48,094 nucleotides of DNA, from contig PLHF01000128.1 in the NCBI GenBank assembly GCA_003138855.1, positions 1-48,094 of the forward strand. The letters run 5' to 3'. Below the pieces are notes generated by a model. That model was not told where the DNA came from and ran no database searches. It worked only from the letters and a program-made list of their open reading frames with translations. Each line of letters opens with the position of its first letter. Position 1 is the first letter of the stretch. Positions 1 to 48,094 of the stretch are shown one piece after another. This DNA comes from Acidimicrobiaceae bacterium (GTDB taxonomy: Bacteria; Actinomycetota; Acidimicrobiia; Acidimicrobiales; RAAP-2). Made by a program: the position numbers and the translations under genes.

Positions 1-278
1 CGGTGCCAGGACAGCAGGGTTGCCGGCGTCACGCCGAAGGTTCCCCAGGACGAACGGGGGAGTAGGCGACTGAGGGCGGCGAGCAGGGCACGATCGGCAG
101 GCTCGTACGCACAGCGTCCGACCTGGCGCCGAAGAACTTCCACTTCATGGCGCAGGGCGAGGAGCTCGGCTTCCTTGGATCCCTCGCGGCGAAAGAGAAG
201 GAGGAGCAACTCGAGGACCTGTCGCAAGCCGAGGTAGACGAAGGCCCATAGCTGGCCTCTGGCTCGCCGCCGTCGCAT
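1..278 (-). CDS. IS transposase, N-terminal part, cut by the left edge
   Basis: The reading frame starts at ATG 278 and runs left off the window after 92 codons. It has an arginine-rich start, a hydrophobic helix, a leucine-rich helix ([14 protein letters not shown]) and a helix-turn-helix-like stretch ([13 protein letters not shown]). By eye it differs at only about 8 of 92 residues from the first 92 residues of the transposase at the right edge (47106 onward), so it is a second copy of the same IS. The catalytic DDE core lies outside the window, so activity cannot be judged. Transcription is outward, away from the accessory block. Confidence 0.85.
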
Positions 279-335
279 CGGGATGACGGTAGCCGCGAGG
301 ATCGATGCTCTGCACGGAGTCCCTGGTGACGGGCG

Positions 336-356
336 TGATCGGATTCTCGGACACTA
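336..356 (-). repeat. Probable terminal end of the left IS copy
   Basis: Read on the minus strand this begins TAGTGTCCGAGAATCCGA. The right IS copy has TAATGTCCGAAAACCCGA at the equivalent place (47028 onward). Similarity between the two copies stops just outside this point, so it is the likely outer end of the element and the likely terminal inverted repeat. The other ends of both copies lie outside the window, so the inverted repeat cannot be confirmed. Confidence 0.5.
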
Positions 357-411
357 CGCGCTGCCCAACTTAGGGACCTCAGTCCGCCATTCCTGAGGGC
401 AACCGCCCAGA

Positions 412-556
412 TCCTGTCCTATAAAATGTCCTACAAACAGCGCCGTTAGCTGCCGTCGGGCACCTTCCCGATCGCCCATCGTCGCAGGTCAGAACGTTAC
501 GCTCCGTCCGATGTCTGCCAGATCGTACCCTTGGGACGAACTGATAACGCTGAGGT
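412..556. repeat. Left copy of a ~145 bp non-coding repeat (partner at 28968-29117)
   Basis: The block starts with two near-identical 9-mers, GTCCTATAA and GTCCTACAA (416-424, 428-436), spaced by AAT. It continues through the shared words GCGCCGTTAG, CATCGTCGCAGGT and CGAACTGATAA. The same words in the same order and orientation occur at 28968-29117, directly past the 3' end of the integrase, at roughly three-quarters identity by eye. The paired 9-mers resemble arm-type sites of tyrosine recombinases. A role as an attachment region is an inference. Confidence 0.6.
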
Positions 557-596
557 CTGCTGCTGCTGTCGTGCACGGAGCCATGGACTGAATCCT

Positions 597-768
597 CAGC
601 AAAGTGAGCATGGCCCGCCACGGGCCAATGAACGACGACGGTCGCCTGCATGGCGTGGATCACGCCGGCGATGGCCCAGCGGGCGAACCCGCCGATCCCC
701 TGGGCGATCGAATGTCCGATCCAGCCGACGATGTCCTGGCCGACGCCAGTCGTCTTTCCGTTCCCGCT
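597..768 (-). pseudogene. Possible gene remnant, membrane-helix-like segment
   Basis: On the minus strand a frame open through this stretch encodes a glycine-rich amphipathic segment including VGWIGHSIAQGIGGFARWAI followed by AGVIHAMQATVVVHW. It has no good start codon or ribosome site, and downstream it dissolves into the non-coding repeat. The pattern recalls the first helices of membrane proteins carried by actinobacterial conjugative elements, but that is only an impression. A CGAACTGAT word at 774-782 repeats one inside the left repeat, as if the region were assembled from duplicated ends. The rest of 560-814 shows no gene. Confidence 0.25.
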
Positions 769-814
769 CCTGAAACGAACTGATGAGGCCGAGGTGGCTC
801 ACTGGCATTTCGTC

Positions 815-1474
815 CTACTTCAAGATGTTGACGGCTCGCGCAATCACAAGGCCCATGACGGCGAGACACGCCGTTGCCTGTACCGCCATCGCCAGTTTTG
901 CCCAACGAGAAAGCGGCATCACGTCGGTAGGGCTGAACGCTGTGGCGTTGGTGAAACCAAGGTACAGGTAGTCGAAGAACTCAGGTCGCCACCCCGGCCG
1001 AGCCACGTGAGAGTTGAGGTGCTCCGGAAAAGCAAAATCCGGAAACTCCGGATCCGTACGCGCTCGGGTCTCTGGACCTCTGCTATCAAGCTCCCAGTAG
1101 AGGAAGGAAAACGTGATTATCACGTAGATCCACACTACTGACCCGACCCGTAGGAGCTGGCCCGGTGAGTTCGTCTCTGGTCCCCCCCTGATGAGATCGA
1201 CCACCAGTCGGGCGGTGACTCCCGCAGCTCCGGCAACCAGAATGGCCACAAGTCCGATGGAGAGCGCCCGAACCAACGTCGACCGACGATCGATCCGCCC
1301 CGGATCAGCAATGACGAGTGCGACGAGAAGCAGGGCTTCGACGGCCGGGATGATCCATCTCGGCCCCAGGCTGAATTTCGGGGGAAGCAGAAACGGCAAC
1401 ACCGTGGCAATGACCAGCGTGAGGGCCATCGGCCATCGCTTTTCGCCACCGGCAGCGATGCTTTCGGTGTTCAT
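815..1474 (-). CDS. Integral membrane protein, DUF1345-like or channel-like
   Basis: A 219-residue protein with about five hydrophobic segments: residues ~15-32, 42-56, 68-90, 105-122 and the last ~25. The C-terminal part, with DYLYLGFTNATAFSPTDVMP followed by a helix ending ARAVNIL, is the most characteristic region. It resembles conserved actinobacterial membrane proteins annotated as DUF1345-like or ion-channel-like. The ATG at 1474 has a GGAG directly next to it, so the start is not firmly set. It is the first intact gene inside the accessory block and precedes other small membrane proteins on the same strand. The function is unknown. Confidence 0.7.
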   Translation of the reverse strand: MNTESIAAGGEKRWPMALTLVIATVLPFLLPPKFSLGPRWIIPAVEALLLVALVIADPGRIDRRSTLVRALSIGLVAILVAGAAGVTARLVVDLIRGGPETNSPGQLLRVGSVVWIYVIITFSFLYWELDSRGPETRARTDPEFPDFAFPEHLNSHVARPGWRPEFFDYLYLGFTNATAFSPTDVMPLSRWAKLAMAVQATACLAVMGLVIARAVNILK

Positions 1475-1636
1475 CTCCAGACCGCAGGGCAGCCCGCCGT
1501 GGAGTCTGTTTGAGGTGGTGTTGATCCAATGAGTCTGGCGAAGAGGTAGAAAAGCATCGCGGTCCTGGCGCGTGGACCCATCCTCATCGGTCGCTCAATG
1601 CTCGTGAGCGACGACCGGTTACGACGAATTCACGTT

Positions 1637-1771
1637 TCACCGACTACCTGAGTGGTAGTCATCGATCCACTCTTGAGGAACTCTTGCCGGTATTCTCACT
1701 TCCGACCGGAAGAGGACTCTCGGTACCAGCCACAACGCCGTAGCCATAAAGGACAGCAACAGGACGATCAT
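1637..1771 (-). CDS. Small single-TM protein (44 aa)
   Basis: Starts at ATG 1771 with one hydrophobic helix (MIVLLLSFMATALWLVPRVL) followed by a charged tail ending in WIDDYHSGSR. A GGAG lies about 10 bases upstream, inside the 3' end of the preceding small gene, so translation could be coupled. A longer in-frame start at 1897 would add a hydrophilic Arg/His-rich stretch without a ribosome site, so the short form is preferred. It may instead be the displaced second half of the upstream protein after a frameshift. The family is not recognised. Confidence 0.4.
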   Translation of the reverse strand: MIVLLLSFMATALWLVPRVLFRSEVRIPARVPQEWIDDYHSGSR

Positions 1772-1779
1772 AACGAAGG

Positions 1780-1917
1780 TCACTCCATAGCCCTTAGCGC
1801 CGTCCGCGACGGCGGATTCGCGCCAGCGACCCAGATGGCGTCGAACAACCTCATGATGCCAGTCATAGTCAGAGCGATCCCGGCAAAGAGGAGCCAACCT
1901 GTACCGCGTTCTTCCAT
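1780..1917 (-). CDS. Small membrane protein (45 aa), possibly truncated DUF7144-like
   Basis: Starts at ATG 1917 behind a clear ribosome site (GGGGAGGT, 6 bases upstream). The sequence MEERGTGWLLFAGIALTMTG continues IMRLFDAIW, resembling the first helix of small actinobacterial DUF7144-type membrane proteins, which are normally about three times longer. After the tryptophan the frame gives a short non-hydrophobic tail and stops. A second hydrophobic segment follows in another frame (1637-1771). Either these are two coupled micro-proteins or one gene broken by a frameshift. Confidence 0.5.
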   Translation of the reverse strand: MEERGTGWLLFAGIALTMTGIMRLFDAIWVAGANPPSRTALRAME

Positions 1918-2101
1918 GATGACCTCCCCAAGAGCGATCGCCAAGCTACGCAGTCGCCGATTTTGCGTGCACAGCCACCTTTCCACCACCGCCGACCCGA
2001 TTCGTCACCCTCTCGGGGTGATTCGGTACGGGTTGTAAGGCGCGACGATGGGTTCGTGATCCAATCCAGAGGGGAGTTGTGAATCGCGACCATCTCCGGT
2101 C

Positions 2102-2683
2102 GTGGCGATCATCGGAGACGGAATTCGCAGATTGCCACGCATGACGCCTTCGCCCATCGAAGATCTGAGCACCTTCGAACGATCTCACGTCGTCAAGACC
2201 GCCGTTCGAGCAGCGATCACCGCTGCATTACTGGTGGCTGTGTACTTCGTGATGCCGATCGAGCACCGACCCCACCAGTCGGTAGCCCTCCGCCTGGGTG
2301 TGGCTCTGGCTCTCTTCGTGGTCGTCTTGGCCAACGAGATTCGGCTGATCTCCAGCCACGAGCGCCCGATGCTGCGGGCAACTGTGGCCATGGCCACCAT
2401 CATCCCGCTGTTCCTCATTATGTTCGCCTGGATCTACCTGACCATGTCCCGCGCAGATCCGGGCGCTTTCGGTGGTCCGTTGAAGCGAAGCTCGGCGCTC
2501 TATTTTACCGTTACCGTATTCTCCACGGTGGGCTTCGGTGACATCACGGCGAAGACCGACGTGGCACGTCTGGTCGTTACGGTCCAGATGCTCGCCGACC
2601 TCGCCGTCGTGGCCGTGGTAATCCGATTGATTCTTGGGGCGGCCAACCGGGGGGTCGACCGTCAGAAGGAGCTCACCGAGTAG
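2102..2683 (+). CDS. Two-TM potassium channel (Ion_trans_2 type)
   Basis: A 193-residue protein that probably passes potassium through the cytoplasmic membrane. The selectivity-filter motif TVGFGDI lies at about residues 142-148, between a pore helix (LYFTVTVFS) and a last TM helix (LVVTVQMLADLAVVAVVIRL). Two additional hydrophobic segments lie upstream (~37-52 and 62-78) and one more at ~95-114. There is no RCK/TrkA-N ligand-binding domain, so gating is not evident. The first start is GTG 2102; ATG 2141 would shorten it by 13 residues and is equally possible because neither has a strong ribosome site. It is convergent with the LtrA gene 17 bases downstream. Confidence 0.85.
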   Translation: MAIIGDGIRRLPRMTPSPIEDLSTFERSHVVKTAVRAAITAALLVAVYFVMPIEHRPHQSVALRLGVALALFVVVLANEIRLISSHERPMLRATVAMATIIPLFLIMFAWIYLTMSRADPGAFGGPLKRSSALYFTVTVFSTVGFGDITAKTDVARLVVTVQMLADLAVVAVVIRLILGAANRGVDRQKELTE

Positions 2684-2700
2684 CGGTGACCGTCATGCTG

Positions 2701-3831
2701 CTATCCGAGCAGCTTCACGGTGGAGATGGCGCGTATCACCCGGGTCGTGGAGCGGAGCCGGACGGCAACGACGGCGTGGATGACGGCCACTGCAGTGAAT
2801 AGCGGCAGCGCCTCGGCCATGTGGATCCAGGGGATCCACCAAGCGAGAATGCCGACCACAACGACGACGACGGCCGTGGTCAGTCGGGCCGTCGCCAGCG
2901 GCAGAACCGGACGCCGTCTCGTACTCCAGCCGATTGCGGTCATGGCCAGGTAGAAGATTGCCAAGGGGACCGTCATGCGGAGGATCTCCGTGTCGGGAAG
3001 GCGATGCGAGGTGGTGAGATCGATGAGCTTGGAAGCGCTGACTGCCGTGCCGGCGATGCAGACCTGAGCGACAAGATGCGATCCGGCCCACCAACCGAAT
3101 CGGCGCTGATTCAATCCTGCCGCCGGGATGTCCTCGAAATGGGTGGTGAAGAGAGCGAAGACCAAGATGAATTCGAAGACGAGTGACGCGATGTCGACTC
3201 GGTCGATGGTGGCATGACTCAAAGCGATGGCAATCTCTACGAACGACTCACCGCACACGATGAGGGTGAACGCGCCCATGCCGTCGACCATGTGTTGTTC
3301 GTCCCCAACGGAGAAGTCCTCAATCCGGTGGAGAATCAGGATCGAGGGAACCACCAGGAGCACGAGCGCCGCAGCGGACAACGTCATTCGAGCGGACTCG
3401 GGGAGCAGTGCGGCCACGAAGAAGCAGCCGGCCGTGCCCATATTGACGGCAGCCAGGTGCCTCGCATAGCTCCTGTTCGCGATGCCGTCTCTTCGTGCAG
3501 CGCGGAAGAACATGCGGGCGATGGTCAAAAGGAGGAACCCGTACTCGAGGGCCAGGTACGTGGAGTCACCGGTGACGGAGGCGCGCGCTTCCATGGCCAT
3601 CAGCACAATGACCAGCATCTGTGACAGCAGGAGGAATCGGTGCGTCAGGTCGATCATGTGGTATCGATTGGCACACAACGTGATGGTGAACCACACCCAC
3701 CATGAAGCGGCAAACACAAGAACGATCCACGCCGCTCCCGAAGAGGGGTGGACGTGGGTGACGGCTGTGCTGAAGATCAGGATCGCAGCGACGAAGATGA
3801 GGTCGTAGAAGAGTTCGATCCATGTCGACAT
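2701..3831 (-). CDS. ltrA: Low temperature requirement protein A (LtrA family)
   Basis: A 376-residue polytopic membrane protein whose N-terminus WIELFYDLIFVAAI is the signature of the LtrA family (first linked to growth of Listeria at low temperature; biochemical role unknown). Long hydrophobic helices alternate with charged loops throughout, and the length fits the family. The ATG at 3831 has no recognisable ribosome site. The in-frame codons upstream still look native (a short acidic lead of about 12 residues before a stop), but none is a usual start codon, so the N-terminus may be slightly mis-set or eroded. Confidence 0.85.
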   Translation of the reverse strand: MSTWIELFYDLIFVAAILIFSTAVTHVHPSSGAAWIVLVFAASWWVWFTITLCANRYHMIDLTHRFLLLSQMLVIVLMAMEARASVTGDSTYLALEYGFLLLTIARMFFRAARRDGIANRSYARHLAAVNMGTAGCFFVAALLPESARMTLSAAALVLLVVPSILILHRIEDFSVGDEQHMVDGMGAFTLIVCGESFVEIAIALSHATIDRVDIASLVFEFILVFALFTTHFEDIPAAGLNQRRFGWWAGSHLVAQVCIAGTAVSASKLIDLTTSHRLPDTEILRMTVPLAIFYLAMTAIGWSTRRRPVLPLATARLTTAVVVVVVGILAWWIPWIHMAEALPLFTAVAVIHAVVAVRLRSTTRVIRAISTVKLLG

Positions 3832-4023
3832 GTGGTCGAGCGCCGAGGAGTCGATCCCCCCTACTCAGGTGATCTGATCGTCGTCAGTGCCCATTGCTCG
3901 GTTTCAAGGGGTGCGTCACCAGGCCAAAACGATTGAATGCTTGGTCTACGTCTGGTAGGTGTGAGGCCCCGGCGTGTTCCGGAGGCCCTGACATCGTGTG
4001 CTCGAACACGTTTGACCGTGCAC

Positions 4024-5304
4024 CTAGTCGTCCGCCGAGTCCGTGGGGGTGCCAACTCCGGAGCCAATCGCTGATCGGGGGTCGGATGCACTGCCGAGCG
4101 ATTGATGTCCGGCGTACAGGCCCATGAGTCCGACCAACACCAAGGCGATCAACACAACGACTACCGCCACCAGCGTGGTGGGGTTGCTCCACACCACCAG
4201 TACCAGCAACCCCAGACCGAGGATGCTCCACTGCAGGCCTTTGCGGTGCCGGACCGCGAAGCCGTGCACCGGGCCACCGGTCATCCAACGGGGCCGGTTC
4301 CCTCCGGCCGTCCAAGCCCGGAGGTGTCGATTGCCGGCGATCAGGGTCACGATGGCGATCAGGGCGGCCGCGATGAGGATGATGCGCACCGCCTGGCGCA
4401 GCGCAGCCGTGACGGTGTCGACGACAGCCTGATTGGCTGCCACTGACTGGTTCGGGCTCAGACCCGAGAGGTACTGGTTCCGGGCCACCGCCATGACCAC
4501 CAGGATCACAGCCATCGACAGTGCGAGACCGGTGGCGGCGCGCACCAGTCCACGCCGCCGGTTGCGGGCCAACACGACGGCGCCGGCGAAGCACAACAAG
4601 GTGATGATGGGTAACACGATGGCCAGGTCGTTGAGCAGCTTGGTCAGCTTTTGAATCTTGGCCAGATCCTTCGACTGGAACAACACGAAGTCGAGTCCCT
4701 TGACCGCGGGGACCTTGTCGAACACGGTGATGCCCTTGGCGTCCAGCTTCTTCTTGACTTGGACCTCCACCTGGCTGAGGTCGATGGTCACCTTGCCGTT
4801 CTTCGAGCTGACCGACCCCTCGTTCGATCCGGTCAATACCGCAACGAGCTGCTTATGGGAGGCCCGGTTCGCGGCCACCCACAACGTGTAGAACTGCTTG
4901 GACTGGACCGCCTTCAGGGCGAGCTCGTTGGTGACGGTCTCGAGGCCCGAGGTGATCGGTGTGGCCAGAAAACCAACCTTGGGCGGAAGTGCGTCTTTCA
5001 CCCGGGTCTCCACATCGGTTCGGGAGATCAGGTTCTCACTGACCAGCTCGGCCACCTGGGTCTGGATGGCCGGGTTGCTGGCCAGAGGAGCCACCGTATT
5101 CACGTAGGTGTCGGTGTTCAGCAACTGATTGCGAGTGAACACCGTGACCACCGAGAGCACCGAGAGGATGCAGGCCACTACTACCAGTACCCATGACGAG
5201 GTTTGCTTCCACCGGGAACTGCCACCGGAGCTCCCGTCCACCGAACTCTCTCCCTCGGAACTGCTGGCCGCGTTGTCGACCTCGGTTTGGTTGTCGGCCA
5301 TCAC
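4024..5304 (-). CDS. Multi-TM membrane protein with an extracytoplasmic domain, unknown function
   Basis: About 426 residues. A Ser/Gly-rich cytoplasmic N-terminus is followed by TM1 (~38-57), a soluble loop of about 165 residues probably outside the membrane, TM2 (~226-246), TM3 (~257-274), TM4 (~307-323) and two final helices (~358-373, 377-396). The loop begins RNQLLNTDTYVNTVAPLASN, a pattern I have seen in uncharacterised actinobacterial membrane proteins. The GTG start at 5304, or the next-codon ATG at 5301, overlaps the stop of the GAP-family gene, so the two are translationally coupled and probably work together. Confidence 0.8.
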   Translation of the reverse strand: MMADNQTEVDNAASSSEGESSVDGSSGGSSRWKQTSSWVLVVVACILSVLSVVTVFTRNQLLNTDTYVNTVAPLASNPAIQTQVAELVSENLISRTDVETRVKDALPPKVGFLATPITSGLETVTNELALKAVQSKQFYTLWVAANRASHKQLVAVLTGSNEGSVSSKNGKVTIDLSQVEVQVKKKLDAKGITVFDKVPAVKGLDFVLFQSKDLAKIQKLTKLLNDLAIVLPIITLLCFAGAVVLARNRRRGLVRAATGLALSMAVILVVMAVARNQYLSGLSPNQSVAANQAVVDTVTAALRQAVRIILIAAALIAIVTLIAGNRHLRAWTAGGNRPRWMTGGPVHGFAVRHRKGLQWSILGLGLLVLVVWSNPTTLVAVVVVLIALVLVGLMGLYAGHQSLGSASDPRSAIGSGVGTPTDSADD

Positions 5305-5954
5305 GTGACAACCAAGTAGATGCTCTTGCCGACCAGCCAGAACCCGAGCACCAGCGAAACGACGATGATGACCTGATCAGTGTGCGTGTCGATCCATGCT
5401 CTGGTCGAGGTCAGAAACGCCTGGCTCTTTTCGGGCCGGAAGCCGGCATAAAGCTCCATGGTGAGGTAAATGGCGGTAGCGACCAGGCAGAACAAGAACA
5501 ATGCGATGTAGCTCTGCCAGGACGACAGCTTGGCCTCCACGATGGTGGCAACCCCGGCGGCGACGAGCCCCCAGGGCTGGGTCAGTGGCGCCAGGCCCAT
5601 GGCGTACCACGGCGACATGTTGTCGATGCCGGTCTGCCACTTGGGTGTCTTCTTCGGCTTCTTCGGCTTGCCCATCTTCCGCCACTGGCGAACCGCGATG
5701 AGCACGAGCACAACTCCGATGGCGATCTTTACGGCAAGGGCGGCGAGCGATGGTGCCGTGCTCGGTTTGGGCGGCTTGTTGCCGGTGATGAGCACCGTCC
5801 CGGCCACCACGATGGCCAGCGACAGAAGCCATCCGAAGATGAACGCGGCCCCCTTCCGTACGCCACCCTTGGACGCCAGCACGAGAATGAAGGCGGTGAG
5901 TGGGATCGGTTCAAGCGTGATGACCAGACCGATCAGCAACAGGTCGAGGATCAC
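5301..5954 (-). CDS. GAP family membrane protein (Sap/SfLAP-like)
   Basis: A 217-residue protein with about six TM helices. The N-terminal pattern LIGLVITLEPIPLTAFILVL and a later WQTGIDNMSPWYAMGLAPLT are typical of the GAP/sulfolipid-1-addressing protein family (PF11139), which includes mycobacterial proteins needed for surface glycolipid placement. A lysine-rich cytoplasmic loop (~112-123) separates the halves. The start is GTG 5954. Its stop overlaps the start of the next membrane protein, forming a two-gene unit. The family is known; the lipid or peptide cargo here cannot be told from the sequence. Confidence 0.8.
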   Translation of the reverse strand: MILDLLLIGLVITLEPIPLTAFILVLASKGGVRKGAAFIFGWLLSLAIVVAGTVLITGNKPPKPSTAPSLAALAVKIAIGVVLVLIAVRQWRKMGKPKKPKKTPKWQTGIDNMSPWYAMGLAPLTQPWGLVAAGVATIVEAKLSSWQSYIALFLFCLVATAIYLTMELYAGFRPEKSQAFLTSTRAWIDTHTDQVIIVVSLVLGFWLVGKSIYLVVT

Positions 5955-6062
5955 ATCGACACCGTGCTACCTTTCGGTCCCGACCTTGGCCTTGATGCCC
6001 AAGCCAGTTGAACCCGGTTACGGAGCCAATAACGGACGTACGGCCCGGGCACAGGTTGGGAC

Positions 6063-6152
6063 TCAGTCATTGCTCTGGCGAAACTTGCGAACGAAGACCA
6101 CCACCAACAAGATGGCCATGGCTGCGAAGATGAATCCCCCTATGTAGTACAC
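6063..6152 (-). CDS. Micro-membrane protein (29 aa)
   Basis: The GTG at 6152 is preceded by a strong ribosome site (AAAGGAG, 5 bases upstream). It opens a frame coding for one hydrophobic helix (YYIGGFIFAAMAILLVVVFV) with a basic end (RKFRQSND). The layout of one helix, a positive cytoplasmic end and a good ribosome site is that of a genuine micro-protein rather than chance. It sits upstream of the GAP-family gene on the same strand, with about 108 bases between. The function is unknown. Confidence 0.5.
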   Translation of the reverse strand: MYYIGGFIFAAMAILLVVVFVRKFRQSND

Positions 6153-6348
6153 GGCTCTCCTTTTGTTGTTCGATCTCTGTTCGACAGGTGGCAGTGGAGT
6201 TCAGGCACCATCTCGCCGGGCCGGTCACGCCCCGGGAGGTGATTGGCAAGCGTGCCCGGCATGTGGATGTCGAGCCGGAGTGAGTCGGCCGCATTCCCAC
6301 ACCGGGCCATTGCAGAAGAATGGCGAACCCGAGACGGGACATGCTTGA

Positions 6349-7023
6349 TCACTCGCTGCTGCTCGCGGGGACGAGCCGGTTGCCCAGGGCACTGGCGAAC
6401 TCTCGAGCCTCATCGAGGTGATAGTCCTGGAGATTCGTCGGGGGGATCTTGACCCCGTGGTAGCGCTCTTTGTACTCGCCGGAACCGAGGAAGCTCAAGA
6501 GGGAGAACAACGAACGGACCTGTCCTCCCTGGTAGCGGAAGTGGATACCGTCCACGAAGTCTCCGCCTCGCTTCGTTCCCATTCGCCGCACGGTGTTTAG
6601 GTTGTGCTTCCAATACCGGCGGCAGCACACGGCTCCCGTGAACGGCTTGCCGTTGAGGACCTTGGTGGCAGCATCCGATTCCAGAAAGGAGCGGATGGGG
6701 ATGTCAGTGGAAAGCCACCAGGTCGGAGAGCCGATGAACACGAAGTCGTACTCCCGTTCGGTGACGACATCGGGAATACCAATCTGTGCGGGGCGATGAC
6801 GTAGCTCCGCAGGGATCATGGCAACGACCTCGAGAAACGGCTTCGGCATGGGGAACTGCTTGAAGCGCTTTTCGTACCGCGGATCGGTGAACTCGATCCG
6901 GGCAAGAGTTGTCTCGCAACCGCGGTCGCGCAGCACCTCGGCCATCGCCTCCATCACCTTTTCCGTCTGATGGGTGTAGGAGAAGTAGACCATGAGTACT
7001 GCCGGCTTGGTTGCGGAGTCCAT
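6349..7023 (-). CDS. Flavodoxin family protein
   Basis: A 224-residue protein with the flavodoxin fold pattern: a first strand and phosphate loop VLMVYFSYTHQTEKV (~9-23), and a later strand DFVFIGSPTWWLSTDIP (~93-109) that should hold FMN's isoalloxazine ring. The ATG at 7023 has AAGGA about 7 bases upstream. The protein is longer than classical flavodoxins and has a C-terminal extension with GGDFVDGIHF. It probably carries out FMN-dependent electron transfer or quinone or nitro reduction in the cytoplasm. The partner is unknown. It lies just downstream of a SHOCT-domain membrane protein on the same strand. Confidence 0.8.
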   Translation of the reverse strand: MDSATKPAVLMVYFSYTHQTEKVMEAMAEVLRDRGCETTLARIEFTDPRYEKRFKQFPMPKPFLEVVAMIPAELRHRPAQIGIPDVVTEREYDFVFIGSPTWWLSTDIPIRSFLESDAATKVLNGKPFTGAVCCRRYWKHNLNTVRRMGTKRGGDFVDGIHFRYQGGQVRSLFSLLSFLGSGEYKERYHGVKIPPTNLQDYHLDEAREFASALGNRLVPASSSE

Positions 7024-7077
7024 CTCGGTTCCTTCGTTGGAGCCCTAGTGGGAAGGGGTAGAGGACTCATTCCGGCC

Positions 7078-7473
7078 TCAGGCGAGGATCTTTGCTTTCT
7101 GGGTTTCGAACTCGGCGTCGGTGATGACGCCCTGCTGCTTGAGGTCGGCCAGCTTTGCCAGTTCCTCCGTCGAGGTGGTTGCTGTACCCGCCGTCTCCTT
7201 GACGTAGGCGTCGAAGGTCTTCTGCTGCTGAGCCGCCTGGGACGCGGCGCGTTCCTGCATCTTTCCGCCACGGGCGATGAGATAGACAAAGATGCCGAGG
7301 AACGGCAGGATGATCACGAAGAGGACCCACAGCATCTTGGCGCCACCACCCAGGTCGTGACTTCGGAAGATGTCCGAGAACACGACGATGAGCAGCCAGA
7401 ACCAGATGAAGAAGACGAACAGCCCCAGCATCGTCCCGAAGAGATCGGCAAGGGGGTAGGTATAGGCGATCAT
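7078..7473 (-). CDS. PLDc_N plus SHOCT domain membrane protein
   Basis: A 131-residue protein. Two TM helices at ~10-32 and ~47-66, with the connecting FSDIFRSHDLGGGAKMLWVL, match the phospholipase-D-nuclease N-terminal (PLDc_N) domain. A Gln-rich linker follows, then a C-terminal SHOCT domain (EELAKLADLKQQGVITDAEF..., ~103-130), a short helical-hairpin domain found at protein termini. The ATG at 7473 follows GGAGG. No catalytic domain is present. A second SHOCT protein is encoded at 17362-17637. The role is probably scaffolding or oligomerisation at the membrane, by inference only. Confidence 0.8.
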   Translation of the reverse strand: MIAYTYPLADLFGTMLGLFVFFIWFWLLIVVFSDIFRSHDLGGGAKMLWVLFVIILPFLGIFVYLIARGGKMQERAASQAAQQQKTFDAYVKETAGTATTSTEELAKLADLKQQGVITDAEFETQKAKILA

Positions 7474-7709
7474 TGACGAGTCCTCCGTGGTTGTCGTAGC
7501 TCACATCTTGAGCATCCACCGTCTGGCACTCACTTCTGCTCCGACTCGCGGAACATCTCTGGGCCAGGATTCCGTGCAGATGCCTGCATGGAGATCGAAC
7601 CACGCTCGGGACGGAACAGTCATCACCCTCGGGGGGTGACTTCGGGGAACGGTCGACCATGCCCAGGCCTCCGGAGGCCAAGCCCCAAGCCACGACCTGG
7701 CTCAGACGC

Positions 7710-10313
7710 TCAGAGAAACCCGATCTCTCGGGCTCGAGTGATGGCCCCATTGCGGTTGGCCACGTCCAGCTTCCGGTAGATGTGGGCCATATGGGTCTTG
7801 ATGGTATTGACCGATACGTAGAAGTGATCGGCGAGCTCGGTGTTGGTGAATCGACTCGGTAGGTACGAGAGGATTTCGAGCTCTCGGTCGGTCAGTGGGT
7901 CGACAAGGTCGTCTCCCGGTGATGGCGAGACCACCTCCCGCGCTCGCTCGAGGACCCGCTCTCGAAAGACAGACTGGACATCGGGAAGTCCCGAGATCAG
8001 TCGCACGATTGTCGGCCCCGCCCGCACGAACACCTCGACCAGGGAGTGGCGCTCGGCCACTGCCATCGCCGAGGCAAGGTGCATCCGAGCATCATCAATG
8101 GATCCGTCGGTATCCGCCAACCACGTGAGCAGGAGCAGACCTTCCACCGTCGCAAGCGGTTCGGTCGCATCCGATGAGTTTCGAATCGTGTCGACCAATT
8201 TGTGCACCGGGTTACGGTCGCCGAGCGTGAGTGCCGTTGCCGCACGCTCGAACGCCAATGCCGCTGAATGCGAGGGCCCATTGCCGAGCGTGCGCTGTGC
8301 CTGCTCGGGAGATCCGCCGAGGCGGAGCAGACGGCTCTGGAGGGTAAGCAGTCGATCAGCGACGATTGGGGGTGGAGGTGCTCCCAGGTCGTTTCTGCCC
8401 GAGAGAGCGGTCGTCATCGCCTGTTCCCGCTGTCCGTCGGCCTCTAGGAGCAGTGCTTTCTCGAGGTGGCCGAACCACGAGAGCTGGCTCCGTCGATTCG
8501 CCTCGGCCCTCAATGTGCCCTCATGGAGAGAGAGCGAGGCCCGACCGGGCTCGCCAAGTTCCAAAGCCGCCAGCGTGGAGGCCAAATAGGCGTCAGCGGT
8601 GCACGGATGAGCTAACAGGCCGACTTCTCGGGCAATGGCCAACGCCTCGTTGGACAACGCACCCGCTTGTTTGGTGTCGCCACACCAGGCCTCGAGCAGC
8701 CCGAGAGAGCCGAGGCCGCTGACCTTCCAGATTGGATACGTCGCTCCCCTGGTCGCCAGTCCCCGATCAAGCCACTCTCGAGCTTGCTCGATCTTTCCGG
8801 CCTGGAAATGTGCCCGACCACAGGACAGTATGGCCATCGTCTCGAGTGACTGGGGGTGTGTCAGATTCATGATGGCGGGGATTTGGGCGTCACCGATGTG
8901 ATGGAGCAGGTCGAGGGCATGGATGGCCATATCGATGGAGACATCGGGGCGGGGCCGCCATTGGACCAGGGAAGCAAGGAAGACTTGGGCACAAACCCGC
9001 TCGCCGTCTGACGCATCGACGTGGGTCGCCACTCGCCCCAGGATGTTCTCTGCACCCGCCGCCTGTCCTTCAACCCCCTTGAGGATTCCCAGGAGGAGGC
9101 TGACGTCGTGCCTTCCCATTCGGGCAGACTCTGGAACCCCAGAGATCCAGCGGATGACGGTGGCCATCTCGCCCTTCTCGAACACCTCAGAGCCTCGGGC
9201 CATGATGACGTCGAGCGCCTCGTCCCAGTTCCGGGCTCGAAGGAGATACTCAACACCGGAACTCACCTCTCCCCGCTCGAGGTGCCACGACGCGGCTCTT
9301 GTCAGCAAATGGGCCTCAGCAGCGGGCTGCTCTGCTCGTAATGTGAAGCGCAGCATGTCTCGGAACAGGTGGTGGAAGCGAAACCACTGGCGGTGGGTGT
9401 CCAACGGCACGAGGAACATCGAGTCCCGCTCCAACTCATCCAGGACAAGCTGCGCTCTCGGCTCGCCAGTCAGGTGACTGACCAGGTCAGCGCACATCCT
9501 GTCCAGTACGGAGACACGGAGGAGGAGCTCACGACGATCGTCCGGTTGGGCTTGGAGGACCTCTTCGCTGAGGTAGTCGGCGATCAGTCGGTCGTCTCCG
9601 CTGAACTGGGTGATGAACTCGTCCGAGTCGTGGTAAAACCTGAGCGTCATGCCGGCTAGTTGCAGTCCGGCGGCCCATCCTTCGGTCCGGGCGACCAGGG
9701 TGGCCACGCTATCGGTCCCAAGGGACCGACCGGTGATGTGTTCGAGCAGCAGGGCAGAGTCGACGTCATCGAGGGCCAGGTCGGACTGGCGGATCTCGGT
9801 CAGTTCTCGGTTGAGCCGATGACGACTCCACGCGATGGGAAGATCAGTTCGTGTCGACAGGACCAGATGGATATTGGGTGGAAGCAGATCTGCGAGGCTA
9901 CCCAGATCGGAGATGAGGATGGAATTCGACAGGTGGTGGAGGTCGTCGAGGACGATGACCACCTCGGGGAGATCGACCAGCTGGGCCTCGAGTGCTTCGA
10001 GCAATGGCGCACCGAGGCCGCCACCGTGCAAGGACACCAAGGTGGTGAGGTCGGCAAAGTCTGGGTTCATGCCGGCAAGGCCCCGAAGCAATCGCTGGGA
10101 GAAGCGGACGGGGTCGTCGTCGTCGACGCCGACTTCCACCCAGACAAAATCCAGCTCAGGATGGGTATTTGCCCACTGAGCGAGGAGAACCGTTTTTCCT
10201 GCTCCGGCCGGAGCCACGACCAGGGTCAGTGCGGAGGTGAGCCCCTTGTCCAGCTGACGGCGGAGGGCCGCACGATCAACCGCGTAGGCCGGAGCAGCAG
10301 GTGGAGCAAACAT
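7710..10313 (-). CDS. Large ATP-binding LuxR-type regulator (LAL, MalT-like)
   Basis: An 867-residue transcription activator of the LAL/MalT class. Near the N-terminus is a Walker A (APAGAGKT, ~34-41), followed by a Walker B (VVIVLDDLHHL). The long middle part has helical TPR-like repeats, and the C-terminus is a LuxR helix-turn-helix (LTDRELEILSYLPSRFTNTE ... VNTIKTHMAHIYRKL). ATG 10313 gives an N-terminus typical of the family (MFAPPAAPAYAV); an upstream in-frame start at 10412 adds an Arg/Trp-rich stretch and is less likely. The gene is divergent from the small protein, sulfatase and FGE genes, so those are its likely targets. LALs usually respond to a small ligand bound by the repeat region. 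Confidence 0.9.
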   Translation of the reverse strand: MFAPPAAPAYAVDRAALRRQLDKGLTSALTLVVAPAGAGKTVLLAQWANTHPELDFVWVEVGVDDDDPVRFSQRLLRGLAGMNPDFADLTTLVSLHGGGLGAPLLEALEAQLVDLPEVVIVLDDLHHLSNSILISDLGSLADLLPPNIHLVLSTRTDLPIAWSRHRLNRELTEIRQSDLALDDVDSALLLEHITGRSLGTDSVATLVARTEGWAAGLQLAGMTLRFYHDSDEFITQFSGDDRLIADYLSEEVLQAQPDDRRELLLRVSVLDRMCADLVSHLTGEPRAQLVLDELERDSMFLVPLDTHRQWFRFHHLFRDMLRFTLRAEQPAAEAHLLTRAASWHLERGEVSSGVEYLLRARNWDEALDVIMARGSEVFEKGEMATVIRWISGVPESARMGRHDVSLLLGILKGVEGQAAGAENILGRVATHVDASDGERVCAQVFLASLVQWRPRPDVSIDMAIHALDLLHHIGDAQIPAIMNLTHPQSLETMAILSCGRAHFQAGKIEQAREWLDRGLATRGATYPIWKVSGLGSLGLLEAWCGDTKQAGALSNEALAIAREVGLLAHPCTADAYLASTLAALELGEPGRASLSLHEGTLRAEANRRSQLSWFGHLEKALLLEADGQREQAMTTALSGRNDLGAPPPPIVADRLLTLQSRLLRLGGSPEQAQRTLGNGPSHSAALAFERAATALTLGDRNPVHKLVDTIRNSSDATEPLATVEGLLLLTWLADTDGSIDDARMHLASAMAVAERHSLVEVFVRAGPTIVRLISGLPDVQSVFRERVLERAREVVSPSPGDDLVDPLTDRELEILSYLPSRFTNTELADHFYVSVNTIKTHMAHIYRKLDVANRNGAITRAREIGFL

Positions 10314-10585
10314 AATTGACTCGTTCTCTCGCTGCAGATCTCCCTCAGTGTGCCACCAACGACGCCGTCGAGACCAGTGGGAGGACAGTTGGAGCCCCAG
10401 GAGCACGATCACCCTTCTGGGATGACGACTTGGCCGGCGGCCTGTTCCACGATGAAGGCAACAATGGTTCGACCATCACGAGTGACCGAAGTGCTCAGCA
10501 GGCGCATTCGGAAGATGCGTTCTCCATGACGCAGGGTCGTTCCCTTTTCGACCGACCAGTGGGACCAATCGCCGACGCCATCAGA

Positions 10586-10885
10586 ATGCAGAGCATCACT
10601 ACATCGGAAAGAGCCATCGTGGGTGCAAACAGCTTCGAAATCGTGGTCAAAGGCAGACTGAGTCCGACGTTGACGGCGGCGATAGACGGATTTGAGGTCA
10701 GCCACTGCGATCACGGATTGACCCACCTGGTTGGCTGGGTGCCTGATCAAGCGCGCCTGCATGGCACGCTTGAGTTGCTTCGGGACCTCAACATCGAGCT
10801 GATATCGGTCAATCCAGCGCAGTTGCACGAACCTGACGCTCTCGATGCCCCGGGCGGAACTACCAGAGGAGATTCAAATGGCTGA
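10586..10885 (+). CDS. Small conserved hypothetical protein coupled to the sulfatase
   Basis: About 99 residues. The core FEIVVKGRLSPTLTAAIDGF, a strand VSHCDHGLTHLVGWVPDQAR and a final helix-strand (LHGTLELLRDLNIELISVNP) fit a small ferredoxin-like alpha/beta protein common in actinobacteria next to unrelated enzymes. The start is uncertain: ATG 10586 lacks a ribosome site, ATG 10526 has a distant one, and a GTG a little further on has GGAAAG. Its TGA (10883-10885) overlaps the sulfatase ATG by 8 bases, so the sulfatase is translationally coupled to it. The function is unknown. Confidence 0.65.
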   Translation: MQSITTSERAIVGANSFEIVVKGRLSPTLTAAIDGFEVSHCDHGLTHLVGWVPDQARLHGTLELLRDLNIELISVNPAQLHEPDALDAPGGTTRGDSNG

Positions 10886-13232
10886 TATTGCGCGGACCAA
10901 CCTGCCGATTCCCCATAGGGGACATGTGGGTCTGATCACCTACGACGCAAAGGACCCGGATACTTCGTTCGCTCCGATCGAGCCACTTCGGCCTCCGAGT
11001 GGTGCACCGAACGTCCTCGTGGTGATGATCGACGATGCCGGCTTTGGGGCGTCCTCTGCCTTTGGTGGCCCTTGCCACACCCCGCACGCGGAGAAGCTCG
11101 CCGCCCAGGGACTTCGCTTCAACCGTTTTCACACCACCGCCCTGTGCTCACCTTCCCGCCAGTCGCTGTTGACAGGGCGAAATCACCACGCCGTGGGGAT
11201 GGGTGGTATCACCGAGATCGCCACATCGGCACCCGGTTACAACTCGATCCGACCCGACAATGCTGCGCCGATCGCCGAAACCTTGCGCCTCAACGGGTAC
11301 AGCACGGCCCAGTTCGGCAAGTGCCACGAGGTGCCGGTGTGGGAGACCAGCCCTATGGGTCCGTTCACCCAGTGGCCGACGGGCAGTGGCTTCGAGTACT
11401 TCTACGGGTTCGTGGGGGCTGAGACCAACCAGTGGTATCCGGCACTGTATGAGGGCACGTCACCGATCGAGCCTCCGAAGACCCCCGAGGAGGGCTACCA
11501 CCTCACCGAGGACCTGACCGATCACGCCATCACCTGGGTCCATCAGCAGAAGTCGCTCATGCCGGACAAGCCGTTTTACATGTACTTCGCGCCTGGGGCC
11601 ACCCATGCTCCCCATCACGTTCCCACTGAGTGGAGCGACAAATACCGAGGCTGCTTCGATGCCGGCTGGGATGCTCTCCGAACAGAGACGCTGGCCCGAC
11701 AGATCAAGCTCGGAGTGGTGCCCAAAGGCACCGATCTGTCGGCGCGGCCAGCCGAGATCGAGGCCTGGGACGACCTGTCCGATGTGCTGAAGCCGGTGTT
11801 GGCCCGCCAGATGGAGCTCTATGCCGGATTCCTCGAGCACACCGACCACCAGATCGGGAGGTTGATGGACTCGCTCGGAGAACTCGGCATCCTCGAGGAC
11901 ACGTTGATCTACCTGATCATCGGGGACAACGGTGCCAGTGCCGAAGGCACTCCGACCGGTACGTTCAACGAGATCATCGCCCTCAATGGAGCAGCCGACT
12001 TCGAGACCGATGAGTTCATGGCCTCCCACATCGACGAGTTCGGGACGCCTGCCTCGTACAACCACTACGCGGTGGGTTGGGCGCTGGCCATGAACACCCC
12101 GTACCAGTGGACCAAGCAGGTCGCCTCTCACTTCGGTGGCACCCGCACTGGGACGATCGTCCACTGGCCCAAGGGGTTCACCGCCCACGGGGAGGTGCGA
12201 AGCCAGTTCCACCACCTCATCGATGTGGGTGCGACCATCCTCGACGTGGCCGGGATTCCCGAGCCGACCTTCGTCCACGGTATTCAGCAGATGCCCTTCC
12301 ACGGTGTGTCGATGGCGTATGCGTTCGAGGACGGGACCGTGCCGGATCGGCGGGAGACCCAGTACTTCGAGGTGGCCTGCAACCGAGGCATCTACCACAA
12401 GGGCTGGTCTGCGGTCACCCGACACAGCATTCCGTGGGTGTTCGGAGGGGAGCTTCCTGCACTCGACGATGACGTCTGGGAGCTCTATGACACCACCAAG
12501 GACTGGTCCCAGGCCCACGACCTCGCTGGCGAGCATCCTGAGAGGCTGAAGGAGCTCCAGCGCCTTTGGCTCATCGAGGCCGTCAAGTACAACGTGCTCC
12601 CCCTCGATGACCGGCGGATCGAGCGCTTCAATTCGGACATCGCCGGACGGCCCGTCCTGGTGAAGGGCAAAGCGCAACTCCTCTACGAAGGCATGACCCG
12701 GCTCAGCGAGAACTCGGTGCTCAACCTCAAGAACAAGTCGCACTCGGTGACGGCCGAAGTCGAGATCCCCAAGGGTGGCGCCAACGGGGTGATCATCGCC
12801 CAGGGCGGGGCCTTCGCCGGCTGGAGCTTCTATCTCCATGAGGGCAAACCCAAGTACTGCCACAACCTGGCCGGACTCATGCGATTCTACGTCGAGGGAA
12901 CGAAGAAAGTTCCGGCCGGGAAGCACCAGGTTCGGATGGAGTTCGCCTACGACGGCGGGGGTCTGGCCAAGGGTGGAACCACCACTCTCTTCGTTGACGG
13001 TAAGAAGGTCGGTGAAGGGCGGATCAACGCCACGGTGCCGATGATCTACTCGGCTGACGAGACCTGCGACCTGGGCTCCGATACCGGTACTCCCGTGAGC
13101 GAGGACTACACCAGCGAGTCCAGCCATTTCACCGGGACCGTCAAATGGGTCGAACTGCAGATTGGTGATGACAGCCACGACCATCTGATCACTGCCGAAG
13201 AGCTCATGCGGGTCGCCACGGCGATCCAGTAG
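10878..13232 (+). CDS. Arylsulfatase (formylglycine-dependent)
   Basis: A 784-residue sulfatase that should hydrolyse sulfate esters. The metal-binding start VLVVMIDDAGFG (~48-59) and the FGly motif C-S-P-S-R with Cys at ~90 (ALCSPSRQSLLTGRNHH) are intact, as is the later IIGDNGAS. A C-terminal domain of about 200 residues follows the catalytic part. ATG 10878 has AGAGGAG 5 bases upstream and is preferred to an in-frame start 33 bases earlier. I see no signal peptide, so the enzyme appears cytoplasmic. The next gene encodes the FGE that would convert Cys90. The natural substrate is not evident. Confidence 0.92.
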   Translation: MADIARTNLPIPHRGHVGLITYDAKDPDTSFAPIEPLRPPSGAPNVLVVMIDDAGFGASSAFGGPCHTPHAEKLAAQGLRFNRFHTTALCSPSRQSLLTGRNHHAVGMGGITEIATSAPGYNSIRPDNAAPIAETLRLNGYSTAQFGKCHEVPVWETSPMGPFTQWPTGSGFEYFYGFVGAETNQWYPALYEGTSPIEPPKTPEEGYHLTEDLTDHAITWVHQQKSLMPDKPFYMYFAPGATHAPHHVPTEWSDKYRGCFDAGWDALRTETLARQIKLGVVPKGTDLSARPAEIEAWDDLSDVLKPVLARQMELYAGFLEHTDHQIGRLMDSLGELGILEDTLIYLIIGDNGASAEGTPTGTFNEIIALNGAADFETDEFMASHIDEFGTPASYNHYAVGWALAMNTPYQWTKQVASHFGGTRTGTIVHWPKGFTAHGEVRSQFHHLIDVGATILDVAGIPEPTFVHGIQQMPFHGVSMAYAFEDGTVPDRRETQYFEVACNRGIYHKGWSAVTRHSIPWVFGGELPALDDDVWELYDTTKDWSQAHDLAGEHPERLKELQRLWLIEAVKYNVLPLDDRRIERFNSDIAGRPVLVKGKAQLLYEGMTRLSENSVLNLKNKSHSVTAEVEIPKGGANGVIIAQGGAFAGWSFYLHEGKPKYCHNLAGLMRFYVEGTKKVPAGKHQVRMEFAYDGGGLAKGGTTTLFVDGKKVGEGRINATVPMIYSADETCDLGSDTGTPVSEDYTSESSHFTGTVKWVELQIGDDSHDHLITAEELMRVATAIQ

Positions 13233-13322
13233 CTGACCGCAACGTCGGTGGCTGAGGTGGCCACCGACGGCCGGTACGCCGACTCCGAGGCCGTCCGCGG
13301 GGATGAGGGTTACGCTGCCACT

Positions 13323-14270
13323 ATGTCGGGTGCCTGCTGCGTCCCGGGCCGCGACGGCCCCCGCTCGGAGTCCGAGTGGAACAAGGTGGAGCCGTCGGGG
13401 GGTGGGCTTGCCCCCGCGACACTGGTGACGGTACCGGCCGGCCGGTACCGGATGGGCGACGAGTCGGAGTGGTCCTACCCTGGCGACGGAGAAGGACCCG
13501 TCCACGAGGTGGAGTTGACGCCGTTCCGGATCGATCGCTACGCCGTCACCAACCGGCAGTTCAACGAGTTTGTCGACGCCACCGGCTGGCGGACTGACGC
13601 CGAGAGATTCGAGTGGTCGTTCGTCTTCGGCGGACTTCTCCCCGACGACTTCCCTCCCACCCGAGGGGTGGAGAGTGCGCCGTGGTGGCGACAGGTCATG
13701 GGGGCCGACTGGCGTCATCCCGAGGGCCCGCACTCAGATGTCGAGGGTCGGCTGGACCATCCTGTCGTCCATGTCTCGTGGGTCGATGCCCGGGCCTACT
13801 GCTCGTGGACGGGAACCCGGCTGCCCACGGAAGCCGAATGGGAGGTCGCCGCCCGAGGCGGGATCGACGGCCAGCCGTTCCCGTGGGGCGATCAACTCGA
13901 GCCCGGAGGAGTCCATCGGATGAATGTGTTCCAAGGTGAGTTCCCCGGGGGTAACGCCGGGGCCGACGGCTATATCGGAACCGGACCGGTCGATGCGTTC
14001 GACCCCAACGGCTACGGCCTCCACAACGTGTGCGGCAATGTGTGGGAGTGGTGCATGGATTGGCTGGACGTCGAGTACTACCGGACATCCCCTGTCGAAG
14101 CACCCCGGGGCCCGTCGGCCGGCTCATTGCGTGTCCAGCGTGGCGGTTCGTACCTGTGCCACTCGTCGTACTGCCGTCGCTACCGGGTGTCCGCCCGGTT
14201 CGGCAGTGAACCCGACAGTTCGAGCGGCAATGTGGGGTTCCGGGTGGCCGCCGATCCTCCGACCAGCTAA
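13323..14270 (+). CDS. Formylglycine-generating enzyme (SUMF1/FGE family)
   Basis: A 315-residue copper-dependent oxidase that turns the sulfatase motif cysteine into formylglycine. The family pattern is clear: VTVPAGRYRMGD near the N-terminus, RLPTEAEWEVAARGG in the middle, NVCGNVWEWCMDW, and the active-site pair in SYLCHSSYCRRYRVSAR (Cys ~279 and ~284, matching the catalytic cysteine pair of actinobacterial FGE). ATG 13323 (MSGACCVPGR) is preferred because it matches usual N-termini; a start at 13248 is also open. It lies 90 bases after the sulfatase on the same strand, so the pair forms a self-sufficient maturation unit. Confidence 0.92.
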   Translation: MSGACCVPGRDGPRSESEWNKVEPSGGGLAPATLVTVPAGRYRMGDESEWSYPGDGEGPVHEVELTPFRIDRYAVTNRQFNEFVDATGWRTDAERFEWSFVFGGLLPDDFPPTRGVESAPWWRQVMGADWRHPEGPHSDVEGRLDHPVVHVSWVDARAYCSWTGTRLPTEAEWEVAARGGIDGQPFPWGDQLEPGGVHRMNVFQGEFPGGNAGADGYIGTGPVDAFDPNGYGLHNVCGNVWEWCMDWLDVEYYRTSPVEAPRGPSAGSLRVQRGGSYLCHSSYCRRYRVSARFGSEPDSSSGNVGFRVAADPPTS

Positions 14271-14441
14271 GGGGGCGACGACCGGGCTCGCGCTAGGGAC
14301 CGGCTCAATGCTTCCTGAGCTGTCCTGGGACCTCACTGGTCCCACCAACGGTGTAGCGGCTCTTCAGACCGGTTTTGTCACAATGTTAAATCGTCCTAAT
14401 TGGGTGATGGCGGCGAACCGGAGCAGCGCGACCGTGGTTGC

Positions 14442-15920
14442 ATGGCCAACCAAAAAGCCGCCGAGGCGGCAACCCCGTCAGCGATGCCGCCGTCCTCCGA
14501 CCATTTGTCCACAGGCGAGCGAGTGGCCCTGGGCAAGGCGGCCCGGGTCGCCGCACCGAGGGAAGAGCAAGAGGTCTGGGAGGATTCCCCAAAACGGCCC
14601 GATCCGGTGGCGCTCCTCGAGAGTCAGGCCGAGTCACGGGTCCAAGAACTCGTGCCCATTCGTTACGGCCGGATGCTGGTCTCTCCGTTCACCTTCTACC
14701 GGGGTGCGGCACTGATCATGGCGTCCGATCTGTCCACGACTCCGCGTTCTGGCCTGAACGTCCAAGCCTGCGGGGACGCTCACCTCAGCAACTTCGGCGT
14801 CTTCGCCTCGGCGGAGCGGAACCTGGTGTTCGACGTCAACGACTTCGACGAAACACTGCCCGGTCCATGGGAATGGGACGTGAAGAGGCTGGCGGCCAGT
14901 CTGGCCATCGCCGGGCGCGATCGCGGATTCTCCGACAAGGAGCGGGCTGACGTGGTGCTCGATGCCGTCGCCGGTTACCGCACGGAGATGGCCAAGCTGA
15001 CCACGATGCGGGATCTCGACGTGTGGTACGCCCGCATGGACATCGAGAAGGTGCTCATCGACCTGGGTGACGAGCTGGGACTGACCGGAAAGAAGCATGC
15101 CGACAAGTCCCTCTCCAAGGCCAAGGCCCAAGCCGACAAGACGCTGGCTAAAGCGCGTACACGCGACAGTATGCAGGCGTTGGACAAGCTCACCGAGGTG
15201 GTCGATGGGGAGACCCGATTCGTCAGCAATCCTCCGTTGCTGGTGCCCATCGAGGAGCTCGTCTCCGAGGACCAAAGTGCGGTCCTGACCGAGCGGATGC
15301 ATGACCTGCTCCGTAGCTATCGGCACACGCTGCAGAGCGACCGGCGACACCTGCTCAACCAGTTCCGATTCGTCAGCATCGCCCGCAAGGTGGTCGGCGT
15401 CGGTAGCGTCGGCACCAGGGCCTGGGTCCTGTTGATGGTGGGGAGCGATGGAAGGGATCCGCTGCTGCTGCAGGCCAAGGAGGCACAGACATCGGTGCTG
15501 GCGGAGTTCGTAGGTGGGAGCCGGTACACCAATCAAGGCGAGCGGGTCGTGGCCGGACAGCACCTGATGCAGGCGTCGAGCGACATCTTCCTCGGATGGG
15601 ACCAGGTCGAGGGCATCGATGGGGTGCAGCGGGACTTCTACATCCGTCAACTGCGGGATTGGAAGGGCTCCGTCGATACCGACCAGATGACCCCCCAGTC
15701 CATGGCGGTCTACGGCCGGCTGTGCGGTTGGACCCTGGCCCGAGCCCATGCCCGATCCGGGGACCGGATCGCCATTGCCTCCTACCTGGGATCCGGCAAG
15801 GCCTTCGACAATGCCATCGTCTCGTTTTCCGAGACCTACGCCGACCAGAACCAGCGGGACTACGAAGCCCTCCAAAAGGCCGCAGCCGACGGGCGCATCG
15901 TCGTCGAGTCCGGGTTGTGA
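14442..15920 (+). CDS. DUF2252 family protein
   Basis: A 492-residue protein. Characteristic stretches are RMLVSPFTFYRGAALIMASD, GDAHLSNFGVFASAERNLVF and DVNDFDETLPGPWEWDVKRL. The GDxHxxNFG and DxNDFDE motifs resemble the catalytic and metal-binding loops of kinase-like phosphotransferases, so a kinase-like fold is likely, though the family's reaction is not established. ATG 14442 (MANQKAAEAA) has only a weak ribosome site. About 45 bases separate it from the aquaporin-like gene downstream on the same strand. Confidence 0.85.
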   Translation: MANQKAAEAATPSAMPPSSDHLSTGERVALGKAARVAAPREEQEVWEDSPKRPDPVALLESQAESRVQELVPIRYGRMLVSPFTFYRGAALIMASDLSTTPRSGLNVQACGDAHLSNFGVFASAERNLVFDVNDFDETLPGPWEWDVKRLAASLAIAGRDRGFSDKERADVVLDAVAGYRTEMAKLTTMRDLDVWYARMDIEKVLIDLGDELGLTGKKHADKSLSKAKAQADKTLAKARTRDSMQALDKLTEVVDGETRFVSNPPLLVPIEELVSEDQSAVLTERMHDLLRSYRHTLQSDRRHLLNQFRFVSIARKVVGVGSVGTRAWVLLMVGSDGRDPLLLQAKEAQTSVLAEFVGGSRYTNQGERVVAGQHLMQASSDIFLGWDQVEGIDGVQRDFYIRQLRDWKGSVDTDQMTPQSMAVYGRLCGWTLARAHARSGDRIAIASYLGSGKAFDNAIVSFSETYADQNQRDYEALQKAAADGRIVVESGL

Positions 15921-15965
15921 CGGCCTACCGGGTTCTCCGCCATCTGGCATCGCACGGAGCGTGAT

Positions 15966-16808
15966 GTGAGCGATCCCACCACCACCGCAACAGCCGCCAT
16001 CGCTGTCACTGCCGACGGCGGACTTGATCAGCCGAGTGCCGAGATGATCGGCAGCCGCTACCTGATCAAATTCGAGGAGGACACCCTCCGGCACCGACCG
16101 CTCTGGATCAGGCTGATCATCGAGTTCGTGGGCACGTTCTTCCTCGTGACCGTGGCCGCCGGATCGGGAGTCATCAACCACTACGCCGGGGGTGGACCGA
16201 TCAGTCGGACCGCCGCGGTGATCGCACCGGGTGCGGTGGTCATGGCCATGATCTACGCCCTCGGCCCGCTGTCGGGGCTGCACATCAATCCCGCGGTCAC
16301 CCTGGCCTTCACCGCTCGTGGGGTCTTCAAGGCGGCCTGGGTGGTGCCCTATCTCATCGTGCAGTTCGCCGGTGCGATCTGCGCCGCGCTGTTCCTTCAG
16401 GCCATGTACAGCCACGTCGACGCGGGGGGCAATTACCCGATCGCCAAGCCCGGTGGCGACTGGAGATCGTTGGTGATGGAGATCGTCCTGACCGCCATAC
16501 TGGTGACGGTGATCCTCAACACGGCCACCGGGTACCGAAGCATCGGCCACAATGCCGCGCTGGCGGTCGGCTCGACGGTGGCCCTGCTGGGCCTGTTCGC
16601 CAGTCCGATCAGTGGGGCCTCGATGAATCCGGCCCGCACCCTTGGTCCGGACATTGTGAGCCTCAACTTCACCGGCTGGTGGATCTACATTGTCGGACCG
16701 ATCGTCGGAGCCGCCATCGCCGTGATGCTGATCGGCCTTGTGAGAGGAGTTCCCGACGCAGAGGAGCGGGAAGCGGCCGAAGGTGGGGCACTCCCACTCG
16801 AGAGGTAG
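15966..16808 (+). CDS. MIP family channel (aquaporin or glycerol facilitator-like)
   Basis: A 280-residue membrane channel with six TM helices and the two half-helix NPA motifs, LHINPAVTLAF (NPA ~108-110) and ASMNPARTLGP (NPA ~221-223), the latter followed by the pore arginine. The N-terminal 45 residues are an unusual hydrophilic extension. GTG 15966 is the start. Overall spacing favours water or small neutral solutes, but the selectivity filter cannot be assigned reliably by eye. It lies in a collinear run with DUF2252 and DUF6325 genes. Confidence 0.9.
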   Translation: MSDPTTTATAAIAVTADGGLDQPSAEMIGSRYLIKFEEDTLRHRPLWIRLIIEFVGTFFLVTVAAGSGVINHYAGGGPISRTAAVIAPGAVVMAMIYALGPLSGLHINPAVTLAFTARGVFKAAWVVPYLIVQFAGAICAALFLQAMYSHVDAGGNYPIAKPGGDWRSLVMEIVLTAILVTVILNTATGYRSIGHNAALAVGSTVALLGLFASPISGASMNPARTLGPDIVSLNFTGWWIYIVGPIVGAAIAVMLIGLVRGVPDAEEREAAEGGALPLER

Positions 16809-16913
16809 GACAGGAAGTCTATCCGACTCATTGGTTCAATCACCCGATGAGGATGAGGACATCAGCGGTAGCGAACCGTAACCTGAAAGAACACGAAGCG
16901 AGGATGGGATCAG

Positions 16914-17336
16914 ATGACCATAGGACCAGTCGAATACATCATCGTAGGGTTCCCCGGTAACAAGTTCACCGGCGAGATCGCCCCCGAATTGGAGGCGTTG
17001 GTCGAGTCCGGAACGGTACGGATCCTCGACCTGATCTTCATTGGGAAGGACACCGACGGCTCTGTCATCAGCTTTGAGATCGACGAGTTGGACGCGCTGG
17101 CGGGATTCGGTGCGTTGGACGCCGACGTCGGAGGAATCATCAGCCCGAAGGACATCGAGTACGCCGCTGCCGCACTCGAACCGAACTCATCGGCTGCGCT
17201 GTTGATCTGGGAGGATCTCTGGGCGACACCCTTCGCTGAAGCTGTACGCAGGTCCGACGGCGTCCTCCTCGAGGGCGCCCGCATGCCACACGAGCTGATC
17301 GCACCCATACTCGCCGATCTGCCGCCGGCAGTCTGA
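16914..17336 (+). CDS. DUF6325 family protein
   Basis: A 140-residue soluble protein starting MTIGPVEYIIVGFPGNKFTG, with VRILDLIFIGKDTDGSV and ALLIWEDLWATPFAEAVR, which are typical of the actinobacterial DUF6325 family. The ATG at 16914 follows GAGG at about 9 bases. The family often sits beside SHOCT proteins, as here (next gene 25 bases downstream). The function is unknown; stress-related regulation is often supposed but the sequence does not show it. Confidence 0.85.
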   Translation: MTIGPVEYIIVGFPGNKFTGEIAPELEALVESGTVRILDLIFIGKDTDGSVISFEIDELDALAGFGALDADVGGIISPKDIEYAAAALEPNSSAALLIWEDLWATPFAEAVRRSDGVLLEGARMPHELIAPILADLPPAV

Positions 17337-17361
17337 GCCACATCGAGACAGGAGACACGAC

Positions 17362-17637
17362 ATGCTGAGAAGACGACCGATCGCCAGGATGGCTGTTCGC
17401 ACGACTGCGGTGGTTGGAACCGCCGCCGTTGTAGGGGGACACATGGCCAACAAGCAGGCGGCCCAGGCCCAACAGCCTGCAGAAGAAGCCCCTGCAGCCG
17501 CCCCCGCTCCAGCGCCGGCACCGGCCGCAGCTGGACCTGACCCCATCGAGCAGCTCACCCAGCTGGCTGCACTGAAGGATTCCGGGGCACTGACCGAGGC
17601 GGAGTTCGAGGCGGAGAAAGCCAAAATCCTGGGATAG
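17362..17637 (+). CDS. SHOCT domain protein
   Basis: A 91-residue protein with a basic N-terminus and a short hydrophobic helix (AVRTTAVVGTAAVVGGHM, ~11-28), an Ala/Pro-rich linker (~40-57) and a C-terminal SHOCT domain (IEQLTQLAALKDSGALTEAE..., ~62-90). AGGAG precedes ATG 17362. It is coupled closely to the DUF6325 gene and is followed by a hairpin (17648-17671), so the two probably end one transcription unit. It shares the domain with the protein at 7078-7473 but not the PLDc_N part. Confidence 0.85.
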   Translation: MLRRRPIARMAVRTTAVVGTAAVVGGHMANKQAAQAQQPAEEAPAAAPAPAPAPAAAGPDPIEQLTQLAALKDSGALTEAEFEAEKAKILG

Positions 17638-17647
17638 GAAGGCTTCC

Positions 17648-17671
17648 CTGTCCCGGCTATGACCGGGACAG
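17648..17671 (+). terminator. Hairpin after the SHOCT gene
   Basis: CTGTCCCGG and CCGGGACAG form a perfect 9-bp stem around the six-base loop CTATGA, starting 11 bases after the SHOCT stop. No long T-run follows, as is common in high-GC actinobacteria. Confidence 0.55.
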
Positions 17672-17759
17672 ATTGCGCGAACCAGACCTGGTTGCCACCC
17701 GACTGATCACCCGTTGGGCGGTGCGCTCCTGGGCATTCTCCACAGAGGAGTTCAGCATC

Positions 17760-18704
17760 ATGGCCGCGGAAAAGGTGCCTGGAGAGGCTGACGACCCGGT
17801 TGCGGGGTCACCCCGTCCGTCCCGACGAGCAACGGTCACCACGCAATTCGAGCGTCTGATCACGGGCATTCGTACCGGCGACGAAGCGATGGTCGAAAGA
17901 ACCGTGCTGGCACTCAGCCAACGCAGCCGCTGGCTGGCACCGCTGGCGATGTTGGTCGGGGCATTCGCCATGCTCTTCCAAGGCGTGAAGCTCCTCTTCA
18001 CCAACTGGAGGCTCACGCTGGTGCAGATCCTGCCTGCCATGTGGATCTGGGCGGCCATGCTCGACCTCAAGGCCCATGCGCTACACGGAAAAGAATTTCA
18101 CATCCTGCGCGGACCACTCCTCAGTCTCGTACTGCTGGTCATCGCGGGGCTCACCGCCGGCAGCTTCTTCCTCAACGCGGTCTTCGCGTTCGCCATCTCT
18201 AAGCCGGGAACACCCCAGATTCGTCCGGCGTTTGCGGAGGCGAGACGGCACATCCGTACCGTCCTCGCCTGGGGTTTACTTGTGGGCCTGGCACTGGGCT
18301 TCGCCACCAAGGTCGTCGACCGTTGGGGGAAGTTCTGGTTCTCTTTGACGCTCGGCGTCGTGGTTGCGATCATGATGGTCGCCTATGTTGCGGTCCCGGC
18401 CCGGCTTATCGGACTGAAGTCGGAACGATCGACCAAGGACAAACTCACCGCCTCCGCAGTGGGAGGAGCGGTCGGGGCAGTGGTTTGCGCTCCACCTTTC
18501 GCGCTGGGTCGTGTCGCCATCCTCATGTTGGGCTCCCATACCTTCCGCTATCTGGCCATCGTGCTTTTGGCAATCGCCGTCGTCTTGCAGACTGGAGCCA
18601 CGAGCTCGGTGAAGGCCATCAAGATGAGCGCCAAGCTCGCCATTGGCAAGAATCCAGACGATGAAGCGTCGACCCTTGAGCCGGAGCCCGTCGACACGGT
18701 GTGA
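17760..18704 (+). CDS. Membrane protein of unknown function
   Basis: A 314-residue protein with a hydrophilic N-terminus of about 65 residues and then roughly seven hydrophobic helices in the rest. Recognisable stretches include QGVKLLFTNWRLTLVQILPA, MWIWAAMLDLKAHALHG and VAYVAVPARLIGLK. ATG 17760 has AGAGGAG 9 bases upstream; an in-frame start at 17673 overlaps the hairpin region and is rejected. I do not recognise a defined family. It is convergent with the next membrane protein, with 37 bases between stops. Confidence 0.75.
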   Translation: MAAEKVPGEADDPVAGSPRPSRRATVTTQFERLITGIRTGDEAMVERTVLALSQRSRWLAPLAMLVGAFAMLFQGVKLLFTNWRLTLVQILPAMWIWAAMLDLKAHALHGKEFHILRGPLLSLVLLVIAGLTAGSFFLNAVFAFAISKPGTPQIRPAFAEARRHIRTVLAWGLLVGLALGFATKVVDRWGKFWFSLTLGVVVAIMMVAYVAVPARLIGLKSERSTKDKLTASAVGGAVGAVVCAPPFALGRVAILMLGSHTFRYLAIVLLAIAVVLQTGATSSVKAIKMSAKLAIGKNPDDEASTLEPEPVDTV

Positions 18705-18741
18705 TCTGCGGCGTGCTCTCAAGCGATGAGGTGCTGAACGG

Positions 18742-19581
18742 TCATCCTCGAGTGGCATCGGCGAGGAAGGTCAAGAGAGCGTCACGCCGTCGATGCGCCA
18801 ACCAGGCCCCAAACCGGTGACCGCCGAACGAACAGATGGCGGCCACTACACAGGCCAACGCCACGCCCCATCCGAGGTCGTTGTCGGGCAGTTTCTGGGA
18901 TAGGCCGTGAGTCGACGTCAGACCCCACAACAGCAGGGATGGAAGCATGATCAACACGTCAAGGAGTGGAACCAGTCCATATGGCGTTACGACCAAAGCC
19001 AACCACCGCCACAGCATTCGACGCCGCGGGAGGCGATTCTCCCACCGGTAGCGTATTGGTAGCGGATGGTAGGGAAACCGGATTCCGACAATCCCGGATA
19101 GCCCGAGCACCCCGAACGGAACCACTCCGATCCAGATGACCGAGTACAGAGTTGCCAGGAGATTGTGGGAGAAGATCCCGTTGACAAGCGCAACGACAAG
19201 GCATACGGGAGTGACAAGGGCCCACAGCACGATGTTCTTGCCGTACAGCAATCTGCGGAACATCACCGGCTCATCGATAGCTGCAGCCGCCCTCTCCGCA
19301 TCCGGACCGAGCACATTCGTTGCGGGCACGTCTGAGTACATCCAGGCGGCCAGCACGAGTGCGAAGGCCAGCGTGCCGTGCAGCGTGAACACCTTGTCCT
19401 TGAGGCTCTTAGGCAAGAAGAACCAGGCCGAGCTCATCATTGCGCCATTGACCGCTACCGTGATGAATGTCTCATAGGGCGCGCGGAGTGCCCGGCCGAA
19501 CTCTTGTCGCACGCCACTTCGGAGGGTGACCGGAAGACTCGATTCGGCGGACTCAGCCACCGGCCACGACGTGTTTGCCAT
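18742..19581 (-). CDS. Membrane protein, possibly exporter-permease-like
   Basis: A 279-residue protein with about six to seven TM helices. A central segment MYSDVPATNVLGPDAERAAA followed by DEPVMFRRLLYGKNIVLWAL looks like the cytoplasmic loop and helix entry of ABC-2-type permeases, but no ATPase gene is nearby, so this is only a possibility. ATG 19581 gives a plausible N-terminus (MANTSWPVAESAES); the frame stays open upstream to 19875 but that extension is not protein-like. The function is unknown. Confidence 0.65.
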   Translation of the reverse strand: MANTSWPVAESAESSLPVTLRSGVRQEFGRALRAPYETFITVAVNGAMMSSAWFFLPKSLKDKVFTLHGTLAFALVLAAWMYSDVPATNVLGPDAERAAAAIDEPVMFRRLLYGKNIVLWALVTPVCLVVALVNGIFSHNLLATLYSVIWIGVVPFGVLGLSGIVGIRFPYHPLPIRYRWENRLPRRRMLWRWLALVVTPYGLVPLLDVLIMLPSLLLWGLTSTHGLSQKLPDNDLGWGVALACVVAAICSFGGHRFGAWLAHRRRDALLTFLADATRG

Positions 19582-19901
19582 GTCCGGACCATAACAAGGT
19601 GGTTTCAAGGGGGACCGGAGTGATTGCGACACGTCAAGTGGGAAACTCCAGGCCGCGCCCGCTCCAACTGCAACCTCTCCCAGTGGGAGAGCCAGTCTCA
19701 CGGCATGATCCACGGTGACGCGTAGCGCCAGTCCAGAGGCCTGATCGTGGTGTTGGTGCCCTTCAGCGCAAGGTGGCTCACAGTTCACTGAGTGTTCACC
19801 CTGGAGGTACGGCCGGCGGTGCCCACTATCGCCGGTACGGATTATCTGCCCGCAATGAACAAGAATGCTGCTCAATCGGCCATCGGCCGTCTGGGCAAGG
19901 G

Positions 19902-20531
19902 ATGCAGTCTGTGGTCACCGGGTGGGTGCAAGTTCTTGGGTCGGCTTCGACGTTCGCAGGCTGGGGCAGCAACTGGTGGGAGTACCTTCTCCTGTTCGTG
20001 GCCGTAATGGCGTCGTGGGCAGGCGTGCCAGGCATTGGCAGCGCTGCCGTCGCCGCCGCCGCAGTGGGGGCTAGTCAGGGCAATCTGAATCTTGCTGCGG
20101 TCATCGTCACTGCGTCGATTGCGGGTGAAGTGGGCGGATTGATTGGCTACCGGATAGGTGTTCGCTGGGGTCCCCAGCTCCTCGATCGGCCTGGCAAGCG
20201 ACAGGCCGGACGCCAGAAACTCATGGACAAGGGTGAGATTGCCTACGCCAAGTGGGGAAAGCTGGCTGTTTTCTTCACCCCGGCGATTATCTCGGGCACT
20301 GCGAGGATGCGGCATCGCCAGTTCGCCGTATGGAACTTCGTCGCGTCGATCGCATTCGCAGTTTCAGTAGCGGCGACTTCGTATGGCGTCGGACGAGTAG
20401 CCACTGGACATCACTCAACAGAGGACGTCGCAATCCTGGTTTTCGGATTGGCATTGAGCATCTTGATCGTCGCGGTATTTGTACGGCGTCACCGTCGGCA
20501 CAAGTTGAACAACGCAATCACGCATAGCTAG
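19902..20531 (+). CDS. DedA/VTT-domain membrane protein
   Basis: A 209-residue membrane protein. The loop SWAGVPGIGSAAVAAAAVGA and the later GEVGGLIGYRIGVRWG follow the pattern of the DedA/SNARE-associated (VTT) family, where such loops form re-entrant segments involved in lipid flipping or ion-coupled transport. A basic stretch (GKRQAGRQKLMDKGE) lies between halves, and the C-terminus is His/Arg-rich. ATG 19902 lacks a good ribosome site, so the N-terminus is approximate. No partner gene is adjacent. Confidence 0.7.
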   Translation: MQSVVTGWVQVLGSASTFAGWGSNWWEYLLLFVAVMASWAGVPGIGSAAVAAAAVGASQGNLNLAAVIVTASIAGEVGGLIGYRIGVRWGPQLLDRPGKRQAGRQKLMDKGEIAYAKWGKLAVFFTPAIISGTARMRHRQFAVWNFVASIAFAVSVAATSYGVGRVATGHHSTEDVAILVFGLALSILIVAVFVRRHRRHKLNNAITHS

Positions 20532-21195
20532 TGACCAAACGGGCATCCCGCTCGCACCCAGCATGCCCGTCAGCCATTGCCGGTTACGCGTCGCAGAATC
20601 TCGGGCTGAAATTGTGGCTCGCTCACGATCGAGAGCACCTGGGTCGTCCTCACTGCTCCGGCGGGTGACTGCCTCAGTGGAGCGCACAAATCTGGCAAAT
20701 CAGCACTCTGAGCTGCGGTTTCACACCCCGAAGCCATGTTTCGCACCCCGGTCACGAGACATGGGGTAACTGAATCCTGAGGAACCTGAGCATTGCCCAC
20801 GCACAAGCCTCGTATTCTTGGCCATCCGACGCTCCATCACGTCCACTGGGTCATCCAGATCTTGCGGCCAATGCGTCGCGGTAGCCGACCACGCAGCTGG
20901 AGCATTGTCCGAGGGACCGTCGCCGCGCCCACTACGGATCGCAAGATTGAGGTTCAGTCACCTCCGAGAGCGCCACATCGATCAGATCAAAGCGGTTGGA
21001 GTGAAATAGGTGGGGCGTTGGGATAACTGATCCGCAACAGAGGCCCTGCCAACCGGATGGCGGCTGGCGCTAACAGAATGGACGAGCCCTGGCAATCGGA
21101 ACCTTCGCTCATCTGCGAGTTGCCGGTCGGCTGACCGGAAGAGTACGTCATCGAAACCGGTGACGTGGCTACTTACGTCCTGGTACACAGCCAGG
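20532..21195. other. Intergenic stretch with an old repeat, no gene seen
   Basis: No frame here looks protein-like on either strand. Bases 20802-20858 align without gaps to 28526-28582 at 43 of 57 positions by my count, and weaker similarity continues to about 20890. On the minus strand both copies contain a frame ending Trp-x-(Thr/Ser)-Gln-x-x-stop at the same aligned place. This suggests decayed ends of the same mobile element. Nearby, CCATGT and ACATGG at about 20733-20763 form a short inverted repeat. Confidence 0.4.
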
Positions 21196-22470
21196 TCAGA
21201 ACTTGCCGAGCGCAGCGCCGATAACCAACAGGAGTCCTAAGCTGCCGACGACGACCGCGACCGTCCAGCCGGCGATGGCAAGTCGACCCGATATGGGCTG
21301 GGCGCCCATGACCTGGTCGTCGCGGGCGAGCAGGACCAGGATCACCAGGCCGATGGGAGTGCCGAATCCCCCGATCACACTGGCTGCAACGAGCATGCCG
21401 ATGACCGAGACCTTGGCCAGGGTCACGGCGAAGGCCAGACCTATCGACGCTGCCAGCACGCCGTAGAAGCCCCGGGCGTTGCTCACCGGCTCGGACAGCC
21501 CGCGGCGCCAGTCGAAGTGTGCGCCGACCACGTAGGCGGTCGTGGCCATGAGGACCGGGAGGGCGACCACCGCGGAGACGATGAGCCCGACCGCGAAGAC
21601 ATCCGCCGCCCCCGAGCCGGCGAGCGGACGTAGCGCCTGGGCTGCTTCCTGTGCCGACGTGACCGTCTGGTGACGCTGGCCGAGCGTCGCCGCCGAGGCG
21701 ACGAGCATGAACCAGAAGATCACGGCGGTGAATACGGCACCGATGACGGCACCGAGTCTGGCTCGCGCCAGCACCCTGGTGTCGCCGGACTCGTCGGGCA
21801 CCTCCTCCACTCCCCGCTCGACGGTCTCCCACACGTAGACGTAGCTGGTGAGTGTGGTGCCGATCAGGGCGAGGCCACCGGCGATGACATCGCGGTGCAG
21901 CGAAAGCGTGGGTACCAGGCTGGAGCGGAGGACGAGCGGCCAGTTCGGATGGGAGAGGAAGGCGACCGCCCCGAACGCCAGAAAGCCGAGCATCAGGTAC
22001 CGCAGCACGCCGATGACTTCGTCGTACTTGCCGACGAGAAGCAGACCGACAAGGGCCAGCCCTAGCGGGAGTACCAGCCAGCGGGATTCGACGCCGGCCA
22101 GGATCCCGATCCCGGCAGCCCCGGCTTGCAGATCGGCCGCAATGGTGACCACGTTGACGACGACGACCGACACCAAAAGGACCGCGGCGACCCCCCGGCC
22201 ATAGCGGATGCGGGTCAGAGTCTGGAGGTCATTGCGCGCCACCGAGCCGACATGGGCGGCGATGGTCTGGACGACGCCGAGGAGTGGAGCGACGAGGACT
22301 GTTACCCAGGCCAGTTGATAGCCGGTTTGCGCTCCGACGGCGACAGCCGTGCCCACGTTCGTCGGGTCGTTGTCGGACGCCCCCGAAACCAGCTCGGGAC
22401 CGATGCTCCGTATGAATCCCTGGACGCGGGGTCGCAACGGTCTCCGCCTCCGCTCTTTCACGTTCGACAT
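21196..22470 (-). CDS. NRAMP-family cation transporter, variant motifs
   Basis: A 424-residue transporter with about eleven TM helices and the NRAMP (SLC11) layout. TM1 reads ELVSGASDNDPTNVGTAVAV, where canonical members have DPGN; here it is DPTN. The TM6 equivalent reads LIGTTLTSYVYVWETVERG and lacks the MPH motif whose Met favours transition metals. This points to an NRAMP-related branch that may carry Mg2+ or another hard cation rather than Mn2+/Fe2+. ATG 22470 (MSNVKERRRR) is chosen; a start at 22596 is open. It is divergent from the micro-protein/P-type ATPase operon, which supports a shared role in cation balance. Confidence 0.8.
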   Translation of the reverse strand: MSNVKERRRRPLRPRVQGFIRSIGPELVSGASDNDPTNVGTAVAVGAQTGYQLAWVTVLVAPLLGVVQTIAAHVGSVARNDLQTLTRIRYGRGVAAVLLVSVVVVNVVTIAADLQAGAAGIGILAGVESRWLVLPLGLALVGLLLVGKYDEVIGVLRYLMLGFLAFGAVAFLSHPNWPLVLRSSLVPTLSLHRDVIAGGLALIGTTLTSYVYVWETVERGVEEVPDESGDTRVLARARLGAVIGAVFTAVIFWFMLVASAATLGQRHQTVTSAQEAAQALRPLAGSGAADVFAVGLIVSAVVALPVLMATTAYVVGAHFDWRRGLSEPVSNARGFYGVLAASIGLAFAVTLAKVSVIGMLVAASVIGGFGTPIGLVILVLLARDDQVMGAQPISGRLAIAGWTVAVVVGSLGLLLVIGAALGKF

Positions 22471-22740
22471 GCTTGCAGAACGATCGGCCAGGCTCGATGC
22501 CCGTCCATCAAGAGCGAGGACGTGGGCGGCTCCTATGGGCATTCGACGTTGTGGAACGAGTCGACTTCGGACAGCCACGAGGAGGTTGGCGGCCATGACG
22601 TGGCACCGAGTCGAACGTGAGCAACCGACGCCTTCTGAGCGCGCCTTTGCAGGAGGGCGGAACGGTCGGTCGCATGTGCACGCGTGGCCCCGGTATGCGA
22701 AGATGAAGGTTCAGATCGGTAGTGGGTAGGCGACCACGTT

Positions 22741-22858
22741 TGAGCGCCGGTCCCGGGTGGCACCTTCCCGCCTCGGGTGGGTGGTCACCAGGGCCTGACC
22801 GATCACCGTGAGCTGGACGGGGCCGTGTCAGGCCCGCTCGGCCCGGAGGAGGATGGGC
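22741..22858 (+). promoter_or_regulatory. Structured 5' leader of the cation-module operon (candidate)
   Basis: Just upstream of the first micro-protein gene, GGGCCTGAC (22791-22799) pairs perfectly with GTCAGGCCC (22827-22835), enclosing a 27-base loop. The right arm ends only about 9 bases before the GGAGGAGG ribosome site. Further upstream are nested GC-rich self-complementary words (GGTGGCACC, GGTGGTCACC). The position fits a cis-acting element that could mask or present the ribosome site. It does not match a riboswitch class I recognise. Confidence 0.35.
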
Positions 22859-23107
22859 ATGGTCGCACTAAAGGTTGCGATGGACACCGAGCGTGGCGGC
22901 CACAGAGTAGTGCTGACGGTGGACGAGACGACCATCGAGGCGCCGCCGGTCGAGCACCTGGTCTACTACGCCGGTCTCGGCGTGCTGGCCGCGGTCGAGA
23001 TCATCGAGTGGCCGCTAGCCCTGCTTCTCATGGCCGGTCATGCCCTTATGGACGCGACCAACCGACCGGCCCTGCATGAGTTCGGAGAGGTGCTGGAAGA
23101 GGCCTGA
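22859..23107 (+). CDS. Small membrane protein A of the cation module (82 aa)
   Basis: An N-terminal strand-rich part of about 30 residues precedes one hydrophobic segment: EHLVYYAGLGVLAAVEIIEW followed by PLALLLMAGHALMD. ATG 22859 has GGAGGAGG 6 bases upstream, so it is preferred over the overlapping ATG 22853 and more upstream starts. Its hydrophobic core aligns with that of the next small protein (23199-23456): both read ...A(V/L)xxIExPLAxLxxAG. The two are probably homologous subunits. They may associate with the P-type ATPase encoded downstream. No biochemical function is known to me. Confidence 0.7.
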   Translation: MVALKVAMDTERGGHRVVLTVDETTIEAPPVEHLVYYAGLGVLAAVEIIEWPLALLLMAGHALMDATNRPALHEFGEVLEEA

Positions 23108-23198
23108 CCGCCTCGGTCCGACGAGGATCACGGCCGGACCAACCGAGCGGGCCGGACGTCGTACACGAGAACAACAACCCACATCACATGGAGGAGAC

Positions 23199-23456
23199 AT
23201 GCCGACACCGAACACGGACGCTCAGGAAGCGAAGAAGCCACCGGCCAGGCGAACGAGATCTGCCTCGACGGCGAGCAGCAACAGTCACGGCCCCTACGTC
23301 ATGCCCATCGTGCACATCACCGTTCCCGAGGCTGCGGTCAACGTCGGGTTCTGGGCCGCACTGGGAGGTGCCGCGGTGCTCGGAGCAATCGAATTACCTC
23401 TGGCCGCGCTCATCGGAGCGGGCGTACTCGTCGCGCGACACCACAGCTCCGATTGA
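23199..23456 (+). CDS. Small membrane protein B of the cation module (85 aa)
   Basis: A hydrophilic Lys/Arg/Ser-rich N-terminus of about 34 residues is followed by VMPIVHITVPEAAVNVGFWA and a glycine-rich helix ending LPLAALIGAGVLVARHHSSD. ATG 23199 has GGAGGAG 4 bases upstream. The helix GGAAVLGAIELPLAALIGAG parallels GVLAAVEIIEWPLALLLMAG of the preceding gene, so gene duplication is likely. The C-terminal His-His could contact metal, but that is speculation. Confidence 0.7.
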   Translation: MPTPNTDAQEAKKPPARRTRSASTASSNSHGPYVMPIVHITVPEAAVNVGFWAALGGAAVLGAIELPLAALIGAGVLVARHHSSD

Positions 23457-23653
23457 TTTTCCCAGATGTCCCGCGCTGAGACGCGGATGCACTGTGCAAT
23501 TCCGAAGGACCCTCCCGGGCGCAGCACGATGCCGCGTTTGTCCGGTCACAACGACCGGGGCGTTTGAAGCGCAACAACACGAACTGTTCATCATCTTTTG
23601 GCCCATTCGACGCACGTCGATAGCGATCCGTTCATCTCCCTTCCCTATCCTTC

Positions 23654-23672
23654 GTCGAAGAAGTACTTCGAC
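23654..23672. promoter_or_regulatory. Operator-like inverted repeat before the 45-aa gene
   Basis: GTCGAAG, a 5-base spacer AAGTA, and CTTCGAC form a perfect 7-5-7 inverted repeat ending 6 bases before the ribosome site of the third micro-protein gene. It may be a repressor site or a small RNA hairpin. The binding protein is unknown. Confidence 0.35.
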
Positions 23673-23687
23673 AAATTGGGAGGCTCA

Positions 23688-23825
23688 ATGGAGGTCATCG
23701 TCGAACGGCTGCTCCTCGAACTGGCAGTCTTCGCCGCTCAGTTCGCGATCCTGCGAATCGTCAACTGGCTCAGGGAGCGATCGTCGTCACCAGTCGGACA
23801 CGCTGCTCAGACGGTGGCCGCCTGA
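23688..23825 (+). CDS. Micro-membrane protein C of the cation module (45 aa)
   Basis: MEVIVERLLLELAVFAAQFA continues ILRIVNWLRERSSS: one amphipathic-to-hydrophobic helix followed by a basic patch and a short tail. ATG 23688 has GGGAGG 5 bases upstream, which decides the start over in-frame codons further up. Its stop is 126 bases before the P-type ATPase start. The size and position suggest an accessory or regulatory subunit of that pump, comparable in concept to known single-helix pump regulators. That role is inferred. Confidence 0.6.
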   Translation: MEVIVERLLLELAVFAAQFAILRIVNWLRERSSSPVGHAAQTVAA

Positions 23826-23951
23826 CCCCAACCGGACCTCGCTGACGCCGCCCGCGTCGGAGCGCCCGGCCTCCTCGTCGGATCGTCTTCGGTCGGCCCT
23901 CGACGCCGCGAGGCGGAGGGTGCTGACTCCGAGTCGGAACCCGGAGCGGGC

Positions 23952-26900
23952 GTGCTGAGTCCCCGCCAGGTGGTCTCGACCGCACTCCGTGTCCCACGGA
24001 CGGTCGCAGGAGTAGCCGGTGACGCGCTCGAGCGGCTGAACCCCGGACGTCGACACCGGCGGGTGTGGGTGAGCGAGGGTCGTGCACACATCGAGGTCCG
24101 CGCCGTGGACCGACCCGGTCACGACCCATTGGTCAAGGACCTCGAGGCGGCATTGAACGCGATCGAAGGGGTGGACTGGGCCCAGGTGAACGCCGTGCTC
24201 GGTCGGGTGGTCGTGGTCTTCGATCCGGAAGGTCCGTCCCTCGACGATCTCGTGGAGGAGATCGAAGGGATCGAAGAGGCTCACGAGGTGGGTGACGAGC
24301 GCTTCCCCCACGAGCGGCCCGAGCATCCCGGTGACCTCGGGCCTCTCCGTCGCGACGCCATCGCCCTCGGCGCCGACGTCTTGGGACTGGGGGCGAGCGT
24401 CTTCGGTCAGGTGCTGCGGGCCACCCCTTTCCCCATCGAACTGGCGTCGTTGGTATCGCTGGTCGACACAGAGCCCCACCTCCGTGGTTTCTTGGAGCAG
24501 CATCTTGGCGCGCCGGCCACCGATCTCGGTCTGGGCCTGTCGAATGCCTTTGTCCAGGCGCTGGCCCAAGGTCCGCTCGGGTTGGTCGTCGACATCGGGC
24601 AGCGGGCCAATCTCGTGCGCGAGTCACAGGAGCGTCGGCGAGGCTGGGAACGGCGCGAGTTCGAGCTGCACACCCGCGCCGCGGAGAAGCCACCCCGAGC
24701 CTTGGTCCACGTGGAGCGGCCTGTCCCGTTACCCGGAGGCCCACTCGAGCACTTTGCCAGCCGTGCCGCCGTCGCGTCGCTGGGCGTGTCCGGTGTCGCC
24801 TTCACGCTGACCGGCAGCCCCCGGCGGGCGGCCAGCTTCGTGGTGGCTGGCCTCCCCAAGGCTGGGCGGATGGGACGCGAGGCCTTCGCCGCCTCGTTCG
24901 GGCGCCAGCTGGCCCGGAGGGACGTGCTCATCCTCGACCGCACCGTCTTGCGCCGGCTCGATCGCATCGACTTGGTCCTACTCGATGCCGATGTCGTTGT
25001 CCGACGCTCGGTGCTCGGCTCGGTCGAGGCGATCGGATCCACGACCGAGGACTTGCGTGCCGTGGCGTCGGATCTCTTCGACGAGGCGTCACCCGGGCGG
25101 GTACGCCATCGGCGAGCGTGGGCACTCGGGCGGCTCGAGCGACTCGAGGCAGCGGGGACCGAGCTACCCCGGAGCGCTGTTGCACGGGCTCGTCTCCTCG
25201 GCCGGGGTGGCGTCGTGGTGCTGGGCCTCGCGCACAGAGGCGTCGTTGTCGGTCTGGCCACGGTCGACGTGGAGCTCGACCCGCTGGCCGAAGCGCTCGT
25301 CGGCGCGGCCAGGCGCGGTGGCCTCGACATTGCCGTTGCCGGCGGCGGAGATCGACTGACCGAACAGCTGGGCGGTGGGCGCTCCTTGCCGGGCGGCCGG
25401 CGGATCGCCACGACCGTACGGGCTCTTCAGCTCGAGGGGCACGCGGTGCTGCTCGTGTCGGGGAACGCCGAAGGCCTACGAGCCGCTGACTGCGGCGTCG
25501 GGATGGTCGACCTGACGGTGCCATGGGGCGCAGACCTCTTGACCAATGACGGATTGACCGACGCCCATTTTGTGGTCGAGGCAGCGTCGGTTGCCCGGTC
25601 CGTGTCCACCCGGAGTGCCATTCTGGCCCTGGCAGGCTCGGGTATCGGTGGGGTCTGGTCGCTGGTCGGACCGGCAGGAAGTGCTGGGCGCCGGGCTGCC
25701 CTCCCGGTCAATCTCGCGGCATTGGCGGCCCAGGCCCAGGCCATGGCCTCGGCTGAGGTGCTCCGCCGCCGCCCGGCCCCTGTACCTCGATGGCACACCC
25801 CGTGGCATGCCATGGACGGGCCGGCGGTAATGGCCGAGCTCGAGACCTCGGCGGACGGGCTGAGCCCCGAACAGGCCGCCACTCGTCGGGTGGGACCCCG
25901 GGCAGTTCCGTCTCCGAACTTGCGACTGCCGAAGGCCATTGCCGCCGAGCTGGCCAACCCGCTCACCCCGCTACTCGCGGTCGGTGCCGGCCTTGCGGCT
26001 GCTGTCGGGTCGGTGACCGACGCCGGGCTGGTGGCCGGGGTGATGGGGGCCAACGCAGTGATCGGGGGCGTGCAGCGAGTCCGGGCCGAGGTGTCGATCG
26101 AGCGTCTCGCTGAGGTTTCGGACACTCCGGTGGTGGTGCGTCGTGCGGGTGAGCCGATTCCGCTCGGGCGCGAGGAGCTGGTGCGCGGCGATCTGGTCGA
26201 GCTCGAGGCGGGTGAGGTGGTGCCGGCCGACTGCCGAATCCTCGAAGCGGAGGCCTGCGAGGTCGACGAGTCGGTGGTGACCGGCGAGTCGCTCCCTGTC
26301 GTCAAGCAGGTGGCAGCGGTGCCCGGGGCTGCCGTGGCCGATCGGCACTGCATGCTCTACGAGGGGACAACGGTCTCGAATGGTCGGGCTCTGGCTGTCG
26401 TGGTGGCCGTCGGGTCCGAGACCGAGGTGGGTCGGAGTCTGGCCGATGCCCCCGAACCACCACCGAGCGGGGTCGAGGCTCGGCTCAGCACCCTGACCGC
26501 GGTGACCGTGCCGGCCACGGTGGCCAGCGGGTTGGCCGTGGCGGGCATGAGCCTCCTTCGGGGCCAAAACCCCCGGCGGGCCATCAGCTCGGGGGTGAGC
26601 CTGATGGTGGCTGCCGTCCCCGAGGGCCTGCCGCTCGTGGCCTCCGTGGCCCAGATGGCCGCAGCCCGGCGGCTCTCCGAACGCGGAGCTCTGGTCCGCA
26701 ATCCCCGCACGATCGAGGCCCTCGGTCGGGTCGACACGCTTTGCTTCGACAAGACGGGGACGCTCACCCTGGGAGAGATCAGCCTGCAGCGGGTGTCCGA
26801 TGGCGCCACCGACGATGGCATCGGCGAGCTGGGTCGGCGATCCCGGGCGGTGCTGACCGCAGCCTTGCGGGCCAGCCCTGGCACGAGCAGCCAGGACCTC

Positions 26901-28433
26901 CTCCTCCTACGCCACGCCACCGACCGGGCCGTCCTGGCCGGAGCACAGACGGCAGGGGTGACGGCGGCCGATGGCCTGGGCGGCTGGGACGTACTGGGTG
27001 AGCTGGCGTTCGACCCGGCGCGGGGCTTCCATGCTGTCATCGGGACCAGTCCGGCCGGGGCTCGGGTCTCGGTCAAGGGTGCCCCCGAGGTGATACTCCC
27101 GCGCTGCACCGCTTGGGTCGGTCCGGAAGGGCCGGTGCCCCTCGACCCGCCCATTCGGCGCACACTCGAGGCCGAGGTGGAACGCTTGGCCCGGCGGGGG
27201 CTGCGCGTTCTCGCCGTGGCCGAACGGCCCGCCTCGAACCGGTCGGAGGTGGGCGACGAACGGGTCAGCGCCATGGAGCTGCTGGGCTTCCTCGGCTTGG
27301 CCGATTCGGTGCGCCCGACAGCCGCCGCCGCCGTGACCGACCTGCGCGCGGCCGGCATCGACGTGGTCATGATCACCGGCGACCACCCGAGCACTGCGCG
27401 CGCCATCGGCGCCGAGCTCGGCATAGTCAACGGACACCGGGTGGTCGCCGGCCCTGAGCTCGACGCCATGTCCGACGCCCAACTCGACGCGGCTCTTGGC
27501 GAGGTGTCGGTCTTCGCCAGGGTCACCCCGACCGACAAGGTCCGCATCGTGCGTGCCTATCAACGCCTGGGCCGGGTGGTGGCCATGACCGGCGACGGGG
27601 CCAACGACGCACCGGCCATCCGGTTGGCACACGCTGGCATCGCGCTGGGTGATCGCTGCTCGGCGGCGGCACGCGAGGCGGCCGACCTGGTCGTGGTGGA
27701 CGACCGGATCGAGACCATCCTTTCGGCCATCGTCGAGGGACGCGCCCTGTGGGCCTCGGTGCGTGACGCGCTGGCAATTCTGGTGGGCGGCAACATGGGC
27801 GAGGTGGCGTTCACCGTGATCGCCACCGCGTTGGCCGGCGACTCGCCCCTTGGTGCCCGCCAGTTGCTGTTGGTCAACCTGCTCACCGACATGCTCCCGG
27901 CCATGACCATCGCCATGCGGCCGCCCGCAGACCGAACCCCGGAGATGCTGCTGCACGAGGGGCCTGACGCCTCGCTCGGATCGGCGCTCGTGAGCCAGAT
28001 CGCACTGCGCGCCACGATGACCACCGGTGGCGCCCTCGGCGCCTGGTTCGTGGCTCGGGGCACCGGCACTCGGCGCCGGGCCAGCACGATCTCTCTCGTC
28101 GCCCTGATTGGGGCCCAGCTCGGTCAAACGGCGGTCGTCGGTGGCTCGAGCCCGCTGGTACTGGCCTCCACCGTGGCGTCGGCAGCCGCCCTGGCGGCCA
28201 TCGTCCAGACGCCAGTCGTCAGCCAGTTCTTCGGCTGCACGCCTCTCGGCCCCGTCGGGTGGAGCATCAGCGCCGGCGCCGCCGCGGCGGCCACCGGGGC
28301 CTCGGTGGCCGCCCCTTGGGCTCTCGGCCGTCTGGGCCGTTCCCCGGCCTCGGCGCTCGGCGAGATCTGGGATCTCGAGGCGCTGCGGGCGGGTCTGCCG
28401 GGACGGATCCACGAAGCGGGCTCTGGCGCCTGA
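23952..28433 (+). CDS. Giant P-type cation ATPase (CtpI-like)
   Basis: A 1493-residue P-type pump. The actuator-domain TGES (~777-780), the phosphorylation site DKTGTLT (Asp ~933) and the hinge MTGDGANDAPA (~1212) are all present. TM4 carries PEGLPL rather than the CPx motif of heavy-metal pumps, pointing to Ca2+, Mg2+ or another hard cation. The N-terminus adds about 640 residues, starting with an HMA-like ferredoxin fold (~35-110) and including a degenerate, pump-like half. This extended organisation is that of mycobacterial CtpI. GTG 23952 is the first usable start. It follows three micro-membrane genes and faces away from the NRAMP-like gene. Confidence 0.88.
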   Translation: MLSPRQVVSTALRVPRTVAGVAGDALERLNPGRRHRRVWVSEGRAHIEVRAVDRPGHDPLVKDLEAALNAIEGVDWAQVNAVLGRVVVVFDPEGPSLDDLVEEIEGIEEAHEVGDERFPHERPEHPGDLGPLRRDAIALGADVLGLGASVFGQVLRATPFPIELASLVSLVDTEPHLRGFLEQHLGAPATDLGLGLSNAFVQALAQGPLGLVVDIGQRANLVRESQERRRGWERREFELHTRAAEKPPRALVHVERPVPLPGGPLEHFASRAAVASLGVSGVAFTLTGSPRRAASFVVAGLPKAGRMGREAFAASFGRQLARRDVLILDRTVLRRLDRIDLVLLDADVVVRRSVLGSVEAIGSTTEDLRAVASDLFDEASPGRVRHRRAWALGRLERLEAAGTELPRSAVARARLLGRGGVVVLGLAHRGVVVGLATVDVELDPLAEALVGAARRGGLDIAVAGGGDRLTEQLGGGRSLPGGRRIATTVRALQLEGHAVLLVSGNAEGLRAADCGVGMVDLTVPWGADLLTNDGLTDAHFVVEAASVARSVSTRSAILALAGSGIGGVWSLVGPAGSAGRRAALPVNLAALAAQAQAMASAEVLRRRPAPVPRWHTPWHAMDGPAVMAELETSADGLSPEQAATRRVGPRAVPSPNLRLPKAIAAELANPLTPLLAVGAGLAAAVGSVTDAGLVAGVMGANAVIGGVQRVRAEVSIERLAEVSDTPVVVRRAGEPIPLGREELVRGDLVELEAGEVVPADCRILEAEACEVDESVVTGESLPVVKQVAAVPGAAVADRHCMLYEGTTVSNGRALAVVVAVGSETEVGRSLADAPEPPPSGVEARLSTLTAVTVPATVASGLAVAGMSLLRGQNPRRAISSGVSLMVAAVPEGLPLVASVAQMAAARRLSERGALVRNPRTIEALGRVDTLCFDKTGTLTLGEISLQRVSDGATDDGIGELGRRSRAVLTAALRASPGTSSQDLLLLRHATDRAVLAGAQTAGVTAADGLGGWDVLGELAFDPARGFHAVIGTSPAGARVSVKGAPEVILPRCTAWVGPEGPVPLDPPIRRTLEAEVERLARRGLRVLAVAERPASNRSEVGDERVSAMELLGFLGLADSVRPTAAAAVTDLRAAGIDVVMITGDHPSTARAIGAELGIVNGHRVVAGPELDAMSDAQLDAALGEVSVFARVTPTDKVRIVRAYQRLGRVVAMTGDGANDAPAIRLAHAGIALGDRCSAAAREAADLVVVDDRIETILSAIVEGRALWASVRDALAILVGGNMGEVAFTVIATALAGDSPLGARQLLLVNLLTDMLPAMTIAMRPPADRTPEMLLHEGPDASLGSALVSQIALRATMTTGGALGAWFVARGTGTRRRASTISLVALIGAQLGQTAVVGGSSPLVLASTVASAAALAAIVQTPVVSQFFGCTPLGPVGWSISAGAAAAATGASVAAPWALGRLGRSPASALGEIWDLEALRAGLPGRIHEAGSGA

Positions 28434-28967
28434 CTACCGAATGGCCTTCATGGGTGCCGGCCTTGCAGTGAGAGGCTCATTGACTCGGTCTTGCCGTCGT
28501 CGGGCCTCGTGGGTCAGTGCCTGTGCACATGCCTCGTGATCCTGGTCGTCCGACGCTTTATCACTCCCGCTGGGATAGCCAGGTTCCGTGGACAATCCCT
28601 CGCAGTGGTTGGTGACGCAAATGAGGCGTTGGCGGGGTGGATGGCAGGAAGCAGCAGTCCTGGCTAGGAGGCTCGTGGATTCGTTGCGGTCTCATAGAGC
28701 TTTCGCGAGCATCAGAGTTAATCGTGCCACCGGTCTGTCGCCACCGGCTTCCGGAATCCAGCTCGTACGTCAAGTGATCGCGTCGTGGGGTTCACCTCGA
28801 CGTAATCAGCGATGAACGCGCTCTCGATCCGCATATGACCGAGGTTAGGACACCTGACCGGTTCTTCCACCGACTAGGGAGTCTTGGTGACTGGCTCCGA
28901 AATGGCGGTCAACGGCCACACCCGCCCGACGGGCTCAGGCAGTCATTCGTGTGAGTCGCCTCCGGAG
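28434..28967. other. Intergenic stretch with an old repeat, no gene seen
   Basis: I find no convincing frame. Bases 28526-28582 (extending weakly to ~28612) are the second copy of the diverged repeat at 20802-20858. The rest, up to the integrase-associated repeat, has no obvious terminator for the ATPase gene and no RNA gene that I can recognise. Confidence 0.4.
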
Positions 28968-29117
28968 TTCTGTCCTACAAAATGTCCTACAACTCGCGCC
29001 GTTAGTTGTCGGCGGGAATCTTCTGGATCCACCATCGTCGCAGGTGAGAACGCCGCGAACCGTCTCACACCTTCCCATTCGTCCCCTTGGAACGAACTGA
29101 TAATGCGCCGGTGAGGG
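28968..29117. repeat. Right copy of the ~145 bp repeat, next to the integrase
   Basis: Two perfect 9-mers GTCCTACAA (28972-28980, 28984-28992) are spaced by AAT. They are followed by GCGCCGTTAG, CATCGTCGCAGGT and CGAACTGATAA, as in the copy at 412-556 and in the same orientation. It ends about 20 bases before the integrase stop codon. An attachment-region function is plausible because phage-type integrases usually lie beside their att site. The core crossover sequence cannot be fixed from one window. Confidence 0.6.
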
Positions 29118-29137
29118 TCTGATCCGACAGGCGACTC

Positions 29138-30289
29138 TCACGCGGGCAACATTGCGCCGATAATGGCGGCGGCGGCCACGTCACCGGCTGGCAGGGCGTG
29201 GGCATAGCGATCCAGGGTCATCCGAGTTGAAGCGTGGCCCACACGGGCGGCGACGGTCGTGGCGTCCACACCGGCGCCAAGGAGCTGGGTTACGTGAGCG
29301 TGGCGCAAGTCGTGGAAGCGCACACCCCGGATGTGGGCCTTCCCGCGGACCGAGACGAACCGATCGGTGATCTTCGATGGCTCAATCGGTCGTGCGCCGT
29401 TGGCGTTGTCGCTGAGCACGTAGGGATCAGCGACCAGGGACGACTCGGCTCGCCGCGAAAGATCGAGCTGCCAGGCTCGATGCCGGAGCAGCAGAGCGAC
29501 GGCCCGTTCGTCGAGCGCCACGTTCCGCCCCCGGCCGGTTTTCGTACTCTTCTCGCTCAGCTCCGTGCCGATCTGCGTCAGGGAGCGTTCGATCCTGACG
29601 ATGCCGGCGTCGAGGTCGATGTCCGACCAGCGCAACGCAGCGAGCTCACCCCGGCGTCCGCCGGTGATGAACGCCAACGCGATCGCCGTCGCCATGACGG
29701 GGTCGGACTCCTCGGCAGCATGGATCAGTTTCACCACCTGGTCGGGTCCGGGGGTGACGAGCTTGCGCGTAGTGGTCGGCGCCGGAGCACTGGCTCGCTG
29801 TGCCGGGTTCAGGTCGAGCCATCCCCACTTGACCCCCTGGGTCAGCGCGGCGGAGATCACGGCGGCATGGCGGTGGACGCTCGACGCCGACAGGCCCTCT
29901 TTCAGCCATGCCGAGTATGCGTCGTCGAGGTGTTCGGCGCTCAGCTCCGTTACCGCGATGGTTCCCAACCGGGGCCTGATCCGGGTCTCGATCTCTCGCC
30001 TGTTTTCGGCCAGGGTCTTCGGGGCCCGGCCGCGGGCTTCGAGATGGTCGGTCCACTTGTCAACGAGTTGGCCGAAAGTCTGTTCCGTCATATCGCCGGA
30101 GGCGGTCAGCCCGCTCGGAGCCGGCTGCTCGCTGGCGAGCTCGTTGAGTGCCCGGCGAGCAGCCGTCTGCCCGCCACGGAAGATCCGCTCCACCTGACCC
30201 CGACTGGTCATCACCCGAAGGCGCCAAACACCGTCTGCCCGCTCGGTCATGCTGCCGCCGCCGTAGGCGGCCCTGGTCTTCACTGCCAC
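29138..30289 (-). CDS. Tyrosine recombinase / phage-type integrase
   Basis: A 383-residue integrase with an N-terminal arm-binding part (~1-65), a SAM-like core-binding domain (~70-160) and the catalytic domain. The catalytic set is complete: Arg in TGGRRGELAALRW (~212), His-x-x-Arg in FHDLRHAH (~326, 329), His in VGHASTRMT (~352) and Tyr in LDRYAHALP (~362). It therefore looks active. It starts 109 bases from the 5' end of tRNA-Ser and is transcribed away from it, with its C-terminus beside the 28968-29117 repeat. No excisionase or replication gene is recognisable nearby. Confidence 0.92.
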   Translation of the reverse strand: MAVKTRAAYGGGSMTERADGVWRLRVMTSRGQVERIFRGGQTAARRALNELASEQPAPSGLTASGDMTEQTFGQLVDKWTDHLEARGRAPKTLAENRREIETRIRPRLGTIAVTELSAEHLDDAYSAWLKEGLSASSVHRHAAVISAALTQGVKWGWLDLNPAQRASAPAPTTTRKLVTPGPDQVVKLIHAAEESDPVMATAIALAFITGGRRGELAALRWSDIDLDAGIVRIERSLTQIGTELSEKSTKTGRGRNVALDERAVALLLRHRAWQLDLSRRAESSLVADPYVLSDNANGARPIEPSKITDRFVSVRGKAHIRGVRFHDLRHAHVTQLLGAGVDATTVAARVGHASTRMTLDRYAHALPAGDVAAAAIIGAMLPA

Positions 30290-30336
30290 GTCTCACCTCG
30301 CCCGCTGTAGGATTGCCCTGCTCCGCCCACCCCTCA

Positions 30337-30367
30337 CCCTAGCGAAGATTAGGGCGAGATTAGGGCG
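30337..30367. promoter_or_regulatory. Repeats upstream of the integrase
   Basis: Two direct copies of GATTAGGGCG (30347-30356, 30358-30367) stand 11 bases apart, about one helical turn. CCCTA (30337-30341) faces TAGGG (30350-30354). They lie between the integrase start and the tRNA and could be an operator for the integrase promoter or recombinase arm sites. Confidence 0.35.
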
Positions 30368-30398
30368 GGTCGGGGCACCGGGACACAAAAGTCCTGTT

Positions 30399-30487
30399 GG
30401 AGAGGTGCGAGAGCGGCCGAATCGGACTCACTGCTAATGAGTTGACCTGGGTAACTGGGTCCGAGGGTTCAAATCCCTCCCTCTCCG
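30399..30487 (+). tRNA. tRNA-Ser(GCU)
   Basis: The acceptor arms GGAGAGG (30399-30405) and CCTCTCC (30480-30486) pair fully. The anticodon stem ACTCA/TGAGT encloses the loop CTGCTAA with anticodon GCT at 30433-30435. A long variable arm (GACC...GGTC) marks a class II serine tRNA, and the T-arm is GAGGG-TTCAAAT-CCCTC. The 3' CCA is not encoded. Serine tRNAs are common integration sites, but the integrase here is on the 5' side, which is unusual. Confidence 0.95.
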
Positions 30488-30530
30488 CTCGTGTGATGTC
30501 GCTGGACATCGTGGACACACGAATCTGCAC

Positions 30531-30566
30531 CATCACCCGTGGCATCACCCGTGGCATCACCCGCCC
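30531..30566. repeat. 12-bp tandem repeat after the tRNA
   Basis: CATCACCCGTGG occurs twice exactly (30531-30542, 30543-30554) and a third time as CATCACCCGCCC (30555-30566). It sits 44 bases past the tRNA end. It may be recombinase arm sites or a simple sequence expansion. Confidence 0.6.
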
Positions 30567-30688
30567 GGTGACTCGCACCTCGTGGCCGGCGGGCGTCCAC
30601 GGGGCCCGGTTGCGGCCCCTCCGGCCCCGTCGTCCCTGCGCCGCCGGGCAACTCGGAAGCCTCGGACACTCTCCCCCGGTAGATTGTC

Positions 30689-32101
30689 GTGGTGGCCGAG
30701 CGGTATTGGATCGAGACGTTGGGCTGCCCGAAGAATCAGGTCGACTCGGACAAGTTGGTCGGGACGTTGGCCCTCGACGGGTTCGAGCCGGCCGACTCCC
30801 CCGAACAGGCCGACCTGGTGGTGGTCAATACCTGTGCCTTCATCGAGGCGGCCCGCCAGGAGTCGATCGACACGGTGCTGGCGCTCTCCGACGCCCGCCG
30901 TTCCGGTGCGCGGCTCGTGGTGACCGGTTGCATGGCCGAGCGGTACGGCGACGAATTGGCCGACGCGCTCCCCGAGGTCGATCTGGTGGCTCCCTTCGGG
31001 ATGCCCCTCACCGGCGCCCCCCGGGCCGGAGCGGCCTCCACCCCGGTCGCACTCGGTCGCAAGCCCGCGATCCCGGACACGTCAGGCCGGGTCCCGTCGT
31101 TCGACCTGTTGAACCTGCCCCGCCCGGCCTCCTCGGCCCCCTGGTCCTACGTCAAGGTTGCCGAAGGGTGCGACCGCAACTGCGGCTTCTGTGCCATCCC
31201 CTCCTTCCGGGGAAAGCAACGCTCGCGGACCACCGGCTCCATCCTGGCCGAGATCGACCAGCTCGGGGGCCCGACCGGCGACCTGCGTGAGGTGGTGCTG
31301 GTGGCCCAGGACCTCTCCTCGTTCGCGCTCGACCGATCGACCGGCAGGATCGAGCCCCGGATCGACGGGCCGGCAACCGGTGGCAACCGCCCCATCGTCG
31401 ACCTGGTTGCCGCTGTGGCCGCCCGGGTGCCGTGGACCCGCCTGCTCTATCTCTACCCGTCGACGCTCGACGATGCGCTGGTCGAGGCCATCCTGGCCAC
31501 GGGCGTCCCCTACTTCGACCTCTCGTTGCAGCACGTCTCGCGTCCGCTGCTCAAGCGCATGCGCCGGTGGGGGGAGGGCGAACGGTTCCTCGAGCGGATC
31601 GGCTCGATCCGGGGCGCCGAGCCGACGGCGGCCTTCCGTTCGTCGTTCATCGTCGGCTACCCGGGGGAGACAGAGTCCGATCACGATCTCCTACTGGAGT
31701 GGATCGAGGAGGCCCAGCTCGACTGGGTGGGATTCTTCCCGTTCAGCAACGAGGCCGGCACGTATGCCTCCGGCCTCGCCGATCAGGTCCCCGCTGAACT
31801 GGTGGCCGAGCGCATCGGCGAGTGCACCGAGCTCCAGGACGCCATCACCGCCACCAGGCGCGAGCAGTTGATCGGGACGACCGTCGAGGTGCTGATCGAC
31901 GCACCCGGCGAGGGCCGGACGTACCGCGAGGCCCCGGAGATAGACGGCATCGTCGGCGTGCCGCACGACCTTCCGGTCGGGTCTTTCGTCGAGGTGGTGG
32001 TAGCCGGAGCCGACGGGCCCGATCTTCTGGCCGCCCCACCGGCCGACGCGGTGGTCGACTCGCCAGAGCCTGCTGCGGCAGCGTCGGGAGCGGTCCGATG
32101 A
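30689..32101 (+). CDS. rimO: Ribosomal protein S12 methylthiotransferase RimO
   Basis: A 470-residue radical-SAM enzyme that adds a methylthio group to an aspartate of ribosomal protein S12. The N-terminal UPF0004 domain has its three cluster cysteines (TLGCPKNQ Cys13, NTCAF Cys49, TGCMAER Cys81). The radical-SAM motif is EGCDRNCGFCAIPSFRG with Cys161, 165 and 168, and the TRAM domain is near the C-terminus (~380-445). The GTG at 30689 or the next GTG is the start. Its TGA overlaps the pgsA ATG (ATGA), so the two are coupled. It opens the core-gene half of the window. Confidence 0.95.
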   Translation: MVAERYWIETLGCPKNQVDSDKLVGTLALDGFEPADSPEQADLVVVNTCAFIEAARQESIDTVLALSDARRSGARLVVTGCMAERYGDELADALPEVDLVAPFGMPLTGAPRAGAASTPVALGRKPAIPDTSGRVPSFDLLNLPRPASSAPWSYVKVAEGCDRNCGFCAIPSFRGKQRSRTTGSILAEIDQLGGPTGDLREVVLVAQDLSSFALDRSTGRIEPRIDGPATGGNRPIVDLVAAVAARVPWTRLLYLYPSTLDDALVEAILATGVPYFDLSLQHVSRPLLKRMRRWGEGERFLERIGSIRGAEPTAAFRSSFIVGYPGETESDHDLLLEWIEEAQLDWVGFFPFSNEAGTYASGLADQVPAELVAERIGECTELQDAITATRREQLIGTTVEVLIDAPGEGRTYREAPEIDGIVGVPHDLPVGSFVEVVVAGADGPDLLAAPPADAVVDSPEPAAAASGAVR

Positions 32102-32751
32102 GCGAAGGCGCCATCTCCCCCGGGGCGCACGCTCCCGTCCCGGGCCCCGGCGGCACTGCGTCCCACGCCACCACATTCGGCCCCTCGGCGATGCTCACCC
32201 CGGCCAACGCGATCACCGTGCTGCGGCTGTTGGCCACACCCGTCGTCATCGCCCTGATCGTGCTGTGGGGTGCGAGCTGGACCACGTTCGTCCTCGGCGG
32301 CCTGCTGGCCGCGTCCGACGGCATCGACGGTTGGCTGGCCCGGAAGCAGGGGACGACTCGCTCCGGGGCCTTCCTCGATCCGCTGGCCGACAAGGTTGTC
32401 GTGCTGGGTGCGCTCTTCGCCCTGGTCGCAAAAGGAATCGTGTGGTGGCTGCCGGTGGTGATCATCGCCGTGCGCGAAGTGGCCATGAGCGTCTATCGGG
32501 CGGTGGTCGGCCGACGCGGCGTGTCCGTCCCGGCCCGCACCACGGCGAAGGTGAAGACCCTGCTGCAGGACGTGGCCATCGGCATGTGCCTTGCACCGCC
32601 CCTGGCCACCCATCAGACGGTGTTGGCCACGGCGATCTGGGTGGCCACGGCCATGACGGTGTTCACCGGCGGGCAGTACTACCTCGACGGTCGGCGCGTG
32701 GCACGGGCGGTGCGAGGCGGGGCGGCCGGCGGCTCGAGTCCGGCCGTCTGA
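32098..32751 (+). CDS. pgsA: CDP-diacylglycerol-glycerol-3-phosphate phosphatidyltransferase
   Basis: A 217-residue membrane enzyme making phosphatidylglycerol phosphate. The CDP-alcohol phosphotransferase motif D-G-x2-D-G...A-R-x8-G-x3-D-x3-D is intact (SDGIDGWLARKQGTT then SGAFLDPLADK, ~73-99). About five TM helices follow a hydrophilic N-terminal extension of ~30 residues. ATG 32098 overlaps the rimO stop by four bases; the next gene begins 7 bases after its stop. A closely related cardiolipin-type synthase cannot be excluded, but the rimO-pgsA-cinA order supports pgsA. Confidence 0.92.
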   Translation: MSEGAISPGAHAPVPGPGGTASHATTFGPSAMLTPANAITVLRLLATPVVIALIVLWGASWTTFVLGGLLAASDGIDGWLARKQGTTRSGAFLDPLADKVVVLGALFALVAKGIVWWLPVVIIAVREVAMSVYRAVVGRRGVSVPARTTAKVKTLLQDVAIGMCLAPPLATHQTVLATAIWVATAMTVFTGGQYYLDGRRVARAVRGGAAGGSSPAV

Positions 32752-32758
32752 CACCCCC

Positions 32759-34096
32759 GTGCGCATCGAGATCGTCGCCGTCGGCACCGAACTGCTTCTC
32801 GGGCAGATCGCCGACACCAACTCCAGGTGGATGGGAGAGCACCTGGCCGCCATCGGTGTCGCCTCGCACTTCCACCAGGCGGTGGGCGACAACCAGGAGC
32901 GCATCGTACTGGCCCTCCGGACGGCGTTGGCCCGAAGCGACGGGGTGATCGTGTGCGGCGGGCTGGGGCCCACCCACGACGACATCACCCGCGACGCCAT
33001 CGCCGAGGTGATGAACGTCCCGTTGGAACGGGACGATGGGGTGGTGGAGAAGATCCGTGCCCTGTTCTCCTCCCGGGGACGGGAGATGCCGGACTCGAAT
33101 CTGCGGCAGGCCGACGTGCCTGTGGGGGCGGTCGTCATCCCGCAGACCAAGGGGACCGCTCCGGGCCTGGTCTGCCCTGTGGGCCACAAGGTCGTCTACG
33201 CCGTCCCCGGCGTGCCGTACGAGATGTCCGACATGTTCGACCGTGCCATCGCCCCCGACCTCGTGGGCCGGATGGCCGACCGCGGTGAGACCACCGGAGT
33301 CATCGCCAGCCGGGTGATCCGGACCTGGGGGATGAGCGAGTCCGGTCTGGCCGAGACCCTGGCCGACCACATCGACCACCTCGATGCGGCACCGCAGCGC
33401 GCCGGGGGTCCGGCCGGGACCCAGCGGGCCGGGGGAGCGGCCACCGTCGCCTTCCTGGCCAGCGGGATCGAGGGGATCAAGGTCCGGGTCACCGTCCGGG
33501 GCGCCGACGCCGAGGTGGCATCGGCGCTGCTGGACGAGGAGGAGGCGCGGATCAGGGACATCCTCACCGCGGCTGCCGGCGACGTGGTCTTCGGCGTCGA
33601 CGACGAGGCCATCGAGGACGCAGTGGCCCGCGCCCTGGCCGTCGACGGACTGACCGTCGGGTTGGCGGAGTCGCTCACCGGCGGCCTGGCCGCGTCACGG
33701 TTGGTGAACGTGCCCGGTGCCAGCAGGTGGTTCCGGGGCTCGGTGGTCTCCTACGCATCGGAGGTGAAGTTCAGCGTCCTCGGGGTCCCGGAGGGTCCGG
33801 TGGTCTCCGAGGAGGCGGCCCGGGCGATGGCGGACGGCGCCCGCCGGGTGCTGGGGGCCGACGTGGGGCTGTCCATCACCGGCGTGGCCGGGCCTGATCC
33901 CCAGGACGACCAGCCTCCCGGTACCGTGTTCGTCGGGCTGGCCCGACCGGGGAGCGACACCGAGTCGTTCGCCTTCACCGTCCCGGGGGACCGTGATCGG
34001 GTGCGCCAGTACGCCACCATCGCCGCCCTCGACCTGTTGCGCCGCACGGTGGGCCGACCGCCCGGTGGCCGAGTGGGCAGTGGATCGGCCCGCTGA
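32759..34096 (+). CDS. cinA: CinA family protein (competence/damage-inducible)
   Basis: A 445-residue two-domain protein. The N-terminal MoCF-type domain (MRIEIVAVGTELLLGQIADT, GGLGPTHDDITRDA) in family members acts as an ADP-ribose pyrophosphatase. The C-terminal domain (LAESLTGGLAASRLVNVPGA, ~295 onward) is the PncC-type nicotinamide-nucleotide amidase. Together they recycle NAD by-products. GTG 32759 follows the pgsA stop by 7 bases. It is followed by recA after 171 bases, a classic order. A Gly/Pro-rich insertion lies between the domains (~216-230). Confidence 0.93.
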   Translation: MRIEIVAVGTELLLGQIADTNSRWMGEHLAAIGVASHFHQAVGDNQERIVLALRTALARSDGVIVCGGLGPTHDDITRDAIAEVMNVPLERDDGVVEKIRALFSSRGREMPDSNLRQADVPVGAVVIPQTKGTAPGLVCPVGHKVVYAVPGVPYEMSDMFDRAIAPDLVGRMADRGETTGVIASRVIRTWGMSESGLAETLADHIDHLDAAPQRAGGPAGTQRAGGAATVAFLASGIEGIKVRVTVRGADAEVASALLDEEEARIRDILTAAAGDVVFGVDDEAIEDAVARALAVDGLTVGLAESLTGGLAASRLVNVPGASRWFRGSVVSYASEVKFSVLGVPEGPVVSEEAARAMADGARRVLGADVGLSITGVAGPDPQDDQPPGTVFVGLARPGSDTESFAFTVPGDRDRVRQYATIAALDLLRRTVGRPPGGRVGSGSAR

Positions 34097-34155
34097 GTCG
34101 GCAGCGGATCGGTCGCAGCCTGCCGCAGGCGCAGGCATGCCCGGGGATCCAACAT

Positions 34156-34169
34156 CGAACATGCGTTCG
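34156..34169. promoter_or_regulatory. LexA (SOS) box upstream of recA
   Basis: CGAACATGCGTTCG is a perfect GAAC-N4-GTTC palindrome, the LexA site of Actinobacteria and Gram-positive bacteria, 98 bases before the recA GTG. A TAGAGT (34174-34179) just downstream could be the -10 box, so LexA bound here would block RNA polymerase and recA would be induced by DNA damage. Confidence 0.85.
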
Positions 34170-34267
34170 GGCCTAGAGTGACCTCGTCGTGCGGTAGCCG
34201 ACAGCAGAGGACGGGCTCGTACCCCGAACCGAGTGTCACACCCCCTCCATAGGGTCAGTCCGGTCAA

Positions 34268-35371
34268 GTGAGCGACAGCATCGAGGAGAGAATAGAGAAC
34301 ATGGAACGTGACAAGGCACTCGACATGGCCCTGGGCCAGATAGAGAAGCAGTTCGGCAAGGGATCCATCATGCGCATGGGGGAGAACCTCCACATGAACA
34401 TCGAGGCCATCCCCACCGGGGCGCTCGCCCTCGACCTGGCTCTCGGCATCGGCGGCCTCCCGCGTGGCCGCATCGTGGAGATCTTCGGCCCCGAGTCCTC
34501 GGGCAAGTCGACCCTGGCCATGCATGTGGTGGCCGAGGCCCAACGCAACGGTGGCATCTGCGCCTACGTGGACGCCGAGCACGCCATGGACCCCGTCTAT
34601 GCCAAGGCCATCGGCGTGAACATCGACGATCTGCTGATCTCCCAGCCCGACACCGGCGAGCAGGCGTTGGAGATCTCCGACATGTTGATCCGGTCCGGTG
34701 CGCTCGACGTGCTGGTCATCGACTCGGTGGCCGCACTGACCCCCCGGGCGGAGATCGAAGGGGAGATGGGCGACACCCATGTCGGCCTCCAGGCCCGGCT
34801 GATGTCCCAGGCGCTGCGCAAGCTGACCGGCACCCTGTCCAAGTCACGGACCATCGCCATCTTCATCAACCAGCTCAGAGAGAAGATCGGCGTCATGTAC
34901 GGGTCGCCCGAAGTGACCCCCGGTGGTCGGGCGCTCAAGTTCTACTCGTCCATCCGGCTGGACATCCGCCGCATCGAGACGATCAAGGACGGTGCCGACC
35001 AGGTGGGCAACCGGACCCGGGTCAAGGTGGTCAAGAACAAGTGCTCGCCGCCGTTCAAACAGGCAGAGTTCGACATCACGTTCGGCAGGGGCATCAGCCG
35101 CGAAGGATCGCTGCTCGATGTCGGAGTCGAACTCGGCTTCATCAATAAGTCGGGGGCATGGTTCACCTATGAGGGAGAGCAGTTGGGACAGGGTCGTGAG
35201 AACGTCAAGACCTTCCTGACCGAGAACCCGCAGCTGATGGCCGAAATCGACGAGCGGATCCGGGAGCATCTGGCCGCCCAGAACGCCGTCAAGGCAGAAG
35301 AGGCAGCCGGGGCACACGATCCGGTCGGCGCACTCTCGCTGGACGACCAACCCATCACGCTCAGCGAATGA
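34268..35371 (+). CDS. recA: Recombinase RecA
   Basis: A 367-residue DNA-dependent ATPase for homologous recombination and SOS induction. Walker A is GPESSGKST (~74-82), Walker B is [17 protein letters not shown], and the L2-region stretch [19 protein letters not shown] is conserved. The C-terminus is acidic and Ala-rich. It starts at GTG 34268; an in-frame ATG at 34301 ([10 protein letters not shown]) is an alternative and begins where many RecA proteins begin. It is preceded by a LexA box and followed by a terminator hairpin. recX, often the next gene in actinobacteria, is absent here. Confidence 0.98.
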
Positions 35372-35452
35372 GCTGAGGCAGCCGCCCATCCGGCGGAGGC
35401 GCGGCAGCAATCGGTCGTCGCCCGGCCCAGCTCTTCGTGGGCCACATCGCCG

Positions 35453-35479
35453 GCCCGGGACGCATCGCGCGTCCCGGGC
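35453..35479 (+). terminator. Terminator hairpin after recA
   Basis: GCCCGGGACGC (35453-35463) and GCGTCCCGGGC (35469-35479) form a perfect 11-bp GC-rich stem with the loop ATCGC, 82 bases past the recA stop. No T-run follows. Confidence 0.65.
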
Positions 35480-35644
35480 TGCTGCGTCCCCGGGCTGCCC
35501 GGTAATCCGTCCGCACGAATCGTCCCGATCCGGATCGATGAAGGTGGCGCCGGGCAGGGGCCACGCTTACGCTCGGCGATGTCGCAGTCTGGGCGACGGG
35601 GGGCTCCCCGGTCCGTCCGGACCATGGACGAAAGTGAGCACGTC

Positions 35645-36568
35645 ATGAGATTCGGAGTCATCCCCCCTGTCCGCACCGGGGTCACCGCCGACCCGGCCTG
35701 GATGACCGCGTTCGCCCGCCATGCGGAAGGATGCGGCTTCGAGTCGGTCGTCCTCGTGGAACATGCGGTGGTGGTGTCGGGCTATCGGAGCACCTATCCG
35801 TACGCGTCCTCGGGGAAGATGCCGCTCCCCGACGACTGTGCGATCCCCGATCCCCTCGACTTGATGGCCTTCCTGGCGGGCGTGACCGATCGGATCACCC
35901 TGGCCACCGGTGTGTTGGTGTTGCCCAATCACCACCCGGTGGTGTTGGCCAAGCGGATCGCCACCGTCGACGTGCTGTCCCGGGGCCGGGTCCGGATGTG
36001 CGTGGGGGTCGGGTGGATGGACGAGGAGCTGCGGGCCACGGGGGCTGATCCGCGCAGCAGGGGTCGGCGAACCGATGAGGCGATCGCCGCCATGCGGGCG
36101 CTGTGGGCAGACGCCGGGCCGGGCGGGGCCGACTTCGACGGCGAGTTCTTCGCGTTCCACCACGCCCACTCGTTTCCCAAGCCGGCGCGGCCGGGTGGTG
36201 TTCCCATCCACATCGGCGGCCACAGCGAAGCTGCCGCCCGCCGGGCCGGGCGCATGGGGGACGGGTTCCAACCGCTCGGGCTCGCCGCGGAGGTCCTCGC
36301 TGTCCGCATGGCCCAGCTGCGCGACTCGGCCGAGGAAGCGGGCCGCGACCCCGGTGCCATCGAACTCTCGGTGTCCGGTTATCTCCCGACCACCTCCGAG
36401 CGGGACGTGGCCGATGCCGAGTCGGAGGGGGTGGCACGGATGTTGCTGTCCACCTCGATGACCGAGGACCTCGACCGGGTCCACGATGAGCTGTCCGCGT
36501 TCGCCGAGCGATTCGGCCTGCGTGCGGACGCCGGTCCGCGCCGCACGGACGGGGCCGACCGGCTGTGA
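35645..36568 (+). CDS. LLM-class (luciferase-like, probably F420-dependent) oxidoreductase
   Basis: A 307-residue TIM-barrel flavin/F420 enzyme. MRFGVIPPVRTG at the start, the strand ITLATGVLVLPNHHPVVLAK (~80-99), GRVRMCVGVGWMDEELRATG (~110-129) and the later GVPIHIGGHSEAAARRAGRM (~184-203) are typical of the actinobacterial LLM family that uses F420H2 or FMNH2. ATG 35645 is chosen because it gives the usual N-terminus. Its TGA overlaps the GTG of the next gene (GTGA), so the two are co-translated. The substrate is not known; such pairs often act in degradation or detoxification. Confidence 0.88.
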   Translation: MRFGVIPPVRTGVTADPAWMTAFARHAEGCGFESVVLVEHAVVVSGYRSTYPYASSGKMPLPDDCAIPDPLDLMAFLAGVTDRITLATGVLVLPNHHPVVLAKRIATVDVLSRGRVRMCVGVGWMDEELRATGADPRSRGRRTDEAIAAMRALWADAGPGGADFDGEFFAFHHAHSFPKPARPGGVPIHIGGHSEAAARRAGRMGDGFQPLGLAAEVLAVRMAQLRDSAEEAGRDPGAIELSVSGYLPTTSERDVADAESEGVARMLLSTSMTEDLDRVHDELSAFAERFGLRADAGPRRTDGADRL

Positions 36569-37128
36569 CCGGCATCGGTACCGGTGCCGGTGGGCGGGCG
36601 CCCGCAACCGGGCCCGACGGGCTACGGCTTGCACCCGGGGCGGACGAGCAGGCGCTGCGCCACCTGACGACGGCCTACGCCATGGCAGTGGACGAGCTCG
36701 ACGGCGATGAACTGGCCGAGCTGTTCGTGCCCGACGGTGAGCTGGTGGTGCCGAACTTCCCCGAGGATCTCCGACCGGTGGTGACACGGACCGGCCACGA
36801 TGCCATCCGGAAGGTTCCCGAAGGCCTGCGACGCTATGCACGCACGTTCCACCAGGTATCGGACCACCGGTTTGCAATCGCGGGGGGCGCGGCCACCGGC
36901 GCGGTCCGTTGCGTCGCCCACCACCTCCTGGCTGAGGACCCGACAGCGGACGCCACCGGGGGAGGCGGCCCTGGCACCGACGTCGTGTGGTTCATCCGGT
37001 ATGCCGACGAGTACCGGCGCACCGGGTCGGGGTGGAAGTTCCTGCGGCGGGTGCTCCACCTCTTGTGGGTGGAGGAGCATTCCGTCACAGTGCGCGCCCT
37101 CCCCGCCACCGGCCGGGGCCAGCGGTAG
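36565..37128 (+). CDS. SnoaL/NTF2-like protein
   Basis: A 187-residue protein of the NTF2/SnoaL_4 fold: a long first helix (DEQALRHLTTAYAMAVDELD), then ELAELFVPDGELVVPNF, a strand-rich core with HQVSDHRFAI and RCVAHHLL, and a C-terminal WKFLRRVLHLLWVEEH. Members are cyclases, dehydratases or small ligand-binding proteins. GTG 36565 overlaps the preceding oxidoreductase stop, so the proteins probably act on the same compound. A Gly/Ala-rich lead of about 25 residues comes before the fold. Confidence 0.8.
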   Translation: MTGIGTGAGGRAPATGPDGLRLAPGADEQALRHLTTAYAMAVDELDGDELAELFVPDGELVVPNFPEDLRPVVTRTGHDAIRKVPEGLRRYARTFHQVSDHRFAIAGGAATGAVRCVAHHLLAEDPTADATGGGGPGTDVVWFIRYADEYRRTGSGWKFLRRVLHLLWVEEHSVTVRALPATGRGQR

Positions 37129-37157
37129 GCACTGCCCTGTCCTCCGGCCGCCCGCCT

Positions 37158-37517
37158 TCAGCGCGCTGGTACCGGTTGCGGAGGAGGTGGGCCGACGTAG
37201 CGGGCAGCCGGCCGGATGAGCCGGTTGTCGGCGACCTGTTCCATCACGTGAGCGGACCAGCCGATGATCCGGCCGGAGGCGAAGGTGGGCGTGAACATAT
37301 CGCGAGGGATCCTGCAGGAGTGCATGACCACTCCGGCGAAGAACTCGACGTTGGTGTAGAGCCGGCGCCCGGGCTTCAACTCGGCGAGCACGTCGAGGGT
37401 GGTCTGCTCGACCTGCTGGGCGAACTCGACCAAGGGGCCGCCGAGCGAGGCGGCCATCTCACGGAGGAAGCGCGAGCGCGGGTCGTCGGTCTTGTAGACG
37501 CGGTGACCGAAGCCCAT
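37158..37517 (-). pseudogene. Citrate synthase, C-terminal fragment (minus strand)
   Basis: 119 residues beginning exactly at the citrate synthase motif MGFGHRVYKTDDPRS. They continue through LYTNVEFFAGVVMHSCRIPR, MFTPTFASGRIIGWSAHVME and an RPAARYVGP end. This is only the last third of a normal citrate synthase (about 370-430 residues). It lacks the preceding GPLHGGA region with its catalytic His. Just upstream on the minus strand the frame is unrelated and meets a stop within about 30 bases. The break point abuts a second citrate synthase fragment on the opposite strand, so an internal deletion or an assembly misjoin removed both 5' halves. Confidence 0.85.
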
Positions 37518-37959
37518 CGCCGGCCCGCTCCACGGAGGTGCCAGCCAGCTGGCCTACTCCCTGCTGGTCGATGTCCGGCGGCTGGGGGTCGAGCGAGCCC
37601 TGAACGACACCCTCCGGTGGCAGGGGCTGCTCCCCGGTTTCGGCCACACCGTCTACAAGGACGGAGATCCGCGGTGCACGGTCCTGCTCGACCTCTTCGA
37701 CGAAGTGGCCCGCCCCGAGGATGCCGAGCTGATCGGGTCGCTGCTCGAGCTCGCCGCCGAACACACCATCCCGCCACCCAATGTCGATCTCGGATTGGCC
37801 GCCATGGCGTGGGCCACGGGGATGCCGCCCGATGCCGGCCAGGTCCTCTTCACGGTGGCGCGGGTGGCCGGATGGGTGGCCCACTATCTCGAAGAGCTGG
37901 AGGAACGGCCCCTTCGCTTTCGGGCCCGAGCCATCTACGCCACCACCCACCGGCACTGA
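37507..37959 (+). pseudogene. Second citrate synthase-like C-terminal fragment (plus strand)
   Basis: The frame opens just after a TGA at 37504 and runs without a proper start through GPLHGGASQLAYSLL, LPGFGHTVYKDGDPRC, PPPNVDLGLAAMAWATGMPP and QVLFTVARVAGWVAHYLEEL. It stops at 37959. These are the citrate synthase motifs from the catalytic-His loop to the end, but of a different paralogue from the minus-strand fragment (GFGHTVYKDGDPR versus GFGHRVYKTDDPR). The N-terminal half is missing. The two fragments overlap by about 11 bases at their broken ends. Confidence 0.85.
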
Positions 37960-37997
37960 GCTTCCGGCGGGCCAGGTGCGCCGGGGCGCGGGACCCA

Positions 37998-38040
37998 GGC
38001 GGGGCGTGGAACCGGGGCGGGGCGCGGAACCGGGGCGGGA
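37998..38040. repeat. 18-bp GC-rich tandem repeat
   Basis: GGCGGGGCGTGGAACCGG (37998-38015) is followed by GGCGGGGCGCGGAACCGG (38016-38033) and a partial third copy (38034-38040), just upstream of the SDR gene. Probably simple expansion; it could shift promoter spacing. Confidence 0.6.
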
Positions 38041-38061
38041 CACCCGACCTACGCTGTGGGC

Positions 38062-38877
38062 ATGACGCTTCCTGCCCCCGACCCTGACCGCACCTGCCTC
38101 GTGACCGGAGCCTCGTCCGGCATCGGGGAGGAGATCGCAAGACTGCTGGCTGGGCGTGGGCTGGGGGTGACACTGGTGGCGCGTAGTGAGGCCAAGCTCA
38201 AGACGTTGGCCGAGGAGCTCGGTTCGACCCACGGGGTCCGGGCCGAGGCCATCGTGGCCGATCTGACCGATGAGCCCTCACGCACGGCGATCGCCACCGA
38301 GCTCGAGGGCCGGGGGCTGAAGGTCAATGTGCTCGTCAACGACGCGGGGTTCTCCACCATGGGCCCGGTGTCCCGTTCGGACCCCGCCGGCGAGGTCGCC
38401 ATGGTCCGGACCAATGTCGAGGCGGTGGTGCACCTGTGTTCGCTCTTCCTCCCGGGGATGGTCGAGCGCCGGAGCGGGGCAGTCCTCAATGTGGCGTCGA
38501 CCGCCGCCTTCCAACCGCTTCCCGGACAGGCCGGCTACGCAGCCAGCAAGGCCTTCGTGCTCTCGTACAGCCATGCCATTCGGGGGGAGTTGCGGCCCAG
38601 CGGCGTGACGGTGACCATTCTCTGCCCCGGACCGGTGGAGACGGGCTTTGCCGCCGCCGCAGGGATCAGCGACGCCGAAGCCTCGGGGGCGATGCCCCGA
38701 TTCATGTGGTTGCCGGTGGGCGCTGTGGCCAAGGCCGCTGTCGACGGGATGGACGCCAATCGAGCTGTGGTCATCCCCGGCATGGCCAATCGGGCCTCTG
38801 CGGTTGCCGGCTGGCTCTCGCCCCGAAGCGTCCTCGTCCCGATGCTGGCCAAGTACCACCCCGCCCTGCGCGATTAG
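38062..38877 (+). CDS. Short-chain dehydrogenase/reductase (SDR)
   Basis: A 271-residue classical SDR using NAD(P)H. It has the dinucleotide-binding TGASSGIGEEIA (~15-26), DLTD (~68-71), NDAG (~93-96, usually NNAG), catalytic Ser in NVASTAAF (~146) and YAASK (Tyr159, Lys163), followed by CPGPVETGF. The C-terminal stretch (MPRFMWLPVGAVAKAAVDGM, PRSVLVPMLAKYHP) matches the SDR subgroup acting on lipids or steroids. ATG 38062 is used; GTG 38056 is an alternative. The Asn-to-Asp change in the NNAG motif is tolerated in many SDRs. Confidence 0.92.
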   Translation: MTLPAPDPDRTCLVTGASSGIGEEIARLLAGRGLGVTLVARSEAKLKTLAEELGSTHGVRAEAIVADLTDEPSRTAIATELEGRGLKVNVLVNDAGFSTMGPVSRSDPAGEVAMVRTNVEAVVHLCSLFLPGMVERRSGAVLNVASTAAFQPLPGQAGYAASKAFVLSYSHAIRGELRPSGVTVTILCPGPVETGFAAAAGISDAEASGAMPRFMWLPVGAVAKAAVDGMDANRAVVIPGMANRASAVAGWLSPRSVLVPMLAKYHPALRD

Positions 38878-38922
38878 GGAACACGGCACCGTCGTCCCCG
38901 GTCCCCGGTACGATCGGGCCGC

Positions 38923-39351
38923 ATGCAGCGCGTGCGCGCAGGGGCCCTCGACGCCGCCTGCATCATCGTCTTCGTGGTCATCGGTCGGTCGTCCCACACC
39001 GAGGGACTGAGCCTCGACGGCGTGGCCGGTACGTCCTGGCCATTCCTGGTCGGGGCCGCGGTCGGCTGGGCCGTGGCGCGAGCCTGGTTGCGGCCGATGG
39101 ATATCGTCCCCACGGGCATCGTCGTCTGGCTGTCCACTGTTGCCGTCGGCATGCTGGTGCGGGTGGCGGCCGGCCAGGGCACCGCCGTCGCCTTCGTGGC
39201 GGTGGCGTTGGGGTTCCTGGGGCTGGAGATCCTGGGTTGGCGAGCGTTGGCCCGAGTAGTTGCGCCCCGCTGGGGCAACCGCACGGCGAAGGATGATGCG
39301 CACCCACCGCCCCACTCGAGGGTCCGGCCCGGTGCGGGGGACCGACCGTGA
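38923..39351 (+). CDS. DUF3054 membrane protein
   Basis: A 142-residue membrane protein with four hydrophobic segments. The stretches DAACIIVFVVIGRSSHTEG, TSWPFLVGAAVGWAVARAWL and VVWLSTVAVGMLVR are characteristic of DUF3054. The hydrophilic C-terminal 35 residues (RWGNRTAKDDAHPPPHSRV) are probably cytoplasmic. ATG 38923 lies 45 bases after the SDR stop. The function is unknown. Confidence 0.85.
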   Translation: MQRVRAGALDAACIIVFVVIGRSSHTEGLSLDGVAGTSWPFLVGAAVGWAVARAWLRPMDIVPTGIVVWLSTVAVGMLVRVAAGQGTAVAFVAVALGFLGLEILGWRALARVVAPRWGNRTAKDDAHPPPHSRVRPGAGDRP

Positions 39352-40091
39352 CCGTTCCCGGCCGTCGCTGCCCGCCATCGGCCACGGAGTGCGATCGCCT
39401 CGGATCGGGCCTGTCGGAGCGACCACCACAGCCGCCTGCGGTCCAGTCCACTTGCCTTATCGGCACGAGACGGCCCCACCTTTAGAAGAAATTCGAGAAA
39501 AGTTGGCGGCTCGCCAAGGGCGGTGACCGACGGACCCCACCATGCGGCCCAGTGTGGCTGGTGGGCACGGGACGGCGCCTGCCCGATGGTCACCCGGGTG
39601 GATCGAGGGCAGATGGAGAAATCCCAGGTGGGAAGGGGCGAGGGGTCTGCATCTCGTCGCCAGCGGGAGTGGAGCGGTCCGGAGCGTCGAGCGGCTCAGT
39701 CGGCCCCGGGGGTGTCGGGGTGTCGTGGGAGGAGCCGGCAACTCCCTCGTCATGGAGAAGGACGTTCCATTGCTGAGGCCGCTGAACAGAGCCACGGTGG
39801 CCCCTTGTGCCGTCGTCGTGGTGTCCGGGGACGGTGGCAGCAAGCCGATGGGAAGGGCGCCCCGGCAAGGCCCGTGGACCCTGAACCACATCGACGCCCA
39901 TGGGTTCGAAGCTGCATGTTCGATCTTCCCAATTCCGCCAGCGATGGGCGGAGTAGCCCACACCTGAGCTGCACCTGTGCCTACTCTCAGGTATCGGCAT
40001 GTCCGCCTCCTGATTGGGGCCGGAGGTGCCGGAAGGTCAGCAGGCCGGCGGATCGACGGCACTCGACGGGATCAGAGGGTTCCCCGCGGGA
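39352..40091. other. 740-bp stretch without a supported gene
   Basis: Several long frames exist only because the DNA is GC-rich; none has protein-like composition. GGTGACC near 39521 and GGTCACC near 39589 could form the base of a structured region. A minus-strand frame starting at 40000 has a strong AGGAGG ribosome site but encodes an Arg/Pro/His-rich sequence without a recognisable fold. I see no RNA family that I can name. Confidence 0.35.
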
Positions 40092-41807
40092 TCAACCAGA
40101 TCCCAGATCGGGAGCGTTGAAGCCGTAGACCGTTCCGTCTCCCCCGACCATCCAATAGCCGCCCGTGCTCGCGTCCCCCGCCATACCGACGACGGGTGCC
40201 GGGATCGGGTGCGCGCCCTCGGAGCCGTAAAAGGGCACGTCGAAGGCGAAGATCCCCCCGTCCGAGGCCACGAACCAGTAGCCCGAACCGTCAGCTGCCG
40301 ACGCCATCGAAACGATGGGCCGATTCAGGCTGAGCGCACCGGTGGAACCGTGGAAAGGGGCATCGAACGAGAAGACCCCACCATCGGAGGCCACCTCCCA
40401 GTACCCACCGGTCTGGTTGTCACTGCTGATACCGATTACCGGCCTGTTGATCGGCATACCGCCCATCGAGCCGTGGAATGCCGCATCTCCGAAGGCGAAG
40501 ATCCCACCGTCAGAAGCCACCAGCCAGTAGCCCCGATCGTCAGCGGTGGGGGCCATGTCCACCACCGGGGCATTCAGATGCTGCCCGGCCATGGACCCGT
40601 AGAAGCCTGCATCACCGAACGCGAAGGTTCCTCCGTCGGCGGCCACGAGCCAGTAGCCATTGCCGTCGCTGGTGGAGACGATGTGGGCGATGGGTGAGTT
40701 GAGCACAACGGTGGCCATGGACCCGTGGTACTGGGCATCGCCATGAGCCGAAACCGCCCCTTGCCCGTTGGTCAGCCAGTAGCCGCTGCCCGATGGCGTG
40801 GAAGCCATGCCCACTGCCGGAAGGAGGAAGGAGACGACGGGGACGGGCGGCGTGGGCGTCGGCGGCGTGGGCATGGGAGCCGGAGTGACCTGGGTGACCG
40901 TGAACGACGTGTTGTCGGTCAGGGTCGTGGTACTGGCGTCGACTTCGCCCTGCGAGTTGACCATGTCAATGGCGTCGGGCGAGAGCGTGCCGATGGGCAC
41001 GCCATTCACCATGCAGCCGGAGAACGTGACGGATCCGTAGGTGGCATACGGAGCCTGTGGCGCCATGCCGGGGTCCTCGGCGATGCATTCCGCCGAGATG
41101 TTCTCCAATCCGGGAACCGTCATCGTCGCCGTCGCACTGGTGCGGTTCGTCGAGTCAGCGACATTCAGGACGTAGCGGCCACCACTCTCGTAAGTGGTGG
41201 TTGCGACGATGGAGTCGCCGCCTCTGACCACCATGTTGGCGTACTCCACCGCGTCCGCCGGGTACATCTCATACCACGGGATGTAGTACACGGCTCCGTT
41301 CCGACAGGCCGAGTCGACCCCTTCTTGTTCCACCGTCTGCGATCCCGCGCCATCCAGTCCCGCCCAGTACGAGCTGTCCGAGTCCTCGGAGGGACCACAG
41401 GACAACAGCTTGGGGACGACGAAGGATGCCTGGGCAGAACGGAACGATCCGGTCCCGTCCGAAACGACATACCCGGCCCAATTCACGGAACGGAGGTAGC
41501 TCGTTCCATGCGCATCCACAGCAGTCGGGGTCTGGGAATTCGCTATGACCATCGGAGAAGTGTGCCAGCGATCCAGTGCCGATTGGCTCTGGGCGAAGGC
41601 TGTCGGTGCATGGGCGACGGTCAGGTGCATTGTGGCTGCGCCAGCGTGGGCCGCCGGGCACAGGGTCGCAGCGGTGGCGGTCAGGACTGCAGCGACAAGT
41701 GCGATGGCCCGAGCCCTCCGAGAGACGGGGGGAACGCGCGCGGTCAGGAGGTCACGCGTGGCGGCGGTCGATGCATCGGCAGCACGCCCGCCGTATCGCA
41801 CCACCAT
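40092..41807 (-). CDS. Secreted G1-family (eqolisin-like) peptidase with six C-terminal repeats
   Basis: A 571-residue exported protein. A basic N-terminus and hydrophobic segment ending ...LCPAAHAGA (~25-57) act as signal peptide. The peptidase domain (~105-305) shows SVNWAGYVV, SFVVPKL, SSYWAGLDG, the catalytic-Gln region QTVEQEGVDSAC (Gln161) and the Glu region SAECIAEDP (Glu244; usually AEWI.E, here Cys replaces Trp). A Pro/Thr linker (~309-325) leads to six repeats of about 42 residues with the core GYWLVASDGGIFAFGDA.F.GS (331-571), a probable beta-propeller. ATG 41807 follows AAGGGG. G1 enzymes are acid proteases; the repeats may bind surface polymers. Confidence 0.85.
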   Translation of the reverse strand: MVVRYGGRAADASTAATRDLLTARVPPVSRRARAIALVAAVLTATAATLCPAAHAGAATMHLTVAHAPTAFAQSQSALDRWHTSPMVIANSQTPTAVDAHGTSYLRSVNWAGYVVSDGTGSFRSAQASFVVPKLLSCGPSEDSDSSYWAGLDGAGSQTVEQEGVDSACRNGAVYYIPWYEMYPADAVEYANMVVRGGDSIVATTTYESGGRYVLNVADSTNRTSATATMTVPGLENISAECIAEDPGMAPQAPYATYGSVTFSGCMVNGVPIGTLSPDAIDMVNSQGEVDASTTTLTDNTSFTVTQVTPAPMPTPPTPTPPVPVVSFLLPAVGMASTPSGSGYWLTNGQGAVSAHGDAQYHGSMATVVLNSPIAHIVSTSDGNGYWLVAADGGTFAFGDAGFYGSMAGQHLNAPVVDMAPTADDRGYWLVASDGGIFAFGDAAFHGSMGGMPINRPVIGISSDNQTGGYWEVASDGGVFSFDAPFHGSTGALSLNRPIVSMASAADGSGYWFVASDGGIFAFDVPFYGSEGAHPIPAPVVGMAGDASTGGYWMVGGDGTVYGFNAPDLGSG

Positions 41808-42054
41808 TCGCTGCCCCTTCCACTCCTGTCGATGGACGGGAGGCCTCGCACGCGATCAGCCTGCCTCTCGGCCCGCATCTCTGTTGTCGACCATTCCCCT
41901 CATCGCCTTGAGCGAGGATCGACCGCCGCCCCTGGGCGTCGAGCGGCCGGGGAGGTCGGCCGGGTTCGGGGTTCGAGGCCACCGCCTCGATGCCCGAGAC
42001 CGCTCGCCTCGATGCTCGGGGCCATTTCTCGTCGGTCGGAGCCCGAGGGGCCCC

Positions 42055-43080
42055 TCAGCCGAGGTGTTCGGCGGTGGAACGGAGCCTGTCGGGCTCCGAG
42101 GTCGTCCCCTCGGTGCCGCTGGCACCACCGAGGGCAGCGTCGCCCCTCCTGACAACCGAGTCCAGGGCGACAACGGCGGCGACGACGGCCCAAAGCGCCG
42201 AGGCCAGGGCGAGGTGCAGATCCGCCACACCCTCCGGCGCACCGAGCAGTGCGTTGAAGATGCCTACAGTGACCTGCGCCCCCAGGAGTACCAGCCCGAT
42301 CAGGGCGAGGACCTGCTTGGCGTCGAGGGCGCCTTCCTTTCGCAGGAGCGTCACGAGGTAGACGACGACGAGCGTCCCGCCGATCAGGACCATCGAGCGA
42401 TGGGCGAGTTGGAGGGCGATCAGTCCCCCCGATGCACTGCTGCCGGTGCACAGCGGAAACGACTCGCACGCCGCTTGTGCCCCCCCGTCGACCACCAACG
42501 AGCCGGAGACGATCACGAGGAACAGCCCGGCGACAGCCACCCAAGCGAGAGGGCCCGGTCGGTGGAGCAGTGACCACGACTCCTCGGGCTCGATGAAGGA
42601 CGCGACCGCGGTGACCGTCACGCACCCGAGGAACAGCAGGGCGACGGCGAGGTGAAGGGCGACGGTGGCCGGTGCGTTGTGGGTGATGACCGTGACGGCA
42701 CCGAGCACCACCTGGACCGCGATCACCCCGACGGACACCAGTGCCGGAACCCTCACGTGACGAGTCCTGGTGCCTGTTCGCCAGGCGAGGACGGCGAGGG
42801 CCAGGACCAAGATGGTCACGAGGGACGCCAGATAGCGGTGCGACTGCTCCATCAACGGATGGAACCGGTCGATGGGACCGACCTGCCCGGAACACAGCGG
42901 CCACCCTGGGCAGCCCATTCCCGATTCGGTCACACGGACGGTGCTCCCGAGAACGATGAGGAAGTAGGTCGCCACCGCCGTTGCCACGGAGAGCGCCTGG
43001 ATCCAGCGGACACCGGTATCCGGTCGTCCGGCACTCCCGCTCCGGCCGGCACCCCCTGTGCCAGGTTGGTTCAAATGCAC
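42055..43080 (-). CDS. ctaA: Heme A synthase (CtaA/COX15 family)
   Basis: A 341-residue membrane enzyme oxidising heme O to heme A for aa3-type cytochrome oxidase. Eight TM helices form two four-helix halves. The heme-binding histidines fall in EQSHRYLAS, ATVALHLAVA, LQLAHRSMVL and VADLHLALA. The first half has GSTVRVTESGMGCPGWPLCSG with its cysteine pair, and the second half CESFPLCTG. GTG 43080 follows an AGGTGG. No ctaB or cytochrome oxidase gene is in the window. Confidence 0.92.
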   Translation of the reverse strand: MHLNQPGTGGAGRSGSAGRPDTGVRWIQALSVATAVATYFLIVLGSTVRVTESGMGCPGWPLCSGQVGPIDRFHPLMEQSHRYLASLVTILVLALAVLAWRTGTRTRHVRVPALVSVGVIAVQVVLGAVTVITHNAPATVALHLAVALLFLGCVTVTAVASFIEPEESWSLLHRPGPLAWVAVAGLFLVIVSGSLVVDGGAQAACESFPLCTGSSASGGLIALQLAHRSMVLIGGTLVVVYLVTLLRKEGALDAKQVLALIGLVLLGAQVTVGIFNALLGAPEGVADLHLALASALWAVVAAVVALDSVVRRGDAALGGASGTEGTTSEPDRLRSTAEHLG

Positions 43081-43575
43081 GGGCTCACCACCTGCGGATC
43101 GGTGCGGCGAACCGCGCCCCGTCGAGGACCTCGAGACTGAACCGGTGGTACCGGGCCACCGCCCCCTCGGGGAGCGGTGGGTCCGTTCCAGCGAGCGTTA
43201 GGGCGATCTTTCCGAAGGGATGGCCGGGTTGCCTTGGCGCCGACAGGCAGATGGGCGAGCCAATCTCGGTCGGTCACCCCGGATCCTGACTCCGCGTCGG
43301 CCATGAAGCGCTCCTCGCACCGGTATCCAAAGATGCCGATCACACCGGAAACCGGCGGGCCTCCACATGCAGTGTGCAGGTGCGAATTGTCATGGCGATA
43401 GAGGCAATGGTCACATCTCCACCCGAATCGGTCCGAAGGCACTCGGGCCGATCGGATTCCCCCCTCCGAGAGCGTGAAGTCGAGCCGCGCTGTCGCTCCG
43501 AAGATGCGAGCGGAGCTGGGTCGGCCGCAGATCGATGATGCCGTGTTGGCATTGACGGACAAGGGTGGTCGAGGG
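43081..43575. other. Stretch between ctaA and the DUF4397 gene, no gene supported
   Basis: About 500 bases between the ctaA start and the end of the DUF4397 frame. A minus-strand frame spans it, but its sequence is Arg/Ser-rich and matches nothing I recognise. It probably contains the ctaA promoter. Confidence 0.35.
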
Positions 43576-44334
43576 TCACCGTGAGGCGCGGAGCGACCGG
43601 GGGAGGAACGACGATTGGCGGCCCCGAAACGACTGCACCCAGCCCGAAAGGGCTGGGTGCAGTCGTAGGTTGAATCTGAGCTCGGAGAGCTGCTGGCAGA
43701 AGGTGTGCTCAGTGAGCAGTCGGCACTGCCAGGGCACCACCTCGAAGCTCGACGGGTAGATGCCGATGGCGAACGCCAGCGCATTGGTGTCCGCCGGCAG
43801 GGTGACACTACCCAGATCGGCCAACACGGTGCCGGGGGTGTTCGGTGCGGTCACGGTCACGTGGTAGCTGCCCGCCGGGACGGCCGCGGTTGCGGTCTGT
43901 CCATTGGAGAAGGCGGGCGTGATGGCCACTGTGCTGTCGGCATAGACGCCGACCGTGGGGGCGACCGCCAGATGGCGAACGGTCACGCGGGCCTGGCCGC
44001 CGGTGGGGACCACGTCGACCACGTAGAAAGCGGGCGTGACCCAACCTGGATAGTCGGTGGACACGTCGGCGGCGGTGCCGGTCTGCACGTTCTTGAACTC
44101 CTTGTAGGAGAACAGGTTCTTGACCACGTAGATGTCGACGTTGAGTGCGGGGACGCCGTGGACGAGGCTGAGGTCAGCCGTGGGCGCCGACCGACCGTGG
44201 TCGCCCTGCCAAGCCGCAGGCGTGTTGCCCTGATGTTGCCATGCGTCTGCGCCGGCGGTGGCCGTTGCGCTGGTGAGGGCGAGCCCGGCAGCCAGTGCAG
44301 CGGCCCCGACCAGGCCCAAGAATCGGGTCTTCAT
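43576..44334 (-). CDS. Secreted DUF4397 domain protein
   Basis: A 252-residue protein. A clear signal peptide (MKTRFLGLVGAAALAAGLAL...ATAGADA) precedes a DUF4397 domain starting LSLVHGVPALNVDIYVVKN, then ARVTVRHLAVAPTVGVYAD and GSYHVTVTAPNTPGTVLADL. ATG 44334 has AAAGGAGG 5 bases upstream. The domain ends near TNALAFAIGIYPSSFEVVPW (~residue 205). The remaining residues are basic and not domain-like, and their codons run through a perfect terminator hairpin (43629-43666). A frameshift or stop loss near the 3' end is likely; in another frame a TGA follows within about 25 bases of VVPW. Confidence 0.8.
   Translation of the reverse strand: MKTRFLGLVGAAALAAGLALTSATATAGADAWQHQGNTPAAWQGDHGRSAPTADLSLVHGVPALNVDIYVVKNLFSYKEFKNVQTGTAADVSTDYPGWVTPAFYVVDVVPTGGQARVTVRHLAVAPTVGVYADSTVAITPAFSNGQTATAAVPAGSYHVTVTAPNTPGTVLADLGSVTLPADTNALAFAIGIYPSSFEVVPWQCRLLTEHTFCQQLSELRFNLRLHPALSGWVQSFRGRQSSFLPRSLRASR
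43629..43666 (-). terminator. Perfect 17-bp hairpin, terminator of the DUF4397 gene
   Basis: The arms 43629-43645 and 43650-43666 (ACGACTGCACCCAGCCC on the plus strand) pair without a mismatch around a GAAA loop (TTTC on the minus strand). On the minus strand the stem is followed by TTTC. It lies inside the 3' part of the DUF4397 frame, an unusual place for a terminator. Confidence 0.75.
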
Positions 44335-44680
44335 AGGGAGCCTCCTTTGTCGTGCAACGGGCGATCGTCCGCGCCTGCCGCCGGACGGCGACCGGTAACA
44401 GTGCGGAGGCGTACCAGTATTGGATGCAGCAGAACCCTGAGAACTTCGGCGGTCGGCGACAGACAGCGCACTGTCGAACACGCAGAGGCGCTCCGGACCT
44501 CGGATTGCGTCGGGCTCGAGGGGCTCGCGGACGGTGTCACGTGAAGGCGACATCATTGGCGGACGGACGCTCGGGGATGGTCGCTAACCTGCAGGTGGCA
44601 GAGCAAACGGTGCGTCGGTCGCCCGACGGCAAGGAGCAACGGCCCACAGCGGGGTCCAGAGCGCGGAGCAGGGGAGTTCC

Positions 44681-45076
44681 ATGGGTGTGTTCACCGACCT
44701 CGAGGTCGAGTACCTGCAATCGCAGCGCCTGGCGCGGCTGGCCACGGCGTCGGCGTCGGGCCTGCCCGACGTGTCCGCGGTCGGGTTCGGGCTGGACGGT
44801 GACGCAATCGTCAGCGGCGGGCTGGACCTGACCAAGACAGTCCGCTTCAGGCATCTGAGCGAGAATCCACGAGCCACCATCGTCATCGACGACCTCGCCT
44901 CGGTGAACCCGTGGAGCCCGCGCGGGGTGAAAGTCCGTGGCTCGGCCACGATCGAGGAGCACGAAGGCAGGCAGCGCATCCGGATAGAGCCCGAGGTGAT
45001 CTGGAGCTGGGGTATCAATCCCGATGGGGAGAAGCGATTCGCCTCGATCGAGCGGCGGAGCGTCACCAGCAGCTGA
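44681..45076 (+). CDS. PPOX-class F420/FMN-dependent oxidoreductase
   Basis: A 131-residue split-barrel flavoprotein of the pyridoxamine-5'-phosphate oxidase-like group. The start MGVFTDLEVEYLQSQRLARL, LATASASGLPDVSAVGFGLD and the later ENPRATIVIDDLASVNPWSP, RGVKVRGSATI are typical of small actinobacterial F420-binding members. ATG 44681 has GGGGAG 5 bases upstream. It probably acts as a homodimer in the cytoplasm. The substrate is unknown. Confidence 0.88.
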   Translation: MGVFTDLEVEYLQSQRLARLATASASGLPDVSAVGFGLDGDAIVSGGLDLTKTVRFRHLSENPRATIVIDDLASVNPWSPRGVKVRGSATIEEHEGRQRIRIEPEVIWSWGINPDGEKRFASIERRSVTSS

Positions 45077-45237
45077 TCGGCGCCGGCGGCCGTGGGCCGC
45101 ACGGGTGGCCCGGTCCCGCGCCCTTCCCACCTTGGCGCAAGGTCGGCGACGCGGATCGACCCGATACGTTGATCTGACGTCGTTGGACGTGGACCTCACG
45201 CCATTGATCGAATTCGGCGGAACCCAGTCACGGGCAC

Positions 45238-45265
45238 ATCGGCGATCGGCGATCGGCGATTGGCG
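45238..45265. repeat. 7-bp tandem repeat ATCGGCG
   Basis: Three exact copies of ATCGGCG (45238-45258) and a fourth, ATTGGCG (45259-45265), lie in the 387-bp gap between the PPOX gene and the beta-propeller gene. A 10-bp palindrome CGTTCGAACG follows at 45275-45284. A length-variable microsatellite is possible. Otherwise I see nothing in this gap beyond the promoter region of the next gene. Confidence 0.6.
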
Positions 45266-45463
45266 ATCTCGACTCGTTCGAACGTGAGGAACTCGGCGTG
45301 TGCCGAACGACCCCTCCCGCGCCCTCTCCACGGCCGGCCCGGCCGGTCACACGGCCACGGGCGGCGGGAGTTGATGCGGCACCTGCGTAACGGTCCCGCT
45401 GTTTGGAAGACGTAACAGGTGGGGACGTCCCCCATGCAGAGAACGACCAAGGAGATCACACCC

Positions 45464-46627
45464 ATGAAACGGTCCACTGCCCGTGCCCTTCGACTATCTG
45501 TCGCCGCTGCAGCGGTGGGTGGACTGGCCGCGCTGAGCGGTGCTGGTGCCGCCGGCGCTGATGGTTACCAAGGCGAGACGCATCTGGGGGAGGGCGCCGA
45601 TCACGTCGTCTTCGTCCAGACCGACAACGTCGCCGGCAACCAGATCGTCGCCTACGACCGCATGGACAACGGCACCCTCACCCTGGCGAACACCTACAAC
45701 ACCGGTGGGTTGGGCGGGGTCCTCAGTGGGTCCGTCGTGGACCATCTGGCTTCTCAGGGCTCGCTGACCTTCGACCGGGGCAATTCCCTTCTGTATGCCG
45801 TGAACGCCGGAAGCAACACCGTCTCGGTGTTCTCGGTCCGGGGTGACCGGCTGACGCTGCGCCAGGTGGTGAACTCGGGCGGCACCTTCCCGGTGAGCGT
45901 GGCCGTGCACGGCAACCTCGTCTCGGTCCTCAATGCCGAGAATGGTGGGTCGGTCCAGGAGTACGTCTCGTTCTTCGGCCGCCTGTTCGCGCTCCCGGGA
46001 TCGAACAGGGCCCTGGGCCTGGACCCGTCGGCAGCGCCACAGTTCGTCAACACTCCCGGTCAGGTCGCGTTCTCACCCGACGGTTCCAGGCTGATCGTGA
46101 CGACCAAGGCCAATGGCAACGACATCGACGTGTTTCGTGTGGGCTTCTTCGGGCAGCTGTCTGCTTCCCCGGTTGCGAACTCTGAGCCCGGAACGGTGCC
46201 CTTCGCCATCACGTTCGACCAGGCAGGCCACCTCGTCATTGCCGAGGCGGGAACGAACGCACTGGCTACGTTCACGCTCAACTTCGATGGGACCGTGAGC
46301 CTCATCAACTCCGTCGGGACCGGCTATGCGGCAACCTGCTGGGTCACGCCTGCTCAAGGGTTCTTCTATGCCTCCAACGCCGGAAGCGCAAATGTGAGCG
46401 GTTACCAGTCGGCTCCCAACGGCCAGCTGACCCTCCTCGGGGCTACCGACACCGACCCGGGAACGGTTGACGCCTCGGCTTCGACCGACGGGCAGTTCCT
46501 CTACGTCCAGACCGGGAAGAACGGGATCGTCGACGAGTTCCAGGTCAATGCCAACGGAACCCTCAGCGCAATCGGATCCGTGACCGTCGCCGGCGCTGCC
46601 GGTGGGGAGGGCATCGTCGCCCTGTAG
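45464..46627 (+). CDS. Secreted beta-propeller (lactonase-fold) protein
   Basis: A 387-residue exported protein. The signal peptide is MKRSTARALRLSVAAAAVGG and continues to ...GAGAAGADG. The body has repeated blades of the 6-phosphogluconolactonase-like propeller: LTFDRGNSLLYAVNAGSNTV, VAFSPDGSRLIVTTKANGND, ITFDQAGHLVIAEAGTNALA and a last blade with ASTDGQFLYVQTG. ATG 45464 has AAGGAGAT 7 bases upstream; upstream starts are rejected. Whether it is an enzyme or a binding protein cannot be told, since such folds are often non-catalytic when secreted. Two strong hairpins follow. Confidence 0.85.
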   Translation: MKRSTARALRLSVAAAAVGGLAALSGAGAAGADGYQGETHLGEGADHVVFVQTDNVAGNQIVAYDRMDNGTLTLANTYNTGGLGGVLSGSVVDHLASQGSLTFDRGNSLLYAVNAGSNTVSVFSVRGDRLTLRQVVNSGGTFPVSVAVHGNLVSVLNAENGGSVQEYVSFFGRLFALPGSNRALGLDPSAAPQFVNTPGQVAFSPDGSRLIVTTKANGNDIDVFRVGFFGQLSASPVANSEPGTVPFAITFDQAGHLVIAEAGTNALATFTLNFDGTVSLINSVGTGYAATCWVTPAQGFFYASNAGSANVSGYQSAPNGQLTLLGATDTDPGTVDASASTDGQFLYVQTGKNGIVDEFQVNANGTLSAIGSVTVAGAAGGEGIVAL

Positions 46628-46632
46628 GCAGC

Positions 46633-46680
46633 CCAGCGGTGCGGCGGCCAAGGATTCCGGAGGCGCCGCCGCACCGCTGG
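46633..46680 (+). terminator. Terminator hairpin after the beta-propeller gene
   Basis: CCAGCGGTGCGGCGGC (46633-46648) and its exact complement (46665-46680) form a 16-bp stem with a 16-base loop, starting 6 bases after the stop codon. TTGGAATT follows. Confidence 0.75.
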
Positions 46681-46700
46681 TTGGAATTGATGCGGTACCA

Positions 46701-46743
46701 CGGACGCCACAGGTCGAGCGCACTGCCCGACCTGTGGCGTCCG
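46701..46743. terminator. Second perfect hairpin in tandem
   Basis: CGGACGCCACAGGTCG (46701-46716) pairs exactly with CGACCTGTGGCGTCCG (46728-46743) around an 11-base loop, 20 bases after the first hairpin. It could be a back-up terminator, or a barrier to transcription entering from the IS side. Confidence 0.6.
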
Positions 46744-46744
46744 G

Positions 46745-47027
46745 CCCGCGTTGCCCCTCTTGTAGTCGTGAGACGAGCGTATGGGGGCTTCGCTCATGTG
46801 CTGCAGGGGCGCGGTGGCGCGACCACTTCAAGGTCGATGCGACCTTCCCCATGTCCCCATCGAGCTGTCCGTGGTGGACCGTGCGAGTCTCGATCTCGCC
46901 ACCTTGGCATCAAGAGTCGGCCCCGGTGCTTCCCCGCCGCGGTTGTAGGGACGCTCGGTCTCCTACTCCACAAGTGGGATGCTTTCGGACCAGTTGGGTT
47001 GCCCTGTCCGGCTTGCGCCACAGGCCG
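46745..47027. other. Non-coding junction before the right IS copy
   Basis: No supported gene. It is the flank into which the right IS copy appears to be inserted; short inverted words (for example GGTGG...CCACC around 46873-46903) are present, but I cannot name a structure. Confidence 0.3.
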
Positions 47028-47048
47028 TAATGTCCGAAAACCCGATCA
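47028..47048 (+). repeat. Probable terminal end of the right IS copy
   Basis: It begins TAATGTCCGAAAACCCGA, matching the left copy end at 336-356. Continuous similarity to the left copy runs from here into the transposase gene. Confidence 0.5.
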
Positions 47049-47105
47049 CCCCCTCGACCAGGGACTCTGTGCAGGGCGTCGACCACGGCGGCTACCGTCA
47101 TCCCG

Positions 47106-48094
47106 ATGCGACGACGCCGGGCCAGAGGTCAGCTGTGGGCCTTCGTCTACCTTGGCTTGCGTCAGTTGCTCGAGTTGGTCCTCCTACTCTTTCGCCGCGG
47201 GGGCTCCAAGGAGGCCGAGCTCCTCGCCCTGCGCCATGAAGTAGAAGTTCTTCGGCGCCAGATGGGGCGTCCCGCCTACAAGCCCGCCGATCGCGCGCTC
47301 CTGGCCGCCCTCAGTCGATTCCTTCCGCGCTCGTCCTGGGCAACCTTCGGTGTGACGCCCGCCACCCTGCTGTCCTGGCACCGCCGGCTGGTCACGAGAC
47401 GCTGGACGTACCCCCATCGCTCACCGGGTCGCCCGCCCGTCGACGACGACACGACGGCCCTCGTCGTTCGCCTGGCGAAGGAGAATGAGAGGTGGGGCTA
47501 CCGGCGCATCCAGGGTGAGCTGGGCAAGCTCGGTGTGCGCCTGGCGGCGAGCACCATCGCCAAGATCATGAAGGACCACTGGCTCGGCCCTGCTCCCCGA
47601 CGCAGTGGTCCCCTCTGGCGTGAGTTCCTGCGCTCTCAGGCGTCGGGCGTCGTGGCCACGGACTTCTTCCATGTCGACACCGTCCTGCTCAAACGCCTCT
47701 ATGTCCTGTTCTTCATCGAACTCGGACGTCGGAGAGTCTGGATCAACGGGGTGACCGCTCATCCCAATGCACCGTGGGTCACCCAACAGGCCAGGAACGT
47801 CACCGGTGACCTCGCCGACGCAGAGATCACCTCCAGGTTCCTGGTCCGCGACCGAGACACCAAGTACGTGGCGAGCTTCGACAATGTGTTCAAGGCCGAG
47901 GGCGCCGAGATCCTCCGGACACCATTCCGGACCCCGAACGCGAACGCCTTCGCCGAACGGTTCGTGCGCACCGTCAGATCGGAGTGCCTCGACCACCTGC
48001 TGGTCGTGAACGAAGCCCACCTCGAGCGCATCCTGCGCAGCTACGCCCGCCACTACAACGGGCATCGCCCGCACCAGGGACTCGCTCAGGAGAT
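47106..48094 (+). CDS. IS transposase with DDE integrase core (runs off right edge)
   Basis: At least 329 residues from ATG 47106, still open at the edge. The N-terminus has a hydrophobic helix and a HEVEVLRRQ helix. A helix-turn-helix region follows ([36 protein letters not shown]), then an rve-type integrase core. Candidate DDE residues are Asp186 (VVATDFFHVD), Asp249 or 251 (LVRDRDTKYV) and Glu284 (NANAFAERFVRTV); the end is HYNGHRPHQGLAQE. The group is related to the IS3/IS481 type of transposase. The frame is intact as far as it can be read, so the copy may be active. It faces outward, opposite to the left copy. Confidence 0.9.
   Translation, partial: MRRRRARGQLWAFVYLGLRQLLELVLLLFRRGGSKEAELLALRHEVEVLRRQMGRPAYKPADRALLAALSRFLPRSSWATFGVTPATLLSWHRRLVTRRWTYPHRSPGRPPVDDDTTALVVRLAKENERWGYRRIQGELGKLGVRLAASTIAKIMKDHWLGPAPRRSGPLWREFLRSQASGVVATDFFHVDTVLLKRLYVLFFIELGRRRVWINGVTAHPNAPWVTQQARNVTGDLADAEITSRFLVRDRDTKYVASFDNVFKAEGAEILRTPFRTPNANAFAERFVRTVRSECLDHLLVVNEAHLERILRSYARHYNGHRPHQGLAQE

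Follow-up and report, generated by a model that had tools for sequence, protein, structure and literature searches.

Two citrate synthase genes survive in the window only as 3′ remnants that face each other head to head, and a single deletion of ~2 kb in an ancestral divergent pair, which left two dead tails, is very probably their origin. The window is the whole stretch of DNA analysed here, 48,094 nucleotides from a soil bacterium of the Acidimicrobiaceae, and is part of contig C146 of a draft genome of 4.0 Mb (155 contigs, 94% complete). The minus strand carries the remnant of gene A (37158-37517, the last ~119 codons, encoding MGFGHRVYK...VPAR, opening with an ATG at 37517), and the plus strand carries the remnant of gene B (37516-37959, the last ~147 codons, encoding IAGPLHGGA...THRH). 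Both remnants are stop-free. They are divergent paralogues, and both are without their 5′ halves. The preliminary description had read this stretch as the C-terminal halves of two citrate synthases joined head to head, starting at GFGHRVYK on the minus strand and at GPLHGGA on the plus strand. The translations begin as claimed, and the identity of both halves is confirmed by the Pfam profile PF00285, which matches the minus-strand product (P0001) at 1.5e-37 over profile positions 251-357 of 357 and the plus-strand product (P0002) at 2.1e-30 over positions 211-351 of 357. Neither fragment contains the full-length enzyme domain.

The catalytic residues of citrate synthase are a His-His-Asp triad, corresponding to H274, H320, and D375 in the pig enzyme. 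In the A tail, the first catalytic His is missing and a Glu (NVEF) replaces the Asp, leaving the triad incomplete. The B tail retains GPLHGGA, GFGHTVYK, and NVD, yet its N-terminal half is gone, and it too falls short of a catalytic enzyme. NVEF in place of Asp is also found in the intact A relatives and in CitA-type chains. Closest in sequence to the A tail are citrate synthase 2 of the CitA type (PDB 6wgy and relatives) and NCBIfam PRK12350, and the A tail resembles the CitA type in having NVEF and not the usual NVDF; it differs in that intact A orthologues add two N-terminal CBS domains and that A of the window is truncated. The A tail shares 71-82% amino acid identity with intact orthologues in the genus and family, and the B tail shares 77-79% identity with its counterparts in G004 and G007. 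The sole other citrate synthase in the draft genome is full-length, is located on contig C21, and is the main enzyme. Since this main enzyme is intact, citrate synthesis is not lost.

On the left side, the remnants are flanked by an LLM-class F420-dependent oxidoreductase gene (TIGR03619, 35579-36568, +) and, immediately next to them, a SnoaL_4/NTF2-like gene (36565-37128, +). The immediate right flank is a short-chain dehydrogenase (SDR) gene (38056-38877, +), and all three flanking genes are syntenic in relatives. Elsewhere in the window, at 40092-41807 on the minus strand, there is a gene for a Peptidase A4 family (PF01828) protein, the C-terminal part of which is repetitive.

A search of 60 relatives with the plus-strand (B) tail yielded full-length orthologues from the genus and the family, most of them with a second citrate synthase nearby on the opposite strand. 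The relatives named here are metagenome-assembled Acidimicrobiales/Acidimicrobiaceae, and several isolate names (Chersky, palsa) suggest permafrost or peat sites. The gene order LLM-NTF2-A(-)-B(+)-SDR is intact in G007, G008, G013, G017, and palsa_742. In G004, the B side is present, and the start of the A enzyme domain is at the end of its contig. The divergent orientation of the two tails between the NTF2-like and SDR genes matches that of the pair in relatives, which identifies the tails as remnants of it. A divergent citrate synthase pair between these two genes had been predicted for relatives, together with one internal deletion that took both 5′ halves. The pair was seen intact when the relatives were checked, and its presence at the same place supports the proposed deletion. 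From breakpoint to breakpoint, the intact relatives span 1932-2138 bp, and G013 spans 4746 bp. We note that G013 has ~2.6 kb extra (L039:5704-8343) between an operator-like element and gene B, which parts the two. In G007, an exact 54-bp tandem duplication is found within the CBS region of gene A (L034:4761-4868), and the frame of A, when read outward from the enzyme domain, is closed at L034:4677, before it reaches the CBS start; this copy of A, too, may be damaged or wrongly assembled. Another A-type citrate synthase fragment is located at a contig end of the same genome (G007:C8:19042-19491).

A tree of the two flanking proteins, with several low support values, places the window beside G007, with G004 and G013 close. 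Since these nearest relatives all carry the pair, the loss would be derived in the lineage of the window. In six other species of the genus (G001, G002, G006, G009, G010, and G011), the pair is absent and the NTF2-like gene is followed directly by the SDR gene. Loss of the pair in the genus looks recurrent, a reading that is tentative as to how often, and in which direction, the pair changed outside the lineage of the window.

These comparisons suggest the following course of events. In the ancestor, a pair of accessory citrate synthase genes would have been transcribed divergently at this locus; ahead of the enzyme domain, A would have had two CBS domains and B a MerR-like helix-turn-helix. 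A single deletion of ~2 kb would then have removed the shared intergenic promoter/operator together with the start site and 5′ end of each gene, fusing the A and B tails head to head. The remnants would have been left as pseudogenes, their own promoter and N-terminal domains gone, and A also without its first catalytic His. We infer that both are dead and inactive.

The deletion junction is located at 37514-37517 (CCAT) by alignment with both flanks in relatives. On the A side, CCCAT is followed by GA in nearly every relative and by CGCC in the window. On the B side, relatives in the same genus and the sister genus have AC[C/G/A] ahead of the codon preceding AGPLHGG, and the window has CCC directly before ATCGCCGG. 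The sequence is A-derived up to 37517 (the Met preceding GFGH) and B-derived from 37516. The bases common to both sides are AT (37516-37517) with certainty and CCAT at most, that is, 2 bp or up to 4 bp; the 4-bp case requires an ancestral B with ACC ahead of the ATC codon, as in G007, G017, and G014. The preliminary description had the broken ends overlapping by about 11 bases and named inverted similarity between the paralogues as a possible driver of the deletion, and we abandoned both proposals. The 11 bases are at best an overlap of open frames, and as shared sequence they are ruled out by the native flanks in relatives, which leave 2-4 bp. Exchange between the paralogues is not supported either, since homologous exchange would join equivalent positions, and the breaks here fall at profile positions ~250 (A) and ~211 (B). 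The codons at the break are not equivalent, the direct homology is only 2-4 bp, and there is no direct repeat. Under a simple random model, 16% of joins would have at least 2 bases in common and 1.6% at least 4, which is frequent enough that even microhomology is not demonstrated. A join with so few bases in common suggests that the repair route was probably illegitimate end joining or replication slippage.

An imperfect inverted repeat of 38 bp accompanies the junction, with its left arm at 37477-37514 (the GFGHRVYK region of A) and its right arm at 37636-37673 (the GFGHTVYK region of B). The arms are 76% complementary, and the predicted fold is modest (z = -1.9). We rejected a hairpin at the junction as the cause of the deletion, as the arms are explained by the conserved GFGH motifs of both paralogues and nothing independent supports it; an unproven hairpin might have helped in the deletion. 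The same junction was not found in 13 congeners. It also had no match in viral contigs, a comparison that is uninformative.

These details bear on whether the join was made in the cell or in the assembly. If the genome holds an intact pair and an assembler or scaffolder joined both sides across the missing ~2 kb, the remnants would be equally undecayed. The nearby inverted-repeat arms could interfere with sequencing or with assembly, the draft genome is in 155 contigs, and the exact junction is unseen in any other genome of the genus. However, usual short-read assemblers work with k-mer lengths far above 2-4 bp, so that the direct sharing here is too short for k-mer collapse, and a repeat collapse in assembly is unlikely. 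In addition, the missing 2 kb is found nowhere else in the bin, with no trace of the missing A and B halves elsewhere in its 155 contigs (94% complete). Genomes of the genus commonly lack the pair here, and its loss is thus biologically easy. We consider an assembly error unlikely, and we infer that the junction is present in the real chromosome.

To date the proposed deletion, we compared the evolution of the tails with that of intact copies. Pairwise dN/dS values of the tails against relatives are 0.13-0.44, similar to the values among intact copies. Between the window and G013, dN is 0.12 for A and 0.20 for B, compared with 0.13 and 0.24 between G007 and G013. In a neutral simulation, the probability of no stop was 0.03 at a divergence of 0.3 and 0.48 at 0.05. 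Since the tails are stop-free without faster evolution, the deletion, if real, would be young relative to the split from G007, and the sequences suggest that the loss was probably recent. Undecayed tails imply a young allele, as would also be expected of a real deletion that is polymorphic, with other cells in the sampled population keeping the pair. We regard this special case of the deletion as doubtful, though less so than an assembly error; the bin holds no intact copy.

Open, stop-free frames with dN/dS below 1, and an ATG at the start of the A remnant, would also be expected if the tails were retained as small functional proteins, A from the ATG at 37517 (119 aa) and B from a GTG at 37705. 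The low dN/dS, however, would be inherited from before the deletion, and the shared promoter region is deleted. A lacks the first catalytic His, most of the fold is missing in both pieces, and no other genome of the genus has the junction. Retained function is therefore highly improbable, and we favor the reading that a recent deletion left two pseudogenes.

The intact genes differ in architecture. Intact A contains two CBS domains N-terminal to the enzyme domain (CBS-CBS-citrate synthase), and intact B contains an N-terminal helix-turn-helix/MerR-like domain (HTH_17 at about 1e-6 to 2e-7) followed by citrate synthase. The CBS form and the HTH form are also found side by side in the more distant G038. 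The HTH-citrate synthase is conserved from Acidimicrobiales to Nonomuraea, and loci with the MerR-like/HTH_17 domain include L039:8352-9626 (+), L036:3952-5187 (-), L041:731-2056 (+), and L074:2822-4450 (+). We found no paper on an HTH-fused citrate synthase in the open-access library searched, and one may exist elsewhere.

In most relatives, across the family, a nearly invariant element of ~24 bp, TGTAAAYRTTGATCAAGTCAAYRT, lies between the divergent CBS- and HTH-citrate synthase genes (L034:5091-5114, L038:5166-5189, L039:5680-5703, L041:723-746, and others). Its exact core is found in 20 of 149 family genomes (the window genome excluded), and 18 of the 20 carry B, a co-occurrence with a Fisher p of about 4e-15, uncorrected for relatedness. 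The core is upstream of B on the contig of B in 16 of these 18 and on another contig in G061 and G102, perhaps through fragmentation. Within the genus, the element occurs once per genome and exclusively with the pair, except for a one-mismatch match in the window genome. The exact element is absent from the window genome, as expected of a remnant whose intergenic segment was deleted, and this sole near match is internal to an unrelated coding frame on contig C134; we considered it as an orphan regulator site and judged it a chance match. From its distribution, the element is probably a candidate operator or promoter dedicated to the pair, and it may perhaps be bound by B itself. We tentatively propose, as a possibility somewhat short of even, that the intact pair is a self-contained metabolic switch, in which a metabolite-sensing B would bind the single ~24-bp site and control A, and that the lineage of the window would have lost all three parts (enzyme, sensor, and operator) at once.

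A comparable arrangement is known from Streptomyces coelicolor, in which citA3 and citA4 (SCO5831/SCO5832) are neighbouring citrate synthase genes with an intergenic regulatory site (PMC12323332). MtrA binds TTGACTTAACTGTCCA, for which positions of -92 and -16 relative to the two genes are given, and regulates citA3/citA4 negatively (PMC12323332), and control by GlnR has been reported for the Saccharopolyspora citA4 gene (PMC10704036). As in the present case, citA3/citA4 are a citrate synthase pair with a common intergenic region and regulatory site, additional to the main citA. The likeness is one of gene arrangement and site; both genes are intact in S. coelicolor, and the regulator there is MtrA.

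The proposed double pseudogenisation is an ordinary gene-loss event. The remnants resemble pseudogenes formed by microhomology deletion, in that two truncated genes are joined at 2-4 bp and a paralogue covers the function. They differ from ordinary deletion pseudogenes in that one event would have killed both members of a divergent pair together with their control region. The deletion in the window shows that the accessory citrate synthase pair is dispensable and patchy in the genus. The comparison made for the break also reveals that a short, nearly invariant DNA element connects the CBS-citrate synthase and the HTH-citrate synthase of the intact pair. As this element is almost confined to genomes that carry the pair, it offers a specific and testable hypothesis that the pair may regulate itself.
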